Source: Pseudomonadota bacterium (GTDB lineage: Bacteria > Pseudomonadota > Alphaproteobacteria > Dongiales > Dongiaceae). From it: a stretch of 64,000 nt of DNA. The notes under the pieces are model-generated. The model was not told the origin of the DNA. It did no database searches and worked only from the letters and a program-made list of their open reading frames with translations. The stretch is taken from positions 826,313 to 890,312 of the forward strand of contig JAJYUT010000002.1 in NCBI GenBank assembly GCA_021792365.1, written 5' to 3'. Every line of letters starts with the position of its first letter. Within the stretch, counting starts at the first letter, position 1. Below are positions 1 through 64,000 of this stretch, piece by piece. The translations under genes were made by a program, and so were the position numbers.

Positions 1-114
1 CGGGAAAGCCCGGAGGCGTTCCTCGACCGAGTTGAGCTTCGCCGCATCTGGATATTCCGGCACCTGCGCAACCGGCTTGGCCCGCCAGCTATCCGGCGCC
101 CATTTCGCGTTCAT
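1..114 (-). CDS. aroG: Class II DAHP synthase, N-terminal fragment
   Basis: This is the first 38 codons of 3-deoxy-7-phosphoheptulonate synthase, which joins phosphoenolpyruvate and erythrose 4-phosphate in the first step of the shikimate pathway. The reverse strand reads [20 protein letters not shown] just after the start, the typical opening of the class II (plant-like) enzyme used by Alphaproteobacteria. The gene runs off the left edge. An in-frame ATG at 138 is possible but lies one base after GGAGG; the ATG at 114 has AGGG six bases upstream and is preferred. The call rests only on the N-terminus. Confidence 0.8.
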
Positions 115-309
115 GGTCGTCCCTGTCTGCTCGCTCATCCCTCCATGGGAAAGCACCATTTCCCGGAGCTTGTCCAGGCGGCGTTTCCGCATGGCCGGCA
201 AGCTAACATGGAGGGGCGGCGGCAACAATCCTCAAACATGCCGCAAAATCAACTAAGTAGGCTGGGATTTTCGATGGTAGCGAGAGGGTGCTTTCGATCG
301 AAAGCTGGC

Positions 310-726
310 CTATTGCGCCAGGGTGAACTCGCGCTTCCAGGCCTCGTTGATGAAGAGCACGACGCAGCCGCCGCTGCGGCCGGCGTAGCCGCGGCAGCGC
401 TGCTCGGCCAGCTTGGCCGCCAGTTGGCCGGACGGGATCGAGACGACGCCGTCCTGCAGACTATAGTCGTCGCAATTCTTCCACAGCCGGGACTGGCAGA
501 CGTAATAGGCGGCGGTTTGGCCATCGCGCGAGATCGCGAGGGCGCCAAAGCGGCCGGACACCTTGCTCAGGTATTCGCCGATCACCCTGCTGGCTTCCGG
601 TCCCACCACGATGCGCTCCTCCGGCTGGATGCCGGTTTCAGCGGCCGGCACGGTGGACGTCCAGGCGCCCAGCGCCAAGCCCGTGACGGCAACCGCCAAC
701 AGGGCCTTCTTCAATCCCGCGAACAT
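310..726 (-). CDS. Exported small protein of unknown function with four cysteines
   Basis: The 138-residue product starts with a clear Sec signal peptide (Lys-Lys, then a hydrophobic run, then a VPAAE cleavage region near residue 29). The mature part of about 110 residues has four cysteines (in YVCQS, KNCDD, QRCRG and GGCVV), which suggests two disulphides in the periplasm, and a Gly-rich RGYAGRSGGC stretch. I do not recognise the family. It lies alone between aroG and modE and is transcribed toward aroG's start, so it shares no obvious operon. The coding frame is supported by the signal peptide and the conserved-looking Cys pattern. Confidence 0.65.
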   Translation of the reverse strand: MFAGLKKALLAVAVTGLALGAWTSTVPAAETGIQPEERIVVGPEASRVIGEYLSKVSGRFGALAISRDGQTAAYYVCQSRLWKNCDDYSLQDGVVSIPSGQLAAKLAEQRCRGYAGRSGGCVVLFINEAWKREFTLAQ

Positions 727-951
727 GAAACTCCTCCGAAAGAAGCGCGCAGCGCATCAGTATTTCGGCCCCCGGCCGGAGGAATGCAAGACGCGCGCTG
801 CCGGGCTGTGATGCCATTCACAGGCCCACGGACGCCGAATTCGCACTGCTGACTGTCATCGAGCACGCGAAGACGGCAGGCCGCCGCTCTCTGGCGCGCA
901 GCGCGCCGCCGCCGTTTGATCGCCTACCGGCCCGCGCTATGGTGGGGCGGC

Positions 952-1314
952 ATGAAACCGAAGCACTCCAATCCCGGCGCGCGGCTGCGGGTCGTTCTGG
1001 GGCCGGGCATCGCCCTGGGTCCCGGCAAGGCCGACCTTCTGGAAGCGATCGCGGCAACGGGCTCGATCTCCGCCGCCGGGCGCAAGCTCAAGATGAGCTA
1101 CCGGCGCGCCTGGCTGCTGGTGGAGGAGTTGAACGGTTCGTTCCAGGGCGCCCTGGTCGCTGCGGACAAGGGCGGCGCCCATGGCGGCGGCGCGCGACTG
1201 ACAGATCTGGGAGCGCGGGTGCTGCGTCATTTCCGTAGCATGGAGCGCAAGGCGCAAAAGGCCATCGCGGCGGACCTCACCGCGCTCACCACCGTCGCCA
1301 GACCGAGGAAGTAG
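952..1314 (+). CDS. modE: ModE-type molybdenum regulator, DNA-binding domain only
   Basis: The 120-residue protein is a single winged helix-turn-helix of the ModE/LysR type: it has LLEAIAATGSISAAGRKLKM followed by SYRRAWLLVEELN, the signature of the ModE N-terminal domain, and ends in a dimerisation-type helix. The two C-terminal Mop domains that bind molybdate in the long E. coli protein are absent, so how it senses molybdate is open. It faces modC tail to tail, nine bases apart. A TTG at 916 would add 12 unlikely residues; the ATG at 952 follows a GGTGGGG stretch. A likely target is the palindrome at 3962-3987. Confidence 0.8.
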   Translation: MKPKHSNPGARLRVVLGPGIALGPGKADLLEAIAATGSISAAGRKLKMSYRRAWLLVEELNGSFQGALVAADKGGAHGGGARLTDLGARVLRHFRSMERKAQKAIAADLTALTTVARPRK

Positions 1315-1323
1315 CGCCAGCCT

Positions 1324-2433
1324 CTACGTCAGGCTGACGCCCTTGAGCCCATGCGGCGTGCCGATGTCGCTCTTCGCCAACGCGACCGACTTCAGCACGG
1401 CGTGCGCCGCGACACCTGGCTTGAGGCCGAGGGCGGCGACCGAACGCCGGGTGAGCCGCGCAAGCACCAAGTCGCTGCCGGCCTGCAACTGCACCACCGC
1501 GCCGGGCCCCTCGCCTTCCCTTACCTCGGTCACGACGACCGGCAGGATGTTGAGGGCGGAGAGCCCTTCCGGCCGCGCGCGGGCCAGGATCACGTCCTGC
1601 GCGGGAATGCGCAGCCGCAGCGTAGCCCCGATCGCCGCATCGATCCGCGGCAGGAACAATGTGCCGGCGGAAACCGCCAGCTCGGTCAAGCCGTCCGCAT
1701 GCTGCGCCACGATGCGCGCCTCGATGACGGCGCCCGCCTCGCGCGAGCCGACCATCGGCACCGCCTCCGGGTCTGACAGAAGCTCCGCCGCCGGCCCGGC
1801 GCGCAGGACCCGGCCCTCCCGCAGCACGACCATGTGCTGGGCGAGCCGCGCCACCTCCGTGACCGAATGGCTGACATAGAGGATCGGCACGCGCGACTGA
1901 TCGCACAGCCGCTCGAGATAAGGGAGTATCTCCGCCTTGCGCGCCTCGTCCAAGGCGGCGAGCGGCTCGTCCATCAGGAGGAGCTTCGGCGCGGCGAGCA
2001 GCGCGCGCCCGATCGCCACGCGCTGCTTCTCGCCGCCCGACAGGTCCGCCGTGCGGCGCGCAAGCAGCGGGCCAAGATCGAGCGCATCGATCACCTCGTC
2101 CAAGCCCGGGCCGTCGAGGCCGCGCGCCCGATGAAGCGCGTAGTCGAGATTGCCGCGCACGCCGAGATGCGGAAACAGCCGCGTGTCCTGGAACACATAG
2201 CCGACGCCACGACGGTGCGGCGGCACGTGCTTGCCTCCGTCCTGCCAGATCTCGGGTCCCATGGCCACACGGCCGCGTGCGCGGCCTTCCAGCCCCGCGA
2301 TCACGCGCAGCAGCGTGCTCTTGCCCGACCCCGACGGGCCGAAGAGGCCAGTCACGCCCGTTAGGGCAAAAGCCTGCGCGACCTGCAGGCTGAAATCGCC
2401 GTGGTTCAGGCGAATGTCGACCGACAGCGCCAT
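1324..2433 (-). CDS. modC: Molybdate ABC transporter, ATP-binding protein
   Basis: The 369-residue ATPase energises molybdate uptake at the inner membrane. It shows Walker A GPSGSGKST near residue 32, the Q-loop GYVFQDTRLFPHL, the signature LSGGEKQRVAIGRAL, Walker B LLLMDEPLAALD and a switch His in YVSHSV. The last 130 residues form the TOBE/Mop region that distinguishes ModC from other importer ATPases and can bind molybdate itself. The length is normal for ModC. It is the last gene of modABC, with three bases between modB's stop and its start, so translation is probably coupled. Confidence 0.95.
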   Translation of the reverse strand: MALSVDIRLNHGDFSLQVAQAFALTGVTGLFGPSGSGKSTLLRVIAGLEGRARGRVAMGPEIWQDGGKHVPPHRRGVGYVFQDTRLFPHLGVRGNLDYALHRARGLDGPGLDEVIDALDLGPLLARRTADLSGGEKQRVAIGRALLAAPKLLLMDEPLAALDEARKAEILPYLERLCDQSRVPILYVSHSVTEVARLAQHMVVLREGRVLRAGPAAELLSDPEAVPMVGSREAGAVIEARIVAQHADGLTELAVSAGTLFLPRIDAAIGATLRLRIPAQDVILARARPEGLSALNILPVVVTEVREGEGPGAVVQLQAGSDLVLARLTRRSVAALGLKPGVAAHAVLKSVALAKSDIGTPHGLKGVSLT

Positions 2434-2436
2434 TGC

Positions 2437-3117
2437 TCAGCCCCCCACATGGATGGGAAAGCGGCGGTTCAAGACATAGACCAGAAGCAGCACGAGGAAC
2501 GAGAACACCAGCAGCCCGGCGGACAGCAGATGCGCCTCCGCGTATCGGATGGTCTCCACATGCTCGTAGATGGCGATAGAGATGACCTTGGTCTGGCCCG
2601 GGATGTTGCCGCCCACCATCAGCACGACGCCGAACTCGCCGATCGTGTGGGCGAAGGTCAGGACGGAGGCGGTCAGGAACCCGCGCCCGGCCAGCGGCGC
2701 CGCCACCGTGACGAACCGGTCCAGGGGCCCGGCGCGCAGCATGGCGGCGGCCTCGAGCGGCGTGCGGCCGACCGTCTCGAAGGCCGCCTGCAATGGCTGG
2801 ACCGTAAAGGGCATTGAATAAAGGGTCGAGGCGACGATCAGGCCGAGGAACGAGAAGGTCAGCGTGGTCCCGGTCACGTCCAGCCAGAATCCGCCGATCG
2901 CGGATCGCGGGCTCAGCAGGATCAGCAGATAGAAGCCCAGAACGGTGGGCGGCAACACCAGGGGCAGAGCCGTGATCGCCTCGATGACGGGCTTCACGCG
3001 GCTGCCAGTATGAGCCAGCCACCACGCGACCGGCGTGCCCAGGACCAGCAGGATCGCTGTCGTGATCGCGGCCAGTTGAAGCGTGAGCCAAAGCGGACCG
3101 AGATCGGGCAGCGCCAT
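2437..3117 (-). CDS. modB: Molybdate ABC transporter, permease
   Basis: This 226-residue integral membrane protein forms the molybdate channel. It has about five hydrophobic segments and the EAA loop (EAAAMLRAGPLDRFVTVAAP) through which permeases contact ModC, with the usual G between residues. The ending NRRFPIHVGG resembles other ModB proteins. It starts three bases after modA's stop codon and is followed closely by modC, so the three genes form one transcript. Confidence 0.94.
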   Translation of the reverse strand: MALPDLGPLWLTLQLAAITTAILLVLGTPVAWWLAHTGSRVKPVIEAITALPLVLPPTVLGFYLLILLSPRSAIGGFWLDVTGTTLTFSFLGLIVASTLYSMPFTVQPLQAAFETVGRTPLEAAAMLRAGPLDRFVTVAAPLAGRGFLTASVLTFAHTIGEFGVVLMVGGNIPGQTKVISIAIYEHVETIRYAEAHLLSAGLLVFSFLVLLLVYVLNRRFPIHVGG

Positions 3118-3120
3118 GCG

Positions 3121-3882
3121 TTACTCGGTTCCGTAGCCGAACGCGGCGATGATGGCCTTGGCCTCGTCGCCCTTCAGATACTCGAGGAACGCGATCGCGG
3201 ACTTATTGCTTTCGCCAGCCTTGAGCAGGACGGCGTCCTGCCTGATCGGCGTGAACATGTCCTGTGGGACGTCGTAGCGCGATCCCTTCGGCGTGCCGCC
3301 CGCACGCTCGATGGCCGATGTGGCGATGAATCCCATCTGTGCCGCCCCGCTATCGACCATGGAAAAGGTCTGGCCGATATTCTCCCCCATCACGATCTTT
3401 GGCTGGATGGTGTCCCACAGGCCCATCGCCGTCAACGCCTCGCGCGCCGCCACGCCATAGGGCGCGAGATCGGGATTGGCAATCGCGACATGCAGCGTGT
3501 CCGGCGCGGCGAGTGCGGCTTTGGGATCGTCGCCGATGCGCTCCGCATCCGGGCTCCATAAGGAGAGCCTCCCCACCGCATAGGTGAATCGCGTGCCCGC
3601 CACGGCGTTGCCTTCCTCTTCCAGCCTGGCCGGCGTCTGCGCGTCGGCGGAAAGGAGCACCGCGAACGGCGCACCCTCGCTGATCTGGGCATAGAGCTTG
3701 CCGGTGGCGCCGGTCGTCACCTGGAGCGTGTGGCCGGTATCCTGCGTGAACTGCTTGCCGATCGCCTCGATTGCGCCGGCGAAATTCGCCGCAACCGCGA
3801 TCAGGGCTTCGTCCGCCCGCGCGGAGCCCGTGGCGATCAGCAAAAGTGCCGCGAGCGCCAGACTATGAAGGCTGTGCTTCAT
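3121..3882 (-). CDS. modA: Molybdate ABC transporter, periplasmic binding protein
   Basis: The 253-residue product has a Sec signal peptide ending at SARADE and then the ModA fold: VAANFAGAIEAIGKQF near the N-terminus, TGATGKLYAQISEGAPFAVL with the Ser/Thr positions that ligate the oxyanion, and LADPDLAP-type text (IANPDLAPYG) in the middle. It captures molybdate or tungstate in the periplasm and delivers it to ModB. It is first in modABC. The perfect 26-bp inverted repeat 80 bases upstream is the expected place for ModE repression. Confidence 0.94.
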   Translation of the reverse strand: MKHSLHSLALAALLLIATGSARADEALIAVAANFAGAIEAIGKQFTQDTGHTLQVTTGATGKLYAQISEGAPFAVLLSADAQTPARLEEEGNAVAGTRFTYAVGRLSLWSPDAERIGDDPKAALAAPDTLHVAIANPDLAPYGVAAREALTAMGLWDTIQPKIVMGENIGQTFSMVDSGAAQMGFIATSAIERAGGTPKGSRYDVPQDMFTPIRQDAVLLKAGESNKSAIAFLEYLKGDEAKAIIAAFGYGTE

Positions 3883-3961
3883 TCCGGTTCTTCCAAGACG
3901 GCATATCCGATGCGTTGTATCCGATTGTATGTATCAAGCAGAGGCGAGGCGCGGTTGGCAA

Positions 3962-3987
3962 GCGATATATTCACCTAGATATATCGC
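3962..3987. promoter_or_regulatory. Perfect inverted repeat, probable ModE operator
   Basis: GCGATATAT and ATATATCGC form a perfect 9-bp inverted repeat with an 8-bp spacer. The TATAT/ATATA cores and outer CG resemble the known ModE site of other proteobacteria. It lies 80 bases upstream of modA and 86 bases upstream of the divergent RidA-family gene, so it could affect both. A modE gene sits at the far end of the same operon. The assignment to ModE is inference from motif likeness and context. Confidence 0.65.
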
Positions 3988-4072
3988 GTTTCCGCCGGGC
4001 GCGGGCTGGACAAGAGGCGTCCGGGCCGATCAAGCTTCGGCAGCGGAGATCAGAGCCAGGGAGATCAGCATC

Positions 4073-4558
4073 ATGTCGCGCACGCAAGCCAGGCTGACCG
4101 AGCTCGGCATCGCCCTGCCGCCGCCGATGCAGGTGCCGGGCGGAATGGCTTTGCCCTTCCCATGGGTCAATGTGCGCGGCGAGCGCGTCGTCATCTCCGG
4201 CCACGGCCCGCAGAACCCCGACGGGTCGCTCGCGGGTCCGTTCGGAAAGGTGGGCGCCGATGTCACTCTGGATGAGGCGCAGGAGATCGCACGCAAGGTC
4301 GGCCTGTCGATCCTCGGCAGCCTGCAGCGCGAGCTCGGCGACCTCGATCGTATCGGCGGCTGGGTGCGAGTGTTCGGAATGGTCAACAGCACACCGGGAT
4401 TCGATCGCCATCCGGCGGTGATCAACGGCTTCTCGGACCTGATCCTGGCAGTCTTCGGGTTGGAAACCGGCCGGCATGCGCGCTCCGCGATCGGCGTTGC
4501 TGGCTTGCCGTTCGACATCGCGGTCGAAATCGAGGCGGAGGTAGTGCTCGTGCGCTAG
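4073..4558 (+). CDS. RidA/YjgF-family protein
   Basis: The 161-residue product belongs to the RidA (YjgF/YER057c/UK114) superfamily: the core has VISGHGPQNPDGSLAGPFGK and ends in VEIEAEVVLVR, both typical positions. It matches the longer subgroup with a LGIALPPPMQVPGG-like opening. RidA proteins hydrolyse reactive enamine/imine intermediates, but this subgroup often lacks the arginine needed for that, so no activity is assigned. The start at 4073 follows an AGGGAG; an upstream reading to 3929 would run across the ModE palindrome and is rejected. It diverges from modA, and a terminator follows. Confidence 0.85.
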   Translation: MSRTQARLTELGIALPPPMQVPGGMALPFPWVNVRGERVVISGHGPQNPDGSLAGPFGKVGADVTLDEAQEIARKVGLSILGSLQRELGDLDRIGGWVRVFGMVNSTPGFDRHPAVINGFSDLILAVFGLETGRHARSAIGVAGLPFDIAVEIEAEVVLVR

Positions 4559-4624
4559 CCAGCCGCTGCGGACCCGAACGCGCGCGCGAACTCACGGCCA
4601 GACAGTTAAAGCCCCGCCCAAACT

Positions 4625-4650
4625 CCGTCAGTAATCTTGACGGTTTTGTT
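4625..4650 (+). terminator. Rho-independent terminator after the RidA-family gene
   Basis: CCGTCA and TGACGG pair across a 7-base loop and are followed at once by TTTTGTT. It lies 67 bases after the stop at 4558 and is oriented to end that transcript. Confidence 0.65.
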
Positions 4651-4948
4651 AAGGCTCGTCCCCACGACTACACGAGAAGGTTGCCGCTCAACCGCCTTGT
4701 GACGGACGCAAGTCCCACGGGCACACGCTTTTGCGTAGCACTGTCGATTCACGAGATTCAGCCTTGCCTCAACGTGCGGTAGTTAGTACAAACGGAATGC
4801 CTGTCAAAATGCTGCACACCGCGCATGCTTGGGGTCGCGGTGCTGTATTCCAAGCCTTGGGGGCCAACTTCGCTGGCGCATCTCATTTCAGCGGGAAGTT
4901 GGTAATTGCTTGAGTGCCCGAACGGCGCAAAAAGCCGGATCGGTGCGG
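4651..4948. other. Gene-free leader of the LuxR gene
   Basis: About 300 bases between the terminator and the LuxR-type gene. No conserved protein, tRNA or strong repeat was found. Base composition is somewhat less GC-rich than the flanking genes, as expected for a promoter region. The regulator's promoter is presumably here but I could not identify boxes with confidence. Confidence 0.4.
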
Positions 4949-6160
4949 ATGCGTCAGTGCAGCGATGGGTGTCTGATGCCTGACAATAGATCCGCGGACG
5001 TTGCCGGGGAATTGCGGACACAACGCGCGACGGGCGATCCGTTGCGCGATGCGCCGGCGATTGAGTTCGGCTGGGTTCGCGACCTTTATGATGTCGCCGG
5101 CGTGCCGGAGAGTTGGCAACGCTTCCTTGCGCGCGTCTGCGAGCTGCTTGACGCGCCCGTTGCCGCGATCGCCATGCGCCTCGCGGGCAGGGAGGGCAAT
5201 CGCCTCCGTGCGCTCTACGTGGATGACGCGCCCGGGGCCTTCCGAACCGCGGATCAGCGCGGTCAGCGGGCCAACGAGCGCAATGGTCCGCCGTACGTGC
5301 TGCCCGTCATCACCTGCGATCGCCTGGCATCCACGCCGGTCTTCTCCGTCAGCCTCGAACGGCAGGATCCCGACTGCCTGTTCAAGCGGCTCGGCGTGCG
5401 CCACCTGACGGTCGCCCGCGGGATGGAAGCCGGTGACAAGCTCTCGTTCATTGCGGTCGGGCGAACCGCCGGCCAGCCGGCATTCGCCTCATCCGATATC
5501 GGCTTGCTCCAATCCGTCCTGCCCCACTTCCAGCGCGCGATCCAGCTTGCCGACATGCTCGATCAACTCAAGGCGAGCGTCGCGGCTTCGGCGGCGGTGC
5601 TCGACATGATCGCGGTCGGCGTTGTCATCTTCGACGAATACGGCGAGCGCGCGCTGACGAACGAGGCGGCGCGCAGGATATTCGATGGCGATGCCGCGAT
5701 CCTGCGCCATCTCTCCACGGAGGTGATGCGCGACGCCTCGCGCGGCGCGAACGACCACGCCCCGGAAGCGCGCGTCCTCAATCTGTCCGGCCAGGGACAG
5801 CCGCTCCTCGCGGTCATCTGGGATTCCGCTGATGAGTGCCTGTACCAGCGGCACAAGCTGGCGTTCCTCATCGATCCCGCACTGGCGCATAACATCAGCA
5901 TCGACCAGGGCGCGCTGCAACGCCTGTACGGCTTGACGTCTACGGAGGCGCGCGTCGCCGCCTTGCTCGCGAAGGGAGGCAGCGTCGCGGAAATCGCCGA
6001 TCGACTGGGGAATACGGCGTACACGATCCGTACGCATTTGCGGCACATCTTCGAGAAGACCGGCACGGCGCGGCAGGTGGATCTGGTGCATCTCCTGCTG
6101 CGCTCGCTCGTGGCGCTGCAGATACCTGCCATGCAGCGTCACGGCGAGCTGCGCGCATGA
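4949..6160 (+). CDS. LuxR-family transcription regulator with N-terminal sensory region
   Basis: The 403-residue product ends in a LuxR/GerE helix-turn-helix: GLTSTEARVAALLAKGGSV, then IADRLGNTAYTIRTHLRHIF and a final EKTGTARQVDLVHLL. The first 320 residues look like PAS/GAF-type sensing modules, including AVLDMIAVGVVIFDEYGER and LTNEAARRIF. There is no receiver domain, so the input is probably a small ligand or redox cue. The start is uncertain: ATG 4949 and ATG 4976 both have weak ribosome sites. The gene lies upstream of the fibre-like locus at 7078-10959 and is its most likely nearby regulator, which is inference from position only. Confidence 0.8.
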   Translation: MRQCSDGCLMPDNRSADVAGELRTQRATGDPLRDAPAIEFGWVRDLYDVAGVPESWQRFLARVCELLDAPVAAIAMRLAGREGNRLRALYVDDAPGAFRTADQRGQRANERNGPPYVLPVITCDRLASTPVFSVSLERQDPDCLFKRLGVRHLTVARGMEAGDKLSFIAVGRTAGQPAFASSDIGLLQSVLPHFQRAIQLADMLDQLKASVAASAAVLDMIAVGVVIFDEYGERALTNEAARRIFDGDAAILRHLSTEVMRDASRGANDHAPEARVLNLSGQGQPLLAVIWDSADECLYQRHKLAFLIDPALAHNISIDQGALQRLYGLTSTEARVAALLAKGGSVAEIADRLGNTAYTIRTHLRHIFEKTGTARQVDLVHLLLRSLVALQIPAMQRHGELRA

Positions 6161-6171
6161 CCAAGCAGGCG

Positions 6172-6750
6172 CTATTGCGGCGGCTTCCAGGAGTTGACGA
6201 AGGTCGTGGCTTGGTTCCGCAGATTGGGATCGATCTTCGCGCCGATGCGATCGCGCGCGGCGGCGGCATCGGCATCGTCCTGCTTGGCCGCCAGGCTGTA
6301 CCAGAGATAGGCCTGCAGAAGGTCGTTCGGGACGCCCTTACCGGCCTCATAGAGCGCGCCGAGATTGTACTGCGCGTCCGATAGGCCGTGCTTCGCCGCG
6401 ATCGCGTAATTGTGCGCGGCCTGCTCGTAGTTCCGCGGCATGCCCTGTCCCAACTCGTACATCCCGCCGAGATTGTTGATGGCGCCGAGATGTCCCTGGC
6501 TCGCCGCCTTCTCGAACCAGCTGCGGGCGGCGGCGAAGTCAACGGCCACGCCAAGCCCGTTGGCATATATGAGCCCCAGATTGTTCATCGCGCTCGAATT
6601 GCCCTCTTCCGCCAGTGCGAGAAACCCTTTCAAGGCGGTCGCGTAGTCGCCGCCGTGATAGGCGCTGTAGGGATCGTCCGTGCGCGCACCATGCGCATGG
6701 CCGAAGAACACAAGGCAGAAGACAAGCAGAATGGCCATAAGCCGTCGCAT
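6172..6750 (-). CDS. Exported Sel1-repeat (TPR-like) protein
   Basis: A signal peptide (hydrophobic LMAILLVFCLVFFGHAHGA) is followed by four or five Sel1 repeats of about 36 residues, each with the A(M/I)NNLG or AQYNLGALYEAGKGV pattern. Such repeats form helical solenoids that hold protein partners in the periplasm. The 192-residue protein has no catalytic motif. It runs opposite to, and ends next to, the LuxR gene, and diverges from the exported-protein cluster that starts at 7078. A perfect 16-bp palindrome lies 11 bases upstream of its start. Confidence 0.85.
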   Translation of the reverse strand: MRRLMAILLVFCLVFFGHAHGARTDDPYSAYHGGDYATALKGFLALAEEGNSSAMNNLGLIYANGLGVAVDFAAARSWFEKAASQGHLGAINNLGGMYELGQGMPRNYEQAAHNYAIAAKHGLSDAQYNLGALYEAGKGVPNDLLQAYLWYSLAAKQDDADAAAARDRIGAKIDPNLRNQATTFVNSWKPPQ

Positions 6751-7077
6751 ATTCCCCTCCCTTATCGCGCGATAAGCTCGCGCACGTCGTGGTCATCAAA
6801 CTTGCATTGCGGGGTCATCGGCCCATCTGACGTTCTGTAATATCGCTTCGTCATCGGGTGCAGCTTCGATCTTTTAGTGCTTTGCCGCCACATGCAAGAA
6901 AACTATCAATCAAAACTTTCTTCATCTCACTCGTTTGAGTGACGACATGGGGCGCTCACCGGGCGTTTAATTTCCGCGTGGCTGGATAGAGCAAGACACT
7001 GCCGAGGTCGGCAGGGGGCCACGACCACCGACCAGGTGTCGCGTCGGTCAACGAAACCAAAACATAGGAGAGCAGAC
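6751..7077. promoter_or_regulatory. Divergent promoter region with two palindromes
   Basis: This 327-base gap separates the Sel1-repeat gene from the first gene of the fibre-like locus. CTTATCGCGCGATAAG at 6761-6776 is a perfect 16-bp palindrome just upstream of the Sel1 gene. TCACTC-GTTT-GAGTGA at 6927-6942 is a second inverted repeat. The stretch 6840-6925 is relatively AT-rich. These are good candidates for operators of a dimeric regulator, but no protein can be named. Confidence 0.45.
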
Positions 7078-7458
7078 ATGAAGAAGCTCTTGATTGGCGT
7101 TTCCGCTCTCGCGCTCGGCCTGACGGCTGCGTCCGGCGCGTGGGCCAACCCGAAGAACACGTTCTCAGACGGCAATACCCAGACGGTGAACAGCATCGCG
7201 GTCGCCGGCATCGGCGCCGCGTTCAGCGAATCCTTCAACGTCAACAACGAGGCCGTGTCGGTCCAGACGCTCGTCGGCGTGGCCGTCGGCGCGACGCTGG
7301 ACGTGGACCTGGTTCCGGTGTTCTCCGGCAACGCGACCAACGGGGCCGTCACCAACAACCATGGCATCGCCATGGGCGGTCTGGCGAACTCCGGCAACGC
7401 GGCCGTGCAGCAGCAAGCGGTGTCGCTGTCGGCGGTCGGGTCCGTGAGCATTCAGTAA
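7078..7458 (+). CDS. Small exported Asn/Val/Ala-rich protein, candidate fibre subunit
   Basis: The 126-residue product has a textbook signal peptide (MKKLLIGVSALALGLTAASG, cleavage after AWA). The mature part has no Cys, is rich in Asn, Val, Ala, Ser and Gly, and alternates polar and hydrophobic residues (for example NNEAVSVQTLVGVAVGATLD), as in beta-fibre proteins. It contains NGAVTNNHGIAMGG, which matches GGISNNHGMTNI in the gene at 7702. The start has AGGAG eight bases upstream. It opens a five-gene same-strand run with an exported C39 peptidase and a coiled-coil/barrel porin. I do not recognise a named family. Confidence 0.75.
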   Translation: MKKLLIGVSALALGLTAASGAWANPKNTFSDGNTQTVNSIAVAGIGAAFSESFNVNNEAVSVQTLVGVAVGATLDVDLVPVFSGNATNGAVTNNHGIAMGGLANSGNAAVQQQAVSLSAVGSVSIQ

Positions 7459-7701
7459 CCGTCAACTCCGCCTCAGAAACGTAGCAAAGAACAGGCAGGT
7501 TGAGGGCAAGCGAGGGCCGGCGTCACACCGGGAAAAGACCAGCACTCCATAGAAATAGCGGCAGATGAGACAGGTCGCTGCCGATAGGAAGTTGGTTGTG
7601 CTTCCGCATGATCCGCCGCACATCCCCCAAAGTGCGATGGATCGTGGGGAGCACCGGAAAGTCTGGCGCCGGCCGCTCCTCCCATTTTCAGCGAGGGCGT
7701 T

Positions 7702-8151
7702 ATGATCAGGACCATTCACGATTTCACCCTCCGAACGGCGGTGGCACCGTCGGCCGGCTCGTGCCGGAGCCCCGCATGGCGCGCGGTGCTTCTGGCCGGT
7801 GCTGCGGGCATTGCCTTGGCCATGGCCGCAGGCGCTGATCCGGCGCTGGCTGAGGATAGCCTCGGCGCCCCCATTGCGGTCGAGGACCTCGCGGAGGTCC
7901 GCGGCGGGGCGACCGGCCAGGACGTTCACGTCAACTCTCACAATACGACGAACACCGCCACCTCGACGCCGACGACGACCGCCACCAACCAGGACAACGA
8001 GATCACCGTCGGAGGCGACATGCCTTCGGGGAACTTCATCATCCATGCGGGCGGGATCAGCAACAATCACGGCATGACGAACATCGTCTCGAACACCGCG
8101 CCCCAATCCAACGTCCAGGGCATCATGAGTATGAGCGTGGTCCTGCATTGA
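7702..8151 (+). CDS. Exported protein with double-glycine leader motif, candidate fibre subunit
   Basis: The 149-residue product has a long Arg-containing N-region and a hydrophobic signal core ending at DPALAED near residue 50. It is followed by IAVEDLAEVRGG, a double-glycine motif at residues 68-69 like that cut by C39 peptidases. The 80-residue tail is very rich in Asn and Thr (HNTTNTATSTPTTTATNQDN) and has the NNHG segment shared with the 7078 product. The next gene, 13 bases away, encodes an exported C39 peptidase, so cleavage after Gly69 in the periplasm is the simplest proposal. The AGGG upstream supports the start. The function is inferred. Confidence 0.7.
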   Translation: MIRTIHDFTLRTAVAPSAGSCRSPAWRAVLLAGAAGIALAMAAGADPALAEDSLGAPIAVEDLAEVRGGATGQDVHVNSHNTTNTATSTPTTTATNQDNEITVGGDMPSGNFIIHAGGISNNHGMTNIVSNTAPQSNVQGIMSMSVVLH

Positions 8152-8163
8152 GCGAGCTGTCCG

Positions 8164-8883
8164 GTGAGCAATCGAAGGGCACTATCCTGGGTGGCATGCG
8201 TTGCCGCATGTCTGCTCGTCGCCGGCGGAGCGGCGCACGATGCTGCGGGCGGCGAGCTTTCGGTCTCGAATGGGGTCGAAGGGCGGGCGCGCGTCAGTGT
8301 CACAAGCTGGCGAGACATCCCATTCCGGACGATCGTGCGTCAGCAATACGACTTTTCCTGCGGGTCGGCCTCCGTGGCCACCCTCCTCACCTATCATCTT
8401 GAGCGCCCGACCACGGAGAAGGACGCCTTCGTCGCCATGTACGAGATCGGCGACAAGGAGAAGATCCAGCGCGAGGGATTCTCGCTCTACGAGATGAAGC
8501 TCTATCTGGAATCGCTCGGGTACCGGGCGGACGGCTTCCGCGTTTCCCTCGACCGGCTGCAGGAGATCGGCATCCCCGCGATCGTTCTCATCACCTGGAA
8601 GAACTACAAGCACTTCGTGGTGGTCAAGGGCGTGCGCGACAACCACGTCCTGATCGGCGATCCGGCCCGCGGCCTGAAGGTCATGCCCCGGGATGAGTTC
8701 ATGACCGCTTGGGCCGACGGCATCGTGTTCGCCGTTCACAACGTGGATTTCATCGCCAAGCGGCACTTCAACGACGAAGGCGAGTGGAAGGGCCGGCCGC
8801 GCGCGCCGCTCGCCAGCGGGGTCGGCCGCTCGGGCATCGGAACCATCAACATCCTTCTGCCGGGTGCGGCAGAGCTATTCTGA
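8164..8883 (+). CDS. Exported C39-family cysteine peptidase, FapD-like
   Basis: The 239-residue protein has a signal peptide (hydrophobic core from residue 8 to about 24) and one C39 peptidase domain. The oxyanion Gln and catalytic Cys are in RQQYDFSCGSAS (Cys66), the His in NYKHFVVVKG (His150) and the Asp in VLIGDPARG (Asp166). C39 peptidases cut after double-glycine leaders; here the domain stands alone and is exported, not fused to an ABC transporter, as in the FapD peptidase of the Pseudomonas functional amyloid operon. Flanking genes on both sides carry double-glycine motifs. The start is GTG at 8164, needed to give a complete signal peptide. Confidence 0.87.
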   Translation: MSNRRALSWVACVAACLLVAGGAAHDAAGGELSVSNGVEGRARVSVTSWRDIPFRTIVRQQYDFSCGSASVATLLTYHLERPTTEKDAFVAMYEIGDKEKIQREGFSLYEMKLYLESLGYRADGFRVSLDRLQEIGIPAIVLITWKNYKHFVVVKGVRDNHVLIGDPARGLKVMPRDEFMTAWADGIVFAVHNVDFIAKRHFNDEGEWKGRPRAPLASGVGRSGIGTINILLPGAAELF

Positions 8884-8896
8884 TCGGAGGAGCGCC

Positions 8897-9550
8897 ATGA
8901 CGCTCGCACAGTCATTTCGCCAGTCTTCTAGCCCCCTTGCCGGCACCGCCCGCCGCATCTGCGCCGGACTCGGCCGCACGGCCCTTGCCGGGTTGCTGCT
9001 CGGCGCGTCCGCCCTGCCCGCGGCAGCGGGCATGGCGCAGAGCACCGGTGGCTTCACCGGCCTTGCCACCCTCACCGAGGACGAGCTGCGCGCGATGCGC
9101 GGGGGATTCATGGTCAGCGGCATCGACATCAATTTCGGCGCGGTCGTTCGTGTCCTGGTCAACAACATGCTGGTGGCGGAAACCCATTTGACGCTGAACA
9201 GCAATGGAACGATGGCGGCGCCGTCGACGACGATCCACAATGCCGCGCTGGCCTCCGAGTTCACGGATCCGTCCCAGCTCGCCGGGAGCGGGATCCAGGT
9301 CAGCGGCCCGCCCGGCGCCAACGGATTCGTCATCAGGGACGCCAACGGGGTCTCCCTCGCGCTCAACCACATCACCGCCGGCCAGGTCTTCGGCTTGCTG
9401 GCCAACAACGCGACCGGCCGCAACGTCACGCAGACGATCGACGCGACGCTGACCATCAATAATTTTTCGCAGATCAATGCCGGTCTGTTGAGCACCATCG
9501 CTGCGGGGCGCGCGATGCGTGCCGGTGCCCCCGATCTCATGCTGCAATAG
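8897..9550 (+). CDS. Exported protein with bacteriocin-like double-glycine motif, candidate fibre subunit
   Basis: The 217-residue product starts at an ATG six bases after GGAGG. A hydrophobic signal segment ends near ALPAAAG (residue 45). LTEDELRAMRGG, with Gly69-Gly70, fits the classical double-glycine leader pattern very well. The mature 147 residues have no Cys and are rich in Asn, Thr, Ala and Gly, with beta-alternating text such as TQTIDATLTINNFSQIN. It lies 13 bases after the C39 peptidase gene and before the porin-like gene. The pattern suggests a peptidase substrate that is exported further. No named family is recognised. Confidence 0.72.
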   Translation: MTLAQSFRQSSSPLAGTARRICAGLGRTALAGLLLGASALPAAAGMAQSTGGFTGLATLTEDELRAMRGGFMVSGIDINFGAVVRVLVNNMLVAETHLTLNSNGTMAAPSTTIHNAALASEFTDPSQLAGSGIQVSGPPGANGFVIRDANGVSLALNHITAGQVFGLLANNATGRNVTQTIDATLTINNFSQINAGLLSTIAAGRAMRAGAPDLMLQ

Positions 9551-9687
9551 GAACGAGGGTCGATCTCACGACAGGGGTTCTTCGCCAGTCATCGCACGAG
9601 AGCACTGCGCATGCCCTTTCCGGGTGCGACCATGCAGGAGGAAAGCCGCGCGACGGATGTGGGCTTGTTGTCTCGGATGGGGATATC

Positions 9688-10959
9688 ATGAACAGACGGA
9701 CCTGTTATGTCGCGCTGCTGGCTGCAGCCCAAGCGGCGGCGCCGGGGACGGCTATCGCAGAAAGTGCGGAAGAGCTCGAGCGGCGGGTGCGGCAGCTTGA
9801 GGATGCCGTCCAGCAGCAGCAACAGATCATCCTTGAGCAGCAGCTGATATTGGACCGGCAGCAGGAGAAGCTCAGCACCATCGACGCGCGGCAACTGGAG
9901 ATGACGCGCGGCGCGGGGGTGAGGCAAGCACAGCCCTCGACCCAACCCGCGCCTCAATCAGCTCCGGGAACTCCGGCCGCCACCCCGCCGGACCAGCCGG
10001 TCGGCGAAGCGCCGGAGGAGGAGCGGCCTGAGATCACCGTCATCTCGGATTATGGCGGCGTCCTGACGCCGACCGGGACTCTGGTCGTCGAGCCGTCGCT
10101 GGACTACTCGCATTCCAACGTCAACCGCCTCACCTTCCGCGGCATTGAGCTGCAGGAGACCGTGCTCATCGGCATCATCGAGGCATCGGACGCCGACCGG
10201 GACTATTTTTCGCCCGCGCTGACGTTACGCTACGGCGTGTTCGACGGCTTCGAGGTCGAGGCCAAGGTCCCGTACGTGTTCCGCGACGACCGGATCAGCT
10301 TCCTCGTTCCCCAGGCTTCGGCGCCGGACATCGAGCGCACCGACTCGCTCGACGGCAACGGGTTGGGCGACATCGAAATCGCCGCCCACTACCAGATCAC
10401 CAACAGCGCGCCGTACCTGGTGGGCAACCTGCGGTTCAAGACCCGCACCGGCGACGGGCCGTTCGACGTGAAGCGCGACAGTTTCGGTATCGAGGAGGAG
10501 CTGCCGACCGGCTCCGGGTTCTATGCGCTGGAGCCGAGCCTGACGGTCCTGTTCCCGACCGATCCGGTCGTGCTGTTCGGCAGCGTCAGCTATCAGGTGA
10601 ACTTCCCGGACGACGTCAACGAGCAGATCGGTGACGTCACGGTCCGCGATGTCGATCCGGGCGACGCGATCGGCGTGGCGTTCGGGATGGGCTTTTCGGT
10701 GAACGACAATTTCTCGTTCAGCCTCGGCTACAAGCACCATTTCATCTTCGGCACCGAGACCGAGATCATCGAGCCGCCGCCGGGCGATACGCGGAAGGAG
10801 AAGTCGAACTCACTGCATGTCGGCTCCGCCCTGTTCGGGATGGGCTATCGCGTGTCGGAAGACGTGGGTGTGAACCTGGATCTCGAGCTCGGCGCGACCG
10901 AGGACGCGCCTGACATGCGGGTGCTGCTCCGCGTGCCGATCGCGGTCAGCCTGTTCTAG
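9688..10959 (+). CDS. Outer-membrane beta-barrel with N-terminal coiled coil, FapF-like
   Basis: The 423-residue product has a signal peptide (residues 1-25), a Gln/Glu-rich heptad region likely to form a trimeric coiled coil (26-72), a Pro/Gln linker (73-112) and a C-terminal region of amphipathic strands ending in aromatic/hydrophobic VAVSLF (113-423), typical of an outer-membrane barrel. The barrel text resembles the MetA-pathway phenol transporter family (for example ALTLRYGVFDGFEVEAKVPY). The FapF amyloid exporter of Pseudomonas has the same coiled coil-linker-barrel plan. As last gene of the run it is the natural exporter for the small proteins. Confidence 0.8.
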   Translation: MNRRTCYVALLAAAQAAAPGTAIAESAEELERRVRQLEDAVQQQQQIILEQQLILDRQQEKLSTIDARQLEMTRGAGVRQAQPSTQPAPQSAPGTPAATPPDQPVGEAPEEERPEITVISDYGGVLTPTGTLVVEPSLDYSHSNVNRLTFRGIELQETVLIGIIEASDADRDYFSPALTLRYGVFDGFEVEAKVPYVFRDDRISFLVPQASAPDIERTDSLDGNGLGDIEIAAHYQITNSAPYLVGNLRFKTRTGDGPFDVKRDSFGIEEELPTGSGFYALEPSLTVLFPTDPVVLFGSVSYQVNFPDDVNEQIGDVTVRDVDPGDAIGVAFGMGFSVNDNFSFSLGYKHHFIFGTETEIIEPPPGDTRKEKSNSLHVGSALFGMGYRVSEDVGVNLDLELGATEDAPDMRVLLRVPIAVSLF

Positions 10960-11062
10960 CGATTTCCCGCGCCGATCGCCCGCGGGCGCATGCGAAAGCG
11001 GCGGAACCGCGCCAGTACATCCGTGGCGCGCTCACGCCGCTCTCCCCGCTTCGCGCGGGATC

Positions 11063-11401
11063 TCAGGGTTGTACGATGATGTCGTTCCGAACGCCGCGCA
11101 CGCCTTCGACACTCCAGGCGATCTGCTCCGCTTTTGTCCGATCGGCCTCGCTCGGCACGAAACCGCTTAGCTGCACGATGTCCTTCAGGGTCTCTACCTT
11201 CACCTGGCTGGCCAGGGCAGTGCCACCTTCGGTAGCGAGCTTGGTCTTCACCTTCGTGGAGATCGCCGTCGAATCGACATACTCGCCGGTCGTCTCCTGG
11301 TCCGAGAATATGGTGCAGCCGGCCACTGGAACGCTGAGCATGACCAGCGGCAGCAGAAACCGGAACTTGTCGGTAACGTTACGCAAGGTAATTCTCCACA
11401 C
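11063..11401 (-). CDS. BON-domain lipoprotein
   Basis: The 112-residue protein has a signal sequence ending in the lipobox VAGC (Cys29), so it is probably anchored to a membrane as a lipoprotein. The rest is one BON domain, with the pattern STKVKTKLATEGG, VKVETLKDIVQLSGFV and a final VRNDIIVQP. BON domains bind phospholipid or hold envelope proteins, as in OsmY. It faces the porin-like gene tail to tail. It is monocistronic as far as can be seen. Confidence 0.85.
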   Translation of the reverse strand: MWRITLRNVTDKFRFLLPLVMLSVPVAGCTIFSDQETTGEYVDSTAISTKVKTKLATEGGTALASQVKVETLKDIVQLSGFVPSEADRTKAEQIAWSVEGVRGVRNDIIVQP

Positions 11402-11639
11402 GAATCAAATCTTTGTCGCCCGGAACGGGCGGGATGCATTACAAACGCTCGGACCGAAGTTTGGTTCCGCTACCGCGGCCCCAGTAGTCCTGCGGTCCGT
11501 ACCAACGCATGGCGCGCGATGGCCGCGTCGCCCGGGCCTCTCTGCCATGAAAGCCGAGCTATTCGCCCAGGCGTTGCAGCCCGACCGGAACGATCCGGCT
11601 CGCCACGCCCGCCGCCTCGCAGTGGCGGGAGGCTGCGCC

Positions 11640-12069
11640 GCATGGTGACGCGGGTGTGGAAGTGCACGAGATTGTAGAAGCCGCCCTTCAACTCGTAGCG
11701 CAGGACATAGGTGTCTTTCGCCAGCCCTTCCGGACGGAATAAGTCGAACACCTACTATTTGACCGGCGGAATCGAGTGGCGGATTGCCAGCCAGAGCCGT
11801 TCGAGGACCTGGCGCCATATCGGCTTGCCAGTCGCGCGCGCGATAGCGGCGCAGATGCGCCGCTTGAACGTCCACTGCATGAGAGGAAATTGACCGGCCA
11901 GAGCACGCACAAGGTGGCCGTCAGCGCGACATCCTTCCGCGCCATGCTGCGCCAAGCGAAACGCGCAGAGCGGCATAGGTCCTGTCGGATGAGGATAGGG
12001 GTTCTTCAGGATCGCCCGGAACAGGCAATAGGTGAGCAACAGGGGCAGACCGGGTGGCCATGGTGGCAA
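11640..12069 (-). pseudogene. Degraded N-terminal copy of the ATP-grasp gene at 29086
   Basis: Three consecutive stretches match the first 130 residues of the intact gene at 29086-30426 but lie in shifting frames. LTYCLFRAILK corresponds to SPYRLFLAVLK; FAWRSM and LTATLCVLWPVNFL (another frame) to FVWRSM and LVSALTVLWPITFL; and RRICAAIARATGKPIWRQ to RRIGPAVRRSTGKGIGRQ (first frame again). Two adjacent amber codons at 11749-11754 stand exactly where the intact gene has Tyr-Tyr (PPDKYYVFELF against PPVK, stops, VFDLF). Homology continues to VLRYELKGGFYNLVH and then stops; the ATP-grasp part is missing. It is a decayed paralogue. Confidence 0.85.
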
Positions 12070-12206
12070 CAGCCTTGGCGAGCAAGTTCGTTATCTTAAC
12101 GCTATCTGGCCGTGTTCCTGTCATGGCGCAAGAGCAACCATGATGGACGCCGCCAGGACTGGGCGATACTGTCGCCATGCCCCCAAGACCGGAGACGCGA
12201 CGCGTG

Positions 12207-12959
12207 ATGACAAACCTGAAGGCCCGCTTGAAGGCGGGAGAAAAGCTGCTCGGCGCCTGGACGACGACCGATTCACCGGACAACGCCGAAGTAATGGCCC
12301 TGGCTGGGATCGACTTCCTGCTGATGGACCACGAGCACGGCCAAGCCACCCTGCCCGCCGCCATCGCCCAGTTGCGGGCCATCAAGGGCACTGGCTGCGC
12401 CGGGCTGATGCGCGTGCCCTCAAACGACGCGGTCTACATCAAGCGGGTGCTGGACGCCGGCATCCAGGGCATCATGGTCCCGCAGGTCGGCACGGCCGAA
12501 GAGGCGCGCGCGGCCGTCGCGGCCTGCCGCTATCCGCCAGGCGGCATCCGCGGGGCAGCGGGCGGCACCCGGGCCACCTCCTATGGCGCCGACATGGAGT
12601 ATTACGGCCGCGCGGCGGATGAGCTTCTCGTTATCGTGCAGATCGAGACGCCCGAGGCCGTGGAGAACATGGCGGCGATCGCAGCGGTTGACGGCGTGGA
12701 TGTGGTGTTCGTCGGGCCGCGCGACCTCTCCGCCCAGATCGGCAAGCTCAACAGGTTCGAGGATCCCGAGCTGCGCGCCCTCATCACCAGGATCGAGGAT
12801 GCCACGCTGAAATCGGGCAAGGCACTCGGCACCGTCGCCCCAACCGGCGCCGTGGCGAAGCAGTTGTTCGATCGCGGCTACAGCTTCCTGATTTCCGGCA
12901 ACGACATGACCCACCTGCGCGCCAGCATCGTGCAGATGATGAAAGAAGCCGGGCGCTAG
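12207..12959 (+). CDS. HpcH/HpaI-family class II aldolase
   Basis: The 250-residue product is a metal-dependent pyruvate aldolase of the HpaI type (2,4-dihydroxyhept-2-ene-1,7-dioate aldolase family). Family marks are FLLMDHEHGQ with the general base His, the metal ligand Glu in VIVQIETPEAVENM, and VVFVGPRDLSAQIG with the Asp. Such enzymes cleave 4-hydroxy-2-oxoacids to pyruvate and an aldehyde; the true substrate cannot be read from sequence. An ATG at 12177 would add ten residues, but the family usually begins at the MTNLKARLK here. It faces the small ABM-like gene at 12973. Confidence 0.87.
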   Translation: MTNLKARLKAGEKLLGAWTTTDSPDNAEVMALAGIDFLLMDHEHGQATLPAAIAQLRAIKGTGCAGLMRVPSNDAVYIKRVLDAGIQGIMVPQVGTAEEARAAVAACRYPPGGIRGAAGGTRATSYGADMEYYGRAADELLVIVQIETPEAVENMAAIAAVDGVDVVFVGPRDLSAQIGKLNRFEDPELRALITRIEDATLKSGKALGTVAPTGAVAKQLFDRGYSFLISGNDMTHLRASIVQMMKEAGR

Positions 12960-12972
12960 AAGGGCTTTCCCC

Positions 12973-13275
12973 TTAAGACTCAAACGCCTCGTAGTGGCGG
13001 CAGGTCGGCTCGAACTCCAGCAGGTAGTCGCGGTCGAAGTCGTAGTAGCGCGCCTGCTCGACGTCCTCGCCGGCGAAGCTCCTGATGGCGTCCATGGACT
13101 CCCACAGCGTCAGCATCTCGATATGCGCGATATCGCCTTCCAGGCGACGGAGGGCCCAGGCGCCCAGGTTGCCCGGCGTGTCGCGGTAGTGCGGGATCGC
13201 GACTTCGCGCATGCGTGCGAGATAGGAATCGGCTTTGGCGGCTGGAACGCGTCCATGCCAGATGCGTGCGATCAT
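12973..13275 (-). CDS. Small ABM-type (ferredoxin-fold) protein
   Basis: The 100-residue protein has the pattern of antibiotic-biosynthesis-monooxygenase-like ferredoxin folds: MIARIWHGRVPAAKADSYLA, then GNLGAWALRRLEGDIAHIEM and ESMDAIRSFAGED. Members are dimeric; many are catabolic monooxygenases or just stress-related, so no reaction is assigned. It begins 102 bases from a perfect 14-bp palindrome that it shares with the divergent gene at 13471. Confidence 0.75.
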   Translation of the reverse strand: MIARIWHGRVPAAKADSYLARMREVAIPHYRDTPGNLGAWALRRLEGDIAHIEMLTLWESMDAIRSFAGEDVEQARYYDFDRDYLLEFEPTCRHYEAFES

Positions 13276-13376
13276 GGATGAACCCTTGGTGCTGGCGCTC
13301 TCGCCGAAGAGGGTCGCCTACGACCGCACTTCAATTCAAGACCTGATTCCCTCCGGGACCGTCGCACAAAATTCAT

Positions 13377-13390
13377 TGAATGTACATTCA
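13377..13390. promoter_or_regulatory. Perfect 14-bp palindrome between divergent genes
   Basis: TGAATGTACATTCA is a perfect palindrome, with another TTCAT directly after it. It lies 81 bases upstream of the EEP-family gene and 102 bases upstream of the ABM-type gene. Its form (TGAATG facing CATTCA) is common for TetR-type operators. No TetR gene lies next to it in this window, so the binding protein is unknown. Confidence 0.5.
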
Positions 13391-13470
13391 TTCATGCTAT
13401 GCTGGTGGGCGGAAATTCAGCACGGTCTAGGCTGGTCAGCGCTCTTGGAACGACTGAGGGGACCGCGATC

Positions 13471-14436
13471 ATGAAGCGGCATTTGCTTGCTATCGCATGC
13501 GCGTTTGGGCTGACGTTGGCACTGTCATCGTCCGGCGCGCTCGCCGACACCACACTTACGATCATGAGCTTCAACGTCTATGGCGGCGGTGCCAATGACG
13601 GCAAGCCGGTGGACGAGACGGTCGCCGTCATCAAGGCGGCGGGCGCAGATATCGTGGGCATCCAGGAAACTCGGCTGGAAGGCGAAGTGTGCGACGCCGA
13701 TTACTGCCCCGCGGCGGGCGAGAGCGTCGCCAAGGCGATCGCGGACAAGCTCGGGTTCCACTACTACGACCAGACCAAGGTCAATGGCGCGCTTTGGGCC
13801 AACGCAATCCTCAGCCGCTATCCCATCGGCGCGGCCACGCCCAACGATCTCGGCGTCAGGATCGATGTCGACGGGCGCATCCTCTATGCCTTCAACATCC
13901 ACCTCGACGATTCGCCCTATCAACCCTACCAGTTGCTGAACATCGAATACGGCGCCGCGCCCTTCATCACGACCGAGGCGGAGGCGATCAAGTTCGCCGA
14001 GGAGACGCGCGGCTCGGCTTTGAAGCTGCTCTTCGAGGATCTGAAGGCCGCGGATTCCGCCGACGCGGTCTTCGTGTTCGGCGACTTCAACGAGCCCTCG
14101 CATCTGGACTGGACCAAGGAGGCGATAGCTGCAGGCCATCATCCCGTCCCGGTGCTCTGGCCCACGACTCTTGCGCTGGAGAAGCGCGGTTTCGTGGATC
14201 CCTATCGCATCATCCATCCCGACGTCGTCGCCAAGCCGGCCTATACCTGGACGCCGACCAGCGAACCGGCCGATCCGGAGGACCATCACGATCGGATCGA
14301 CTTCGCGCTGGTCCGCGCCAAGAACCTGACGGTCGAGGATGCGTCGATTGTGGGCGAAAAGCCGGAGGCGGCGGAGATTATTGTGACGCCCTGGCCCTCC
14401 GATCATCGGGCGGTGATGGCGAAGATCCGCTTCTAG
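13471..14436 (+). CDS. Exported endonuclease/exonuclease/phosphatase-family hydrolase
   Basis: The 321-residue protein has a signal peptide (cleavage near GALADT, residue 26) and an EEP domain: TIMSFNVYGG, then IVGIQETRLE with the metal-binding Glu, then FVFGDFNEPSH with the Asp-Asn pair, and PSDHRAVMAKIRF at the end with the catalytic Asp-His. This fold covers nucleases, sphingomyelinases and phosphodiesterases. The exported location and the conserved DHHDRIDFAL point to an external phosphodiester substrate. The start has GAGGGGA upstream. Confidence 0.87.
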   Translation: MKRHLLAIACAFGLTLALSSSGALADTTLTIMSFNVYGGGANDGKPVDETVAVIKAAGADIVGIQETRLEGEVCDADYCPAAGESVAKAIADKLGFHYYDQTKVNGALWANAILSRYPIGAATPNDLGVRIDVDGRILYAFNIHLDDSPYQPYQLLNIEYGAAPFITTEAEAIKFAEETRGSALKLLFEDLKAADSADAVFVFGDFNEPSHLDWTKEAIAAGHHPVPVLWPTTLALEKRGFVDPYRIIHPDVVAKPAYTWTPTSEPADPEDHHDRIDFALVRAKNLTVEDASIVGEKPEAAEIIVTPWPSDHRAVMAKIRF

Positions 14437-14444
14437 GCCGCCGC

Positions 14445-14933
14445 TCAGATCATCTGGAACGTGCCGGTCGCACGAAAGCGGCGGAAGGCCTTCAGAGTAC
14501 GTGCGCTGTTGGGCATCAGACCGGCGGGCAACTCGTCCAGCGCGAACCAGCCGAGCTCCAGCGTCTCGCGCGGATTGAATTTCGGCCGGCCGCGCGGCTT
14601 GCGGGCATGGAACAGGACCGCCACGCTCTGCGTCCGATCGCCGTTGGGAAAGGTGACGGTCTCGTGCCGCGGATCGGAGGCGATGCCGAAGACCTGCGGC
14701 CGCTTGATCCTGAGGCCCGTCTCCTCGAACACCTCGCGGATCGCCGTTTCCGCGCTGCTGTCGCCGATCTCCTGGTGCCCGCCCGGCACGCCCCAGCGCC
14801 GGAAATCGCTGCGCAGCTCCAGCAGCACGCGCCCGAGCCGGTCATGCACCACGATGCGCGCGCCGGGGATGAGGATCAACCGCGTCCCGACGATCCGGCG
14901 CAGCTTGCCCAGATAGGACTTGGAAAACTCCAT
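14445..14933 (-). CDS. Nudix hydrolase
   Basis: The 162-residue product has a complete Nudix box at about residues 50-73: Gly-Gly-His, then Glu five after the Gly, then REVFEETGL. These residues bind Mg2+ and attack a nucleoside diphosphate linked to another group. The flanks (WGVPGGHQEIGD and ETLELGWFALDELP) are typical of the ADP-ribose/NADH or general clean-up subgroups, but the substrate is unclear. It begins two bases before the stop of glutathione reductase, so the two are probably co-transcribed. Confidence 0.9.
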   Translation of the reverse strand: MEFSKSYLGKLRRIVGTRLILIPGARIVVHDRLGRVLLELRSDFRRWGVPGGHQEIGDSSAETAIREVFEETGLRIKRPQVFGIASDPRHETVTFPNGDRTQSVAVLFHARKPRGRPKFNPRETLELGWFALDELPAGLMPNSARTLKAFRRFRATGTFQMI

Positions 14934-14935
14934 CC

Positions 14936-16291
14936 CTACTCCGCCGCCACCGGCGTGCGCATGGTGACGAATTCCTCGGCGGCGGTGGGATGGATGGCGA
15001 TCGCCTGGTCGATCTGCTGCTTGGTCGCTTTCATCTTCACGGCGATAGCGAGGGTCTGGATGATCTCCGGCGCGTCCTGCCCCACCATGTGCGCGCCGAC
15101 CACGATCTGGCTCTTGCGGTCAACCACCAGCTTCATCAGCGTGCGCTCGGTACGGCCGGTCATCGTGTGCTTCATGGGCCGGAAGGCTTCGCGATAGATG
15201 TCGACCGCGCCATACTTGGCGCGTGCGCGCTCCTCGGTTTCACCCACGGTCGCGACCGGCGGCTGGGTAAAGACTGCCGACGGAAAATCGACATGGTCGA
15301 CAATCCAGGGCTTGTCGCCGAACACGCTATCGGCGAACGCATGGCCTTCCCGGATCGCGACCGGCGTCAGGTTCACGCGATTGGTGCAGTCGCCGATGGC
15401 GTAAATGTTCGGCGCGCTGGTCTTGGACCAACCATCCACCTTGATGGTGCCGATCTCGTCGAGCGCGACGCCGGCCTTCTCCAATCCCATGTTGCGTGTG
15501 AGCGGCCGGCGCCCGGTGGCATAGAGCACCTGGTCGCAATCGATCGTCGTTCCGTCGTCGAGCGCCACGGTCAAGGCGCCCGCTGCCTTGTCGATGCGCG
15601 CGACATTGGTGTGGCACCGAACCTCGATGCCCTTCTTCACCAGCTCCTCCTGGAGAAAGCGGCGCACGTCGCCGTCGAAGCCGCGCAGCACCTGCTCGCC
15701 ACGATAGAGCACGGTTGTCCTGGAGCCGAGGCCGTTGAAAATGCCGGCGAACTCCAGCGCGATGTAGCCGCCGCCCACCACGACAACCCGCTCCGGCAAT
15801 TTCTCGAGGTGGAAGCACTCGTTGGACGTGATCGCATGCTCGATCCCGGGCAGCTTCGGCAGCTCCGGCCAGGAGCCGGTCGCGACCAGGATGTATTTCG
15901 CCGTCACCTGGCGGCCGCCGACCGACACGGTGTTCCGGTTCACCAGTTCGGCGCGCGATTCGATCAGCTCCGCGCCCGCCTTCGCCAGGGTGGACTTGTA
16001 GGCGTGGTTGAGCCGGTCGATCTCCTTGTCCTTGTTGGCGATGAGGCGCGCCCAATCGAAGCGCGGCTTGGGCACGGACCAGCCATAGGCTTCAGCATCC
16101 TCGAAATCCTCGCCGTAGTGCGAAGCATAGACCAGGAGCTTCTTCGGCACGCAGCCGCGGATGACGCAGGTGCCGCCGACCCTGCTCTCTTCCGCCACCG
16201 CCACCGTGGCGCCATGGCCCGCCGCGATGCGCGCGGCACGCACACCGGCCGAGCCGGCGCCGATGACGAAGAGGTCGTAGTCAAAAGCCAT
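14936..16291 (-). CDS. gor: Glutathione-disulfide reductase
   Basis: The 451-residue flavoenzyme reduces oxidised glutathione with NADPH. It has the FAD motif GAGSAG near residue 11, the redox-active pair in GGTCVIRGCVPKK (Cys42, Cys47), the NADPH motif VVGGGYIALEFAGI, the second FAD motif in YAIGDCTNRVNLTPVA and the C-terminal catalytic His-Pro-Thr in AIHPTAAEE. Length is standard. It diverges from a glutathione transferase gene across a 180-base gap that holds a perfect palindrome, which fits joint control of glutathione genes. Confidence 0.96.
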   Translation of the reverse strand: MAFDYDLFVIGAGSAGVRAARIAAGHGATVAVAEESRVGGTCVIRGCVPKKLLVYASHYGEDFEDAEAYGWSVPKPRFDWARLIANKDKEIDRLNHAYKSTLAKAGAELIESRAELVNRNTVSVGGRQVTAKYILVATGSWPELPKLPGIEHAITSNECFHLEKLPERVVVVGGGYIALEFAGIFNGLGSRTTVLYRGEQVLRGFDGDVRRFLQEELVKKGIEVRCHTNVARIDKAAGALTVALDDGTTIDCDQVLYATGRRPLTRNMGLEKAGVALDEIGTIKVDGWSKTSAPNIYAIGDCTNRVNLTPVAIREGHAFADSVFGDKPWIVDHVDFPSAVFTQPPVATVGETEERARAKYGAVDIYREAFRPMKHTMTGRTERTLMKLVVDRKSQIVVGAHMVGQDAPEIIQTLAIAVKMKATKQQIDQAIAIHPTAAEEFVTMRTPVAAE

Positions 16292-16384
16292 GTCAGATGC
16301 CCGGATATAAAATTGTTTGAAGCAGTCTATTAACCGGCTTTCCGCACTGCAACGATCGTGCCGAAAGGCGCTTGACCAATGATC

Positions 16385-16401
16385 GTAACATAATATGTTA
16401 C
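16385..16401. promoter_or_regulatory. Perfect 17-bp inverted repeat between gor and the GST gene
   Basis: GTAACATA and TATGTTAC flank a single A. The repeat lies 94 bases from the gor start and 71 from the GST start, in the AT-rich middle of the divergent promoter region. It is the right size for a MarR, TetR or GntR-type dimer. A shared operator for the two glutathione genes is inferred. Confidence 0.55.
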
Positions 16402-16471
16402 ATATCGCTGCGTCACCACTGCGACGGCACGCCCGATCGCGGCAGCCGGCGCATTCTCAGTCGGAGCCACA

Positions 16472-17083
16472 ATGATGAAGCTCTATTACACACCCGGTGC
16501 CTGCTCGCACGCGCCGCACATTCTGCTGCGTGAAGCCGGTCTCGATTTCTCTCTGGAGAAAGTCGATCTCGCCGCAAAGAAGACGGAAACCGGCGCGGAC
16601 TACACAAAGATCAATCCGCACGGCTATGTGCCGGCGTTGCAGCTCAAGGACGGAACGGTCCTCACCGAAGGCCCGGCAATCGACCAGTATATCGCGGATC
16701 TGGTGCCGGCGAAGATGCTGGCGCCTGCAGCCGGCACGCCCGAACGCTACAAGCTGCAATCATGGCTGAACTTCATCTCGACCGAATTGCATAAGCAGTT
16801 CTCGCCCCTGTTCGGCAAGACGGTCCCGGAAGAATACAAGACCATGCTGAAGGAGAAGCTCGCGGTGCGCTTCGATGCGGTCGATGCGCACTTGTCGGGC
16901 AGCAAGCACCTGCTCGGCGACACCTTCTCCGCGGCCGATGCCTACCTCTACACCGTGCTGAACTGGGCGAAGTACTTCGCCATCGACCTCGCGAAATGGC
17001 CGGCGATCAAGTCGTTCATGGAGCGGGTGGCGGCGCGCCCGTCGGCCCAGGAAGCCGCGAAGGCCGAAGGGCTCACCGCCTGA
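16472..17083 (+). CDS. gstA: Glutathione S-transferase (beta class, GstA-like)
   Basis: The 203-residue product starts MKLYYTPGACSHAPHILLRE, the hallmark of bacterial beta-class transferases; the Cys in PGACSHAP is the residue that can form a mixed disulphide with glutathione. The N-terminal thioredoxin-like domain includes the NPHGYVPALQL cis-Pro motif and TEGPAIDQYI; the all-helical C-terminal domain has DTFSAADAYLYTVLNWA. ATG at 16472 has GGAG five bases upstream; the next codon is also ATG. A strong terminator follows the gene. Confidence 0.93.
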   Translation: MMKLYYTPGACSHAPHILLREAGLDFSLEKVDLAAKKTETGADYTKINPHGYVPALQLKDGTVLTEGPAIDQYIADLVPAKMLAPAAGTPERYKLQSWLNFISTELHKQFSPLFGKTVPEEYKTMLKEKLAVRFDAVDAHLSGSKHLLGDTFSAADAYLYTVLNWAKYFAIDLAKWPAIKSFMERVAARPSAQEAAKAEGLTA

Positions 17084-17128
17084 GATGTGACACGCGCGGC
17101 GGGTCCCCCTAGACCGCTCCGCATGGAG

Positions 17129-17158
17129 AGGCCCGGCACCCCCTTGCCGGGCCTTTTT
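17129..17158 (+). terminator. Rho-independent terminator after gstA
   Basis: AGGCCCGGCA and TGCCGGGCCT form a perfect 10-bp stem with a 6-base loop, followed directly by TTTT. It lies 46 bases after the GST stop codon. Confidence 0.88.
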
Positions 17159-17225
17159 CTTTCGTCACGATGTCGCGAGGTAGGGCCAGGCCACAGCCCA
17201 TTCAATCTTGCAGATTGACGTTTTG

Positions 17226-17564
17226 GTGCGCATAGTTGACCTCGTGCAACGCTCCCTTGCCAGAATGCTGATTGCTGTGCTCCTGCTGCTCGCGCTGGTC
17301 GCGGGCGGGGGTCACAATGCTGCGACGGCCATGGACATGACCTGCGCTCATGCGAGCGACATGCAGAAACCGGACATGAGCTGCAAAGGCTGCGATGGAG
17401 CCATGACGGCCGCGCCCTGCGAAGCGGTCTGCGCCGCATTACCGGCAATCGATACCGCAGTCCTCGAACTGCCGGCCAGCGGCTTTCACGATAGCTGGAT
17501 GATGCGCTCTGATGCCAGCGAGACCTTTTTCATCAAACCGGACACCTCTCCCCCTCGCGCCTGA
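17226..17564 (+). CDS. Small exported Cys/Met/His-rich protein
   Basis: A hydrophobic signal segment (MLIAVLLLLALVAGGGH) is followed by a short mature part rich in Met, Cys and His: MDMTCAHASDMQKPDMSCKG, then CDGAMTAAPCEAVC. Five cysteines and many methionines in 40 residues suggest a soft-metal (copper-like) ligand set. The start could be GTG 17226 (chosen, Arg-rich n-region) or ATG 17265. The following genes encode a Cys-rich protein, a BNR protein and a cytochrome c, so it probably opens a metal-related cluster. No named family is recognised with certainty. Confidence 0.55.
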   Translation: MRIVDLVQRSLARMLIAVLLLLALVAGGGHNAATAMDMTCAHASDMQKPDMSCKGCDGAMTAAPCEAVCAALPAIDTAVLELPASGFHDSWMMRSDASETFFIKPDTSPPRA

Positions 17565-17609
17565 AGCTCACGCGACCGCGCATCCGCCAAATGGAGAGGA
17601 GTATCTGCC

Positions 17610-18185
17610 ATGACCTCGAGACCAGGTCTGTCGATTGCTGCCGTATTCTCGCCACTGCTGCTCGCAGCAGTCGCGCTGAGCCCTGTCACCGCCAATGCGG
17701 ACTCGACGTCCGCACCCGATGCCGACGTCGCAAAGCGCTTCGAGTTTCTCAGCCAGAATGGAAACGCGTCCTGCAGTCGCGCTTTCCGGGATTCGGTTGC
17801 GGACATGCCCGCCTCGTCCCGGCTGCAGGGTTCTTGTTGCGGCGAGATGAACCTGCATCGCTATAGCGAGCAGATCAACGGGCTGAAGCGATACAGCCAA
17901 ATTATCGATATTCCACCCGATCCCTATGACGTGCCCGCTCCGCTCGCGCACAAGCTGATGGTGGCCTACCAGGAGCCACTCAGTACCGAGCAACAGGAAC
18001 AGTACGATCTCGCCATGGAAACGTCGAACGAGAAGGGTCCGTGCTGCTGCCCATGCTGGCGGTGGGAAGTGTATGGCGGACTGGGCGAGCTGCTGATCCG
18101 CGAGCATGGCTTCACCGGCGAACAGGTAACGCAGGTCTGGAACCTGTCGGACGGCTGCGGCGACGATGCCCACACGCACCACTGA
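17610..18185 (+). CDS. Exported Cys-rich protein with CCCPCW motif
   Basis: The 191-residue product has a signal peptide (cleavage near TANADS, residue 31). The mature part has two Cys clusters, GSCCGEMNLH and GPCCCPCWRWEVYG, a further Cys near the end and a His tail (CGDDAHTHH). The second cluster resembles the PCYCGC motif of a poorly characterised exported family. The many thiols suggest metal or haem-related chemistry in the periplasm. The gene overlaps nothing and ends 25 bases before the BNR-protein start. Confidence 0.7.
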   Translation: MTSRPGLSIAAVFSPLLLAAVALSPVTANADSTSAPDADVAKRFEFLSQNGNASCSRAFRDSVADMPASSRLQGSCCGEMNLHRYSEQINGLKRYSQIIDIPPDPYDVPAPLAHKLMVAYQEPLSTEQQEQYDLAMETSNEKGPCCCPCWRWEVYGGLGELLIREHGFTGEQVTQVWNLSDGCGDDAHTHH

Positions 18186-18210
18186 GGCTCAACTCAAGAA
18201 ACAAGGATCA

Positions 18211-19080
18211 ATGATGAAAAGACTGACCTCCGCTGCGGCCGCACTGGCATGCGCGACTTTTTCATACGTCATGCCGGCAGCGGCCGAGGATTCTGTACCG
18301 CTCTCCGAGCTGGAAAGGCAGACTCACTATCACGGCCTGGCGGTCGATCCCGCCGATCCGTCACGGCTCCATCTCGCCACCCATCATGGTTTCTATTGGA
18401 TCGATGCGGGCGGCATGGCGACCAGGGTGTCCGATGTCCAGGACTTCATGGGCTTCACACCGCATCCGACCGATCCTTCCGTGCTCTATGCGAGCGGTCA
18501 TCCGAGCAATGGCGGCAATCTCGGATTCCTGGTGTCGGCCGATGGCGGCGCAACCTGGACGCAGCTCTCGCCCGGCCTCAACGGACCAGTCGACTTCCAC
18601 CAGATGGATGTGAGCCCAGCCGACCCGCAGGTGATCTATGGCGTCTATGGCGGCATCCAGCTCAGCCGTGACGCCGGCCGGACCTGGTCGATGGCCGGTG
18701 CGGCACCGGACGGTCTGATCGCGCTCGCCGCGTCCGCACGCTCCACTGCGCGCCTCTATGCCGCGACCAAGGCCGGCCTCCTCTACAGCGACGATGCGGG
18801 TTCTACATGGCAGCCCGCCGCTTTCGACGGCGAGGTGGTCACCATGACCTCGACCGGCCCGAGCGGCGTGCTCTACGCCTATGTCGTCGGCCGCGGACTG
18901 ATGAGCGCCACCGAAGAGCAGCCGGACGATTGGTCACTTCTTTCTTCCGATCAGCGAGTCCAGCTGCACCTCGCAATCGACGGCCGCAATCCCACTCGCT
19001 TGTTCGCCATCGCACACGAGGCCGGCATCATCGAAAGCACGGACGGAGGCAAGACCTGGCAGACATTCGGCAAGCCCTGA
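18211..19080 (+). CDS. Exported BNR/sialidase-fold repeat protein
   Basis: The 289-residue product has a signal peptide (cleavage near PAAAED) and a repeated beta-propeller pattern with Asp-box motifs: SADGGATWTQL, SRDAGRTWSM, SDDAGSTWQP and STDGGKTWQT. It matches the F510_1955-type family of predicted glycosyl hydrolases by pattern, but many such propellers only bind. ATG 18211 was chosen over 18166 because the signal peptide begins there. The downstream cytochrome c reading frame overlaps its stop codon. Confidence 0.82.
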   Translation: MMKRLTSAAAALACATFSYVMPAAAEDSVPLSELERQTHYHGLAVDPADPSRLHLATHHGFYWIDAGGMATRVSDVQDFMGFTPHPTDPSVLYASGHPSNGGNLGFLVSADGGATWTQLSPGLNGPVDFHQMDVSPADPQVIYGVYGGIQLSRDAGRTWSMAGAAPDGLIALAASARSTARLYAATKAGLLYSDDAGSTWQPAAFDGEVVTMTSTGPSGVLYAYVVGRGLMSATEEQPDDWSLLSSDQRVQLHLAIDGRNPTRLFAIAHEAGIIESTDGGKTWQTFGKP

Positions 19081-19535
19081 CGCGCCGGAGAACGGTCGCG
19101 TGGAGCGCGGCGGCAGGTGTTGCTGCGCTCGCGATTGCCGCCGGCACGATCTGGTGGCTCTCGGAGCAGCCAGCCCGCATTGACCCCAGCGACCCGCAGC
19201 AAGTCGCGGCGGGCGAAGCGATCTATCGCATGCATTGCGCATCATGCCATGGCGCCGATCTGGAGGGGCAGCCCGACTGGCGCACGCGGATGCCCACGGG
19301 TCGCCTGCCCGCGCCGCCCCATAATATAAGCGGTCACACCTGGCATCATTCGGACGAAGTGCTGCTCAAGATTGTGAAAGAGGGACCGGCTTTCTACGCA
19401 GCGCTGGGCGCCGAGACGGAGATGCCCGCCTTCGGATCTGTCCTGTCGGACGCGGAGATGGCGGCCGTCCTCGCCTACATCAAGAGCAAGTGGCCGCCGC
19501 AAATCCGAGCGCGCCAGGAACGAATGAACCAGTGA
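19077..19535 (+). CDS. Membrane-anchored cytochrome c with no standard start codon
   Basis: The reading frame has an N-terminal membrane segment (AWSAAAGVAALAIAAGTIWW) then one c-type haem site, MHCASCHGADLEG, and an axial Met in TEMPAFGSVLSD; about 150 residues, so a monohaem cytochrome c facing the periplasm. There is no ATG, GTG or TTG in frame near the membrane segment. The frame opens with CTG overlapping the TGA of the BNR gene by three bases (CTGA), so a CTG start by translational coupling, or a sequence error upstream, must be supposed. The coordinates use that CTG. Confidence 0.78.
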   Translation: MTRRRTVAWSAAAGVAALAIAAGTIWWLSEQPARIDPSDPQQVAAGEAIYRMHCASCHGADLEGQPDWRTRMPTGRLPAPPHNISGHTWHHSDEVLLKIVKEGPAFYAALGAETEMPAFGSVLSDAEMAAVLAYIKSKWPPQIRARQERMNQ

Positions 19536-19611
19536 CTTTTGACATCATTTCGTTACAAAGCCTCCGGAGACTGGTTCCCCATGATGGGAAGAGACTGATG
19601 GTGGAGGCGGC

Positions 19612-20073
19612 ATGATCGACCGCGTGCTCGATTTCCTGACTGGCCGCAGGGCTCCGGCCCTGGCGGACAAACCCGACGAGCTGGAGCTGGCCGTCGCCGC
19701 CCTGCTGATCGAGGCGGGACGGATGGACGACCAGTTCGACACGGCTGAGCGTGCGGCCATCGAGCGCCTGCTGCAGGATCGCTTCGACCTGTCGCACGAT
19801 GCCGTGCAGTCCCTGATGCAGGCGGCGGAAGCGGCAGTCCGGCAATCGACCCAGTTCTTTCCTTTCACGCGCGAGATTGTCCAGCGCATCAGCCATGACG
19901 ACCGCGCGCATATCCTGGAGATGATGTGGGAGGTTGCCTATGCCGACGGCGTGCTCGACCCGCAGGAGGACGCGCTGCTCCGCCGCATCGCCGGCCTCAT
20001 CCACGTCTCCGACCAGGAACGCGGCCTCGCCCGCCAGCGCGCGCTGGCGAAGTTGACGAGCAAGCGGCAGTAG
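19612..20073 (+). CDS. TerB-family protein
   Basis: The 153-residue helical protein matches TerB-type domains: LAVAALLIEAGRMDDQFDTA with the acidic metal-binding positions, and the repeat-like second half MMWEVAYADGVLDPQEDALL. The family is linked to tellurite resistance in some clusters, but stand-alone copies are widespread and their role is unknown. No ter genes lie nearby. It faces the ABC transporter genes. Confidence 0.82.
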   Translation: MIDRVLDFLTGRRAPALADKPDELELAVAALLIEAGRMDDQFDTAERAAIERLLQDRFDLSHDAVQSLMQAAEAAVRQSTQFFPFTREIVQRISHDDRAHILEMMWEVAYADGVLDPQEDALLRRIAGLIHVSDQERGLARQRALAKLTSKRQ

Positions 20074-20107
20074 AAGGAACGGCGCGGTCTTTTCCTTCTG
20101 CGTCATT

Positions 20108-20196
20108 CAAGGCCTGGCCTTGGGATCCACGGGATTGCCTGCAGCCACTCGAGTCCCCGAACGAAACTCGCGGATGGCAAGGCCAAGCCTTGCCAT
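20108..20196. repeat. Two related GC-rich hairpins between convergent genes
   Basis: CAAGGC-CTG-GCCTTG at 20108-20122 and ATGGCAAGGC-CAA-GCCTTGCCAT at 20174-20196 share the AAGGC/GCCTT core; the second has a perfect 10-bp stem. Neither is followed by a T-run, so they are not classic terminators. They resemble a pair of REP-type palindromes in the space between the converging terB-like and potA-like genes. Confidence 0.45.
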
Positions 20197-20228
20197 GATG
20201 TGGCGGCGGGTGCGTCGCTAAAAGCCGC

Positions 20229-21281
20229 TCACAAAATCCGGCAGTGCTGCGGGTCGATGCGCAGTTCGACCAGCTGCCCCACCGCGAGCGGCTTGTCCTT
20301 GAGGCTGGCGAGGCTGAGCAGCCTGGTGCCGTCTTCCAGCGTGATCTGGTAGCGCGCGAGCGCGCCGAGGTAGTCGACATCGGCGACCGTGCCCGGCAGG
20401 CCGCCCTGGCCCGGCGGCAGCAGATCGATCTTCTCCGCGCGCACGACGACCGTGACGCTCTCGCCCGCCTGCAGGCGCCGCTCCGTCGTCGCGTTCAGCA
20501 CATGGGCGCCGAGCGCGACCTGGGCGTGGCCATCCGCCGCCGAGCGCACCTGGCCGGTGATGAAGTTGGCATTGCCCAGGAAGCTGGCGACGAAGGCGCT
20601 GTGCGGATGCTCATAGACCTCACGCGGCGCGCCCGCCTGCTCGATCCTGCCCTTGTTCATCACCACCACGTGGTCCGACATCGCGAGCGCCTCACCCTGG
20701 TCGTGGGTGACGAACACGGTGGCGATGCCGACCCGGCGCTGGATGTTCTTGATCTCCACGCGCATCTCCTCGCGCAGATTGGCGTCGAGCGCGGAGAGCG
20801 GCTCGTCCAGCAGCAGGACGTCCGGTTCGATCACCAGGGCGCGCGCCAGGGCGATGCGCTGCTGCTGGCCGCCGGAGAGCTGCGTGGGATAGCGCTCCTC
20901 GACGCCGGGCAGGCGTACCATGTCCAGCGCGCGCGCCACGCGCCGCCCGATCTCGTCCGGCGCCACGTTGCGGTATTTGAGGCCGAAGCCGACATTGGCC
21001 GCGATCGTCTTGTGCGGGAACAAGGCGTAGTTCTGGAACACGATGCCGAGGTTGCGCTTGTGGATCGGCACATCGTTGATGCGCTGGTCCTTGATGCGGA
21101 TCTCCCCCGCGCTCGGCGTCTCGAGGCCGGCGATCATGCGCAAGGTCGTGGTCTTGCCGCAGCCCGACGGGCCGAGCAGCGTCACGAACGATCCCGCCGC
21201 CACGACGAGGTCGATGTTGTCCACGGCGATGATGTTGTGACCGAAGCGCTTGGTCACCTGGCTCAGTTCAACGGCATGCAT
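20229..21281 (-). CDS. Spermidine/putrescine-type ABC transporter, ATP-binding protein
   Basis: The 350-residue ATPase shows Walker A LGPSGCGKTTTLRMIAGLET, Q-loop GIVFQNYALFPH, signature LSGGQQQRIALARAL, Walker B LLLDEPLSALD and switch His in VTHDQGEAL. The last 120 residues are a TOBE domain. The PotA/iron-type subgroup fits, and the neighbouring solute-binding protein and two permeases make it a polyamine-type importer. It is the last gene of the four-gene set, 103 bases after the binding protein gene. Confidence 0.92.
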   Translation of the reverse strand: MHAVELSQVTKRFGHNIIAVDNIDLVVAAGSFVTLLGPSGCGKTTTLRMIAGLETPSAGEIRIKDQRINDVPIHKRNLGIVFQNYALFPHKTIAANVGFGLKYRNVAPDEIGRRVARALDMVRLPGVEERYPTQLSGGQQQRIALARALVIEPDVLLLDEPLSALDANLREEMRVEIKNIQRRVGIATVFVTHDQGEALAMSDHVVVMNKGRIEQAGAPREVYEHPHSAFVASFLGNANFITGQVRSAADGHAQVALGAHVLNATTERRLQAGESVTVVVRAEKIDLLPPGQGGLPGTVADVDYLGALARYQITLEDGTRLLSLASLKDKPLAVGQLVELRIDPQHCRIL

Positions 21282-21384
21282 TGCGATGATGGCTCTCGAT
21301 GATCTTGAAGCGGAGCCGGCGGCAACTCCCCTTCGCCGCCGGCTCCTCCCTTCACGCTCTCAGCTTCCCCGAGGCGCGCCTATC

Positions 21385-22542
21385 TCACGCACCTTTGGAG
21401 ATGCGTTCCCATTGCTTCTTGTAGGCGTCCTGGTTCGTGAACCAGTACTGGGCGCTCTCCCAGACGAAGTTCTCGAACTTCCCGGTCGGATCGAAGCCGG
21501 GCAGGCTCTTCACCTTTTCGCTCAGTTCGACCTTGTTGGGGTCGAGGGAGGGCGGATAGTTCTGCCCTTCGGCAATGGCGATGGAGATCTTCGGCTCGAT
21601 GCACAGGTTGATCAGCTGCTCGCATTCATTCATCGGGCTACCGGCCAGCACCATCAGGCCCTCCAGCCAGGCGAAACCAGCATCCTTCGTATCGATGAAG
21701 CCGATGTCATGGCCGTTTTGCTGGAGATAGGCGACACGGCCCGACCAGCCGTCGGAAAGGATCACCTCCTCCTTGGACATGAGGTCGATGAATTCCTGTC
21801 CGGAGGTCCAATATTTCACCACCAGGTCGCGCTGCGTGCGGCAGGCGTCCCACATGGCCGCCTGATCCGTCACGCCCTGCGGGTCCTGCCCCGTATACAG
21901 GCTGCCCATCCAGGCACGGGTCTGGAAGCTGTCGTACAGCGCCATCTTGCCTTTGTACTTCTCGTCCCACAGAATCTTGGCGCCGGCCTTCGCCTCGTCA
22001 TCGGAGATGTATTTCCGGTTATAGGCGATTCCGGTCGTGCCATAGTCGAACGGCACCGCGTATAGCTTGCCTTCGCTCTCCTTGCGGAACGCTTCAAGTG
22101 TCGCCGGGAGCAGCAGTTGGAGGTTCGGCATGTTCGCTTCATTGAGCGGAGCGGCAAGGCCGGGCTTGTAGAAGCGGTAGTAGTCGTACGCGCCGCTCAC
22201 CAGGAAGGTGTTGTACTCTCCAGGCTGCGCCGCCTTGACCAGAGCAAGAAACTCTTCGGTATCGCCGAACTCGCCTTCGACGACCTTCACACCGGTCTTC
22301 TCCGTGAATGCCGGGAAGGCGTTGTTGCGGAACGCCTCGGACACGATGCCGCCCCAACCGTCGAACCGCACCTGCTCCACGGCCGCCAGCGCGTCGCGCG
22401 TCAGCTTGCCGAACGGGCCACCCACCACGCCGACCGCGGCGGCGGCCACCGTCAGGAAACCCATCAACTGGCGGCGGCTGATGTCGCCGTTGCCATACGC
22501 CTCCAGCAGGCGCTCGTACTTCTTGTCGTCACCGAACGTCAT
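21385..22542 (-). CDS. PotD-like extracellular solute-binding protein
   Basis: The 385-residue protein belongs to solute-binding family 1/8 (PotD/PotF). Near residue 24 it has ISRRQLMGFL followed by a hydrophobic run, a Tat-type signal. The mature part shows GWGGIVSEAFRNNAFPAFTE, VPFDYGTTGIAYN and the hinge text typical of polyamine binding. ATG 22542 lies nine bases after AGGAGG and is preferred to the ATG at 22551, which abuts it. The substrate (polyamine or other) is inferred from family only. Confidence 0.9.
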   Translation of the reverse strand: MTFGDDKKYERLLEAYGNGDISRRQLMGFLTVAAAAVGVVGGPFGKLTRDALAAVEQVRFDGWGGIVSEAFRNNAFPAFTEKTGVKVVEGEFGDTEEFLALVKAAQPGEYNTFLVSGAYDYYRFYKPGLAAPLNEANMPNLQLLLPATLEAFRKESEGKLYAVPFDYGTTGIAYNRKYISDDEAKAGAKILWDEKYKGKMALYDSFQTRAWMGSLYTGQDPQGVTDQAAMWDACRTQRDLVVKYWTSGQEFIDLMSKEEVILSDGWSGRVAYLQQNGHDIGFIDTKDAGFAWLEGLMVLAGSPMNECEQLINLCIEPKISIAIAEGQNYPPSLDPNKVELSEKVKSLPGFDPTGKFENFVWESAQYWFTNQDAYKKQWERISKGA

Positions 22543-22588
22543 AACGCTCATCCTCCTCAGCTTTCGCCCTGGGACATTCCGGGCGTCT

Positions 22589-23392
22589 TCATCTGCCGCG
22601 GCTGAAGCGTCGGATCACAAATCCGCCGATCAAGGGCAGCAAAATCGTCAGGAAGATCATCACCGTGCCCAGCGCGTTGATCTCCGGCGAGATCGAGGTG
22701 CGCAGCATGGCGAAGATCTTGGTCGGCACCGTCTCGATTCCGGGTTGCTTCCAGAACAGGGTGGCGGTGATGTTGTCGAACGAGATCGCGACCGCGAACA
22801 GGAACCCGCCCAGGATCGCGGGCGAGATCAGCGGCAGCGTCACCTCGCGGAAGGTCTGCAGGCGATTGGCGCCGAGGCTCAGCGCCGCTTCCTCGAAATT
22901 CTGCCGCAGGCCGACCAGACGCGCCTGCACCACCAGCACCACGAAGGGCAGCGCCAGCACCGTATGGCCGAGCAGCAGCATGCCGAAGCTGCGATAGACC
23001 CCGATCAGCTTCAAGAACATCAGCAGGGCGACGCCCAGCACCACCTCGGGCACCAGCAGCGGCAGCGAGATCAGCGTGCTGATCGCGTTCCTGGCGGTGA
23101 ACTGGTAGCGCACCAGCGCGATCGCGGCCATCACGCCCAGGATGGTCGCCACGAGCGAGCAGCCGAGCGCGAGGATGATGGAGGTTTGGAACGCCTCCAG
23201 GATGGAGTCGTTGGCGAACAGCTTCTCGTACCATTGCAGGCTGACGCCTTCCATCGGGAAGGCGCCGCTGCGCGAGGCGTTGAAGGAGAGCAGCATCACC
23301 ACGACGATCGGGGCGAACTGGAAGATATAGACGCCGACCGAGAACAGGCCCAGCAGCCACAGCGCCGCGCGCGAGTCCAGCGTTGCGCTCAC
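22589..23392 (-). CDS. PotC-like ABC permease
   Basis: The 267-residue protein has six membrane segments and the EAA loop EEAALSLGANRLQTFREVTL that docks on the ATPase. Its position after a PotB-like gene matches polyamine operons. The start is GTG at 23392, which overlaps the TGA of the upstream permease (GTGA), so the two are translationally coupled. The order here is permease, permease, binding protein, ATPase. Confidence 0.9.
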   Translation of the reverse strand: MSATLDSRAALWLLGLFSVGVYIFQFAPIVVVMLLSFNASRSGAFPMEGVSLQWYEKLFANDSILEAFQTSIILALGCSLVATILGVMAAIALVRYQFTARNAISTLISLPLLVPEVVLGVALLMFLKLIGVYRSFGMLLLGHTVLALPFVVLVVQARLVGLRQNFEEAALSLGANRLQTFREVTLPLISPAILGGFLFAVAISFDNITATLFWKQPGIETVPTKIFAMLRTSISPEINALGTVMIFLTILLPLIGGFVIRRFSRGR

Positions 23393-24252
23393 CGGGCGAA
23401 GCTCCGATAGATGTCGCTGAGGCTCATGAAGCGGTTGTAGACCCCCACCAGCAGGCCGAGCGACAGCAGCAAGATCACCGACAGCACGGCGCCCGTCGGC
23501 CAGTCGAGCTGCGAGATGATGGCTTCGTAGATGAGGTCCGGGAAGAACAGGGTGTCAGGGCCGCCCAGCAGGCGCGGCGTGACATAGGAACCCGCCGCCA
23601 ATACGAAGCACAGCATGCAGCCCGCGCCCAGCCCGGGCAGCGACAACGGCAAGGTCACTTCGCGGAAGGTCTGCCAGGCCGAGCAGCCCAGGGTGCGCGC
23701 GGAGGCTTCGAGATTGCGGTCGATGCCGTCCAGGCTCACATAGACATTGATGATCATGTAGGGCAGCAGGAAGTAGACCAGGCCCATGATCACCGAGAAG
23801 TCGTTGTAGAGCATCTTCAGCGGCTCATCGATGATGCCGAGGGAGATGAGCGCGGTATTCACGGCGCCGGTCCTGCCCAGCACGCTGATCCAGGCCATGG
23901 TGCGGATGATGTAGGAGATCCAGAACGGCAGGAACAGCAGGAAGAGCAGCAGGGCCTTGTTGCTGAACCGGATGCGCGCCAGGAAATAGGCGGTCGGATA
24001 GCCCACCGCGGCGCATGCCATGGTGGTGACCAGCGCAAGCTTGAAGCTGCCCCACAGGCCGAGCCAGTAGTAGTAATCCGTTGCCACCGCGATCCAGTTG
24101 CCGAACTGGAAGGCCGGGATATCCAGCCCTTCGGCGGTGCGGATCCAGAAGGAATAGACCGCGATGAACAGGACTGGTGCGACCAGGAAAAGCGCCAGCG
24201 ACCCCAACGCTGGCGACAGCAAGGCATAGGCCCTGGCGTTCTGCCGATTCAA
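23389..24252 (-). CDS. PotB-like ABC permease
   Basis: The 287-residue permease has six membrane segments, an external loop with YSFWIRTAEGLDIPAFQFGN and the EAA loop ASARTLGCSAWQTFREVTLP. It is first in the transporter operon. The start used is TTG at 24252 with GGGAGAAA just before it; no ATG lies near. The operon diverges from dapF. Confidence 0.88.
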   Translation of the reverse strand: MNRQNARAYALLSPALGSLALFLVAPVLFIAVYSFWIRTAEGLDIPAFQFGNWIAVATDYYYWLGLWGSFKLALVTTMACAAVGYPTAYFLARIRFSNKALLLFLLFLPFWISYIIRTMAWISVLGRTGAVNTALISLGIIDEPLKMLYNDFSVIMGLVYFLLPYMIINVYVSLDGIDRNLEASARTLGCSAWQTFREVTLPLSLPGLGAGCMLCFVLAAGSYVTPRLLGGPDTLFFPDLIYEAIISQLDWPTGAVLSVILLLSLGLLVGVYNRFMSLSDIYRSFAR

Positions 24253-24422
24253 TTTCTCCCGCCCCCTGTTCTCGCTCCGCTATGCCTATCGGGTTCGCGC
24301 TCTTGAGGGCGCTGCCAGCAGCCGGCGCATGCGGTGCGTTTGAGCCCGCGCAGCCTAGCACGCTTGCCGCTGCGCGCAAGCTGGGCATAATTGGTTCCAT
24401 TGGTCTGACGGCGGCAGGTCCC

Positions 24423-25259
24423 ATGATTCCCTTCGCGCGCATGCACGGCAGCGGCAACGACTTCGTCGTTCTCGATGACAGCGCGGGGCGTCTGCGCCCG
24501 CATCGCCAGGCGCTGGCGCAGACCCTGTGCGACCGGCGCCGGGGCCTCGGCGGCGATGGGCTTGTTCTCCTCTCCCGCGCCGCTGCCGGCCACGTCGTGA
24601 TGAGCTATGTCAATGCCGACGGCATGGATGGCGAAATGTGCGGCAACGGCGCCGGCTGCGCCGTGCGGCGTGCCTGGGAGCTGGGCTTGTTCAAGGGTTC
24701 GGAAACCGTTCTGGATACCGATGCCGGCGCGATCGGCGCGAGGCTCGACGGGTTCCGGGTCACCATGAACATGACCGACCCCCGCGATGAGCGGCTGAAT
24801 CTCTCGATCCCGACCAGCGAAGGCACGCTGCTCGGCCACGCCATCGACACCGGCGTGCCGCATGTCGTGCTGTTTGTAGACGATGTGGCCCAGGCGAATC
24901 TGGCGGCGCTGGGGCCAGAGATCCGTCGTCACGCGCTGTTTCCGCGCGGCTGCAACGTGAACTGGGCGTCGAAGCTCGCGGAGAATTCATTCCGCATGCG
25001 CACCTATGAGCGCGGCGTGGAGGCGGAAACCTTGTCCTGCGGCACCGGCGCCACTGCCATCGCGCTCATCGCCAGCCGACTTGGCCTCGCCAGGCCGCCC
25101 GTCACGATCCGCGCCAGCGGCGGCGGCACTCTGACTATCGAGTTCGACGAATCGCCGGCGGGTCCCTTGCGAAATGTGCGGACCACCGTCGAAGTGGAGC
25201 GCATTGCCGAAGGCACGCTCGACCCCGCCTGGCTCGTGCACCGCGGCTTCGCGTTCTGA
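24423..25259 (+). CDS. dapF: Diaminopimelate epimerase
   Basis: The 278-residue enzyme converts LL- to meso-diaminopimelate for lysine and peptidoglycan. It has the first catalytic Cys in NADGMDGEMCGNGAGC and the second in TLSCGTGATAIAL, plus the opening FARMHGSGNDFVVLDD and the Glu-Arg in RTYERGVEAETLSCGTG. The usual Arg in GNGxRC is Gly here, a small departure. Length is standard. It stands alone rather than beside the usual alphaproteobacterial partners. GGCAGG lies upstream of the ATG. Confidence 0.92.
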   Translation: MIPFARMHGSGNDFVVLDDSAGRLRPHRQALAQTLCDRRRGLGGDGLVLLSRAAAGHVVMSYVNADGMDGEMCGNGAGCAVRRAWELGLFKGSETVLDTDAGAIGARLDGFRVTMNMTDPRDERLNLSIPTSEGTLLGHAIDTGVPHVVLFVDDVAQANLAALGPEIRRHALFPRGCNVNWASKLAENSFRMRTYERGVEAETLSCGTGATAIALIASRLGLARPPVTIRASGGGTLTIEFDESPAGPLRNVRTTVEVERIAEGTLDPAWLVHRGFAF

Positions 25260-25329
25260 GCAAGCATCGGAGCGCGATCCGCACCGCGCATCGGCAGGAT
25301 GCCACTCGGTGCAACGTGTGGAGGCCGAG

Positions 25330-25551
25330 ATGCAGACCTATGGCGACGACGAATCCCGGTGGCAGGCGGTGCTGACCCGCGACGAGGCGGCCGACGGATT
25401 GTTCTTTTCCGCGGTGCGGACCATGGGCGTGTTCTGCAAACCGTCCTGCCCGGGCCGCCCCTTGCGCAAGAACGTCGTCTTCTACGACACGGCGCGCGAG
25501 GCGGAGCAGGCAGGCTATCGCGCGTGCAAGCGATGCCGTCCGACCCGCTGA
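25330..25551 (+). CDS. Free-standing Ada zinc-binding domain
   Basis: This 73-residue protein is only the N-terminal domain of Ada: GLFFSAVRTMGVFCKPSCPG and ACKRCRP supply the four cysteines that bind zinc; in Ada the first of these takes a methyl group from DNA phosphotriesters. No AraC or methyltransferase part follows. A GGAGG six bases upstream supports the ATG. Its end overlaps the next gene by 19 bases, so it is probably translated with the 2OG oxygenase and may target or sense alkylated DNA. Confidence 0.8.
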   Translation: MQTYGDDESRWQAVLTRDEAADGLFFSAVRTMGVFCKPSCPGRPLRKNVVFYDTAREAEQAGYRACKRCRPTR

Positions 25552-26249
25552 ACCTCGCGGGCGGCGCATTCGACTGGGCGCGGATCGGCGCGGAGTTGGA
25601 CGAGCATGGCTGCGCCGTGGCCGGGCCGCTGCTGCCGCCCACCGCCTGCGCGCAGTTGATCAAGAGCTATGATGACGAAGCACGGTTCCGCAGCACCATC
25701 GTGATGGCACGGCACGGCTTCGGCCGAGGCGAATACAGATATTTCGCCGCGCCCTTGCCGGAGATGGTCGGCGCCTTGCGCGTCGGCCTCTATCCGCCGC
25801 TCTCAGCGATCGCAAATCGCTGGAACGAGAGTCTCGGCCTCGCCCAGCGCTTTCCCGCAACGCTCGACGCTTATCTCGCGCGCTGCCACAACGCGGGACA
25901 GAAGCGCCCGACGCCCTTGCTGTTGAAATACGGGCCTGGGGACTACAATTGCCTGCACCAGGATCTCTATGGCGAGCACGTGTTTCCGCTCCAGGTCGCA
26001 ATCCTGCTGTCGGAGCCAGGGCGCGATTTCACCGGTGGCGAGTTCGTGCTGACCGAGCAGCGCCCGCGCCGCCAGTCGCGCGTCGAGGTCGTGCCGCTGC
26101 GCCAGGGAGACGGCGTGATCTTTCCCGTGCATCACCGCCCCTTCGCCGGCGCCCGTGGCACCTATCGCGTCACCATGCGGCACGGCGTCAGCCGTCTGCG
26201 CTCCGGTCACCGCATGACGCTCGGCATCATCTTCCACGACGCGAAGTAG
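25533..26249 (+). CDS. 2-oxoglutarate/Fe(II)-dependent oxygenase
   Basis: The 238-residue product has the double-stranded beta-helix core of this superfamily: iron ligands in YNCLHQDLYGEH (His-x-Asp) and VHHRPFAGARG (His), and the oxoglutarate-binding Arg in TYRVTMRHGVSRL. It belongs with the proline-4-hydroxylase/AlkB-like group rather than true AlkB. It overlaps the Ada zinc domain, so a role in repair of alkylated DNA or in a related modification is suggested by context only. Confidence 0.85.
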   Translation: MPSDPLNLAGGAFDWARIGAELDEHGCAVAGPLLPPTACAQLIKSYDDEARFRSTIVMARHGFGRGEYRYFAAPLPEMVGALRVGLYPPLSAIANRWNESLGLAQRFPATLDAYLARCHNAGQKRPTPLLLKYGPGDYNCLHQDLYGEHVFPLQVAILLSEPGRDFTGGEFVLTEQRPRRQSRVEVVPLRQGDGVIFPVHHRPFAGARGTYRVTMRHGVSRLRSGHRMTLGIIFHDAK

Positions 26250-26412
26250 CTCGACTACATCGCACATATAACCTGCGATCGCCACTCTGTCGGATCTGCT
26301 GAAGGCACCACTCGGCATCTCCATCGACCTGCCGCAATATGCGGCTCGGCCTGCCGGGGCTGCCGGTCCTGTTTGCCTAGGTGGCGATCAGTTATGCGCG
26401 CGGCCAGTCTTG

Positions 26413-27834
26413 CTAGCGTGCGCCGGTCGAGGGCTCATCGCGATCATCGGCCACGATCTCGATACGGGCCGCGCGGCGCCAGCGCAGGAACAGCAGGACC
26501 GCCATCACGGCCACCTCGGCTGCCGGCCAGGCCACGGCCATGGCATTGATGACCGCAAACGGGAAGACGGCCGGCAGGAGTTGCGACAGCCCCGCTCCGA
26601 CCAGCAGCATAGGCAGCGGCCAATAGGCGATCACCAGCACCACCAGACCGGCGAGGTCCGCCCGGCCGCGGAACCTGCCGCTGAAGTTCAGCCAGAGCAG
26701 GAACAGCATGTCGCGCAACACGAACAGCAGGAGCGCTGCGAAGTTGAACGCGACCGGCTCGAGCGCGGCCCATTTGGCGTCGCGCAGCAGCCGGAACCAC
26801 CATGGTGCGCCTTCCGCCAGCTGTCCGCCATTGGCGAGCGACCAGATGGTCGCCACACCCGCCGCGACCGCGAGGAGGTAGGAGATGAGCCACCAGGGCA
26901 TGAATTCCAGCGCGCGCCACCAATGCAGCGCCGCAAAACGGGCAAGGCCCCAGCGATAGCGCACCGGGTCCTTCGCCTCGGCGAGGAAGCCGACATAGGT
27001 GAGGACCAGGGCCGCAAGGCAGGCAACGGCCAGGCGCGAGGTCAGCACCTCCGTCTCCCAGGCCACGAAGCCGGCCGCGTAGGCCATGCAGAACAACGTG
27101 AAGAGCTTCCACAGCCACGGCCGGTTGACGTACAGCAATTCCGCGCGCATGAGGCGCCATGCCGCGAGCAGCGCCCACAGCGTGAAGATGCCCGCCGATG
27201 CCAAGTGAAACTGCCCGGCATCGTATTCGCGCCCGTACCACCACACCGCGCCCAGACGCTCCGCCCACAGGCCCGGCGAATGGTCCGCGGCGGCTGCAAC
27301 GCCGAAGGCCAGCAGCCCGGCAATCTGCGCCATGGTGACAGCGAGGCGGCGGCGGAACTGCGCCTTGCGCAGCAGCAAGAGCGCCACCACCAGCGCGGTT
27401 GCCTGTCCCAGCACGGCGCCGAGCGCCAGGGCCGCGAGCCGCTGCACCAGCGCGGCGCTCGACGTGGCAGGCGCCTGGAGCCCGTACCACGCTATGAGGC
27501 CGAGGCAGATCAGCCCGCAATACCATGGAAAGGATGCGCCTCCGAACAGCTTGCCCCACACCATGGACCAGGCGGAGAGGCCCGACATGCGTTGGCTCTC
27601 CCAGGTGCCGCCGCCCACCTCCTCGGCAAGCGCATCGGCGACCCGCCGGGTGCTCCAAAGCGCCATCAGCACGATGAAACCCCAGCGCGCGAACTCCGCC
27701 ATGCGACCGGGCGAAGGCTCCGCCGCGTGCAGCAGCGCGGCGACGATGATGCCGATCAGCATCGGAGCCGCAACCACCCGGCCCCAACTCAATTGGAGCC
27801 AGAGGTTGCGCTGGAATTCGGCGCCGAACCACAT
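26413..27834 (-). CDS. ABC-2 type exporter, membrane subunit
   Basis: The 473-residue protein has about 12 hydrophobic segments and no enzyme motif. It lies three bases after the stop of an exporter-type ATPase gene and must be its membrane partner. The sequence around STRRVADALAEEVGGGTWES, close to the N-terminus, resembles the cytoplasmic loop of ABC-2 membrane proteins. The transported substrate is unknown. Confidence 0.8.
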   Translation of the reverse strand: MWFGAEFQRNLWLQLSWGRVVAAPMLIGIIVAALLHAAEPSPGRMAEFARWGFIVLMALWSTRRVADALAEEVGGGTWESQRMSGLSAWSMVWGKLFGGASFPWYCGLICLGLIAWYGLQAPATSSAALVQRLAALALGAVLGQATALVVALLLLRKAQFRRRLAVTMAQIAGLLAFGVAAAADHSPGLWAERLGAVWWYGREYDAGQFHLASAGIFTLWALLAAWRLMRAELLYVNRPWLWKLFTLFCMAYAAGFVAWETEVLTSRLAVACLAALVLTYVGFLAEAKDPVRYRWGLARFAALHWWRALEFMPWWLISYLLAVAAGVATIWSLANGGQLAEGAPWWFRLLRDAKWAALEPVAFNFAALLLFVLRDMLFLLWLNFSGRFRGRADLAGLVVLVIAYWPLPMLLVGAGLSQLLPAVFPFAVINAMAVAWPAAEVAVMAVLLFLRWRRAARIEIVADDRDEPSTGAR

Positions 27835-27837
27835 GGC

Positions 27838-28788
27838 CTAGCTCCCCCGGCTGAGCTTGGGCAGCGCGCGTGCCGCCTCGGCCGCGCGCACCTGCTCCAG
27901 ATAGGCTTCCTGCAGCCCCTGCTCGTCGATCGCGAACTCGATGACGTGGAGGTCCGCCGCCATCAGGTGCTTGAGCAGCGTGTGGCGCGACACCGCGCTC
28001 GCCGGATATTCGAAGATGCAGGTCGAGCCCACGAGCGTGAGCTCGGTGACACCGCCTTCATTGCTCAGCACGTCGACCAGGCGATGCTCGCCATCGGCAA
28101 CCTCGACGCGGATGCGCACGCGCTGCTTCGACATGGGATCGAGCGCGCGGTGATGCAGGATGCGCCCCTCGCGGATCACCAGCATGTGGGTCGAGTAGTC
28201 CTCGAGCTCCGCCAGGATGTGCGACGAGACGATGATCGTCATGCCCTTGTCGCGCAGCGCGCGCAGCACGGCCGAGAGGCCCATGCGCGCCTCGGGATCA
28301 AGGCCTGCGGCCGGCTCGTCCAGCAGGAGCAGCGCCGGCTCGTGGATGATGGCCTGGGCGATCGCGAGGCGCTGGCGCAGGCCGCGCGACAGGGCGCCCG
28401 CCTTGTCGCCCATGCGGTCCAGGATCTCCATGCGCTCGGCCGCCTGGTGCACCCGCGCCGCCTGCTCGCCGTGCGGAACGCCGAGGGAGGCCGCGCGGTA
28501 GGCAAGGCACTGGTTCACCGTAAGCTCGTCATAGAGCCCGTAGAAGTCCGGCAGGAAGCCCATGCGCTGATGCGCAAGGCGCGGCGCATCGTGGATGTCC
28601 AGCCCATCCAGCGTCACCTCGCCAGCGAACGGCCGGTCGAGTGCCGCGAGGCAGCGCAGCAACGTCGACTTGCCGGCCCCGTTCGGCCCGACCAGCGCCG
28701 TGATGGTCTTGGGCTCGATCGAGAACGACACGTCGTCCAGGGCGCGATGTCCCGGATAATCGAACACCAGATGGCGGACCGACAACAT
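27838..28788 (-). CDS. ABC-2 type exporter, ATP-binding subunit
   Basis: The 316-residue ATPase has Walker A VGPNGAGKSTLLRCLAALD, an LSRGLRQRLAIAQAI signature (Arg in place of the usual second Gly), Walker B LLLLDEPAAGLDPEAR and switch His in VSSHILAEL. The C-terminal part is the variable region seen in CcmA-like exporter ATPases. ATG 28788 fits the normal start of the family; a TTG at 28824 would add 12 residues. It is co-transcribed with the membrane gene downstream. Confidence 0.88.
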   Translation of the reverse strand: MLSVRHLVFDYPGHRALDDVSFSIEPKTITALVGPNGAGKSTLLRCLAALDRPFAGEVTLDGLDIHDAPRLAHQRMGFLPDFYGLYDELTVNQCLAYRAASLGVPHGEQAARVHQAAERMEILDRMGDKAGALSRGLRQRLAIAQAIIHEPALLLLDEPAAGLDPEARMGLSAVLRALRDKGMTIIVSSHILAELEDYSTHMLVIREGRILHHRALDPMSKQRVRIRVEVADGEHRLVDVLSNEGGVTELTLVGSTCIFEYPASAVSRHTLLKHLMAADLHVIEFAIDEQGLQEAYLEQVRAAEAARALPKLSRGS

Positions 28789-28849
28789 CAGCCGATTCGG
28801 CCCTGAGGACTCGGGGCGGGTCAAGTGCTACCCCGCGGAAGGAGGGGAA

Positions 28850-28972
28850 ATGTGCGGCCAGCGCATCTGGCTCAAGGGGCGCCGGATGCGCGTCAACCCC
28901 GCGCGTCAGCCAGCAGACATGTGGCCACGCCGCATTCGACCTTGCTGGACTCCCCCGCCGGGCATCAAGTAG
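28850..28972 (+). CDS. Possible 40-residue basic peptide
   Basis: An ATG is preceded by GGAAGGAGGGGAA, an unusually strong ribosome site, and opens 40 codons to a TAG. The predicted peptide is basic and Trp/Pro/Arg-rich (MCGQRIWLKGRRMRVN at the start). Without relatives to compare, this may be a leader peptide or chance. It lies between the ABC exporter and the ATP-grasp gene. Confidence 0.25.
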   Translation: MCGQRIWLKGRRMRVNPARQPADMWPRRIRPCWTPPPGIK

Positions 28973-29085
28973 CTTTTCCGAAGTGATCGTGACAAGGTTT
29001 TTCTCCGGGGCGAAAGCTGCTCACTGCGATGATCTCAGGCCTGCGCGGCCTCTGCCCGCCGAAAACCGTATCTTGAGGTCTGCTG

Positions 29086-30426
29086 ATGTCGCAAACCCGA
29101 TTGCCGTTCTGCTCGCCATATCGGCTCTTCCTGGCTGTCCTGAAACCACCGCGTACGGCCGCCGACGAGATCCATGAGACCTATGCGGGGTTCGTGTGGC
29201 GCAGCATGGGCATCCATCACCTGCTTCTCGTGAGCGCGCTCACGGTATTGTGGCCTATTACCTTCCTCGTCATGGCGCTGATGTTCACGAGGAGAATTGG
29301 CCCTGCAGTGCGCAGGTCGACGGGCAAGGGCATCGGCAGGCAATTGTGGGAGCAGGTGAAGCTTGCGACGTTCCATTCGATCCCACCGGACAAATACTAC
29401 GTTTTCGAACTCTTCAAGGACGAACGGCGGGCGTATGCCAACGACTATATCCTGCGGTACGAGCTCAAGGGCGGATTTCACAACCTCATGCATCGCCGCG
29501 CCAAGAGCGCGGCGCCGGACCACACCACCAAGTCGGACCTGAAGGACAAGCTCGTCTTCTCGCGCCGCTGCCGGGCCGCTGGCATCGACGCGCCGGTGGT
29601 GCTGGCCCATTTGCAGCGCGATACGAGGACCAAGGAATGGCGGCTGCGCAGGGAGGAGTCCGACGAGATCGGCCTCCCGAAGGGCAACATCTTCGTGAAG
29701 CCGGCCAAGGGCAAGGGCGGGAGAGGCTGCGAGCGATGGACCTTCGCCGATGGCCGCTATCATGGCCCCGCCGGCCAAGTGCTCGATGAAGATGAGCTGT
29801 TGCGCCACATCGCGGCGCTGGCGGATGCGCGCGGCCGCTACCTGATACAGGAATGCCTCGAGAACCATCCAGAGCTCCGGGATATCGGCGGCCACCTTAC
29901 TTCCCTGCGCATCACGTCGTGCAGGAACGAGCAGGCGCGCTTCGAAGTCACGAACGCCACGCTCAAGCTGTCGTTCGCCCCGGACAAGTCCGTCGACAAT
30001 TTCCACCAGGGCGGGGGCGTCGCGAAGGTGGATATCCAGCGGGGCCTTGTCGGTCCTGCCTCCGATTCCTGGAAGGACCGGCCCTGTGTCTGGCACAAGA
30101 TCCATCCGGTAAGCGGCGCGCCGATCGAGGGCAGGATCCTGCCGCGATGGCGGGAGACGGTCGCGATGGTAGAGCGCGCCCATAGCCTTTTTGCCGATCA
30201 GATCATGCTCGGCTTCGACGTGGCGATCACGGAGCGGGGACCTGTCATCATCGAAGGAAATGTGCAGTCGGGGTGCGACATGATCCAGCGCACCCATGAG
30301 GAGCCCGTCGGTCGGCAAAGATTGGGCCGGCTCCTCGCGTATCACGCCACCAGCGCCATTCGGCTTCCGCTACGGCACAAGGCGATGACATGGTACGGCC
30401 CTGCGGACTATTTCCGGCCTAGGTAG
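29086..30426 (+). CDS. ATP-grasp protein of the sugar-transfer-associated type
   Basis: The 446-residue protein has a membrane-like segment near residues 45-70 (LLLVSALTVLWPITFLVMAL), a linker, and a C-terminal ATP-grasp domain: KDKLVFSRRCRAAGIDAP, FVKPAKGKGGRGCERW with the ATP-binding Lys and Gly loop, RYLIQECLENHPEL, and FDVAITERGPVIIEGNVQSG with the metal-binding Glu/Asn. This matches the ATP-grasp family often linked to sugar-transfer loci. GAGG lies seven bases before the ATG. A decayed paralogue of its first third sits at 11640-12069. Substrate unknown. Confidence 0.83.
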   Translation: MSQTRLPFCSPYRLFLAVLKPPRTAADEIHETYAGFVWRSMGIHHLLLVSALTVLWPITFLVMALMFTRRIGPAVRRSTGKGIGRQLWEQVKLATFHSIPPDKYYVFELFKDERRAYANDYILRYELKGGFHNLMHRRAKSAAPDHTTKSDLKDKLVFSRRCRAAGIDAPVVLAHLQRDTRTKEWRLRREESDEIGLPKGNIFVKPAKGKGGRGCERWTFADGRYHGPAGQVLDEDELLRHIAALADARGRYLIQECLENHPELRDIGGHLTSLRITSCRNEQARFEVTNATLKLSFAPDKSVDNFHQGGGVAKVDIQRGLVGPASDSWKDRPCVWHKIHPVSGAPIEGRILPRWRETVAMVERAHSLFADQIMLGFDVAITERGPVIIEGNVQSGCDMIQRTHEEPVGRQRLGRLLAYHATSAIRLPLRHKAMTWYGPADYFRPR

Positions 30427-30471
30427 CCCGCGTGACCGGACCCAGGCTGACGAAGGAGGCTTGACGATCCG

Positions 30472-31128
30472 ATGCCCGTATTCGACCGATTGATCGAGCT
30501 GCCGTTACTCAGGTCGATCTACATGACGTTTGCCGCGTGCCTCGGGCTGCTCTTCGTCATTGGCTGTGCCGTCGCAATCCTGAACTTCGATTGGACTTCC
30601 ACGGCGGAAACACCGGCTGAGTACCTGAACGGCGTTGCCTTCGGCCTCAGTGCGCTGGTCGTCCTGGTGATCGCCCACCAGCATCCGCTGCGATCGATCG
30701 GCCGGGTCTTCTGGTGGGCGGTCGCCTTCGGCCTTCTGATCCTGGCCGCCAATGAGACGTTTGATATATTCGCGCGCATGGACCGCGCCTGGGCGGACGA
30801 CGACTACCTCGACCTGGTCACACTCATCATCACGCCGTTCGGCCTGTATTTCGCATGCGTGATCGAGTCGGTACCGCCGATCTCCGTCAAAGCATTGAAA
30901 TGCGGATTTGCATTCCAGTGCATCTCCGCTCTCTTCGACCTCGGCGATGGCCGCCTGTACGGCGTCCAACTCTTCAATCACAATCTTGTCGAGACCCTGA
31001 CAGAACTGTCAGAGCTGATATTCATCGAAACCTATCTTTTCGGCCTGGGCTGCCTGCTGCTCAGCATCGTCGTGCGAGGACTGGAGACGCTTGCCCCGGA
31101 CCGCAATACAGGCCGCTGCGCGAACTGA
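30472..31128 (+). CDS. Integral membrane protein of unknown function
   Basis: The 218-residue product has about six hydrophobic segments, with LRSIYMTFAACLGLLFVIGC near the start and LGCLLLSIVVRGLE at the end, and acidic loops (MDRAWADDDYLDLV). No motif identifies a family. It follows the ATP-grasp gene by 45 bases on the same strand with AAGGAGG in the gap, so it is likely in the same operon. Confidence 0.7.
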   Translation: MPVFDRLIELPLLRSIYMTFAACLGLLFVIGCAVAILNFDWTSTAETPAEYLNGVAFGLSALVVLVIAHQHPLRSIGRVFWWAVAFGLLILAANETFDIFARMDRAWADDDYLDLVTLIITPFGLYFACVIESVPPISVKALKCGFAFQCISALFDLGDGRLYGVQLFNHNLVETLTELSELIFIETYLFGLGCLLLSIVVRGLETLAPDRNTGRCAN

Positions 31129-31134
31129 ACCAGG

Positions 31135-31713
31135 CTAAGTCGCGAGGCCGAATGGCGCGAGTTCCTGGACCGCCAGCTTCAGCCGCTCCTGAACCACCTT
31201 GATCTCCTGCCACAGGCGCTGAGCCGCACTAGCATTGCCGCTCCCCACCTTCACTTCAGCCACGGCCTGATTGTAGCTTTGCAGGCTGACCAGCAACTGC
31301 TCGAGCGTATGCTCGGTGGCCGGGCCCAGGAGTTTGCGGATTTCCGCGCGGTCGCCGAAGAATTGCGGAATCTGCAGGGTCTGGGAGGTACCCGTGTTGG
31401 ACGCGCTTGCCGCCGCCTTGCCCTCGAGCAAGGCGGCGCGCTCCTGGGCGGCACGACGCAGATCATCCAGTTCCATGACGATCAAGGCCGCCAGATTCTG
31501 CGCAAGCACCAACCTGAGCGACGCCGTGGCAAGCAGCGCCAGCCTGAAGGCGCCAACGAATGCTGCCAGCGAAGCTGCGAGGCAGCCGGTGCGACCGGCG
31601 ATCCGCGTGAAGCCGGACCAGTGCTCGGAGGCTGCGAACACCCAGGCTGTTCCGCCAATCGCCATCAAGACCAGCAGAACCGCAAAACTCCATGCCATCC
31701 AAAACAGGCGCAT
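31135..31713 (-). CDS. Membrane protein with C-terminal coiled coil
   Basis: The 192-residue product has two N-terminal membrane helices (LFWMAWSFAVLLVLMAIGGT and TGCLAASLAAFVGAFRLALL), then a cytoplasmic or periplasmic region with heptad-like text (MELDDLRRAAQERAALLEGK and a Leu-rich C-terminal helix). No enzyme motif is visible. The ATG at 31713 was chosen over a TTG at 31749. It converges on the previous membrane gene and diverges from the CNNM gene. Confidence 0.65.
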   Translation of the reverse strand: MRLFWMAWSFAVLLVLMAIGGTAWVFAASEHWSGFTRIAGRTGCLAASLAAFVGAFRLALLATASLRLVLAQNLAALIVMELDDLRRAAQERAALLEGKAAASASNTGTSQTLQIPQFFGDRAEIRKLLGPATEHTLEQLLVSLQSYNQAVAEVKVGSGNASAAQRLWQEIKVVQERLKLAVQELAPFGLAT

Positions 31714-31868
31714 ATTCCGATTGCTCCATCCATTGCCCGCATTCGCCAATGCCGCAGATTACCCATTGCTACCGAAGTGGGAAATGGTTGAGCCACTGTG
31801 GGACGCCGGCGCCCCAATATGCCTTGCGGAGGCAACGGGCTTGTGGTCATCCTACGGTCGATCGTGCC

Positions 31869-33206
31869 ATGACTGATTCATTATCCGGCTCTTCATCCGG
31901 CGGCTCGCTGCTGTTCGAGATCGCCATCGTCCTCTTCCTGGTTCTGCTGAACGGCTTTTTCGCCATGTCGGAACTGGCGATCGTGTCGTCGCGCCGTGCC
32001 CGGCTGAAGCCGCTCGCCGACCGGGGGCATCGCGGCGCGGGGCGCGCGTTGCGCCTGGCGGAAGATCCGACGCAATTCCTCGCGACGGTGCAGATCGGTA
32101 TCACTCTGGTGGGCATCGTTGCCGGCGCCTATAGCGGCGCCGCCCTGGCCGGACCCGTCGCCATCATGATCCAGGACTGGCCATTGGTCGGCGGGTACGC
32201 CGACGTGGTCGCCCTCACCCTCGTCGTCGCGGTCATAACGTATCTGTCGCTGGTCGTCGGCGAGCTGGTACCGAAGCGAATTGCCATGAGCCACGCGGAA
32301 GCGATCGCCGTGCGCGTGGCTCTGCCGATGATGCTCCTCGCAAGAGCCGGGACGCCCCTGGTCTTCGCCCTGCGTATTTCCACCGAAACGCTGCTGCGCC
32401 TCATCGGTGTCCGGCATACTGCGGAGAACAAGATCACGGAAGAAGAAATCAAGGTCATGATCGCCGAGGGCACCGAAGCTGGCGTCTTCATGCAGCAGGA
32501 GCGCCACATGATTGAGGGCGTGCTGCATCTTGCCGACCATTCGGTGCGCACGATCATGACCCCGCGGCCAGACATTGAGTGGCTCGATGTGCGGGAAGAC
32601 GCCGCAGAAATCATGCCCAAGGTCTTCGAGGCTGAGCATTCACGGCTCCTGCTATGCGACGGCGCGATCGACGAAGTCTTGGGATTCGTCTATGTCAAGC
32701 ATCTGCTCATGCAGGTCGCCGCGGATAGGCCGCTGGACCCGCGATCGTGTGTGAACGAGGCACTGACGGTGCATGAGAGCACGACGGTCCTGCGCATGCT
32801 GGACCTGTTCCGGCAGAAGGCGGCCAACCTCGCCGTGGTGCTTGACGAGTACGGCGGCGTGCAGGGCATCATGACGCCGCGCGACATCTTTGCCGCCATC
32901 GCCGGCGAGTTCGCCGAGGATGCCGAGGACGAGCCGGGTATCACCCACCGCCAGGACGGTTCGTGGCTGGTCGACGGCCGGACCCGGATGGCGGACCTGG
33001 AGCGGGCGATCGGCGCACGCGGCCTCTCCGATCCGGACTACAGCACGGTCGCAGGGCTGGTGCTGCATCACATGGGGCGCATTCCCCAGGTCGGGGAGTC
33101 CATCGCGATCGACGGCTATCGCTTCGAGGTCATCGATCTGGACGCCCGCCGCATCGACAAGATCATCGTCACGCGCCTACCGCAGCAGGTGGAGATAGAG
33201 CTTTGA
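31869..33206 (+). CDS. CNNM/CorC-family (HlyC-like) membrane protein
   Basis: The 445-residue protein has four membrane segments in the DUF21 (CNNM) transporter domain (LFLVLLNGFFAMSELAIVSS near residue 20), a pair of CBS domains (HSVRTIMTPRPDIEWLDV and the second with VLDEYGGVQGIMTPRD), and a C-terminal CorC/HlyC transporter-associated domain. Such proteins handle Mg2+ or Co2+ and sense ATP. The ORF could begin at 31692, but the ATG at 31869 fits the family start. Confidence 0.92.
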   Translation: MTDSLSGSSSGGSLLFEIAIVLFLVLLNGFFAMSELAIVSSRRARLKPLADRGHRGAGRALRLAEDPTQFLATVQIGITLVGIVAGAYSGAALAGPVAIMIQDWPLVGGYADVVALTLVVAVITYLSLVVGELVPKRIAMSHAEAIAVRVALPMMLLARAGTPLVFALRISTETLLRLIGVRHTAENKITEEEIKVMIAEGTEAGVFMQQERHMIEGVLHLADHSVRTIMTPRPDIEWLDVREDAAEIMPKVFEAEHSRLLLCDGAIDEVLGFVYVKHLLMQVAADRPLDPRSCVNEALTVHESTTVLRMLDLFRQKAANLAVVLDEYGGVQGIMTPRDIFAAIAGEFAEDAEDEPGITHRQDGSWLVDGRTRMADLERAIGARGLSDPDYSTVAGLVLHHMGRIPQVGESIAIDGYRFEVIDLDARRIDKIIVTRLPQQVEIEL

Positions 33207-33500
33207 CGGCAGCTTCGCCGACGTATTTTCGCTGCAGGACCGCGTCATAGCGGCCGTCGCGAACGCGCTCGAGCTTCGCTTGACGCCAAACCATGCGAAG
33301 CAGGCTGGCGGCACCAGCAACCCCGCAGCATACGAGGCTCATCTCAGCGGCCTTGAATTACTTTGGCGACACTGGAGCATAAGGAAACGCCTGCAGAGAA
33401 TCTGCGCCACCATATTCCGAAGCGCCAATGGCAAAGAAAGGACGAAAGCGAGTTCTTCTGGGTCAATCCATGGACCCAGTTCGCCTTCCTGGTTGAATGA
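33202..33500 (+). pseudogene. Remnant of an adenylate-cyclase/TolB-type protein plus unknown tail
   Basis: Frame one, overlapping the stop of the CNNM gene, reads DGSFADVFSLQDRVIAAVAN, then LELRLTP and NPAAYEAHLSGLELLW. This is the conserved middle of adenylate-cyclase-like proteins with TolB/TPR parts (usual form DRELADVFALQDEVTRKIV). No start or catalytic domain is present. Another frame ends at 33498-33500 with SEFFWVNPWTQFAFLVE, which looks like a real C-terminus but does not belong to that family as far as I know. This is a fragment or two joined fragments. Confidence 0.6.
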
Positions 33501-33530
33501 AAAACGGGCGGGACTGGGCAGTCCCGCCCG
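33500..33530 (-). terminator. Rho-independent terminator after gabD
   Basis: CGGGCGGGACT and AGTCCCGCCCG form an 11-bp stem with a 4-base loop; read on the minus strand it is followed by five T. It lies 23 bases after the gabD stop. Confidence 0.85.
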
Positions 33531-33553
33531 CTCTCAGTTGAGATGTGCCGGCC

Positions 33554-35035
33554 CTAGATGCCCATGCAGAGATACTTGACCTCGAGATAGTCCTCGATGC
33601 CGTATTTCGAGCCTTCGCGGCCGATGCCGGATTCCTTCACGCCGCCGAACGGCGCCACTTCGGTAGAGATGATGCCGGTGTTGATGCCGATGATACCGGA
33701 CTCGATCTGCTCCGCCACGCGCCAGACACGGCCGAGGTCGCGGGCGTAGAAATAGGCCGCCAGGCCGAATTCCGTGGCGTTGGCGAGCTTCACCGCCTCC
33801 TCTTCGGTCTTGAAGCGGAACAGCGGGGCGACCGGGCCAAAGGTCTCCTCGCGCGCGACCGCCATCTCCGGCGTCACGTTCACCAGGATCGTCGGCTCGA
33901 AGAAGCTGTGGCCAAGAGCGTGGCGCTTGCCGCCCGCCACCACCTTGGCGCCCTTCCCGACGGCGTCGGCGATGTGCTGCTCGACCTTCTCCACCGCCTT
34001 CATGTCTATCAGCGGTCCCTGCTGGGTCTCGCCCTTCAGGCCGTCGCCGACCATGAGCTTGGCAACCGCGGCGGTGAGCTTGGCGGCGAAGGCGTCATAC
34101 ACGCTGTCCTGCACCAGGATGCGGTTGGCGCAGACGCAGGTCTGGCCGGTGTTGCGGTATTTGGACATGATCGCGCCCTCGACCGCGGCGTCGAGATCGG
34201 CGTCGTCGAACACGATGAAGGGTGCATTGCCGCCGAGTTCCATCGAGGTCTTCTTGACCGACTTGGCGCATTGCTCGAGCAAAATCTTGCCGATCTCGGT
34301 CGAGCCGGTGAAGGTCAGCTTGCGCACGATCGGGTTGGAGGTCATCTCGCCGCCGATCTGAGTGGCGGACCCGGTAACCACGTTGAAGATGCCCGCCGGG
34401 ACGCCGGCGCGATGCGCCAGTTCCGCTAGCGCCAGGGCGGAGAACGGCGTCTGGGTCGCGGGCTTGAGGACGATCGGGCAGCCGGCCGCCAAAGCCGGGC
34501 CGGCCTTGCGGGTAATCATGGCGGAGGGGAAGTTCCACGGCGTGATGGCGGCGACGACGCCGACCGGCTCCTTGATCACCACGATGCGCTTGTCGGGCTG
34601 GTGGCCTGGGATCACGTCGCCATAGGTGCGCTTGCCTTCCTCCGCGAACCACTCGATGAAGGAGGCGGCATAGGCGACCTCGCCCTTGGACTCCGCCATC
34701 GGCTTGCCCTGCTCCGCCGTCATCAGGATCGCCAGGTCCTCCTGGTTTTCCATCATGAGGTTGAAGAGCTTGCGCAGGACGTTCGCCCGCTCCTTCGCCG
34801 TCTTCTTGCGCCAGCCGGCCCAGGCGGCGTCGGCCGCCTCGATCGCGCGGCGGGTCTCGGTGGCGCCCATGTTGGGAATGGTGCCAAGCACCTCACCGGT
34901 CGCCGGATTGGTGACGTCGATGGTCTTGCCGCTGTCGGCATCGACCCATTCGCCGTTGATGTAGCACTGCTGCCGGAACAGGCTGGGGTCCTTGAGCGAC
35001 AGCGCGGATGGCTTCTTGAGCGCGGCTTGCGACAT
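33554..35035 (-). CDS. gabD: NAD(P)-dependent succinate-semialdehyde dehydrogenase
   Basis: The 493-residue aldehyde dehydrogenase oxidises succinate semialdehyde to succinate in GABA breakdown. It has the GabD-type opening [40 protein letters not shown], the Glu in [20 protein letters not shown] and the catalytic Cys in [16 protein letters not shown]. The adjacent second Cys is also typical of GabD. It is monocistronic with a terminator downstream. The exact substrate could be a near relative such as glutarate semialdehyde. Confidence 0.9.
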
Positions 35036-35150
35036 GATTTTTGATCCTCGAGTACCGGAATGACGGCCCGCAGTATAGTCAGAGATAGTGCGGAATAAAG
35101 GAGATTAAAGGCCGCGGTCTGGCTCGAATAGATGCTTCAATTTCCGAGGC

Positions 35151-35909
35151 TTAGATCGCGTCCTTCAATTCCCCTTCAGGATCAGGCTCGTGCCGGTCGA
35201 CGAGGTCGCGCCAGAAGGTCGTATCCTCGAATTCATAGGAGACTTCCAGTGGCCGATCGAACGTGCGCTCCCGCTCCTTCACCAGGCGGATGAGAGATCC
35301 CGCATCGCGGCGCTTGAGATCGAAGCTGTTGGCCTTGAGCCAGGTCTTCAGCGCCGCGGCCTCCTCAGCCGCCACGCCGCTCTGAACCGCCTGGGCCAGG
35401 ATGCGTTCCCAGGTGCGGTCCTTGTAATAGATCGATTGCGCGCTCTGCAGCACGCGGCGGCGCGCCGCCCTCGACAGCACGCCCGAAGCCCGCGCGCGCG
35501 ACAGGTTGGCACGCACATTGACCAGCGCCTCGGTCACCGAGGGATAGCCCAGCTCCGCCGGGCCGTGCAGCACGGCGACCTCGGCATCGTCGATGATGGA
35601 TCCGCAGCGATAGGCCCGGTAGATAGCGCCCACCCCCTGCATGCCGAAGGCCCACAGTTCCGCCGCCCGCAGGGCGCCCATGCTAGCCGCCCCGAACACA
35701 TGGATGCCCAGGGACATCGCCCACAGGATCTCCTTGTGCCAGACCGCCGGCTGCGCCTCGAAATAGCCGTCGATCAGGGCAATGGCGCGTGGCCCCTCGC
35801 GGGTGGCGCGATAAATGTCGCCCTCGGCCGCAGGCGGCAGATAGGTGAGCCCCGGCACATTGGAATCGGCGCGATCGAGCGATGGGCCGGCAAAAACGAC
35901 AATCGTCAT
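35151..35909 (-). CDS. tfuA: TfuA-like protein, partner of YcaO
   Basis: The 252-residue protein has the TfuA core: VVFAGPSLDRADSNVPG, YLPPAAEGDIYRATREGPRA, LIDGYFEAQPAVWHKEILWA, FGAASMGALRAAELWAFGMQ and DAEVAVLHGPAELGYPSVTE. TfuA proteins, first noted in the trifolitoxin locus, help YcaO enzymes install sulfur (thioamides) in peptide backbones, probably by delivering it. The ATG overlaps the YcaO stop (ATGA), so the two are coupled. It is the last gene of the three-gene operon that starts with the repeat precursor. Confidence 0.93.
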   Translation of the reverse strand: MTIVVFAGPSLDRADSNVPGLTYLPPAAEGDIYRATREGPRAIALIDGYFEAQPAVWHKEILWAMSLGIHVFGAASMGALRAAELWAFGMQGVGAIYRAYRCGSIIDDAEVAVLHGPAELGYPSVTEALVNVRANLSRARASGVLSRAARRRVLQSAQSIYYKDRTWERILAQAVQSGVAAEEAAALKTWLKANSFDLKRRDAGSLIRLVKERERTFDRPLEVSYEFEDTTFWRDLVDRHEPDPEGELKDAI

Positions 35910-37147
35910 GAAAGGCTCTGCTGGAAACGGCGCGCACGGTCTCCCAGAGCATAGTCCGGCGCGTCCTCCGGGTCGAGTTCGAGACCCGGCACCATCAGCC
36001 GTACCACTGGGATGCCGAATTCCTTCTTGGTCAGGTCGACCACGCAGACATGCCCGGCCCCGACCGCCTTCACGCGCTTCAGCAGAAATTTGAGATCGGA
36101 TTCGAAATCGCCCAGCGCTCCATCCGGCACCTCGTCGAAGCGGCGTGCGGGTATCCGGCTCTCCCACAGCCTGTTCGCCAGTTCCGAGATGCGCTGGTGC
36201 GCCGGCTCCTCGTAGTTGTGGCGCTTGAGGTCATCGCGCGAGCCGGCGATGTAGGTCAGGCGGGATTGCACCGCCTCGGTGATCCCGCGGGACAGGGCGA
36301 TACCGCGCGCGAGGTGGCACCCTGCGCCGCAAAACGCGCCGAGCGGCATGCGCGTGTTGCCCGGCCCCTCGCGCAGGCGCACGAAAAAGGCCGCGACGCC
36401 GACGTCGCTCGTCATGTCCCAGACCGACAGCATCATCTTCGCTTCCATCAGCCGGTCGATGAGTGCGCGGCAGTAGGGATCGTCGACGGTGTCGAGGTCG
36501 AGCCGCGTCGCCGCGCGAGAGACCCGCGGTCGCAGCGCCCACAGCGCGTTGGCATCGCGCTCGATGATCTCGTAGAGGCCGGCGCAGATCGCCTCCAGGC
36601 GGTTGTTGCCGGAGGCCAGGCCGTTGCTGCAGACCGGGAAGTCGCCGCTATGCGCATAGTCGCGCAGTTCGCGGCAATCGGTGTGGATGAGGTCGTACGG
36701 CACCCAGATGGACCGGCTGTCGAGCAGATCCTCCGCCTCGATCCACGGCATCTCGGTACGGTCATCGGCGGCTGAGTCATGCGACCGCGGGACGATGTCG
36801 AGATCCACCACACGGCGGCCCCGCTTCAGGGTGCGGCGGGAGTCGAGGGCGACAGGCAGGTCGATATGCTCGCCGTGAAACGTTTCGGCCGCCTCCATGA
36901 AGCCGGACGCGCGTGCGGCATCGATATCCAGCCCCTTGCCCTGCGCCACCGACAGGGCGCGGGAATTTGGCCGGCAGGCCATGACGACCGGGATGCCGAG
37001 ATAGTCGAGGCCGGTCACGTCGGCAAGGCGCGTGATCCCCATCGGGCCCGCACAACGACGAAATCGCGCCAGCGTTTCCGCTGGCGCGATTGCTCGATGC
37101 GTGCCGCGCAGATAGCCCTTAGGCGCGGCCTTATTCGGTGACTCCAC
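35906..37147 (-). CDS. ycaO: YcaO-domain ATP-dependent peptide-modifying enzyme
   Basis: The 413-residue YcaO enzyme activates peptide backbone amides with ATP. Its ATP/Mg2+ motifs are visible: SNGLASGNNRLEAICAGLYE followed by EIIERDANALWAL, and LSRGITEAVQSRLTYIAGSR; the end has VVRLMVPGLELDPED. Sequence and the fused context with TfuA put it in the thioamide-forming (TfuA-associated) class rather than the azoline class with a partner E1-like protein, none of which is present. The start is GTG at 37147, 15 bases after the stop of the precursor gene, with no clear ribosome site, so coupling is likely. Confidence 0.94.
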   Translation of the reverse strand: MESPNKAAPKGYLRGTHRAIAPAETLARFRRCAGPMGITRLADVTGLDYLGIPVVMACRPNSRALSVAQGKGLDIDAARASGFMEAAETFHGEHIDLPVALDSRRTLKRGRRVVDLDIVPRSHDSAADDRTEMPWIEAEDLLDSRSIWVPYDLIHTDCRELRDYAHSGDFPVCSNGLASGNNRLEAICAGLYEIIERDANALWALRPRVSRAATRLDLDTVDDPYCRALIDRLMEAKMMLSVWDMTSDVGVAAFFVRLREGPGNTRMPLGAFCGAGCHLARGIALSRGITEAVQSRLTYIAGSRDDLKRHNYEEPAHQRISELANRLWESRIPARRFDEVPDGALGDFESDLKFLLKRVKAVGAGHVCVVDLTKKEFGIPVVRLMVPGLELDPEDAPDYALGDRARRFQQSLS

Positions 37148-37162
37148 GTCGCAGGCGGTGGA

Positions 37163-37786
37163 TCAGGCGGCCTGCGGGTGGATGGCGCGTGCCGACCGGA
37201 CGCATTGGCGCGCGCTGCGCGACGGCTCCGTGCACTGACGCGCGCTGCGCGTAGGTTCGGTGCACTGACGCGCGCTGCGCGTGGGTTCGGTGCACTGCCG
37301 CGCAGTGCGCGTCGGCTCGACGCACTGACGCGCCGCACGCGTGGGTTCCACGCATTGCCGCGCGCTGCGGGCCGGCTCGACGCATTGCCGTGCGGCCCGG
37401 GCCGGTTCCGTGCACTGCCGCGCCTGCCGCACGCATTGGCGGCTCTGGCGGGCCGTGATCGCACGCGCATTGCGGTCGTCCGTGATGGCGCGGGCGTTCC
37501 GGTCATCGGTGATGGCGCGGGCGTTCCGGTCATCGGTGATCGCGCGAGCGTCGCGATCCTCGCTCCCGCCGAGTTCCATGACGAATTCGACGCCGATCAT
37601 GCGCGACTCACGTACGGCCTCGATCGTGGTCAGCTCTTTTTCAAGCATACCGAGAATCTCGCTGCCGCCGTCTTCCAGCGGGCTGCCGATCGCTTCGGCC
37701 GGGATCAGGTAATGCCGGCCGCGGATCTTGACCAGAATGTCGCCGACAGCGGGTTCCGCCTCCAGGGATTGTGTGCGCTCCACCAT
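37163..37786 (-). CDS. Candidate multicore RiPP precursor with tandem Cys decapeptides
   Basis: The 207-residue protein begins after a strong AAGGAGG. Residues 1-75 form a leader-like acidic/hydrophobic domain (GDILVKIRGRHYLIPAEAIG). Residues 76-111 are four 9-residue copies of DDRNARAIT. From 112 to 201 come decapeptides ARQC(T/V)EP(A/T/S)R(S/A/T): seven standard copies, the last degenerate ARQCVRSARA and a first broken copy; Cys recur every ten residues from 125 to 195. The two downstream genes are ycaO and tfuA, 15 bases away. The repeat design and Cys placement fit a precursor from which many short modified peptides are cut. No product like this is known to me. Confidence 0.8.
   Translation of the reverse strand: MVERTQSLEAEPAVGDILVKIRGRHYLIPAEAIGSPLEDGGSEILGMLEKELTTIEAVRESRMIGVEFVMELGGSEDRDARAITDDRNARAITDDRNARAITDDRNARAITARQSRQCVRQARQCTEPARAARQCVEPARSARQCVEPTRAARQCVEPTRTARQCTEPTRSARQCTEPTRSARQCTEPSRSARQCVRSARAIHPQAA
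37184..37453 (-). repeat. 30-bp tandem repeats encoding ARQC(T/V)EPxRx core units
   Basis: Nine units of 30 bases, each encoding a decapeptide with ARQC; seven standard units, the first and last are degenerate. Cys codons fall exactly every 30 bases from residue 125 to 195. Units differ mainly in third positions and at the residues T/V after Cys and A/T/S before the second Arg. The series is in frame with the precursor, so it is a coding repeat and not a CRISPR or satellite. Confidence 0.85.
37454..37561 (-). repeat. 27-bp tandem repeats encoding DDRNARAIT
   Basis: Four units of 27 bases encode EDRDARAIT once and DDRNARAIT three times, residues 76-111 of the precursor. They have no Cys and may act as a spacer or recognition stretch between leader and cores. 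The three full copies are nearly identical in DNA, which points to recent duplication. Confidence 0.85.
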
Positions 37787-37843
37787 GCTCCCCTCCTTGC
37801 TGCAAAAATATGGTTAGTAAAATATTGACGAGCTAACCCCTCG

Positions 37844-37858
37844 TTAACCAGCGCTTAA
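37844..37858. promoter_or_regulatory. CtrA-type box upstream of the RiPP precursor
   Basis: TTAA-CCAGCGC-TTAA (TTAA-N7-TTAA) matches the full consensus for the alphaproteobacterial master regulator CtrA; the second half continues to TTAACCAT. It lies 58-72 bases before the precursor's start codon, in an AT-rich region with further GGTTA copies. That CtrA acts here is inferred from the motif alone. Confidence 0.45.
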
Positions 37859-37982
37859 CCATAAGTCATGGAGGGGCGGAGTCAAGCATCCCCGTGCTGA
37901 GAAGGGTGAATTTTTCAACTTGCGGTCATCCATCCTTAGCCTGAACGAAATAGTTGCGGCCGGGACGGCTCAGGATAAGGAA

Positions 37983-38882
37983 TTAAATCCCGCAGAACCA
38001 CCGAATAGCGGTCAGAAACGCGGTCGGATTCTCGAACATCGGCATATGGCTCGCGCCCGGGATCACCGAAACCTTCGCGTTCGGCGTGACCGACGCGAAA
38101 TCGCGGTTCGCGGCGGGGGTCGATTCATCGTATTCGCCGCACACGAACAGGCACGGCACCGCGATACGCGGCAGCAGGATGCTGCCGTCATAGCCCTTGA
38201 GCGTGCCGGTGCAGGAGAACTCGCCGGCGCCCCAGAGTGTCCGCTGGAGCGTTCCGTTGAGCGTCCTAAATAAACGGGTGACCTCCGGCGGCTCCTCGCT
38301 CAGGCGGCAGAAATGGCGCTTCATCAAGACGCCGAGCGCGGCCTGATATTCCGGTGCGCTGGTGGTGCCGGCCGCCTCATGCCGGTCGAGCGCGATCTGC
38401 ACGTCGGCCGGCAGGGCCGCCTTGTGCGCGGCGTTATCGGCGACCCAGCGCGCGGTGCTGATGAGCGGCGAGGCGAAGACCGCGCCCTGCAGGCCGGGCG
38501 CACCGCGTGCGGCATATTCCACGGCGATGAGGCCGCCCCAGGAATGCCCGAGCAGAATGCAGCGATCAATGTCCAGCGCCGCGCGCAAGGCATCCACCTC
38601 CGCCACGAAGCGCTCAACCCGCCAGTTGCGCGGGTCGCCCGGCTTGTCGGATTCGCCGCAATCGAGCTGGTCGTAGAGGATGATCGTGCGCTCTTCGCTG
38701 AGCCTGGTCAGGGGCAGCAGATAGTCGTGGGAGCCGCCCGGCCCGCCATGAATGGCGATCAGCGGCGCGCGCGGCGACCTGAGGTGCCGGACCCCATCCA
38801 TGCGCCACCAGATGCGGCCGCCCGGCGCATCGGCGTAGCCGGCCCGTTCCGGTCCGCTCGGGGTGATGCTGGCAGCCAGCAT
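37983..38882 (-). CDS. Alpha/beta hydrolase of the proline-iminopeptidase type
   Basis: The 299-residue enzyme has the oxyanion motif IAIHGGPGGSHDYLLPLT, the nucleophile in ILLGHSWGGLIAVEYA (Ser), an Asp in CGEYDESTP and the His in IPGASHMPMFE. HGGPGG and the helical cap segment put it in the S33 family (proline iminopeptidases and tricorn-interacting factors), which release N-terminal residues, often Pro, from short peptides. It lies upstream of the RiPP precursor on the same strand, but 196 bases away with a separate promoter box between, so a joint role is only a possibility. Confidence 0.87.
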   Translation of the reverse strand: MLAASITPSGPERAGYADAPGGRIWWRMDGVRHLRSPRAPLIAIHGGPGGSHDYLLPLTRLSEERTIILYDQLDCGESDKPGDPRNWRVERFVAEVDALRAALDIDRCILLGHSWGGLIAVEYAARGAPGLQGAVFASPLISTARWVADNAAHKAALPADVQIALDRHEAAGTTSAPEYQAALGVLMKRHFCRLSEEPPEVTRLFRTLNGTLQRTLWGAGEFSCTGTLKGYDGSILLPRIAVPCLFVCGEYDESTPAANRDFASVTPNAKVSVIPGASHMPMFENPTAFLTAIRWFCGI

Positions 38883-38984
38883 GCTCGCGTCTCCCCCATC
38901 TCTGGAGTCGTCTGGAGGCTTGCCGGCTTCGTAGCGGTGAAATGCGCCGTGAATAAGGCGGATGCCGCTCTAACCCGCGACCGC

Positions 38985-40256
38985 CTAAGCCACGATCGCC
39001 TGCGCCGCCGCGAAGCCGGAGCGAATCGCGCCTTCGATGGTAGATGGCCAACCTGTGTCCGTCCAATCACCGGCCAGGAACAAGTTGTGATGCGATGTCA
39101 CAGAGCCCGGGCGCCGTCGCAACTGCGCCGGCGTGGCGGCGAAGGTGGCGCGCTTCTCCTTCACGATGCGCCAGTGCGGCATCGGCGTCGCGCCGAGGTC
39201 CAGCGCACGCTGCACGTCGCGCCAGATGACCTGGGCGAGATCTTCGGCCGTGCGATCGATCAGGTGATCCGCGGCGCTGATGGTGACGGAGACGTGGCCC
39301 GGCTTCACGAACACCCACTCTGCCGTGCCGCCGACCACGCCAAGGAAGCTGTGCGGCGACGCGTTGCCCGGCTCGATCCGGTAGTGCGCATTGACGATGC
39401 CGCGGAACTCGGTCGGCGCGATCAGGTCCGGCACCAGATCAGCAGCCACCGGCGCGTTGACCGCGAGCAGGACCGCTTCATCCGCCGCCACATCGACCTG
39501 CCCCTTGGCGCCGAAATCGAGCGATGCGACGGCGCCGGATGCGATGGTCAGGCCGCGCAGCCGGTGGCCGAAGGAGGCCTCCGCGCCACGAGCCGCCAGC
39601 AGGCGCAGCGCCGGATCCACCAGGCTTTCCGACAAGCCTTCGCGCGGCAGCAGGGCATGCAGCCCCGCCCCACCCCGCCCGAAGGTCTCGGAGAACAGGC
39701 GCCAGAGCAATCGCGCGGAGGCTTCCTCCGGCACTGTGTTGAGCGCAGCGACGGTGAGCGGCCGCCACAGCCGGTCGTACAGCACCGAGCCGGGCGGGAG
39801 CACGTCCTTCACCGTCTCCCCGATGCGCGCGCCCCGCAGCTTCAGCGCCTGCAGGTAGTCCCAGGCGCGGGAGCCGGCGACGCGCCGGTCCGCCAGCAAG
39901 ACCCACCAGGGGAAACGATGATCCGTCGGCCTGACGGACCAGCGTTCGCCGCTCCGGAGGTCGACGAACGGGAACTCGGCCATTTCGCGCACGATGAAGG
40001 TGGCGGCGGCTTCACTCTCGGCCACATAGGCCATGGCCGCGTCATTGCCCGACACCAGCAGGTGATTGCCGTTGTCGACCCGGCAGCCGAGTTCCACGTC
40101 CAGGTAGGAGCGGCAGCGGCCGCCTGCATTCTGCGCGGCTTCGTAAAGGCGAACATGGGCGCCGCCCTTGGCCAGGCGCATTGCGGCCGCCAGGCCCGCG
40201 AGGCCGGCGCCGATCACATGGACCCGGCGCCCGTGCAACGAACCCGCCGCGCTCAC
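38985..40256 (-). CDS. hpnE: Hydroxysqualene dehydroxylase
   Basis: The 423-residue FAD enzyme reduces hydroxysqualene to squalene, the third step in HpnCDE-type squalene synthesis. It has the FAD motif HVIGAGLAGLAAAMRLAKGG, the DNGNHLLVSGNDAAMAYV region and the C-terminal FAD contact GWPSTIEGAIRSGFAAAQAI. The start is GTG at 40256, overlapping the TGA of hpnD (GTGA), and the reading frame upstream of it is not used. It is the last gene of the hpnBCDE operon. Confidence 0.93.
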   Translation of the reverse strand: MSAAGSLHGRRVHVIGAGLAGLAAAMRLAKGGAHVRLYEAAQNAGGRCRSYLDVELGCRVDNGNHLLVSGNDAAMAYVAESEAAATFIVREMAEFPFVDLRSGERWSVRPTDHRFPWWVLLADRRVAGSRAWDYLQALKLRGARIGETVKDVLPPGSVLYDRLWRPLTVAALNTVPEEASARLLWRLFSETFGRGGAGLHALLPREGLSESLVDPALRLLAARGAEASFGHRLRGLTIASGAVASLDFGAKGQVDVAADEAVLLAVNAPVAADLVPDLIAPTEFRGIVNAHYRIEPGNASPHSFLGVVGGTAEWVFVKPGHVSVTISAADHLIDRTAEDLAQVIWRDVQRALDLGATPMPHWRIVKEKRATFAATPAQLRRRPGSVTSHHNLFLAGDWTDTGWPSTIEGAIRSGFAAAQAIVA

Positions 40257-41119
40257 AGGAACCCGTAGCGGAACGCGAGCCAGATCTTCTGCCATTTGGG
40301 CAGCGAGACGCGCGCGAAGGGGTCGCGCCAATCGGCCTTGACCAGGCGCTCCAGGATGGCGCGATAGACCCCGCCCATGATGGCGGCCGGGCGCATCGGA
40401 CCCTTGGCACAGGATGCCATCGCGACACGGGCGCCGGCGAAATGCTGGCGCGCGCGCCGCGCGAGCTGATGGCAGGCGGCGCGCAGATTGGGATGCGCCA
40501 TCACCGCCATTGGCGCACGCTCCGCAATGCCCGCGGCATCGAGCATCTCGTGCGGCAGATAGAGCCGGCCGCGCTCGGCATCCTCGCCGAGGTCGCGCAG
40601 GATGTTGGTGAGCTGCAGGGCGCGCCCCAGGTGATAGGCGACATCGTCGGCCTGCGGCTCGGTCGCGCCGAACGCCCGCACCGACAGGCGGCCGACCGCG
40701 CTCGCCACCCGGTCGCAATAGAGGTCCAGCTTGTCCATCGGAGGCGCGACGATGTCCTCGCTTGCGTCCATTTCCATGCCGTCGATGACCGCCAGGAAAT
40801 CCTCGCGTCGCAACTGGAACTGCTTGACGCAGGGCAGCAGCGCGCGCGCGATCGGATGCTGGGGTTGACCCTCGTAGAGCCGCGCGATCTCGGCCCGCCA
40901 GCCATCAAGCCGGCGCTTCTTGTCCGCGATCTCCGCCGGTTCGTCGGCGATGTCGTCGACCTCCCGGCAAAAGGCGTAGATCGCGAACATCGCGTCCCGC
41001 CGCGCCTGCGGCAGAAGGCGCATCGCCGCATAGAACGAGGTGCCGGAGGCTTGCACCTTGGCCGCGATGTCCGACTGCAAGGCGGTCATGTTGCCGGGGA
41101 CTGCGCCGTTGCCGCTCAT
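40253..41119 (-). CDS. hpnD: Presqualene diphosphate synthase
   Basis: The 288-residue enzyme joins two farnesyl diphosphates to presqualene diphosphate. It has the squalene/phytoene synthase motifs: SFYAAMRLLPQARRDAM, the first Asp-rich site in FCREVDDIADEP, and the second in LTNILRDLGEDAERGRLYLP. The ATG at 41119 overlaps hpnC's TGA. The three squalene enzymes overlap by four bases each, a tight operon. Confidence 0.95.
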   Translation of the reverse strand: MSGNGAVPGNMTALQSDIAAKVQASGTSFYAAMRLLPQARRDAMFAIYAFCREVDDIADEPAEIADKKRRLDGWRAEIARLYEGQPQHPIARALLPCVKQFQLRREDFLAVIDGMEMDASEDIVAPPMDKLDLYCDRVASAVGRLSVRAFGATEPQADDVAYHLGRALQLTNILRDLGEDAERGRLYLPHEMLDAAGIAERAPMAVMAHPNLRAACHQLARRARQHFAGARVAMASCAKGPMRPAAIMGGVYRAILERLVKADWRDPFARVSLPKWQKIWLAFRYGFL

Positions 41120-41982
41120 GACGCCCGTTTCGGCTTGGGCGTCGCCAGTGCCCAGGCGATGCCCTGGATCGCGCACCAGGCGACGGCGGGTTTGCTGAGC
41201 TTCACGCGCTCGGCCAGCGGATCGCGGCGGCGCAGGTGGCCGATCAGCGTGTCGGCCAGGCGCACGATGGTCGCGCTCTCGCAGCGCAGGCGTGTATCGC
41301 GCAAGGCGGCCGGCAGCTTGCGCGCGCGCTGCATCAATTCGTCAGTCTCGTCCAGCAGGCGATCAAGCACGCGGCGCAGGGCGGTCGAGCATTCGGGTTC
41401 CGCCAAAGCTTCGACGCCGATGCCTTCGGCCGCGAGATGATCCAGCGGCACATAGACCCGGTTCATCTCCAGGTAGTCCTCCCTGCAATCCTGCAGGTGG
41501 TTGATGACCTGCAAGGCATCGCACAGGGCGTCGGAGTAATGCTTGCCCGCCGCATCCTCGCCATGGACATCGAGCAGGTAGCGCCCGACCGGCGATGCGG
41601 AATAGCGGCAATATGTCATCAGGTCCGCCCAGTCATCGTAGCGCAGCTTGGTCGCATCCCAGCGGAACGCGATCAGGAGGTCCGTGCAATCCACCGCAGG
41701 CACGTTGGTGGCCTCGAGGCTTTCGCGCATCTCAGCGGCTACCGGCACGTCGCGGCGCGCCGGGTCCTTCAGAACCGCCTCCATCAGGTCGAGGCGCGCG
41801 ACCTTGTCCTCGGGCGCGAGGGCGGGATTGTCGGCGATGTCGTCGGCCATGCGCGCCCAGCGGTAATAGGCATGGACATGCGGGCGCAGATCGGGGCGGA
41901 GCAGCGCGGAGCCGACCGGGAAATTCTCCGTGCCCTTGTTCTTGCCCGATGGGGTCGCAATGTCCAAGGCCGCCTCGCTCAT
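41116..41982 (-). CDS. hpnC: Hydroxysqualene synthase
   Basis: The 288-residue enzyme hydrolyses presqualene diphosphate to hydroxysqualene. It is a squalene-synthase relative with YYRWARMADDIADNPAL as first Asp-rich site, RDVPVAAEM, and HLQDCREDYLEMNRVYVPLD as the second. The opening TENFPVGSALLRPDLRPHVH is specific to HpnC. The ATG at 41982 lies six bases after the stop of the glycosyltransferase gene. Confidence 0.95.
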   Translation of the reverse strand: MSEAALDIATPSGKNKGTENFPVGSALLRPDLRPHVHAYYRWARMADDIADNPALAPEDKVARLDLMEAVLKDPARRDVPVAAEMRESLEATNVPAVDCTDLLIAFRWDATKLRYDDWADLMTYCRYSASPVGRYLLDVHGEDAAGKHYSDALCDALQVINHLQDCREDYLEMNRVYVPLDHLAAEGIGVEALAEPECSTALRRVLDRLLDETDELMQRARKLPAALRDTRLRCESATIVRLADTLIGHLRRRDPLAERVKLSKPAVAWCAIQGIAWALATPKPKRAS

Positions 41983-41987
41983 TGCGC

Positions 41988-43157
41988 TCACACCGGCTCG
42001 CGGCTTTGCTTCTGGCCCTGCACGCGGCCCTTCCACTCGCCGCCGCGCCCAATCAGATGCCGGCGCGCGGAATCCATCGTCGCCGCCAGATAGAACAAGG
42101 CGGCCAGCGGCAGCAGCGGCGCCCACCAGACCGGCTGGCGGTAATAGATGAGCGTCGGCAGGTAGCTCAACGCCATCAACGCCCAGGCCGCGATGCCGAA
42201 GGACCGCACGCCCATATCCGGCTGGATCGACAGCAAAGGCGGCGCAAGGAAGGTGAGCGCCATGCCGATCACGCACAGAGCGAGCAGCAGCCAGGAATGC
42301 CGAAGCTGCGTGAAGGCTGAGCGCGCGATCAGCCGCCAGATGTCGCCCCAGCCGGGATAACCACGCAGCGAGCGCACGCCGTCGGCCAAGCCCAGCCAGA
42401 TCGGCCCCTGCTTCTTCAGCACCTTGCCCAGGGCGCAATCGTCGATCAGCGCGCTCCTGATGGCTGCGATCCCGCCCGCTGCTTTCAGCGCCTTGCGCTG
42501 CACCAGCATGCAGCCGCCGGCCGCGCCCGCCATCTTCTTCTTTGGATCGTTCACCCAGGCGAACGGATAGAGCATCTGGAAGAAATACACATACGCAGGA
42601 ATCAGCGCGCGTTCGGCCAAGGTGTCGGTCTTCAGCCGCGCCATCAGAGACGTAAGCGCGAGATTGCCGGCCTCGGCACGCGCCACCAGCGCGCGCAAGC
42701 TGCCAGGGTCGTGCGCGATGTCGGCGTCGGTCAGCCAAACATATTTGGCGCCGGGCGAGAAATCCTCGATCTCGCCATGGCCCTGGTGGACCGCCCACAT
42801 CTTGCCGGTCCAGCCCTCCGGCAGGGCTTTGCCGGACATAACCCGCACGCGATCTTCGGCGCCAAGCTCCGCCGCCGCGGCGCGCACGATCTCGGCGGTG
42901 CCGTCGCTGCTCTGGTCGTCGATGAGGACGATGCGCAGCTTGCCCGGATAGTCCTGCCGGAGGAGCGAGCGCAAGGCCTCGCCCACCACCGGCGCCTCGT
43001 TTCGTGCCGGCACGATCGCGGCGACCTCCGGCCAATGCTTCGGCCCATCCGCCGGCGCCGCCTGCGGCCGCTCGCGCCAGTAGCGGCCGTGGAACAGCAC
43101 CAGGTAGACCCAGATGCCGAGGACCAGGCCAGAGAGGAGGATAACCCCTTCATTCAT
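41988..43157 (-). CDS. hpnB: Hopene-associated glycosyltransferase
   Basis: The 389-residue family-2 glycosyltransferase has one N-terminal membrane helix, the nucleotide-sugar fold (VAAIVPARNEAPVVGEALRS, IVLIDDQSSDGT, YVWLTDADIAHDPGSL), the acceptor-site motif SALIDDCALGKVLKKQGPI and several C-terminal membrane helices. This type is always linked to hopanoid loci (HpnB); its exact sugar donor and acceptor are not settled. It is first in the hpnBCDE operon. Confidence 0.92.
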   Translation of the reverse strand: MNEGVILLSGLVLGIWVYLVLFHGRYWRERPQAAPADGPKHWPEVAAIVPARNEAPVVGEALRSLLRQDYPGKLRIVLIDDQSSDGTAEIVRAAAAELGAEDRVRVMSGKALPEGWTGKMWAVHQGHGEIEDFSPGAKYVWLTDADIAHDPGSLRALVARAEAGNLALTSLMARLKTDTLAERALIPAYVYFFQMLYPFAWVNDPKKKMAGAAGGCMLVQRKALKAAGGIAAIRSALIDDCALGKVLKKQGPIWLGLADGVRSLRGYPGWGDIWRLIARSAFTQLRHSWLLLALCVIGMALTFLAPPLLSIQPDMGVRSFGIAAWALMALSYLPTLIYYRQPVWWAPLLPLAALFYLAATMDSARRHLIGRGGEWKGRVQGQKQSREPV

Positions 43158-43208
43158 GGGGCAAGCTATAGCCAGGAAGGCCCGCCCCTGCCACCCCCAA
43201 ATGGCCGG

Positions 43209-44156
43209 TCACCGCCGCACGAAGGCGGTCGCCAGGAGGACCCCCAGAGCGGCCGCGACCGCGCCGATCCCGGTGCGCAGATCGGGCCACTCGCCGACCA
43301 CCGGGATGGCCAGCAGCATCGCCGACAAGGGCAGCAGCGCCGTAAAGGAAGCGGCGCGCGTCGCACCCAGAATCGCGACCGCGCGGGTATAGACCAGCAG
43401 GGCGACGATGCCTGTCAGCGGACCCTGGTAGATGAGCTGCACCCAGAACTCGGTCGCGCTCGTCTCCCACAGCCGCTGTCCCGGGAGCAGCAGGTAGATC
43501 GGCAGGAACAGGGCGCCCGAGATCACCGTGATGATCGCGGTCGCGTGCAGGGCCTCGACGCCGGCGCGGCGAGCCTCGATCGTATAGGCCGCCCACAGGA
43601 CCGCCGAGAGCAGGCAGATCGCGTAGCCTGCCAACTGCCAACCCACCGCCTGCAGCAGCGCCGGCACGGCGATCACGGCGATTCCGGCGACGATCAGGCC
43701 GAGGCCGATGCCCGCGATCCATCCGATCCGCTCGCCCAGGCTGAAAGCGGAGAGCAACGCGACGAACAGGGGGATGGTGCCGGGTATGAGCACGCCCGCC
43801 TCGGCCGCCGTCGCCAACGCGAGGCCGTGCGAGGCCAGGAGCACATAGGGCGCGCCGGCGCAGACCACGATCAGTGCCAGGCCACGCCAGCCGAAGCGAT
43901 CCAGCGCGAGGCCGCGCCGCCACACGACGGGAAGCAGGATCAGCCCGGCCGAGCCGAAGCGCAGAGCCGCCAGATCCTCCGCGGTCAGCGTGCTGGTCAC
44001 CGCCAGCCGGGTGATGACCAGCCAACCCGACCAGATCGCCACCGCCAGCAAGGCGAGCGCGCAGCCGACCAGAGTCCTGAGGGCGTGTCTCTGGCCAGCG
44101 GCGGAGCGGCCCTCCGCGATTCCCGATTGCAGTTGCGTCACGCGGTCCCCGTCCAA
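43209..44156 (-). CDS. EamA/DMT-family transporter
   Basis: The 315-residue protein has ten predicted membrane helices in two EamA repeats (LLAVAIWSGWLVITRLAVTS and LCLLSAVLWAAYTIEARRAG-like text in the second half). Members move amino acids, nucleotide sugars or small metabolites out of or into the cell; nothing fixes the substrate. The start used is TTG at 44156; a GTG at 44141 is an alternative. It lies just before, and may be transcribed toward, the hpn operon. Confidence 0.86.
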   Translation of the reverse strand: MDGDRVTQLQSGIAEGRSAAGQRHALRTLVGCALALLAVAIWSGWLVITRLAVTSTLTAEDLAALRFGSAGLILLPVVWRRGLALDRFGWRGLALIVVCAGAPYVLLASHGLALATAAEAGVLIPGTIPLFVALLSAFSLGERIGWIAGIGLGLIVAGIAVIAVPALLQAVGWQLAGYAICLLSAVLWAAYTIEARRAGVEALHATAIITVISGALFLPIYLLLPGQRLWETSATEFWVQLIYQGPLTGIVALLVYTRAVAILGATRAASFTALLPLSAMLLAIPVVGEWPDLRTGIGAVAAALGVLLATAFVRR

Positions 44157-44358
44157 TGATGCCTGTGAATTCAGTCACTAACGCCTGGAGAAAGGTATTC
44201 AGGCGGCGACGCTTTTCGATCCCGCAGAACCCGATGCCTTGTGCCACCGGATCCGACGTGACAGGTGCCGCTCCGCCGACTTTGCCTCAAAAGCTAACGC
44301 AATTTTAAGACCTGTTACCCCAACCTAAACCGATACAAAACGGTGGCGCAGTAGCCCC

Positions 44359-45921
44359 ATGAATTCGCTGTCAGGCCCGATCCAAGGTGCATTGAACGAG
44401 GCCGCAACCGCGGTCCGGCGAGCGCTTCTGCTCACCGTGCGGCAGGATGGGTTCGAGGTGATCGACAGCGGCCTGGCGGCGCTCGATCGGCCGCCGGCGG
44501 AGCGCGCCGGCAGCGCCGATCAGGCAATCGCCACCCTGCGCGCCGGCGGGTTCGACCTGATGATGGTCGATCTGGTGCGCGAGGGCAGCCAGCATCTGTC
44601 CGCGATCGAGGCCCTGCGCAACGATGCGCTGCTCGCCGGTATCGTGTGCATCGTGATCAGCGCCGACGTGCAGAGCACGCCGACCCAGAAAGCGATCGAG
44701 ATCGGCATCGACGACATCCTGCGCGAGCCGCTGGACCGCTCGGTGGCGCGGCTATGCTTCGCCGCCTGCCTGGAGCGGCGCAGGCTGCGCGAAGACTCCC
44801 TGCAATACTGGATGGCGACCGCCAATGACGAGAACGACGACCATGCGCGCGCGCTGCTCGACGCGCTGCCTGAAGCGGTGGTCGCGCTCAGGGATGACGG
44901 CGTCATCGACCTTGCCAACGCGGTAGCCGAGCGGATGTTCGGGCTGACCGGCAGCGCCCTCGTGGGGACGCCATTCTCTGCGCTGGTGTCGCGTGCGGTG
45001 GATGACGGCACCGGCGCGACCTGGACTCCGGAGGCGCTGCGCAACTTGCGCGGTCCGTCAACGGCGATCCTGCGCCTGCCCGGCGGGTTCAGCCGGCCGG
45101 TGGAGATCCTCACCAGCTCCTATCACCGTTTCGGCCGGCCGCTGATCGCCTGCGTCCTGCGCGAGGTCGACTGGGCGACGCCGAAGCCAAGCTCGACCCA
45201 CAGCGCCGTGCAGGGCGACGGCCCCACCGGCCTGCGCGCCAATGCCGAGCTGCTGCACGAGCTGGCCAAGGAAGTGACGACCCGCCTCGACCTCATCGGC
45301 CGCAACATCAACATGATGACCGACGAGGTGTTCGGCCCGGTCGGCGTCGCGATCTACAAGAGCTACCTCTCGGAGGCGCTGAGCGGGATCGACCAGGCGC
45401 GCGCGCTGCTCGACGGCGCAGCCCACCCCGACAAGGAGCGGCGCAAGGAAGGCGGCGCGGAGACGGCCTTGCGCGAGCTGGTGAGCGAGATCATCGCCAA
45501 GCGCCAGCGCAGCGCCGAGCGCCGCCGCGTCGCGATCGAGACCGAGATCGAATCCAGCGCCGCCCTCGTGCATTTGCCGCGCCGCCTGCTCGGCAAGCTG
45601 ATCGACGCGCAGCTCGACTTCGCCCTGGCCGGCGTGGAGCACGGCGGGGAGATCGTGCTGCGCGCGCAATGCGGCTCCGATGGCAGGCTGCTGCTCATGA
45701 TCCAGACCAGCGGCTGCGCGCATCCGGCCGCCGACATCCTGAAGGCGGCCCGCGAGCCCACCGACCGCAAATCCGCCCAGCGGCCGCTCACCATCGCCTG
45801 GAGCGCCTTGCGCAGCGCCGCCAAGGTGCTGGATGGCGTGGCCGAGATCGACGTCGCCGAAGCCAAGGGAGCCATGGTGGTGGTCATGCTCCCGCAGCGG
45901 CGCAGGTCGGACCGGGAATAG
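44359..45921 (+). CDS. REC-PAS protein with a histidine-kinase-like tail lacking the catalytic His
   Basis: The 520-residue protein has an N-terminal receiver-like domain (FDLMMVDLVREG with the Asp, then IVCIVISADV and ILREPLD), a PAS domain (LLDALPEAVVALRDDGVIDL, then AERMFGLTGSALVG) and a HisKA-like segment. There the usual SHELRTPLN is AKEVTTRLD, so the phospho-accepting His is Lys. The last 150 residues resemble an ATPase domain without a clear Asn box. It is probably a pseudokinase or signal adaptor. An ATG begins at 44359 with no strong ribosome site visible. Confidence 0.75.
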   Translation: MNSLSGPIQGALNEAATAVRRALLLTVRQDGFEVIDSGLAALDRPPAERAGSADQAIATLRAGGFDLMMVDLVREGSQHLSAIEALRNDALLAGIVCIVISADVQSTPTQKAIEIGIDDILREPLDRSVARLCFAACLERRRLREDSLQYWMATANDENDDHARALLDALPEAVVALRDDGVIDLANAVAERMFGLTGSALVGTPFSALVSRAVDDGTGATWTPEALRNLRGPSTAILRLPGGFSRPVEILTSSYHRFGRPLIACVLREVDWATPKPSSTHSAVQGDGPTGLRANAELLHELAKEVTTRLDLIGRNINMMTDEVFGPVGVAIYKSYLSEALSGIDQARALLDGAAHPDKERRKEGGAETALRELVSEIIAKRQRSAERRRVAIETEIESSAALVHLPRRLLGKLIDAQLDFALAGVEHGGEIVLRAQCGSDGRLLLMIQTSGCAHPAADILKAAREPTDRKSAQRPLTIAWSALRSAAKVLDGVAEIDVAEAKGAMVVVMLPQRRRSDRE

Positions 45922-45932
45922 GCCGTTACGCC

Positions 45933-46759
45933 CTAGGCCGCCCGCGCGATCATCTGCACCGGGGCGATCGTGCCGCGTTCAAGGGTTGCCATCACGTTGC
46001 CGATCCGCTCGCGGAACGTTGAGCCCATCAAGATCTGCTGGTTCAGCGGCGGCATGCCGCTTTTCTCGGCCTTTTCGCGCATCTCGCGCGCGAGGGTGAG
46101 CGCGAACTCGCGCCAATTGTCTTCGCCTTCGAGCTTGAATCCGGCACGTGTCAGCAGATGGCGATAGGTCTCCGGCGTTTCGACAAAGCTGGTCTCGGGC
46201 GTCTGCGCCCACGCCATCGGGTAGGGTAGCTCTCCCTCGCCCGCCCGCATCACTTCGTAGACGCCAAACAATGCGCCGGGCTTCAACACGCGCCGGACAT
46301 TCGCGAACAGCTTGCCTTTATCCGCGATGTTCATGCCGACATGGATGAGGGTCGCGGCGTCGAATGTTCCGTCGCCGAACGGCAGGTCGAGTGCGCTCCC
46401 TTGCTTGAACGAGACCAAGTCCGACAATCCGCAACGACGCGTCAGTTCCCCCGCCACCTGCACGAACTCCTGTGTCAGATCGATGCCGGTGACGCGGCAT
46501 TGGTGCGCCTCGGCGAAATAGCGCGCCGGGCCACCCACGCCGGAGCCGGCATCCAGCACATGCATCCCCGGAGCAAGGCCGAGGTTCTTCGCCAGCCGAG
46601 TGGTGGCGGGCAGCCATCCTAGATGGAGCTCGTCGGCCGTCGATAGATCCAGCGCTGAGAAGCGGTCAGGGTCCTTGCCATCTGTTTCAGCGCATCGAGG
46701 ATCACCTGCTGCAACGAGCCGTGGGTATAGTGCTTTGCAACCTGCTGCTCGGTATTCAT
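45933..46759 (-). pseudogene. SAM-dependent methyltransferase broken by a frameshift
   Basis: The gene starts normally at ATG 46759 (MNTEQQVAKHYTHGSLQQVI and LDALK) but then needs a change of frame at about 46681-46687 to continue as DGKDPDRFSALDLSTADELH and LGLAPGMHVLDAGSGVGG. One base appears to be missing. The rest is a normal class I methyltransferase: VLDAGSGVGGPARYFAE, VTGIDLT, LIHVGMNIADKGKLF. The reading frame from 46565 gives only 210 residues. It may be a real pseudogene or a sequencing error. It follows the O-methyltransferase gene by 18 bases. Confidence 0.8.
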
Positions 46760-46777
46760 AGGTACCTCCATCAGCGT

Positions 46778-47437
46778 CTAGCGCTTACGTGCCAATAGAA
46801 TGCCGTCATCGGCCGAAAGCAGACAGAAGTCGACGCGGCCATCGTCCTTGATCTTCAGGTTCAGCGCCCGCAGGGCATCGGTGTCCGCGTCATGGATGCC
46901 GGGATCTGCTACCTGGCCGCTCCACAGCATGTTGTCGAGCACCATCAGCCCGCCCTGTCGCAGCAGCTTGAAACCACCTTCGTAGTAGGCGTCATAGCCG
47001 GTCTTGTCGGCGTCGATGAAAGCCATGTCGAACGTCCCCGCCGCGCCTTCCTGTAGCAGCGCCGCGACAGTCTCCGATGCCGGCGCGAGCCGCAGATCGA
47101 TCTTGTGCGCGATGCCGGCCTGCTGCCAGTGCTTGCGGCCGATCGCCGTCCACTCCGCATTGACGTCGCATGCGACGATGCGACCATCCTCCGGCAAGGC
47201 CAGGGCCATCGCGAGGGATCCGGATCCGGTGAAGGTGCCGATCTCGATAACACGCCGCGCGCCGATGAGCTTGATCAGGAGCTGGAGGAGCGCGTCGGAT
47301 TCGGGGCGGCTCATCATGCCCGCGCCGGGCAGCTTTCGGGTCTCAGCACGCAGGGCCTGCTGGACCGACGTTTCGCGCGACATCCGCTCATCGATAAAAC
47401 GGGCCACCTGCTCGGCCGAACTCAGATCCTGTGCCAT
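46778..47437 (-). CDS. Class I O-methyltransferase (caffeoyl-CoA type)
   Basis: The 219-residue product has RVIEIGTFTGSGSLAMALAL (SAM site), GRIVACDVNAEWTAIGRKHW, FDMAFIDADKTGYDAYYEGG (metal-binding Asp and the Lys) and LMVLDNMLWSGQVADP. This is the cation-dependent O-methyltransferase family that methylates catechols and similar compounds. The frameshifted methyltransferase follows it closely on the same strand, suggesting a former two-gene operon. Substrate unknown. Confidence 0.9.
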   Translation of the reverse strand: MAQDLSSAEQVARFIDERMSRETSVQQALRAETRKLPGAGMMSRPESDALLQLLIKLIGARRVIEIGTFTGSGSLAMALALPEDGRIVACDVNAEWTAIGRKHWQQAGIAHKIDLRLAPASETVAALLQEGAAGTFDMAFIDADKTGYDAYYEGGFKLLRQGGLMVLDNMLWSGQVADPGIHDADTDALRALNLKIKDDGRVDFCLLSADDGILLARKR

Positions 47438-47570
47438 TCAATCCTCTTTCGATGTATCCGGCCCGACGCGCGCGGCGGCGGTGTCACCAATCCGTCATTA
47501 GTCTATTGTAGGGTGGATTCATGATAGTTGCCATCCGACTCGCGCTTCGATCCACAGCCCCGTGGCCGGC

Positions 47571-48425
47571 ATGAAGATCGGCGCACTCGCGCGGACTGCG
47601 AGCCCTCTCACCTACGCCGATCCGACCGCCCCGGTGCTGGAGCGCGCACTGATCAACACGATCGAGCTTCTGGGCGGGCGCTCTACTCTCGTGCGGCTCT
47701 ATGAGCAGTGGCGCCAGCAATGGCCGCTCAGCGGCATGTCGCTGTGGTCGAGCGCCCTCTACTGGCTCGGTGTCTCGCTCGAGATGGACGGGGAGCCATG
47801 GCCGCCGGCTGTCCATCGCCAGGAGCGCCTCGTGATCATCGCCAATCATCCCTATGGCCTGCTGGACGGGATCGCGATCTGCGCACTGGCGGAGAAGCTG
47901 GGCCGCCCCTTCAAGATCCTGGCGCACAGCCAGCTCATGCGCGTGCCGGAGCTGATGCCCTATTTCCTGCCGATCGATTTCAACGAGACCGAGGAGGCGG
48001 TGCGGAACAATATCGAGGCGCGGCGCCGCGCGCTCGACGCGTTGCGCGCCGGCGAGACCATCGTGATCTTCCCAGCGGGCGGCGTCTCCACCGCGCCGCT
48101 GAAGTTCCCGCTCAGGCAGTTCGCGCGCGCGGACGACCTGCCGTGGAAGAACTTCGCCTATCGCCTGATCCGTTCCGCGGAAGCGACGGTCCTGCCGCTC
48201 TATTTCGTGGGGCAGAACGGGCCGATGTTCCACGCCGCCAGCAAGGTCAGCCTCGCCTGGCGCATCGCGCTGCTGGTGGGGGAACTGAACAAGCGCCGCG
48301 GCAAGCCCCTGCGGGTGACCGTCGGACGACCGATCCCCTGGAGCGAGCTGGCGCCGATCCCGTCGGCCGTCCTCGCGATGCGCGAGCTGCGCCGGCGTGT
48401 CTACGTGCTTGCCAGGAAGCCTTAG
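47571..48425 (+). CDS. PlsC-type acyltransferase
   Basis: The 284-residue protein has the acyltransferase motifs VIIANHPYGLLDGIAICALA (His-x4-Asp pattern with Pro-Tyr) and TIVIFPAGGVSTAPLKFPLR, as in 1-acylglycerol-3-phosphate acyltransferases. No membrane helix is obvious. It is close to predicted haemolysin-like or ornithine-lipid acyltransferases as well. ATG 47571 is chosen; a GTG at 47562 is possible. It faces the chemoreceptor gene tail to tail. Confidence 0.83.
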   Translation: MKIGALARTASPLTYADPTAPVLERALINTIELLGGRSTLVRLYEQWRQQWPLSGMSLWSSALYWLGVSLEMDGEPWPPAVHRQERLVIIANHPYGLLDGIAICALAEKLGRPFKILAHSQLMRVPELMPYFLPIDFNETEEAVRNNIEARRRALDALRAGETIVIFPAGGVSTAPLKFPLRQFARADDLPWKNFAYRLIRSAEATVLPLYFVGQNGPMFHAASKVSLAWRIALLVGELNKRRGKPLRVTVGRPIPWSELAPIPSAVLAMRELRRRVYVLARKP

Positions 48426-48446
48426 CGCCGACCGGCCGAAATCGCC

Positions 48447-50096
48447 TTATCCGGCCTGCACCTGGCGCACGAAGGCGTCGGCCTGCTGCTGCAGCTCAGT
48501 CGCCTTGGTCGCGAGATTGTTGGATTCCTCCAGCAGCAACCCGGCGGCGCGGCCGGTCTCGTCGACCGCGTCGGTTACCACCCGAATGCTCTGATTGACG
48601 TTGCCGGTGCGCTGCGCGGCGCGCTGGGCATTTGTGGAGATCTCCTGCGTCGCATTGGCCTGCTCGCGGATTGAGTTGGCGATGTGGCCGGCGATGTCGT
48701 TGATCTTGGCGATCGAGTCCTTGATGCCGCTCACCGCACCCACGGCGCTGGAGGCGATGTTCTGCATGGACGCGATCTGCCCGGTGATCTCCTCGGTCGC
48801 GCTTGCGGTCTGGCTGGCGAGGTTCTTCACCTCGTTGGCGACCACGGCAAAGCCCTTGCCGGCCTCGCCGGCGCGCGCGGCCTCGATGGTCGCGTTGAGG
48901 GCCAGCAGGTTGGTCTGGCTGGCGATCTGATTGATCAGCTCGACAATGCCGCCGATCCCTTCGGCCGCGCGCGCGAGGCCGTTGATGGTCTCGGTCGCGC
49001 TGCCCACTTGGTCGAACGCCTGCTCGGACGCGGCGGTGCTTTCGCGCATCTGGCGGTCGATCTCGTTGATCGAGGCGGTCAGCTCTTCCGCCGCGGTCGC
49101 GACCAGCGAGACGCTGTTGTTGGAATCGTCGGTCGCGCTCGCCGCGGTGCCGACCTCCGAGCGCGAGCTGACGGTCGCGGTCTTCAGGGATTGCGCGTTG
49201 GTCTGCAATGTCCTGGCCGATTTCAGGACCACGTCGACGATGTTGGCGACGCTGGCAGTGAAGGTCGCGCCCAGCGCGTGCAGCGCCCGGCGGCGCTCCT
49301 CGGTCGCGCTCCTCTCCGTCGCCTCGCGCTGGCGGCGCAACTGCTCCACTTCGCGCAACTGGCTCTGGAACGAGGCGACGGCGCGGCCCAGGGTGCCGAT
49401 CTCGTCGCGCCGGTCCTGGGCCGGAATCGCGACGTCGAGCTCGCCCGATGCGAGTCTCGCGATAGTGCCGGCCATGGCAGCCAACGGCCGGCTGACGATG
49501 TGCCAGATCGCCCACAGCAGGCCGCCGATGAGCGCGCCGGCGATCGCCGCCGAGATGCCGATGCCGATCCACAAGTGGCCGCCGATCTCCGATAGCAGCG
49601 CGCCGTTGGTCCAGGCCAGGGCCAGGGTGCCGACCCGCCGACCCTCACCGCCATCCATGATGGGCGCGAAGACGATGAAGCTGTCGCCGGTCCGGCGGAT
49701 GAAGACCTTGCCCTCTTCGACTTTCGGCTTGGCCTCGGACATGAGGGAATCGAGATCGACGGGGGCGCCTCGTTGATGCGTGCCGGATGACAGGACGGCA
49801 TCGTCGATGCCGTAGACCGCGATGGCGCTGAGGGCCGAGTCATCGGATTCGAGATAGCGCGAATAGACCTTGGCGATCGCCTCGCCCTTCTTGAACTTGA
49901 CGCCGCCGACCGCCTGGGCCGCGATCATGTCGGCGATCGCCAGGCGGTTGCCGTCGACCGTTTCCATCACGAGGTCGCGCTGCGACATCGATTGATAGGC
50001 GAGGACCGCGGCAAAGCCGATCCCGAGGCCGACAAAGACCGTCAGCGCGATCTTCCGGCCGATTGTCCAGAACGTTTTCCGTGCGTCATCGAGCAT
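48447..50096 (-). CDS. Methyl-accepting chemotaxis protein
   Basis: The 549-residue receptor has an N-terminal membrane helix ([20 protein letters not shown]), a periplasmic domain of about 150 residues, a second membrane helix ([20 protein letters not shown]), a HAMP domain and a cytoplasmic signalling hairpin with the tip [20 protein letters not shown]. The standard methylation-helix text surrounds it. The start at ATG 50096 fits the signal-anchor helix; a longer reading upstream is only open frame. A separate periplasmic sensor-like gene lies 74 bases upstream on the same strand. Confidence 0.92.
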
Positions 50097-50170
50097 CGCG
50101 CAACCCCTGATCTGAATAGCCGGCGCGGGAGCGGGGCGCGATGGCCCCGCCCCGCGTGCGCTGCCCGGCC

Positions 50171-50767
50171 CTACTGCATCATCAAGCCTTCGGCATCGAG
50201 ACCCACGGTCACGACGCCGATCGGCTTGCCGTTGGCGGGGTCGACCACCGTCATGCTGGCCTGCACCTGGAACTTCTGCGTGGAACCGTCCTGCTCGACA
50301 TCGTCGACGAAGATGGCGCCCGCGCCCTTGCTGAAGGTGTTCTGGTATTTCGCCTCGTCGCCCTGCCAGTAGTCGCTGGTCGCGTCGCAGATGCCGACAT
50401 TGAGGCCCTTGCTGTCCATCAGGATGATCTCCGTCACGACACCACCGGCGCCGCTGCACCAGCTCTTCGCCTTGCCGGAGGCGGAGCTGGCCATCACCTG
50501 GTCGATCAGCGGACGGGCCGCGGCGCCGACCTCGTCGCGCCATTGCTTGTCGAGCGCGTCGATCTTGCCCTGGTCATAGCCGGCACTCGCCGCGTTGGCG
50601 GCATTCAGGGCGGCGATGACATCGGTGTCCGCCACCCACTTGGCGACCTCCATCTTCGTATAGCTCTCTGCCTTGGCCTTGATCTCGGCCTCGTCCGCCA
50701 CGGCGGCCGACATGGTGAACGAGAGCGCGGCCGCAGCGATTCCGAGCAGCAGTGACGCTTTGCGCAT
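50171..50767 (-). CDS. Free-standing periplasmic PDC/Cache-like sensor protein
   Basis: The 198-residue product has a signal peptide (cleavage near AAVADE) and a mature part with helices followed by [31 protein letters not shown] and [20 protein letters not shown], the pattern of a single Cache/PDC ligand-binding domain. It has no membrane anchor or output domain. It precedes the chemoreceptor gene, so it may bring a bound ligand to that receptor. ATG 50767 was chosen over 50809 because the signal peptide begins there. Confidence 0.75.
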
Positions 50768-50977
50768 GGTACGTTTCCCCAATTGCTTGTTGCGAGCGTT
50801 GTGACCCACCCAACAGCATGCGAAAGCAGTACTAAGAAGTAGTTTATGGTGTACGGGCTTTCCGGCCCTGGCGGCACTAAGAATGACAGTGCCGCTGCCC
50901 CTTCCCGCCGGAACTCACGCGCGGGCGCCGCCGCCATCCTCCATCACGGCACAATCGGGCGATTGGTTGCAATTCGG

Positions 50978-52108
50978 CTAGGCGATTTTCCGGCTGGGCT
51001 GCTCATAGCCGAAGCGCCGCGCGGCATCCGCGGTTTCCTCGGCGATGATCGACAGTTCAGCGAGGCTGAAACGCGGCTGGTAGTAGCCCGGCGGGTGGAA
51101 CCGTCCGGCCGCCGCGGACAGGAACGCCGCGTCCGCCGGCAGCCCGCAATGCGCCAGGAGTTCATCCAGCACGCGGAGCGGTTCGGCGCAAAGGTCTTCG
51201 TAGCGCACGGTTAGGATGGCGTGCCCCGATGCCCGGTCGCGCTCCGCCAAATCGGCGATGAAATGATGCATCTGCGACCAGTAGCGCGCCCAGCCGCGCA
51301 CCTCCTCTCCCGTGCGCCAAAGTTCCATGACCTGAGCCGTCGCTGTCGCATCGCCCGCATTGATGGGGCGGCGATCCTCGCCGAACTCGAAATGGCCCAC
51401 GCGGCGCAAATGGCGCCGCGCCGGCGGATTGTCCTGCTGCCCTTCCAGGAACAGTCGGTGCTGCTTCATCAGCGATGCGATATGCCAGACCGGATTGCGC
51501 ACCGGGATGACGAACCGCGCGTCGGGGAACAATCCCGCGAGATAGCCGATGCGGGTGACGTTGTAGTTGCCCTTCGCGACGTAGCGTCGGCGGCCGCGCA
51601 CGGCCAGCAGCTTGCGGATGTGATCGCGATAGAAGCGCTCGAAGGCCGGCGCTCGCGTGTGGTGGTCGAGAACGGCGCTGATGGACGGGTCGTGCTGATC
51701 CGGAAAGAACGCCATCCATAACGGCTCTTCGAAGGCTTCCGGGCTTTCCGACGTCACCGCGATTCCATCGCCGTGGCTGCGCTCCGTTGCCTGCTCCTCC
51801 TTGCGCGGGACCCGGTCGAGCCAGCGGTTCCACAGGTAGGGCGTGAACAGCATCGGGAAATCGCGATAGCGGTGGGTCGCCACGTCGGGATGGCGCGCCA
51901 GGGTCTCGAGCAGGATGGTCGTGCCGGAGCGCGCAAGGCCCGTCACGTAGACCGGCCGGTCGATCCGCACGTCCGGAAAGGTCCCATCGAGCAGCCTGGT
52001 CTCGAGCGCGCCGAGCCTGATCCACAGGCCGGGATTGCGCTCGATGAAGCCGCCCAGGCGATCCATCCAGGGCGCCACCTCGAACCCCTCGCGAGGTGCG
52101 GCCGGCAT
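50978..52108 (-). CDS. Sulfotransferase-family protein
   Basis: The 376-residue protein has the PAPS 5-phosphosulfate loop in VYVTGLARSGTTILLETLAR and the 3-phosphate site region PDARFVIPVRNPVWHIASLM, the two marks of sulfotransferases. It moves sulfate from PAPS to an unknown acceptor. Its ATG lies one base after the TGA of the membrane gene before it. Three other genes, including an arylsulfotransferase-like one, are coupled upstream, so a shared sulfation or envelope task is suggested. Confidence 0.88.
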   Translation of the reverse strand: MPAAPREGFEVAPWMDRLGGFIERNPGLWIRLGALETRLLDGTFPDVRIDRPVYVTGLARSGTTILLETLARHPDVATHRYRDFPMLFTPYLWNRWLDRVPRKEEQATERSHGDGIAVTSESPEAFEEPLWMAFFPDQHDPSISAVLDHHTRAPAFERFYRDHIRKLLAVRGRRRYVAKGNYNVTRIGYLAGLFPDARFVIPVRNPVWHIASLMKQHRLFLEGQQDNPPARRHLRRVGHFEFGEDRRPINAGDATATAQVMELWRTGEEVRGWARYWSQMHHFIADLAERDRASGHAILTVRYEDLCAEPLRVLDELLAHCGLPADAAFLSAAAGRFHPPGYYQPRFSLAELSIIAEETADAARRFGYEQPSRKIA

Positions 52109-52109
52109 G

Positions 52110-52829
52110 TCAGGCGATCCGCGCAAGGCGCATGATGAGGAGCGAGGCGATCACCAGCGCCGACAGCGCCACGGTCAGCCAGGAGCGCAGCCAGTCCGGG
52201 CCGACCGGCAGGTATTGCCGCTCTGGCAGGCCGATGGTCACCCCGTCGATCGGGCCGTTCTCCGGCAGGTATCCCGCGGGATTGCCGATGAGAACGTTCC
52301 ACCAGTGGCGCTTCTCGATCCGGGTGATCGGCTGGGCCAGGGTCAGGCGCGCGACCTCGGCGCCGCTCTCGTCCCGCAGCGCGATCTCTCCGCCCGCATC
52401 GTTCGGCTGCCATGCGCCGGAGAAGCGCTCCGGTTCGACCGCGATGGCGGGAGCCTGCCGGTTCGCCGGAAACTGATAGCCGTAGGCGCCATCCAGCCAG
52501 ACCAGCAGCGCCAGCACCGGCAGCGAAGCCACCAGTGCCGCCGGGAACACCAACCCGACATGCCGCAGCGCCAGTTTCATGGATCGGCGCATCAGCGGCA
52601 GCGCGCTCTCCAGATCGCCGTCATGGGCGTTGAGCCGCCGCCGCGCCTCCTGCGCCGCCGCCTTCGCCTCCACGATGCGCCGCTGCGGAGACAGCAGGCG
52701 ATAGAGGGCAAGCGAAAGCGCCGCGCCCGCGATCGCCCAGAGGATCAGCCGCACCAGTGGCGGCAGGGGCGAAAGCAGGCTGCGATCCACCAGATCGAAG
52801 AGCGGCCCAGGGAGATCGAGCAGCCCCAT
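52110..52829 (-). CDS. Membrane protein of unknown function
   Basis: The 239-residue product has an N-terminal helix (LVRLILWAIAGAALSLALYR), a charged helical hairpin (VEAKAAAQEARRRLNAHDGD), a second helix (GLVFPAALVASLPVLALLVW), a soluble domain of about 110 residues and a C-terminal helix. The hairpin between helices loosely recalls the DUF106/EMC3 relatives of YidC, but that is not certain. The start overlaps the stop of the preceding small gene (TAATG), and it is part of the four-gene coupled set. Confidence 0.72.
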   Translation of the reverse strand: MGLLDLPGPLFDLVDRSLLSPLPPLVRLILWAIAGAALSLALYRLLSPQRRIVEAKAAAQEARRRLNAHDGDLESALPLMRRSMKLALRHVGLVFPAALVASLPVLALLVWLDGAYGYQFPANRQAPAIAVEPERFSGAWQPNDAGGEIALRDESGAEVARLTLAQPITRIEKRHWWNVLIGNPAGYLPENGPIDGVTIGLPERQYLPVGPDWLRSWLTVALSALVIASLLIMRLARIA

Positions 52830-53116
52830 TACATGCGCCGTTCGTCGCGGTCGCCCGTTGGATTCGCCAGCATGGTGTGGGTCGGATCGTCATCCACCGG
52901 CGGTGGGACCTGCCTGTTGCGGCGCATCATTCGCCGCAGCGGCCACAGCAGCACGAAGCCGAGGCTGACCACCACCGCCGCGATCAGGCCCCACAGGGCG
53001 CCAAGGAGGGTGAGGCCGGCGCCCGGGCCGACATAGGCCAGCGCCGGGGAAGCCGCCAAGGCGGCGGCACTGGCGCTGATGGCGAACAGCAAGGTCCGCC
53101 GGGTTTGCACGTTCAT
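52829..53116 (-). CDS. Small membrane protein with YVGPGAGL motif
   Basis: The 95-residue protein has a signal-like helix (cleavage near ALAYVG), then YVGPGAGLTLLGALWGLIAA and a further membrane helix, then a basic cytoplasmic stretch and acidic tail. The YVGPGAGL motif occurs in a group of small exported proteins of unknown role, often next to arylsulfotransferase-type genes. Its ATG overlaps the stop of the arylsulfotransferase-like gene (ATGA). Confidence 0.72.
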   Translation of the reverse strand: MNVQTRRTLLFAISASAAALAASPALAYVGPGAGLTLLGALWGLIAAVVVSLGFVLLWPLRRMMRRNRQVPPPVDDDPTHTMLANPTGDRDERRM

Positions 53117-54444
53117 CGCGATGACTCCTTTCTGGTTTCGAACTGGGCCCGCGCAGCGGGATCCAGCATGTCGGGATCAATACGCTGGCCCCAGGTGGCG
53201 ATGGCGATCATGTCGCCGTCCGCGCCACCCCGCGTCGGATTGACGAAGTTCCACACAATCTCGCCCTGGCGCGTCACCTCGAAGATCCGCCCGCCATCAG
53301 ACTCCGTGATCAACACATTGCCGTTGCTCAGGGTTTCGACCGACGACCTCAAAGGACTGTGAAACGGGTGAGCCTCGTTTCCCTGGTAGAGCCAGGTGAC
53401 GGCGCCCGATTTAGGATCGACCTCCAGCACGCGCGCCGCATTGTCCTCGCGAAAGCCGCCCAGATTGTCGAACAACGTGATGCGCCCGTTGGGCAGCAGG
53501 CTGGCATCGTGCTGCCACAGCCACGGACCGCGCATCGCCCAGACCATCTGACCGGTCTCGATCGAGACCACGCCGATCGCGCTCATGTCGCGGAACGAGA
53601 GCAGCACGTCGCCCTCCTTCGCGAACGGGAAGTTCCGTGCCTGCTCCGCCGTGATGTATTGCACCGAGTTGGCGTGGAGGGGGTCCCCGGCGGCATAGGC
53701 CGGAATGGCGAGATGCAGCAGATTGAAGCGCGATTGCGCGAGCGCCCGCGTCAGCGAAACCCTCTTCAACTCCCTGCCGTCGGGGGAGAGCACGACCACG
53801 AAATCCTCGAGATAGGGCTCGTCGACATTGCCCAGCCCCTCCGGCCGCTCCGAGCTGAAGGCGTTGGTGAGCACCAGGATGCGGCCGTCCGGCGCGATGT
53901 CGAAATCGTGGTGGGTGTGCGCCAGATAGCTCCAGATCACGTTGGAATCGCGATCCATCCTGACCATGCCGTAGCCCCAGGGCGTATCGCCCGCTGCGGC
54001 ATAGCTCGCGAGCAGATCGCCGTTGGGCAGCAACCGCGCCTTATCCATGAGGATGAGATTGTCTGGCTGCGGCTTCTTCACCGCCGCTTGCTCATTCCAG
54101 ATCTCGCTATAGGGGCGGCGCCAGGCATGCACCACGCGGCCCTCCATGTCGACGAGATGGGCCGCCGCCTCTCCCGCGCTGGTGTAGAGCGTGTAGCCCG
54201 CCAGCGCGCGTTCGGGATCGTGGATGGTGACGCCCTTGTCGGCGCTGCGCGCCCTGCGCCACTGGTCGGTGACGTAGGGATCCGCAGTCTCCTGCCGCTG
54301 CGCGATCAGCGCCTCGCCGGCGAGGTACGCGTCGCGCAGATAGCGGTGCGGGAACGCCTCGCCGAGGACGGCCATCGCCCCGCCCACGAAGGCGAGGAAC
54401 GCGATCGCCGCCACGAACAGGATCGACGCCAGCCTATCGATCAT
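53113..54444 (-). CDS. Arylsulfotransferase-fold (ASST-like) membrane-anchored protein
   Basis: The 443-residue product has an N-terminal anchor helix (ILFVAAIAFLAFVGGAMAVL) and a beta-propeller of the arylsulfotransferase type: GYTLYTSAGEAAAHLVDMEG, HTHHDFDIAPDGRILVLTNA, WLWQHDASLLPNGRITLFDN and VETLSNGNVLITESDGGRIF. ASST enzymes move sulfate between phenols in the periplasm through a His; candidates are in HTHHDF and WQHDA. The ATG at 54444 was chosen to begin at the anchor. It is first of the four coupled genes. Confidence 0.85.
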   Translation of the reverse strand: MIDRLASILFVAAIAFLAFVGGAMAVLGEAFPHRYLRDAYLAGEALIAQRQETADPYVTDQWRRARSADKGVTIHDPERALAGYTLYTSAGEAAAHLVDMEGRVVHAWRRPYSEIWNEQAAVKKPQPDNLILMDKARLLPNGDLLASYAAAGDTPWGYGMVRMDRDSNVIWSYLAHTHHDFDIAPDGRILVLTNAFSSERPEGLGNVDEPYLEDFVVVLSPDGRELKRVSLTRALAQSRFNLLHLAIPAYAAGDPLHANSVQYITAEQARNFPFAKEGDVLLSFRDMSAIGVVSIETGQMVWAMRGPWLWQHDASLLPNGRITLFDNLGGFREDNAARVLEVDPKSGAVTWLYQGNEAHPFHSPLRSSVETLSNGNVLITESDGGRIFEVTRQGEIVWNFVNPTRGGADGDMIAIATWGQRIDPDMLDPAARAQFETRKESSR

Positions 54445-54639
54445 CTCTTTTCGTTGCTCTCTGCTGTGTCGGGGCCGCCCGCTCAATGCCGCAGCTTGGG
54501 ACGAGGGACGCAGGGGCCGCGCCAAGACGCCCGGGCACGTCCATGCGCGGGATACGTCAACCCCACGCATAGGCGGTTTGCTCCCGTGCGGAACGTGAAA
54601 AGACTGTGACCTGGCGTGAGAAAACGAGATGCGGACGGC

Positions 54640-54670
54640 AAAACGCCCGCCCCCTTGCGGGAGCGGGCGC
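54640..54670 (-). terminator. Rho-independent terminator after rpoC
   Basis: On the minus strand CGCCCGCTCCC pairs with GGGGGCGGGCG (one mismatch) across a 4-base loop and is followed by TTTT. It lies about 40 bases after the rpoC stop and ends the ribosomal protein-RNA polymerase operon. Confidence 0.75.
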
Positions 54671-54710
54671 GATGCTTGCGAGGACGCGGCGCTTCGCCGC
54701 GCCGGCTGAG

Positions 54711-58934
<4,224 letters not shown>

Positions 58935-58938
58935 TCAA

Positions 58939-63105
<4,167 letters not shown>

Positions 63106-63347
63106 CAGCGACCTCTATCTTCCCTCGAAGCGCGACGCGATGGCCGCGCGTTCAAATCCGATCCGACGGGCTCAATGCCCTGACACTGCCTCTTTGCCCT
63201 CGCTCCAACGGTCGGAGACATGCGACCACCGGTCCGATCCCATTGTTCGCGCCGATCGGAGAGGCGCAATTTCCTATCACTTGAGGACGCGGGAAGCGCC
63301 GATCGCGAAACCGGCGCTTCCCCCGTTCGAACAACCCGGCTGAAGCT
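63106..63347 (-). promoter_or_regulatory. rplL-rpoB intergenic region with strong hairpin
   Basis: GGGAAGCGCCG (63291-63301) and CGGCGCTTCCC (63312-63322) form a perfect 11-bp stem with a 10-base loop, 25 bases after the rplL stop. No T-run follows in the direction of transcription, so it is more likely an RNA processing or partial-termination site that sets the rplL to rpoB ratio, as at this position in other bacteria. The rest of the gap shows no gene. Confidence 0.6.
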
Positions 63348-63722
63348 TTACTTCAGCTCGACCTTGGCGCCGGCGTCTTCCAGCTTCTTCTTGAGGTCCT
63401 GAGCTTCCTGCTTGGACACGCCTTCCTTCACCGGCTTCGGCGCACCCTCGACCAGGTCCTTGGCTTCCTTCAGGCCAAGGCTGGTGATGGCGCGGACTTC
63501 CTTGATCACGTTGATCTTCTTCTCGCCACCATCGACGAGAACAACGGTGAACTCCGTCTTCTCCTCGACCGGAGCCGCAGCGGCACCGCCGCCGACGGCA
63601 GCCACCGCAACCGGCGCGGCAGCCGAAACGCCCCAAGCCTCTTCCAACTTCTTGGACAGCTCGGCGGCCTCGAGGACGGTCAGCTTCGAGAGCTCGTCCA
63701 CCAACTTCTGCAAATCAGCCAT
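63348..63722 (-). CDS. rplL: Ribosomal protein bL12 (L7/L12)
   Basis: The 124-residue protein is complete: N-terminal dimer domain [20 protein letters not shown], the flexible Ala-rich hinge ([18 protein letters not shown]) and the C-terminal factor-binding domain with [20 protein letters not shown] and [15 protein letters not shown]. It forms the ribosome stalk with L10 and recruits elongation factors. rplJ lies directly upstream. Confidence 0.98.
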
Positions 63723-63794
63723 TTTTGATCTCCTAGGCTTATCTCGTAACGCGTTGCTTGAACTTCAATTCGGAACCGCTTGAAGAACTGACCG

Positions 63795-64000
63795 TCACGC
63801 GGTCTCGCCCTTCTTGGCATAAGCCCCGAAGACCCGCGCCAGTTGGCCGGCCGGCGCCTGCAGGACCGTGGCGACGCGCGTCGCCGGAGTCTGCAGCATG
63901 CCAACCAGCTTGGCGCGAAGCTCGTCGAGCGACGGCAGGGTCGCGAGCGCCTTGATCCCGTCGGGACCAAGAACGTCCGTGCCCATCGAACCACCGACGA
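63795..64000 (-). CDS. rplJ: Ribosomal protein uL10, C-terminal fragment
   Basis: The last 68 codons of L10 are visible: [20 protein letters not shown] and [20 protein letters not shown], then a short tail AYAKKGETA. The C-terminal helix binds the L12 dimers. The gene continues off the right edge. The order rplJ-rplL-rpoB-rpoC is the universal one. Confidence 0.95.

Follow-up and report, generated by a model that had tools for sequence, protein, structure and literature searches.

A probable Fap-type fibre secretion locus with a C39 peptidase of a third clade and double-glycine leaders behind Sec signal peptides

Background

C39 peptidase domains that are fused to ABC exporters act on the cytoplasmic side. 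In the Fap system of Pseudomonas secretion of FapC depends on the active-site Cys of FapD, and the N-terminus of FapE was found to be lost in mass spectrometry, the substrate of FapD being unproven; in 2017 the Fap proteins were said to be without canonical C39 sites, and C39-like domains that do not cleave are known to exist (PMC5557850). As late as December 2025 the targets of FapD were still "thought to be" FapE and FapF (PMC12822426). A search of the open-licence literature found no described system with double-glycine leaders placed after a Sec signal. Here a bio-informatic analysis was performed on a stretch of 64,000 nucleotides, the whole of which is referred to as the window, and on the block of five genes that it contains.

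Results

Organisation of the locus

The original prediction proposed a fibre secretion locus of the FapD/FapF type, made up of five same-strand genes with a LuxR and a Sel1 gene upstream. All five ORFs were found at 7078-10959 in the sequence of the window, open on the plus strand and with small corrections of the start codons:

4829-6160, plus strand: LuxR-type regulator with a GerE HTH at the C-terminus (Pfam GerE 2e-9)
6172-6750, minus strand: Sel1 gene, upstream of the block
7078-7458, plus strand: P1, 126 aa (ORF call)
7702-8151, plus strand: P2, 149 aa (ORF call)
8164-8883, plus strand: P3, 239 aa, GTG start
8897-9550, plus strand: P4, 217 aa, ATG start
9688-10959, plus strand: P5, 423 aa (ORF call)

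For P4 the ATG at 8897, situated behind a ggagga ribosome-binding sequence, was preferred over the GTG at 8864. When judged by eye the N-termini of all five proteins are Sec-like, in agreement with the proposed signal peptides, while the small proteins are Cys-free, as had been claimed, in their mature form but not as precursors, P2 and P4 having one Cys each in the signal region. Both upstream genes recur beside the block in a close relative (L094), where the homologue of the LuxR gene has the same position (E 4e-61), and its product is a possible regulator of the locus.

The C39 peptidase and the barrel

P3 is a stand-alone, single-domain C39 protein with an N-terminal signal (Pfam C39 7.7e-25), and the Cys66-His150-Asp166 triad proposed for it is, together with Gln60, unchanged in 108 of 108 relatives. 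The genome holds three further C39 domains, all ABC-fused. Profile searches with the products of 8164 and 9688, which had been suggested as a check, placed both in related families. P3 matches the NCBIfam model for FapD (NF058616, E 1e-39) with 136 bits against an equivalog cut-off of 330 and the one for FilB (4e-33) with 115 bits against a cut-off of 475, thus reaching neither. In the C39 tree FapD forms a clade of 11 rows (100/97), and P3 falls outside both this clade and that of FilB, in one of its own with 91 rows (99/99), which by its sequences is a third C39 clade beside the two.

P5 matches the NCBIfam FapF model NF058560 over residues 7-417 (411 residues, E 1.4e-39; 136 bits, cut-off 700) as well as the FapF crystal structures 5O65, 5O67 and 5O68 (E about 1e-25), and is by homology a full-length outer-membrane barrel of the FapF type. 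The predicted N-terminal coiled coil and Pro/Gln-rich linker could both be recognised in the sequence, the linker being disordered and the barrel of the 12-strand type. The comparison with Fap holds because these searches make P3 a homologue of FapD and FilB and P5 a full-length homologue of FapF.

P4 and the gene order

Searches of Pfam and NCBIfam gave nothing convincing for P1, P2 or P4, and P4 has no match to the NCBIfam model for FapE itself. When aligned with hhalign, P4 and FapE showed a probability of 95.8 (E 7e-9), and a genome-wide search with the P4 profile picked up FapE beside FapD at 2e-5 to 2e-8. On this homology P4 is the counterpart of FapE, located directly 3' of the C39 gene, and the order P1, P2, C39, P4, barrel therefore reads subunit-subunit-D-E-F on one strand. 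This corresponds to the order C-D-E-F of fap, from which the original prediction had taken it to differ, and the same order is found in locus L129, where FapA, FapB, FapC and FapE are confirmed by models.

The layout of P4 comprises a Sec signal and a double-glycine leader, followed by what is predicted to be a domain rich in beta structure and a helix at the C-terminus. The structural model is of moderate confidence (pLDDT mostly between 70 and 94 over the mature protein); fold searches with it were uninformative, Foldseek giving no match at E 0.001 or better and the best VIA Z being 4.6. Among 398 Pseudomonadota genomes all matches of the P4 profile (28/28) adjoin a stand-alone C39 gene, and among 61 relatives P4-like genes are confined to the 5 genomes with a stand-alone C39 of the kind of P3. 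No P4-like gene standing apart from the block was found in the rest of the genome.

The small subunits

P1 was found at E 5e-11 by a profile of the N-termini of 74 fibre proteins, from which the window and L094 had been left out, and can on this basis be assigned as a short, Sec-exported member of a family of Asn/Gly-rich fibre subunits. In 84 loci the gene immediately 5' of C39 belongs to the P2 family. Proteins of this family terminate in a single Fap-like repeat, the similarity of this C-terminus to Fap repeats being weak (hhalign E 0.002, with 2 of 200 column shuffles scoring equally high). The C-terminal module of P1, NNHGIAMGGLANSGNAAVQQQAVSL, resembles that of the P2 family (hhalign E 0.004). 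A better link to the Fap repeats is given by a profile of fibre C-termini, which detects both FapB-like repeat proteins (1e-4 to 1e-5) and proteins of the P2 family (1e-8); neither P1 nor P2 of the window reaches it. The earlier statement that FapA-, FapB- or FapC-like repeats are lacking is thus right as far as the curated NCBIfam models are concerned, which leave P1 and P2 unmatched, and the two or more GNxGNxxAGxxNQQxN repeats of FapB and FapC were not found, but one degenerate module is present in the families of both proteins.

The identical order, the homology of D, E and F, the degenerate repeat and a leader template shared with FapE (see below) would all fit a divergent Fap operon, i.e. 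the same machine with a fast-evolving set of subunits and mechanistically nothing distinct. This is considered unlikely, as the C39 clade is separate and the equivalog cut-offs are unmet, no model covers the family of the fibre subunits, leaders are present on both P2 and P4 but on none of the FapC sequences read, and both types of locus co-occur in some genomes (G088 and G140). The block is instead probably a Fap-type fibre secretion locus with a C39 peptidase of a third clade, for which we infer cleavage and fibres.

Double-glycine leaders

The most informative feature of the locus, absent from the original prediction, is its double-glycine leaders.

7873-7908, plus strand: double-glycine leader of P2, IAVEDLAEVRGG, residues 58-69 (from sequence and PSSM)
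9071-9106, plus strand: double-glycine leader of P4, LTEDELRAMRGG, residues 59-70 (from the conservation of R68 and G70)
9880-9915, plus strand: weak leader-like site in P5, IDARQLEMTRGA, residues 65-76, at the junction of coiled coil and linker (4.1 bits)

As read from their sequences, P2 and P4 carry a classical C39 leader of the form LSxxELxxIxGG behind the Sec signal peptide, and the same is found in L094 (LSNDELRRLRGG). These leaders begin at residue 58-59 and P3 is without an ABC part, so that the arrangement of an extreme N-terminal leader with a C39-fused ABC exporter was not found. In P2 the signal peptide has its apparent end at AlaLeuAla-50, a low-confidence model predicts a helix at residues 60-66 and the leader scores 12.0 bits by a PSSM trained on P4 leaders only. 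Across 64 homologues of P4, with a mean column identity of 15%, no column except R68 and G70 is invariant, and conservation within the protein is highest in the leader; a predicted helix (61-68) stops at the GG, and a cut is expected near G69-G70-F71.

A leader scan of the P2 family identified 74 of 84 members versus 0.8 of 84 in shuffles. The P4-leader PSSM matched 11 of 11 held-out FapE-type proteins and 40 of the 102 genes that lie immediately 5' of C39, compared with 9 among 1870 other ORFs (Fisher p about 1e-46, sequences being counted as independent despite their relatedness). Of FapF-like ORFs 7 of 97 reached 10 bits, versus the same 9 of 1870, and the junction site of P5, with 6.3 bits in L094, is a possible third cut.

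The general template is L-x-x-x-[ED]-[LM]-x-x-h-[RT]-[GA]-[G/R/K/Q], shared by authentic FapE (ending RG[RK]) and by FilA-like proteins (ending GQ). The residue following the invariant G/A is G in P4, R, G or K in P2, R/K in FapE and Q in FilA-like proteins. A strict rule of one -1 residue for each C39 clade was dropped, P2 of the clade of P3 having R oftener than G. Since such variation is unusual for classical C39, the scissile bond possibly precedes this residue by one position, or the motif may function in binding.

In the latter case P3 would bind P2 and P4 as a chaperone without cutting, like the C39-like domains of RTX transporters, and the leader would be a docking motif. The existence of such non-cleaving domains (PMC5557850) and the variable -1 position (G/R/K/Q), contrary to strict GG cleavage, speak for this, but the full conservation of Cys, His, Asp and Gln in the 108 relatives, the requirement for the FapD active-site Cys in FapC secretion and the N-terminal processing of FapE (PMC5557850) make docking alone improbable, and removal of the leader by P3 is preferred.

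Distribution

Of 105 loci, 96 have C39 and the FapF-type barrel side by side and 91 have a P4 homologue; from these gene neighbourhoods the clustering of the five-gene block is not due to chance. The system is not alphaproteobacterial as had been supposed, the block being present in at least five phyla and the C39 clade of P3 being represented also in records from Gammaproteobacteria, Betaproteobacteria, Thermodesulfobacteriota, Nitrospirota, Myxococcota and Ignavibacteriota. Among the 398 Pseudomonadota genomes a C39 of the scoring class of P3 occurs in about 16, versus about 20 for the class of FapD. The search for the block in other genomes, proposed earlier, showed it to be kept as a unit wherever found, but it is missing from three congeners.

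P1, with 126 aa, is far shorter than the fibre proteins of most relatives (180-958 aa), and the formation of fibres in this species is therefore uncertain. Together with the absence from congeners this could point to a decaying remnant with P1 as a truncated fibre gene, which is very unlikely given that the five frames are open both here and in L094, where the short P1 and all leaders are shared. That P2 and P4 are bacteriocin-like peptides with the barrel as their exporter is hardly credible, for although the leaders follow the classical consensus L-S-x-x-E-L-x-x-M-x-G-G, they are preceded by Sec signals, no ABC exporter gene was seen adjacent, and FapE homology, Fap-like repeats and a large Asn/Gly-rich partner gene in 70 of 92 non-FapD/FilB loci argue against it.

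Discussion

In the proposed mechanism all five proteins would be exported by Sec, whereupon soluble, periplasmic P3 would recognise the helical double-glycine leader of P2 and P4 and cut next to the GG. Mature P1 and P2 would be fibre or minor subunits and mature P4 an initiator, anchor or plug of the exporter, and all three would pass out through P5, as a trimeric barrel of the FapF type, to be assembled at the surface of the cell. The removal of the leaders would be a licensing step, subunits or exporter being inactive until then. The sequences show the homologies, the order of the genes, the leader motifs, the occurrence of these together with the C39 gene and the intact state of the catalytic residues; we infer the cleavage and its exact bond, the licensing role, the export through P5 and the fibre formation.

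The FapD substrate being unproven in the literature, the leaders give exact candidate cut sites: a second tag behind the export signal points to the targets of the periplasmic protease of the system, a question still open for Fap. In this sister system a canonical leader is retained by the counterpart of FapE as well as by a second subunit; that of FapE itself follows the same template with one residue changed. The leader also provides a tag by which fibre subunits can be sought in genome sequences. We lean, by a small margin, towards Fap, Fil and the present system sharing one pathway of Sec export, leader removal by a periplasmic C39 and export through a FapF-type pore. If so, the bipartite Sec-plus-GG leader would be a class of signal labelling the substrates of many uncharacterised exporters, DUF6160 proteins among them. 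The analysis describes what would be a widespread surface-fibre system, known here from its genes alone and sister to Fap export.

Comparison with known systems

With Fap of Pseudomonas (FapABCDEF) the locus shares a periplasmic C39 (FapD), a FapE homologue 3' of the C39 gene, Sec export, a trimeric-type barrel with coiled coil (FapF), subunit genes 5' of fapD and the leader template of P4, which in FapE ends in RG[RK]. It differs in the separate clade of P3, in having no FapA, in leaders ending in GG in P4 and P2 of the window, P2 being leader-bearing too, and in subunits from a different, Asn/Gly-rich family that has one degenerate Fap-like module.

In the Fil "putative pilus" (FilA, FilB, FilC) the C39 gene likewise adjoins a FapF-type barrel, and a leader-like motif, LSxVTGQ, is encoded by the FilA/DUF6160 gene on the 5' side of FilB. 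FilB, however, forms a well-separated C39 clade and the subunits are unrelated; no P4-like gene was seen in the three FilB-type loci read, and DUF6160 has no match in Pfam searches of the window proteins.

The C39-fused ABC exporters (PCAT/AMS, e.g. 4RY2 and 6MPZ) have the C39 fold and triad in common with P3, and their leaders share hydrophobic residues at -12, -7 and -4, E at -8 and small residues at -2/-1. There cleavage is cytoplasmic, on the ABC transporter, whereas here both the peptidase and the leader lie behind Sec signals.

The five genes and their family matches

The block at 7078-10959 on the plus strand consists of five genes, P1 to P5.

Genes of the five-gene block
P1: + strand, first gene of 7078-10959, 126 aa
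P2: + strand, second gene, 149 aa
P3: + strand, third gene, C39 peptidase, 239 aa
P4: + strand, start ATG 8897, 217 aa
P5: + strand, fifth gene, barrel, 423 aa

The distances P2-P3 and P3-P4 are 12-13 bases, and gaps of 243 and 137 bases separate P1 from P2 and P4 from P5, respectively. The G+C content of the block equals that of the window and thus gives no compositional sign of recent import. Directly 3' of P5, on the minus strand (11063-11401), lies a small lipoprotein-like ORF that by eye looks BON/OsmY-type.

P3 matches Pfam C39 (E 7.7e-25), the NCBIfam models FapD (1e-39) and FilB (4e-33), both under the equivalog cut-offs, and solved double-glycine proteases, e.g. 6MPZ (1e-9). P5 matches NCBIfam FapF from its first to its last part (1.4e-39) and also FilC (8e-26), again under the equivalog cut-offs, as well as FapF crystal structures (about 1e-25). 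P1, P2 and P4 showed no match to any curated family.

P4 is a homologue of FapE

Judged from its sequence, P4 is a homologue of FapE, the protein encoded 3' of fapD. Profile-profile alignment of the two gave a probability of 95.8% (E 7e-9), spanning the leader and the first ~30 mature residues; the Pseudomonas-type locus L129 served as reference (curated models: FapE 345 bits; FapC, FapB and FapA all over cut-off). When 398 genomes were searched blindly with the P4 profile, 28 matches appeared in 23 genomes, every one of them beside a stand-alone C39 gene and nine occupying the FapE position of Fap operons. Among 61 relatives, P4-like genes were found in exactly the five genomes with a stand-alone C39.

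Double-glycine leaders

Both P2 (IAVEDLAEVRGG, residues 58-69) and P4 (LTEDELRAMRGG, residues 59-70) contain a leader that agrees with the classical C39 leader (L/I at -12, E/D at -8, L at -7, M/V at -4, GG at -2/-1) and starts ~8-15 residues past the end of the apparent Sec signal, signal peptides of the locus proteins having been assigned by eye. Whether 25 P4 homologues (mean identity 14%) or 64 (15%) are aligned, no column except R68 and G70 is invariant. AlphaFold places a helix at 61-68 in P4, stopping at GG, and at 60-66 in P2 (poor model).

A leader matrix trained on 82 distinct P4 leaders only was applied to 2186 further ORFs, all of which contain a hydrophobic segment. At the threshold of 10 bits it recovered 11/11 FapE-type proteins, 40/102 ORFs directly 5' of a C39 gene, 7/97 FapF-like ORFs and 9/1870 others; for the ORFs 5' of C39 versus the others Fisher p is ~1e-46, a ranking rather than a true probability since related loci are not independent. 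With a permissive score built for P2, 74 of the 84 P2-family proteins reached at least 9.0, compared with 0.8/84 for shuffles and 3% of other ORFs.

The residue at -1 is G in 78/82 P4-type leaders, R or K in FapE, and R (43), G (31), K (5), M (4) or A (1) in the P2 type (n=84), and the leader of FilA-like (DUF6160) proteins 5' of FilB ends in GQ, while -2 is G or A in every case. This pattern leaves two readings: the peptidases may accept a wide range of residues at the cleavage position P1, or the bond cut may lie one residue earlier. In DUF6160/FilA proteins directly 5' of FilB-type C39 genes (L138:5570-6247, L145:5697-6140 and L147:7195-7632) the leader-like motif (M)DDxxLSxVTGQ|xGISI follows the same template with GQ, and the DUF6160 family may consist of substrates for periplasmic C39 peptidases.

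FapA-type proteins of Fap operons (L128:8562-8999, L129:3999-4448, L130:8166-8642 and L134:2881-3513) contain a comparable motif, LSDxD[FYI]xx[VMI]x[SG]G; processing of FapA was reportedly not seen by mass spectrometry.

Fibre subunits

Of 92 loci that are of neither the FapD nor the FilB type, 70 have a gene for an exported protein rich in Asn, Gly and Ser, up to 958 aa long and typically encoded ~500 bases upstream of C39. A profile of 74 N-termini of these proteins, built with the window and its close relative L094 left out, matches P1 (E 5e-11), so P1 belongs to this fibre-protein family as a short member. The C-terminal profile detects 35 P2-family proteins with E-values up to 1e-3, the lowest being ~1e-8; it also detects FapB-like repeat proteins in L133 (1.3e-4) and L096 (9e-6). 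In L096 and L097, loci from the window's taxonomic family, Fap-type-repeat proteins adjoin C39, a GG-leader protein and the barrel, and the L096 repeat protein matches FapB/FapC models at 1e-7. Taken together, these matches are moderate evidence that proteins of the P1 and P2 families contain one Fap-like module, though not proof for the window's own P1 and P2.

Proposed maturation and export

By analogy with Fap, the locus proteins would cross the inner membrane by Sec export, and the subunits, after periplasmic P3 had removed the leader, would be exported through P5 and assemble outside the cell. Leader removal by P3 is the new, testable claim proposed here; Sec export and export via P5 are carried over from Fap, in which FapD works in the periplasm and requires its Cys, and FapF is the pore (PMC5557850). 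It has been suggested that FapD also cuts FapF (PMC5557850), and a third leader-like site in the P5 linker (DARQLEMTRGA), weak in the window, together with similar sites scoring well in some relatives, is in line with this.

Six gammaproteobacterial loci (L014:6717-7928, L017:6701-7852, L019, L028, L030 and L039) encode long P4 homologues of 383-430 aa with GG at residues 250-300, where a cut would release a domain from the inner membrane. The one N-terminus read, that of L014, shows a transmembrane segment together with a coiled-coil-like region instead of a plain signal peptide. A cut of this kind fits a release function.

Three further C39 proteins in the window's genome are of ABC size (730-948 aa). 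As this class acts on the cytoplasmic side, they are unlikely to meet Sec-exported leaders.

Relation to the Fap and Fil systems

A single scan across 84,980 species identified 524 coding relatives of P3, for which 80 loci were read; 25 further loci were taken from the window itself, from the taxonomic family of the window and from 398 sampled genomes of the phylum. Of these 105 loci, 96 have a FapF-type barrel, several of the remainder stopping at a contig edge, and 91 have a P4 homologue. In one locus (L139:6900-11400) the P2-C39-P4 set is duplicated in tandem, the C39 rows being identical. Another (L131:1-16000, genome G140) holds two tandem Fap-type C39-FapE pairs, and a C39 in the scoring class of the window lies elsewhere in that genome.

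Dueholm et al. found that FapD and FapF profiles also matched two larger families (PMC3792158), and a later review placed fapD and fapF homologues together in five further phyla (PMC6173800); no description of the subunits of such additional loci was found in open-licence literature. A tree of 108 C39 domains revealed three supported groups, FilB (100/98), FapD (100/97) and the window's own (99/99), the last with 91 rows, including records from Pseudomonadota, Thermodesulfobacteriota, Nitrospirota, Myxococcota and Ignavibacteriota.

Follow-up and report, generated by a model that had tools for sequence, protein, structure and literature searches.

Organization of the locus

The window, meaning the whole 64-kb stretch of DNA that was analysed, contains a Fap-like secretion operon with genes in the order of an exported 126-aa protein (7078), a FapA-position protein (7702), a C39 peptidase (8164), a FapE-like protein (8897) and a FapF-like protein (9688). 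The features are as follows, and gene products are named in the text by the first coordinate of the gene.

4829..6160, + strand: LuxR-type regulator, start codon uncertain (GerE domain, E 2e-9)
7078..7458, + strand: exported 126-aa protein rich in Ala/Val/Gly/Ser/Asn, without GG motif (hydrophobic N-terminal signal in the sequence)
7702..8151, + strand: FapA-position protein, 149 aa, with Sec-type signal, leader motif, low-complexity Asn/Thr-rich part and C-terminal module (alignment A2 with 36 upstream relatives)
7873..7908, + strand: leader motif IAVEDLAEVRGG, residues 58-69 of the 7702 product (pattern scan, alignment A2)
8164..8883, + strand: FapD-like stand-alone C39 peptidase, 239 aa, with hydrophobic N-terminal signal (PF03412, NCBIfam models, PCAT alignment)
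8897..9550, + strand: FapE-like protein, 217 aa, with Sec-type signal, leader motif and beta-rich mature domain (alignment A1, canonical FapE profile match, AF2 model)
9071..9106, + strand: leader motif LTEDELRAMRGG, residues 59-70 of the 8897 product (pattern scan, alignment A1)
9688..10959, + strand: FapF-like outer-membrane pore with N-terminal coiled coil (NCBIfam FapF/FilC, PDB 5o67)
9880..9915, + strand: third motif copy IDARQLEMTRGA, residues 65-76 of the FapF-like protein (transition from coiled coil to linker)

The same gene order is found in the relative L097, which has an ortholog of the 7078 product at the equivalent place and a protein similar to the LuxR-type regulator upstream of the operon. 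The 7078 product is a candidate fibre subunit by position only, and the LuxR-type protein a possible regulator of the operon. Between the regulator gene and the operon lies a divergent gene for a Sel1-repeat protein with a signal (6172-6750, minus strand), and a scan for promoters and terminators gave nothing above shuffled sequences. No window protein contains the Fap repeat (G-x4-N-x3-G-x6-N), which matches three times each in the control sequences FapB and FapC from the canonical locus L131, and no FapB/FapC two-gene pair was seen at the window locus. Since this repeat is absent and relatives of FapD and FapF are present, the locus is a Fap-like secretion operon rather than a strict Fap operon.

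In the annotation of a Croceicoccus marinus plasmid, the flanking proteins are hypothetical and stand between a 'C39 family peptidase' and a 'transporter'. The system had no match in any of three genomes of the same genus (0/3, one of them 68% complete), and close copies with 61 and 48% identity are present in two genomes of the same family (G009 and G005), indicating a patchy distribution. Two adjacent 1388-aa ORFs at 54711-63105, considered as a possible duplication, are rpoC and rpoB.

A C39-type leader motif on both sides of the peptidase gene

A strict C39-leader pattern, [LIVMF]x3[EDQ][LIVMF]x2[LIVM]xGG, scanned over the six frames of the window, matches three times, and two of these matches are the IAVEDLAEVRGG and LTEDELRAMRGG sites. 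The third, at 21517, was rejected, as its ORF is antisense to a solute-binding protein gene. The motifs in the 7702 and 8897 products, flanking the C39 gene, lie where the sequence-only reading had placed them. That reading had also drawn attention to their occurrence at the same residue number in two otherwise different proteins. Positions 69 and 70 are indeed nearly equal, but this is a coincidence and was discarded as a meaningful signal, because the last motif residue ranges from 41 to 105 in relatives of the downstream family and from 32 to 103 in those of the upstream family. Nor are the two proteins fully unrelated, as their families have a common C-terminal module (hhalign 97.7%, E 2e-12). 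Pfam and NCBIfam models gave no convincing match for either of the two families. Signal peptides were judged from sequence, by eye or by a crude hydrophobicity rule.

The C39 peptidase

The 8164 product matches PF03412 with an E value of 8e-25 (87.7 bits against a curated cut-off of 22), and its Cys66, His150 and Asp166 align to PCAT peptidase domains. The C39 domain, this triad and the hydrophobic N-terminal signal agree with the earlier description of an exported C39 peptidase encoded between the two motif proteins. NCBIfam C39_FapD matches with E 1e-39, at 136 bits against a cut-off of 330, and FilB with E 4e-33; judged on these profiles, the protein is a FapD homolog and not an equivalog. 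The catalytic pattern is intact in 81 of 82 C39 relatives. FapD itself is a periplasmic C39 peptidase with an essential catalytic Cys, whose C38A exchange abolishes secretion and whose target was reported as unclear in 2017 (PMC5557850).

The C39 domain is homologous to that of PCAT exporters, whose leaders likewise carry hydrophobic residues at -4, -7 and -12 before GG. However, PCAT cleavage is cytoplasmic and coupled to ABC export, whereas the window peptidase is stand-alone with its own signal, its putative substrates have Sec-type signals, and Arg at -3 is a hallmark of the window family. A role as a PCAT bacteriocin exporter was therefore rejected for this 239-aa stand-alone protein, whose putative substrates have hydrophobic N-terminal signals. 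Only the leader of the window proteins, and not the cargo, resembles bacteriocins.

Conservation of the motif across relatives

Scanning genome contigs with the window C39 protein as query yielded 80 loci, mostly from Proteobacteria, and most of these have a FapF relative nearby. A profile built from the downstream proteins finds a FapE-like ORF just downstream of the C39 gene in 79 of the 80, the exception being L080, whose contig ends about 20 bases past the C39 gene. These proteins nearly always have an N-terminal signal followed by L-x3-R-(G/A)-G, with Arg at -3 and Leu/Met at -7 each in 98 of 103 proteins, and with GG (69), AG (15) or GR/GK (10) as the last two motif residues. The same profile also found 58 upstream ORFs in the FapA position, among which Arg at -3 occurs in 43 and the motif ends in GG (25), GR (22) or AR/AK (7). 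When 46 FapE-like proteins were aligned (A1), mean column identity was 18% and the only invariant column was the motif Arg (R68), with Met1, G69, G70 and G75 nearly invariant. The family is very divergent, and no other feature of this alignment is as well conserved as the motif. The sequence-only reading had named conservation of the GG motif in relatives as a check on its proposal, and both the 46-sequence alignment and the 80 loci bear it out. As locus counts include related genomes (many Halomonas, Methylobacter and Pseudoxanthomonas) and are not independent events, the taxonomic spread, which covers alpha-, beta- and gammaproteobacteria, Geotalea/Geomonas and one Nitrospirae bin, is a stronger point than the raw counts.

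Since the seeds of the downstream profile themselves carried the motif, circularity was avoided in two further tests, namely a model of the mature part alone and a position-only comparison of Sec-type ORFs. The mature-part model retrieved 115 distinct proteins, and the motif precedes the mature part in 100; most of the rest are artefacts of the alignment or belong to the upstream proteins, with SGR, TGR or RAM forms. In the position-only comparison, the motif is present in 36 of 69 Sec-type ORFs adjoining C39 against 5 of 238 elsewhere (p 2e-22), and the latter five are family members that were put out of range by the ORF start. Single GG pairs are common in GC-rich genomes, and the motifs could on this ground be taken as chance glycine pairs in such a genome. 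This explanation is, however, exceedingly improbable and was rejected on the basis of conservation across phyla and the position-only test, and it also sits poorly with the six-frame scan of the 64 kb, in which two of just three strict matches fall at this locus.

In two loci, two C39 genes lie close by, each with its own FapE-like neighbour (L140, 5305-6006 and 8169-8870, where the copies look identical, and L135, 4810-5514 and 9722-10438). On a Vibrio plasmid (L153, 4078-5086), both C39 and the small gene upstream seem frame-split, for which decay or sequencing error are possible.

Structure and variants of the putative substrates

An AF2 model of the 8897 product based on 46 sequences (mean pLDDT 74.6, domain blocks about 80-93) has a helix at residues 61-68 that ends at GG and a beta-rich domain from residue 76. 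A fold search with this model gave no PDB match at E 0.001 or better. The model of the 7702 product is mostly of low confidence, with only the signal and the leader helix (60-67) usable. In the FapE-like proteins of six loci (L006, L008, L010, L019, L022 and L029), from gammaproteobacterial bins including two of Woeseiaceae, a membrane segment and a long coiled coil stand in place of a short, cleavable signal and precede RGG (or RGA, RAG) and then the FapE-like domain, with no obvious signal-peptidase site. Should this segment be the membrane anchor that it resembles, release of the FapE-like domain would require a cut near the motif.

A third motif copy in the FapF-like pore

The 9688 product matches NCBIfam FapF over its full length with E 1e-39 (136 bits against a cut-off of 700), and NCBIfam FilC and PDB 5o67 (FapF) with E 8e-26 each. 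The IDARQLEMTRGA copy lies at the junction of its coiled coil with a Pro/Gln-rich linker, the FapF relative of L097 has LSPMTLQDIRGA, and those of L006, L008, L029 and L059 have similar motifs, each with a shuffle p of 0.01 or less. Cleavage of FapF in the linker is a suggestion of the published model (PMC5557850), with which the pore motif fits, yet it is a minority feature, being clear in about 6 of 48 FapF relatives with most lacking it. The pore could be the main or only target, with a linker cut changing the gate and the copies in the small proteins serving as inhibitors or decoys, and the published suggestion together with the IDARQLEMTRGA and LSPMTLQDIRGA sites speaks for it. Given that the motif occurs in nearly all FapE-like proteins and only that minority of FapF relatives, such an arrangement is judged quite unlikely.

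Relation to the Fap system of Pseudomonas

For comparison, canonical fap loci (L131-L134) were used, whose 'Pseudomonas' label rests on a FapD over the NCBIfam cut-off and the FapA-F gene set. Their FapE proteins carry ELKDQELATLRGRYVMPG or ...LRGKYVMPG at the place equivalent to the motif, and the alignment of the FapE-like profile with canonical FapE runs through the motif (47 columns, 94.9%, E 4e-8), while the NCBIfam FapE model matches 1 of 46 FapE-like members (E 0.003). In published mass spectrometry (PMC5557850), complete processing of the N-terminus was seen for FapE alone among the Fap proteins, and the aligned LRG(R/K) would fit this loss of the FapE N-terminus. The motif is hence a candidate FapD site in FapE, and the similar arrangement in about 80 other bacteria points to a putative target of FapD.

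FapA of the canonical loci has ELSDGDFASVASG, ELSDRDIGGISSG or similar, which reads like a putative C39 leader with SG for GG, although profile comparison found no homology between FapA and the upstream family (1.5%). Since FapA peptides were detected throughout in the published mass spectrometry (PMC5557850), this FapA-type site may be uncut in Pseudomonas. The two systems share a homologous C39 peptidase, periplasmic in Pseudomonas and predicted to be so in the window, and the trimeric-pore family, and the FapE of Pseudomonas, with its aligned LRG(R/K), has the place of the FapE-like protein of the window. They differ in that the Pseudomonas site is RGR/RGK and the window site RGG, that the window proteins lack the Fap repeat, and that the C39 and FapF-like proteins of the window are far below the NCBIfam cut-offs.

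Proposed two-step maturation

The favoured interpretation, which is considered likely, is a Fap-like operon whose accessory proteins carry a two-step leader cut by a periplasmic C39 peptidase. In a first step, the 7702, 8164, 8897 and 9688 proteins would be exported across the inner membrane by Sec, with removal of their signal peptides. In a second step, the periplasmic C39 peptidase would recognise a short amphipathic helix ending in R-G-G (with Leu at -7 and hydrophobic residues at -4 and -12) and cut at or beside GG, which would free the FapE-like domain in its mature form and probably also the FapA-position protein. After this cut, the proteins may be able to enter the FapF-like pore, move through it or unlock it, and secretion of the fibre subunit (perhaps the 7078 product) would then follow. 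The motif, the synteny, its conservation, the homologies and the intact catalytic residues are direct observations, from which we infer the Sec export, the cut, its order and its effect. A cut after the second Gly is favoured because of the hydrophobic register. However, one residue earlier is possible, because Arg and the first Gly are better conserved and because R/K stands last in canonical FapE and in many upstream proteins.

The R/K as last residue in Pseudomonas is unusual for C39 sites and counts against reading the motif as a cut site. The RGG helix could instead be a docking or targeting signal, a binding site for the C39-like protein or for the coiled coil of FapF that stays uncut there and serves a chaperone-like role, with any trimming by other proteases. 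As a passage of PMC5557850 cites, a chaperone function is known for some C39-like domains of type 1 secretion, and the last residue of the motif varies (G, R, K) more than Arg at -3, as a binding motif might. Docking is nevertheless an improbable account, though the least so among the alternatives, as the catalytic residues are kept in all but one of the C39 relatives, the C38A exchange in FapD abolishes secretion while FapE loses its N-terminus (PMC5557850), and variants that look membrane-anchored would need a release step. Export first and a C39 cut thereafter, which is the order the sequence-only reading had put forward, is thus probably right: the motif is conserved in relatives and fits FapD biochemistry, and what falls away is the meaning attached to the shared residue number. 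The Fap/FapF context, the motif copy in the FapF-like pore, the module common to the two proteins and the restriction of the bacteriocin likeness to the leader had escaped that reading.

Other related systems

The Nap island of Neisseria gonorrhoeae similarly combines a C39 peptidase (NapP), a FapF relative (NapF) and the GG-motif proteins NapA-C, but its cargo consists of short cationic peptides in autolysis, whereas that of the window comprises FapA/FapE-like proteins (PMC11798529). The portion of the Nap paper considered here describes GG motifs and no Sec-then-GG leader (PMC11798529). In the putative Fil pilus system, the FilB (C39) and FilC models match the window C39 and FapF-like proteins, and Fil-type loci also have a signal with GG/GA leaders; the Fil leader differs, being LTxxQMDxVxAGG or LELSRQEMKDTQGA, without Arg at -3.

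Beside a Fil-type C39 gene on a plasmid of Acinetobacter sp. SAAs474 (L152), three paralogs (944-1270, 2837-3304 and 3751-4134) have a nearly identical signal and leader (...LELSRQEMKDTQGA) and different cargo, which is the pattern of bacteriocin precursors. One contig (L025) has a second, Fil-type C39 locus (1098-2100, with C39 at 2485-3303) beside a second FapF relative, whose small proteins with a signal and LTxxQMDxVxAGG represent a different leader class.

Significance

C39 peptidases with GG leaders, Fap systems and the combination of C39, a FapF-like protein and GG peptides (Nap island, PMC11798529) are already known. A search of an open-access library, with subscription papers, preprints and supplementary files lying outside it, gave no report of a Sec signal followed by a C39 leader as a conserved two-step signal, of the site in FapE or of any cut site of FapD, so that priority is uncertain. 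The wider proposition, for which the chances appear evenly balanced, is a general route common to Fap, Fil, Nap and the window family, in which proteins would pass by Sec, be cut by a periplasmic C39 peptidase at a second, double-glycine-type leader and proceed to a FapF-type pore. In this general route, FapD would recognise L-x3-R-(G/A)-(G/R/K) in FapE, in FapA-position proteins and, for some systems, also in the pore, and one protease would mature adaptor, chaperone and gate.

Amyloid secretion in Pseudomonas requires active FapD, and the leader that takes a disguised form (RGR/RGK) in Pseudomonas FapE is of the clean double-glycine type in the relatives of the window proteins. The question of the FapD target is therefore testable by single-residue changes. 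The finding also suggests a further role for C39 leaders, which are known from ABC exporters that cut in the cytoplasm, as a second signal in the periplasm.

What the first reader, a model, noticed from the sequence alone, without database searches (positions are those of the whole stretch)
35151..37786. TfuA-YcaO operon with a tandem-repeat Cys precursor: candidate new multicore RiPP
Seen: three same-strand genes, spaced 15 bases and then overlapping by four. The first encodes a 207-residue protein with a 75-residue leader-like part and seven standard decapeptides ARQC(T/V)EPxRx plus degenerate ends; the next two are a YcaO enzyme and TfuA. Known: YcaO with TfuA makes backbone thioamides or related changes in ribosomal peptides, and repeat-type precursors occur in this class (thiovarsolin-like systems). 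Inference: Cys or its neighbour in every unit is modified and the Arg-containing linkers are cut, giving many copies of one short peptide. I know of no described product with this core.
Basis: partly seen in the sequence, partly recalled or inferred. Interest (0 to 1): 0.95.

Follow-up and report, generated by a model that had tools for sequence, protein, structure and literature searches.

The report
Repeat-core peptide operon with YcaO–TfuA
A soil bacterium related to Dongia carries a three-gene cassette that probably makes many copies of one short, sulfur-modified peptide from a single repetitive protein, and other bacteria of its class carry similar cassettes with quite different repeated peptides.

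Summary
Three minus-strand genes form an operon: a 207-residue precursor, a YcaO and a TfuA.

Three of four genomes held for the genus carry the cassette at one site. The fourth has the flanking genes adjacent, so the cassette is exactly three genes. Unit number and sequence differ between species: seven decamers here, nine identical ones in Dongia deserti, four RQC in a shorter array in a MAG. In D. deserti all 98 pairwise differences between units are at third codon positions: the repeated peptide itself is under selection.

Repeat precursors with other cores (2 to 20 units) sit beside YcaO–TfuA in other alphaproteobacteria; Azospirillum has single-core versions. I could not show that leader or core here are homologous to theirs.

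Most likely the pair thioamidates each unit, as in thiovarsolins; the modified residue is unknown. RQC is invariant only within this genus. The core resembles trifolitoxin's RQGC, so a Cys thiazoline remains a rival. No product has been shown.

The parts
37163..37786 (-). Precursor gene, 207 aa
   Evidence: ORF; conserved in L007 and L008; Shine-Dalgarno-like AAGGAGGGG just upstream (sequence)
37562..37786 (-). Leader, residues 1-75; predicted beta-hairpin (17-21, 24-28) and helix (41-59) at modest confidence
   Evidence: 49 of 75 columns invariant in 3 genomes; AlphaFold pLDDT 52-68 for residues 11-50, model mean 42.5
37454..37561 (-). Four nonamer repeats: EDRDARAIT, then DDRNARAIT three times (residues 76-111)
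   Evidence: one copy in D. deserti and one in the MAG
37427..37453 (-). Degenerate stretch with one RQC (residues 112-120, ARQSRQCVR)
37217..37426 (-). Seven decamer repeats [x]ARQC[TV]EP[TAS]R (residues 121-190)
37166..37216 (-). Last degenerate unit and conserved tail (SARQCVRSARAIHPQAA)
35906..37147 (-). YcaO enzyme, 413 aa; the only YcaO found in the genome assembly
   Evidence: PF02624 4.7e-76
35151..35909 (-). TfuA protein, 252 aa
   Evidence: PF07812 3.4e-47; solved relative 6xp8, E 1.2e-31
37844..37858 (-). Palindromic TTAA-N7-TTAA box in the promoter region (resembles the CtrA site, recalled)
   Evidence: only match in the window, 0.01 expected; kept in D. deserti, imperfect in the MAG

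Best explanation
This is a minimal multicore RiPP cassette. The leader of the precursor is bound by the YcaO-TfuA pair; YcaO uses ATP to activate a backbone amide in each repeat and TfuA supplies sulfide, so that each unit gains a backbone thioamide; proteases encoded elsewhere then cut the array into many copies of a short peptide around RQC. Shown here: the operon and its borders, conservation of the leader, change of unit number and sequence between species, selection on the unit peptide. Inferred from family knowledge: leader recognition, thioamidation, cleavage. The modified residue is not known; my guess is the small residue (Ala, Gly or Ser) just before the Arg of RQC, because thiovarsolin has its thioamide between Pro and Arg and the std peptide has it between Asn and Lys.
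For: Precursor, YcaO and TfuA are adjacent in 3 of 3 cassettes of the genus and absent together from the same site in the fourth genome. Purifying selection on the units. The YcaO scores higher on the McrA-thioamidation model TIGR03266 (214.6 bits) than on the azoline-forming SagD model (133.6 bits); best solved relative is MJ1094 (3.6e-30), ahead of TruD (7.9e-19). No PxPxP motif in the YcaO (that azoline-forming YcaOs carry it at the C-terminus is recalled). varA, varY and varT alone gave a thioamidated peptide from a repeating precursor (PMC6511847, passages). Repeat precursors recur upstream of YcaO in other genera, with TfuA at each locus checked.
Against: The TIGR03266 score (cut-off 365), the SagD score (cut-off 219.25) and the TfuA model NF033432 (208.6 bits, cut-off 235.2) are all below their cut-offs. 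No protease, transporter or immunity gene belongs to the cassette. The leader could not be linked to other YcaO-TfuA leaders, nor the core to the Azospirillum core (p 0.12). No product, mass or expression data.
Confidence: 0.66

Rival explanations
1. The YcaO makes a thiazoline (or a trifolitoxin-like chromophore) at Gln-Cys in each unit, with TfuA in a supporting role. The array would be a chain of modified RQC sites.
For: RQC is invariant in all units of all three species. [quoted passage not shown]
Against: No Gly between Gln and Cys here. No PxPxP in the YcaO and no E1-like or dehydrogenase partner gene between the flanking genes. YcaO closer to thioamidation than azoline models. The likeness is four or five residues long and was noticed after the fact.
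Confidence: 0.15
2. The modified protein is not cleaved; it works whole, for example as a multi-site metal binder in which thioamides sit beside Cys.
For: The cassette has no peptidase or exporter. Unit number varies freely between species, as suits a polymer of binding sites.
Against: No metal-related genes seen in the cassette or its immediate flanks. Single-core versions beside YcaO-TfuA in Azospirillum argue against a need for many sites in that lineage, though homology is not shown. Proteases may lie elsewhere in the genome.
Confidence: 0.13
3. The repeat protein is an unmodified repetitive protein and its neighbours act on something else.
For: No experiment excludes it. The array is predicted without confident structure (pLDDT 31-38 from residue 121 on).
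Against: Strict linkage in 3 of 3 cassettes and joint absence in G011. Repeat precursors recur directly upstream of YcaO in other lineages.
Confidence: 0.06

Closest known systems
Thiovarsolins (varA, varY, varT; Streptomyces varsoviensis)
   Same: Leader plus repeating core (up to five repeats), YcaO and TfuA; three genes suffice for a thioamidated peptide (PMC6511847, passages)
   Different: Core APR against ARQC[TV]EPxR or DDRNARAIT; the var cluster has further genes (oxidase, ligase, amidinotransferase in some); actinobacterial; no sequence link of the precursors tested
Trifolitoxin (tfxABCDEFG and tfuA; Rhizobium leguminosarum bv. trifolii)
   Same: Alphaproteobacterial RiPP, TfuA implicated, core SRQGCVA against SRQCV or ARQCV here (PMC8816728; PMC4603692)
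   Different: Single core, extra Gly, seven-gene cassette; thiazoline and chromophore there, nothing shown here
Azospirillum-type cassettes (RGADGRLY leader; found in this work)
   Same: Same gene order, YcaO 43-50% identical; single core in Azospirillum and 6, 7 or 20 cores in three genomes of another order
   Different: Other leader and core (A[GA]RxxI[TS]P); homology of leader or core to those here not shown
McrA thioamidation pair (YcaO-TfuA of methanogens)
   Same: YcaO and TfuA homologous
   Different: Acts on a large enzyme, not on a repeat precursor; scores here below the equivalog cut-offs

Membership tests
YcaO-TfuA thioamidated RiPPs | Adjacent YcaO and TfuA genes | tested here: met
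   4-base overlap
YcaO-TfuA thioamidated RiPPs | Small precursor with leader and core beside the pair | tested here: met
YcaO-TfuA thioamidated RiPPs | Backbone thioamide in the product | not testable with these tools
   needs mass spectrometry
Thiovarsolins | Repeating precursor | tested here: met
Thiovarsolins | APR or GPR in the repeat unit | tested here: not met
   units are ARQC[TV]EPxR and DDRNARAIT; no APR or GPR in the precursor
Trifolitoxin | RQGC in the core | tested here: not met
   RQC without Gly
Trifolitoxin | tfxB-tfxG-like further genes in the cluster | tested here: not met
   cassette is three genes between hydrolase and dehydrogenase; tfx genes themselves were not compared
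Azospirillum-type RGADGRLY precursors | Homologous leader | tested here: inconclusive
   hhalign E 0.2-0.47 against the Azospirillum set and no hmmsearch match; absence of detectable similarity in a short leader does not exclude it
Azospirillum-type RGADGRLY precursors | Homologous core A[GA]RxxI[TS]P | tested here: inconclusive
   permutation p 0.12 for SARQCVEPTR, 0.05 for AARQCVEPTR, 0.44 for SARQCTEPTR
Linear azol(in)e peptides | YcaO with C-terminal PxPxP (recalled) and an E1-like or RRE partner in the cluster | tested here: not met
   no PxPxP; no such partner in the cassette

The most novel reading that the evidence does not exclude
Alphaproteobacteria use YcaO-TfuA cassettes as a general device for making repeated thioamidated peptides, with cores replaced and multiplied many times over. 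In this genus the product is an array in which every unit pairs a thioamide with a neighbouring Cys (or forms a trifolitoxin-like RQC chromophore), possibly acting whole as a multi-site metal binder.
Probability: 0.12. Interest if true: 0.82.

Novelty: new variant of a known kind. Interest (0 to 1): 0.62.

Why it matters
A 2026 preprint lists the characterised YcaO–TfuA RiPP classes as thioviridamide-like peptides, thiovarsolins, thioamidated thiopeptides and chimeric lanthipeptides, besides its own std peptide (PMC13174530, passages); in 2021 all known ones came from Actinobacteria (PMC8120280, passages). This three-gene cassette is a small, clean test case in an alphaproteobacterium, with natural variants of 4 to 9 RQC units. 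The comparison also turned up one leader family with versions of 1, 6, 7 and 20 cores, which makes the question of how multicore precursors arise open to direct study.

Tried and rejected
Homology of the ARQC unit with the Azospirillum core A[GA]RxxI[TS]P looked attractive (R, beta-branched residue at +3, Pro at +5). The permutation test gave p 0.12 for SARQCVEPTR, 0.05 for AARQCVEPTR, 0.20 for SARQCTEPSR and 0.44 for SARQCTEPTR, so I do not claim it.

A shared leader family across all clusters was suggested by a visual motif (GRxYx[VI]). Profile comparison supports it only among RGADGRLY-type leaders (hhalign E 2.1e-8 for the Azospirillum set against L061/L064, and 4.1e-5 for L061/L064 against G101), not for this genus (best 0.016 to 0.024, against the L058/L062/L065 type).

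A search of 385 class genomes with the whole precursor alignment gave 7 genomes with matches. One is the window's own; the other six match only from model position 78 on, at E 3.8e-8 to 6.4e-4. I took them for Arg-rich low complexity and did not follow them. Leader against plasmids and phages: no match at E 0.1.

The alpha/beta hydrolase (37983-38882) and aldehyde dehydrogenase (33554-35035) were considered as cassette members and rejected: G011 has both without the cassette.

The L008 heptamer counts used overlapping matches and are not cited; one search recounts them without overlap (3 units, pS 0.69, pN 0.04). Of the 151 loci in the ORF set many are the same place fetched twice; 752 ORFs reduce to 591 unique ones.

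One search was meant as a second sample of the class, but all 17 genomes it matched were already known, so it adds nothing to the counts. Promoter and terminator scans were near chance (1 promoter-like site found, 0.4 expected; 2 terminator-like, 1.4 expected). G+C content shows no clear foreign signature for the enzyme genes.

Full report
WHAT IS THERE. On the minus strand lie a 207-residue precursor (37163-37786), a YcaO (35906-37147) and a TfuA (35151-35909), 15 bases apart and then overlapping by four. YcaO and TfuA are certain by Pfam (4.7e-76 and 3.4e-47); the precursor matches nothing in Pfam or NCBIfam. The precursor has a 75-residue leader, four nonamers (EDRDARAIT once, DDRNARAIT three times), a degenerate stretch with one RQC, seven decamers [x]ARQC[TV]EP[TAS]R, one degenerate unit and a tail ARAIHPQAA. 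Nine RQC occur in all. This is the only YcaO found in the genome assembly.

THE GENUS. A scan of the species-genome collection with patterns from the YcaO gave two relatives, Dongia deserti (L007, YcaO 87% identical) and a MAG labelled Rhodospirillum sp. (L008, 85%). Of 17 genomes of the order, 3 of the 4 in the genus have the precursor and 0 of the 13 others. The D. deserti precursor has 187 residues, one nonamer and nine identical decamers SARQCVEPTR. The MAG's has 118 residues with four RQC in a heptamer array and no EP. Leader and the tail ARAIHPQA are conserved. In the fourth genome of the genus (G011, 68% complete) the same neighbourhood is present (hpnE-like gene, alpha/beta hydrolase, aldehyde dehydrogenase), but hydrolase and dehydrogenase lie about 150 bases apart with no cassette between. 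The cassette is therefore exactly three genes, gained or lost as a unit, and the neighbours are not part of it.

SELECTION. The nine D. deserti units differ from one another at 98 pairwise positions, all third codon positions, with no amino-acid change (pS 0.36, pN 0.00). The window decamers have pS 0.58 and pN 0.16, the nonamers 0.68 and 0.05. Variation in the window decamers is confined to positions 1, 6 and 9; A-R-Q-C, E-P and the final R never change. So the unit peptide, not the DNA repeat, is what is kept. YcaO, TfuA and leader have dN/dS of 0.11 to 0.20 between the three species.

OTHER CLUSTERS. TfuA occurs in 21 of 385 sampled genomes of the class, 8 of 17 of the order and 14 of 398 of a phylum sample (the samples overlap). 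Upstream of YcaO there are other repeat proteins with other cores: DDDERAAVSVFAR-type, 8 units (G005, same family; TfuA on the other strand there); DDSQRHAANFIGTTP, 4 exact units (G101); DADAGRWA[IV][ST]P-type, 20 units (G093); AGRYM[IV][TS]P, 6 (G760); AGRYYVTP, 7 (G759); GKQRFA, 3 (G146) and 2 (G329). TfuA was confirmed at each of these loci. In the arrays pN lies well below pS in every case. Many other loci showed no clear repeat precursor. Azospirillum plasmids carry precursor, YcaO and TfuA, and in the four annotated ones fetched (L127, L129, L130, L136) also a Crp/Fnr regulator, with a single core such as DHEAARVIITPGA. In the family that contains them, 60 of 82 genomes have a YcaO of this kind; in genus g57, which includes a genome with the coordinates of Azospirillum sp. 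B510, 44 of 45 do. A second YcaO–TfuA set in that family has Nif11-like leaders (Pfam E 0.062, below cut-off, one tested) on precursors of 174, 372, 385 and 387 residues with long repeat tracts in the four loci where I saw them. Of 52 distinct RG[AP]DGxL[YF] precursors, 38 carry [AGS]R..[IVT].P, and the three from the order of G093 repeat it 6, 7 and 20 times. In the YcaO tree the three genomes of this genus form one clade (100/100); G093 groups with the Azospirillum sequences at 89/72, below the tree's own threshold.

IS IT RELATED TO THOSE? I tried to join this genus to the others and failed. Leader profiles: best hhalign E 0.016 to 0.024, against the L058/L062/L065 type, with no significant hmmsearch match. 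Core: permutation p 0.12 for the D. deserti unit. RQ.?C occurs outside this genus in 17 of the 752 upstream ORFs, all judged by eye to be other reading frames or unrelated ORFs. The architecture recurs; common descent of the precursors is not shown.

MECHANISM. By family knowledge YcaO activates a backbone amide with ATP and TfuA is thought to bring sulfide (passages in PMC5589413, and PMC13174530). In thiovarsolin the thioamide lies between Pro and Arg (PMC6511847), in the std peptide between Asn and Lys. If that tendency holds, the site here would be the Ala, Gly or Ser before Arg; this is a guess from two cases. The YcaO scores 214.6 bits on the McrA-thioamidation model and 133.6 on the SagD model, both below cut-off; its best solved relative is MJ1094 (3.6e-30), with TruD at 7.9e-19. 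It has no PxPxP. [quoted passage not shown] The likeness to SRQCV is striking but short and lacks the Gly. AlphaFold gives a hairpin-helix leader at modest confidence, a low-confidence helix over the nonamers (residues 81-125, pLDDT 36 to 58) and no structure for the decamers (31 to 38; model mean 42.5).

REGULATION. A promoter-like site (one found, 0.4 expected by chance) overlaps a palindromic TTAA-N7-TTAA at 37844-37858, the only one in the window (0.01 expected), kept in D. deserti and imperfect in the MAG. Of 66 distinct precursor upstream regions only two have it, both of this genus. In the genome TTAA-N7-TTAAC has 21 matches counting both strands of palindromes, against 9 for the reversed control. 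It resembles the CtrA site (recalled); this is a lead only.

LITERATURE. Searches combining TfuA with repeats, Proteobacteria or Rhodospirillales, Azospirillum with YcaO, and Dongia with RiPP listed no title or abstract describing these precursors; the held library lacks most subscription journals. Seen as passages: PMC6511847, PMC8120280, PMC4603692, PMC13174530, PMC5589413; abstract and passages: PMC8816728; all others only as listings. PMC8120280 counts over a thousand proteobacterial TfuA clusters, so loci like these may be listed there unnamed; its held main text has neither 'repeat' nor 'Dongia'.

VERDICT. A real, well-delimited multicore YcaO–TfuA RiPP cassette with a core for which I found no description; thioamidation likely, site and function unknown; part of a wider and little-described habit of alphaproteobacteria.

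Noticed in passing
L059 (G093), ORF 3561-4514 of the reverse complement; L139 978-1382; L140 898-1362: Precursors with a VRGPDGxLY leader and 20, 6 and 7 copies of an AGRxxI[TS]P core beside YcaO-TfuA, against one copy in Azospirillum: a natural series from single core to multicore.
   Followed up: partly
L185, L186, L197, L199 (genomes of the Azospirillum family): Precursors of 174-387 aa with a Nif11-like leader and long tandem repeats (such as GIFAGQPAA or PATAMPAS) upstream of or overlapping the search position before a second YcaO-TfuA pair.
   Followed up: partly
L050 4898-5416 (G005, same family as the window): Repeat precursor with eight DDDERAAVSVFAR-type units directly upstream of YcaO, with TfuA on the opposite strand.
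   Followed up: partly
L127, L129, L130, L136: A Crp/Fnr-family regulator follows TfuA in the four annotated Azospirillum plasmid loci fetched.
   Followed up: no
L058, L062, L065, L190; L184: Another precursor type (about 74 aa) with an invariant CYL[IV]D near the C-terminus beside YcaO-TfuA; L184 has a doubled GATCY motif near its C-terminus.
   Followed up: no
window 37844-37858: Palindromic TTAA-N7-TTAA box in the precursor's promoter region, the only one in the window; resembles a CtrA site.
   Followed up: partly
L072 3621-4298 of the reverse complement (G066): 225-aa reading frame of IAAGQ/IAGG-type pentamer repeats about 300 bases upstream of a YcaO-TfuA pair; whether it is a real gene was not tested.
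   Followed up: no
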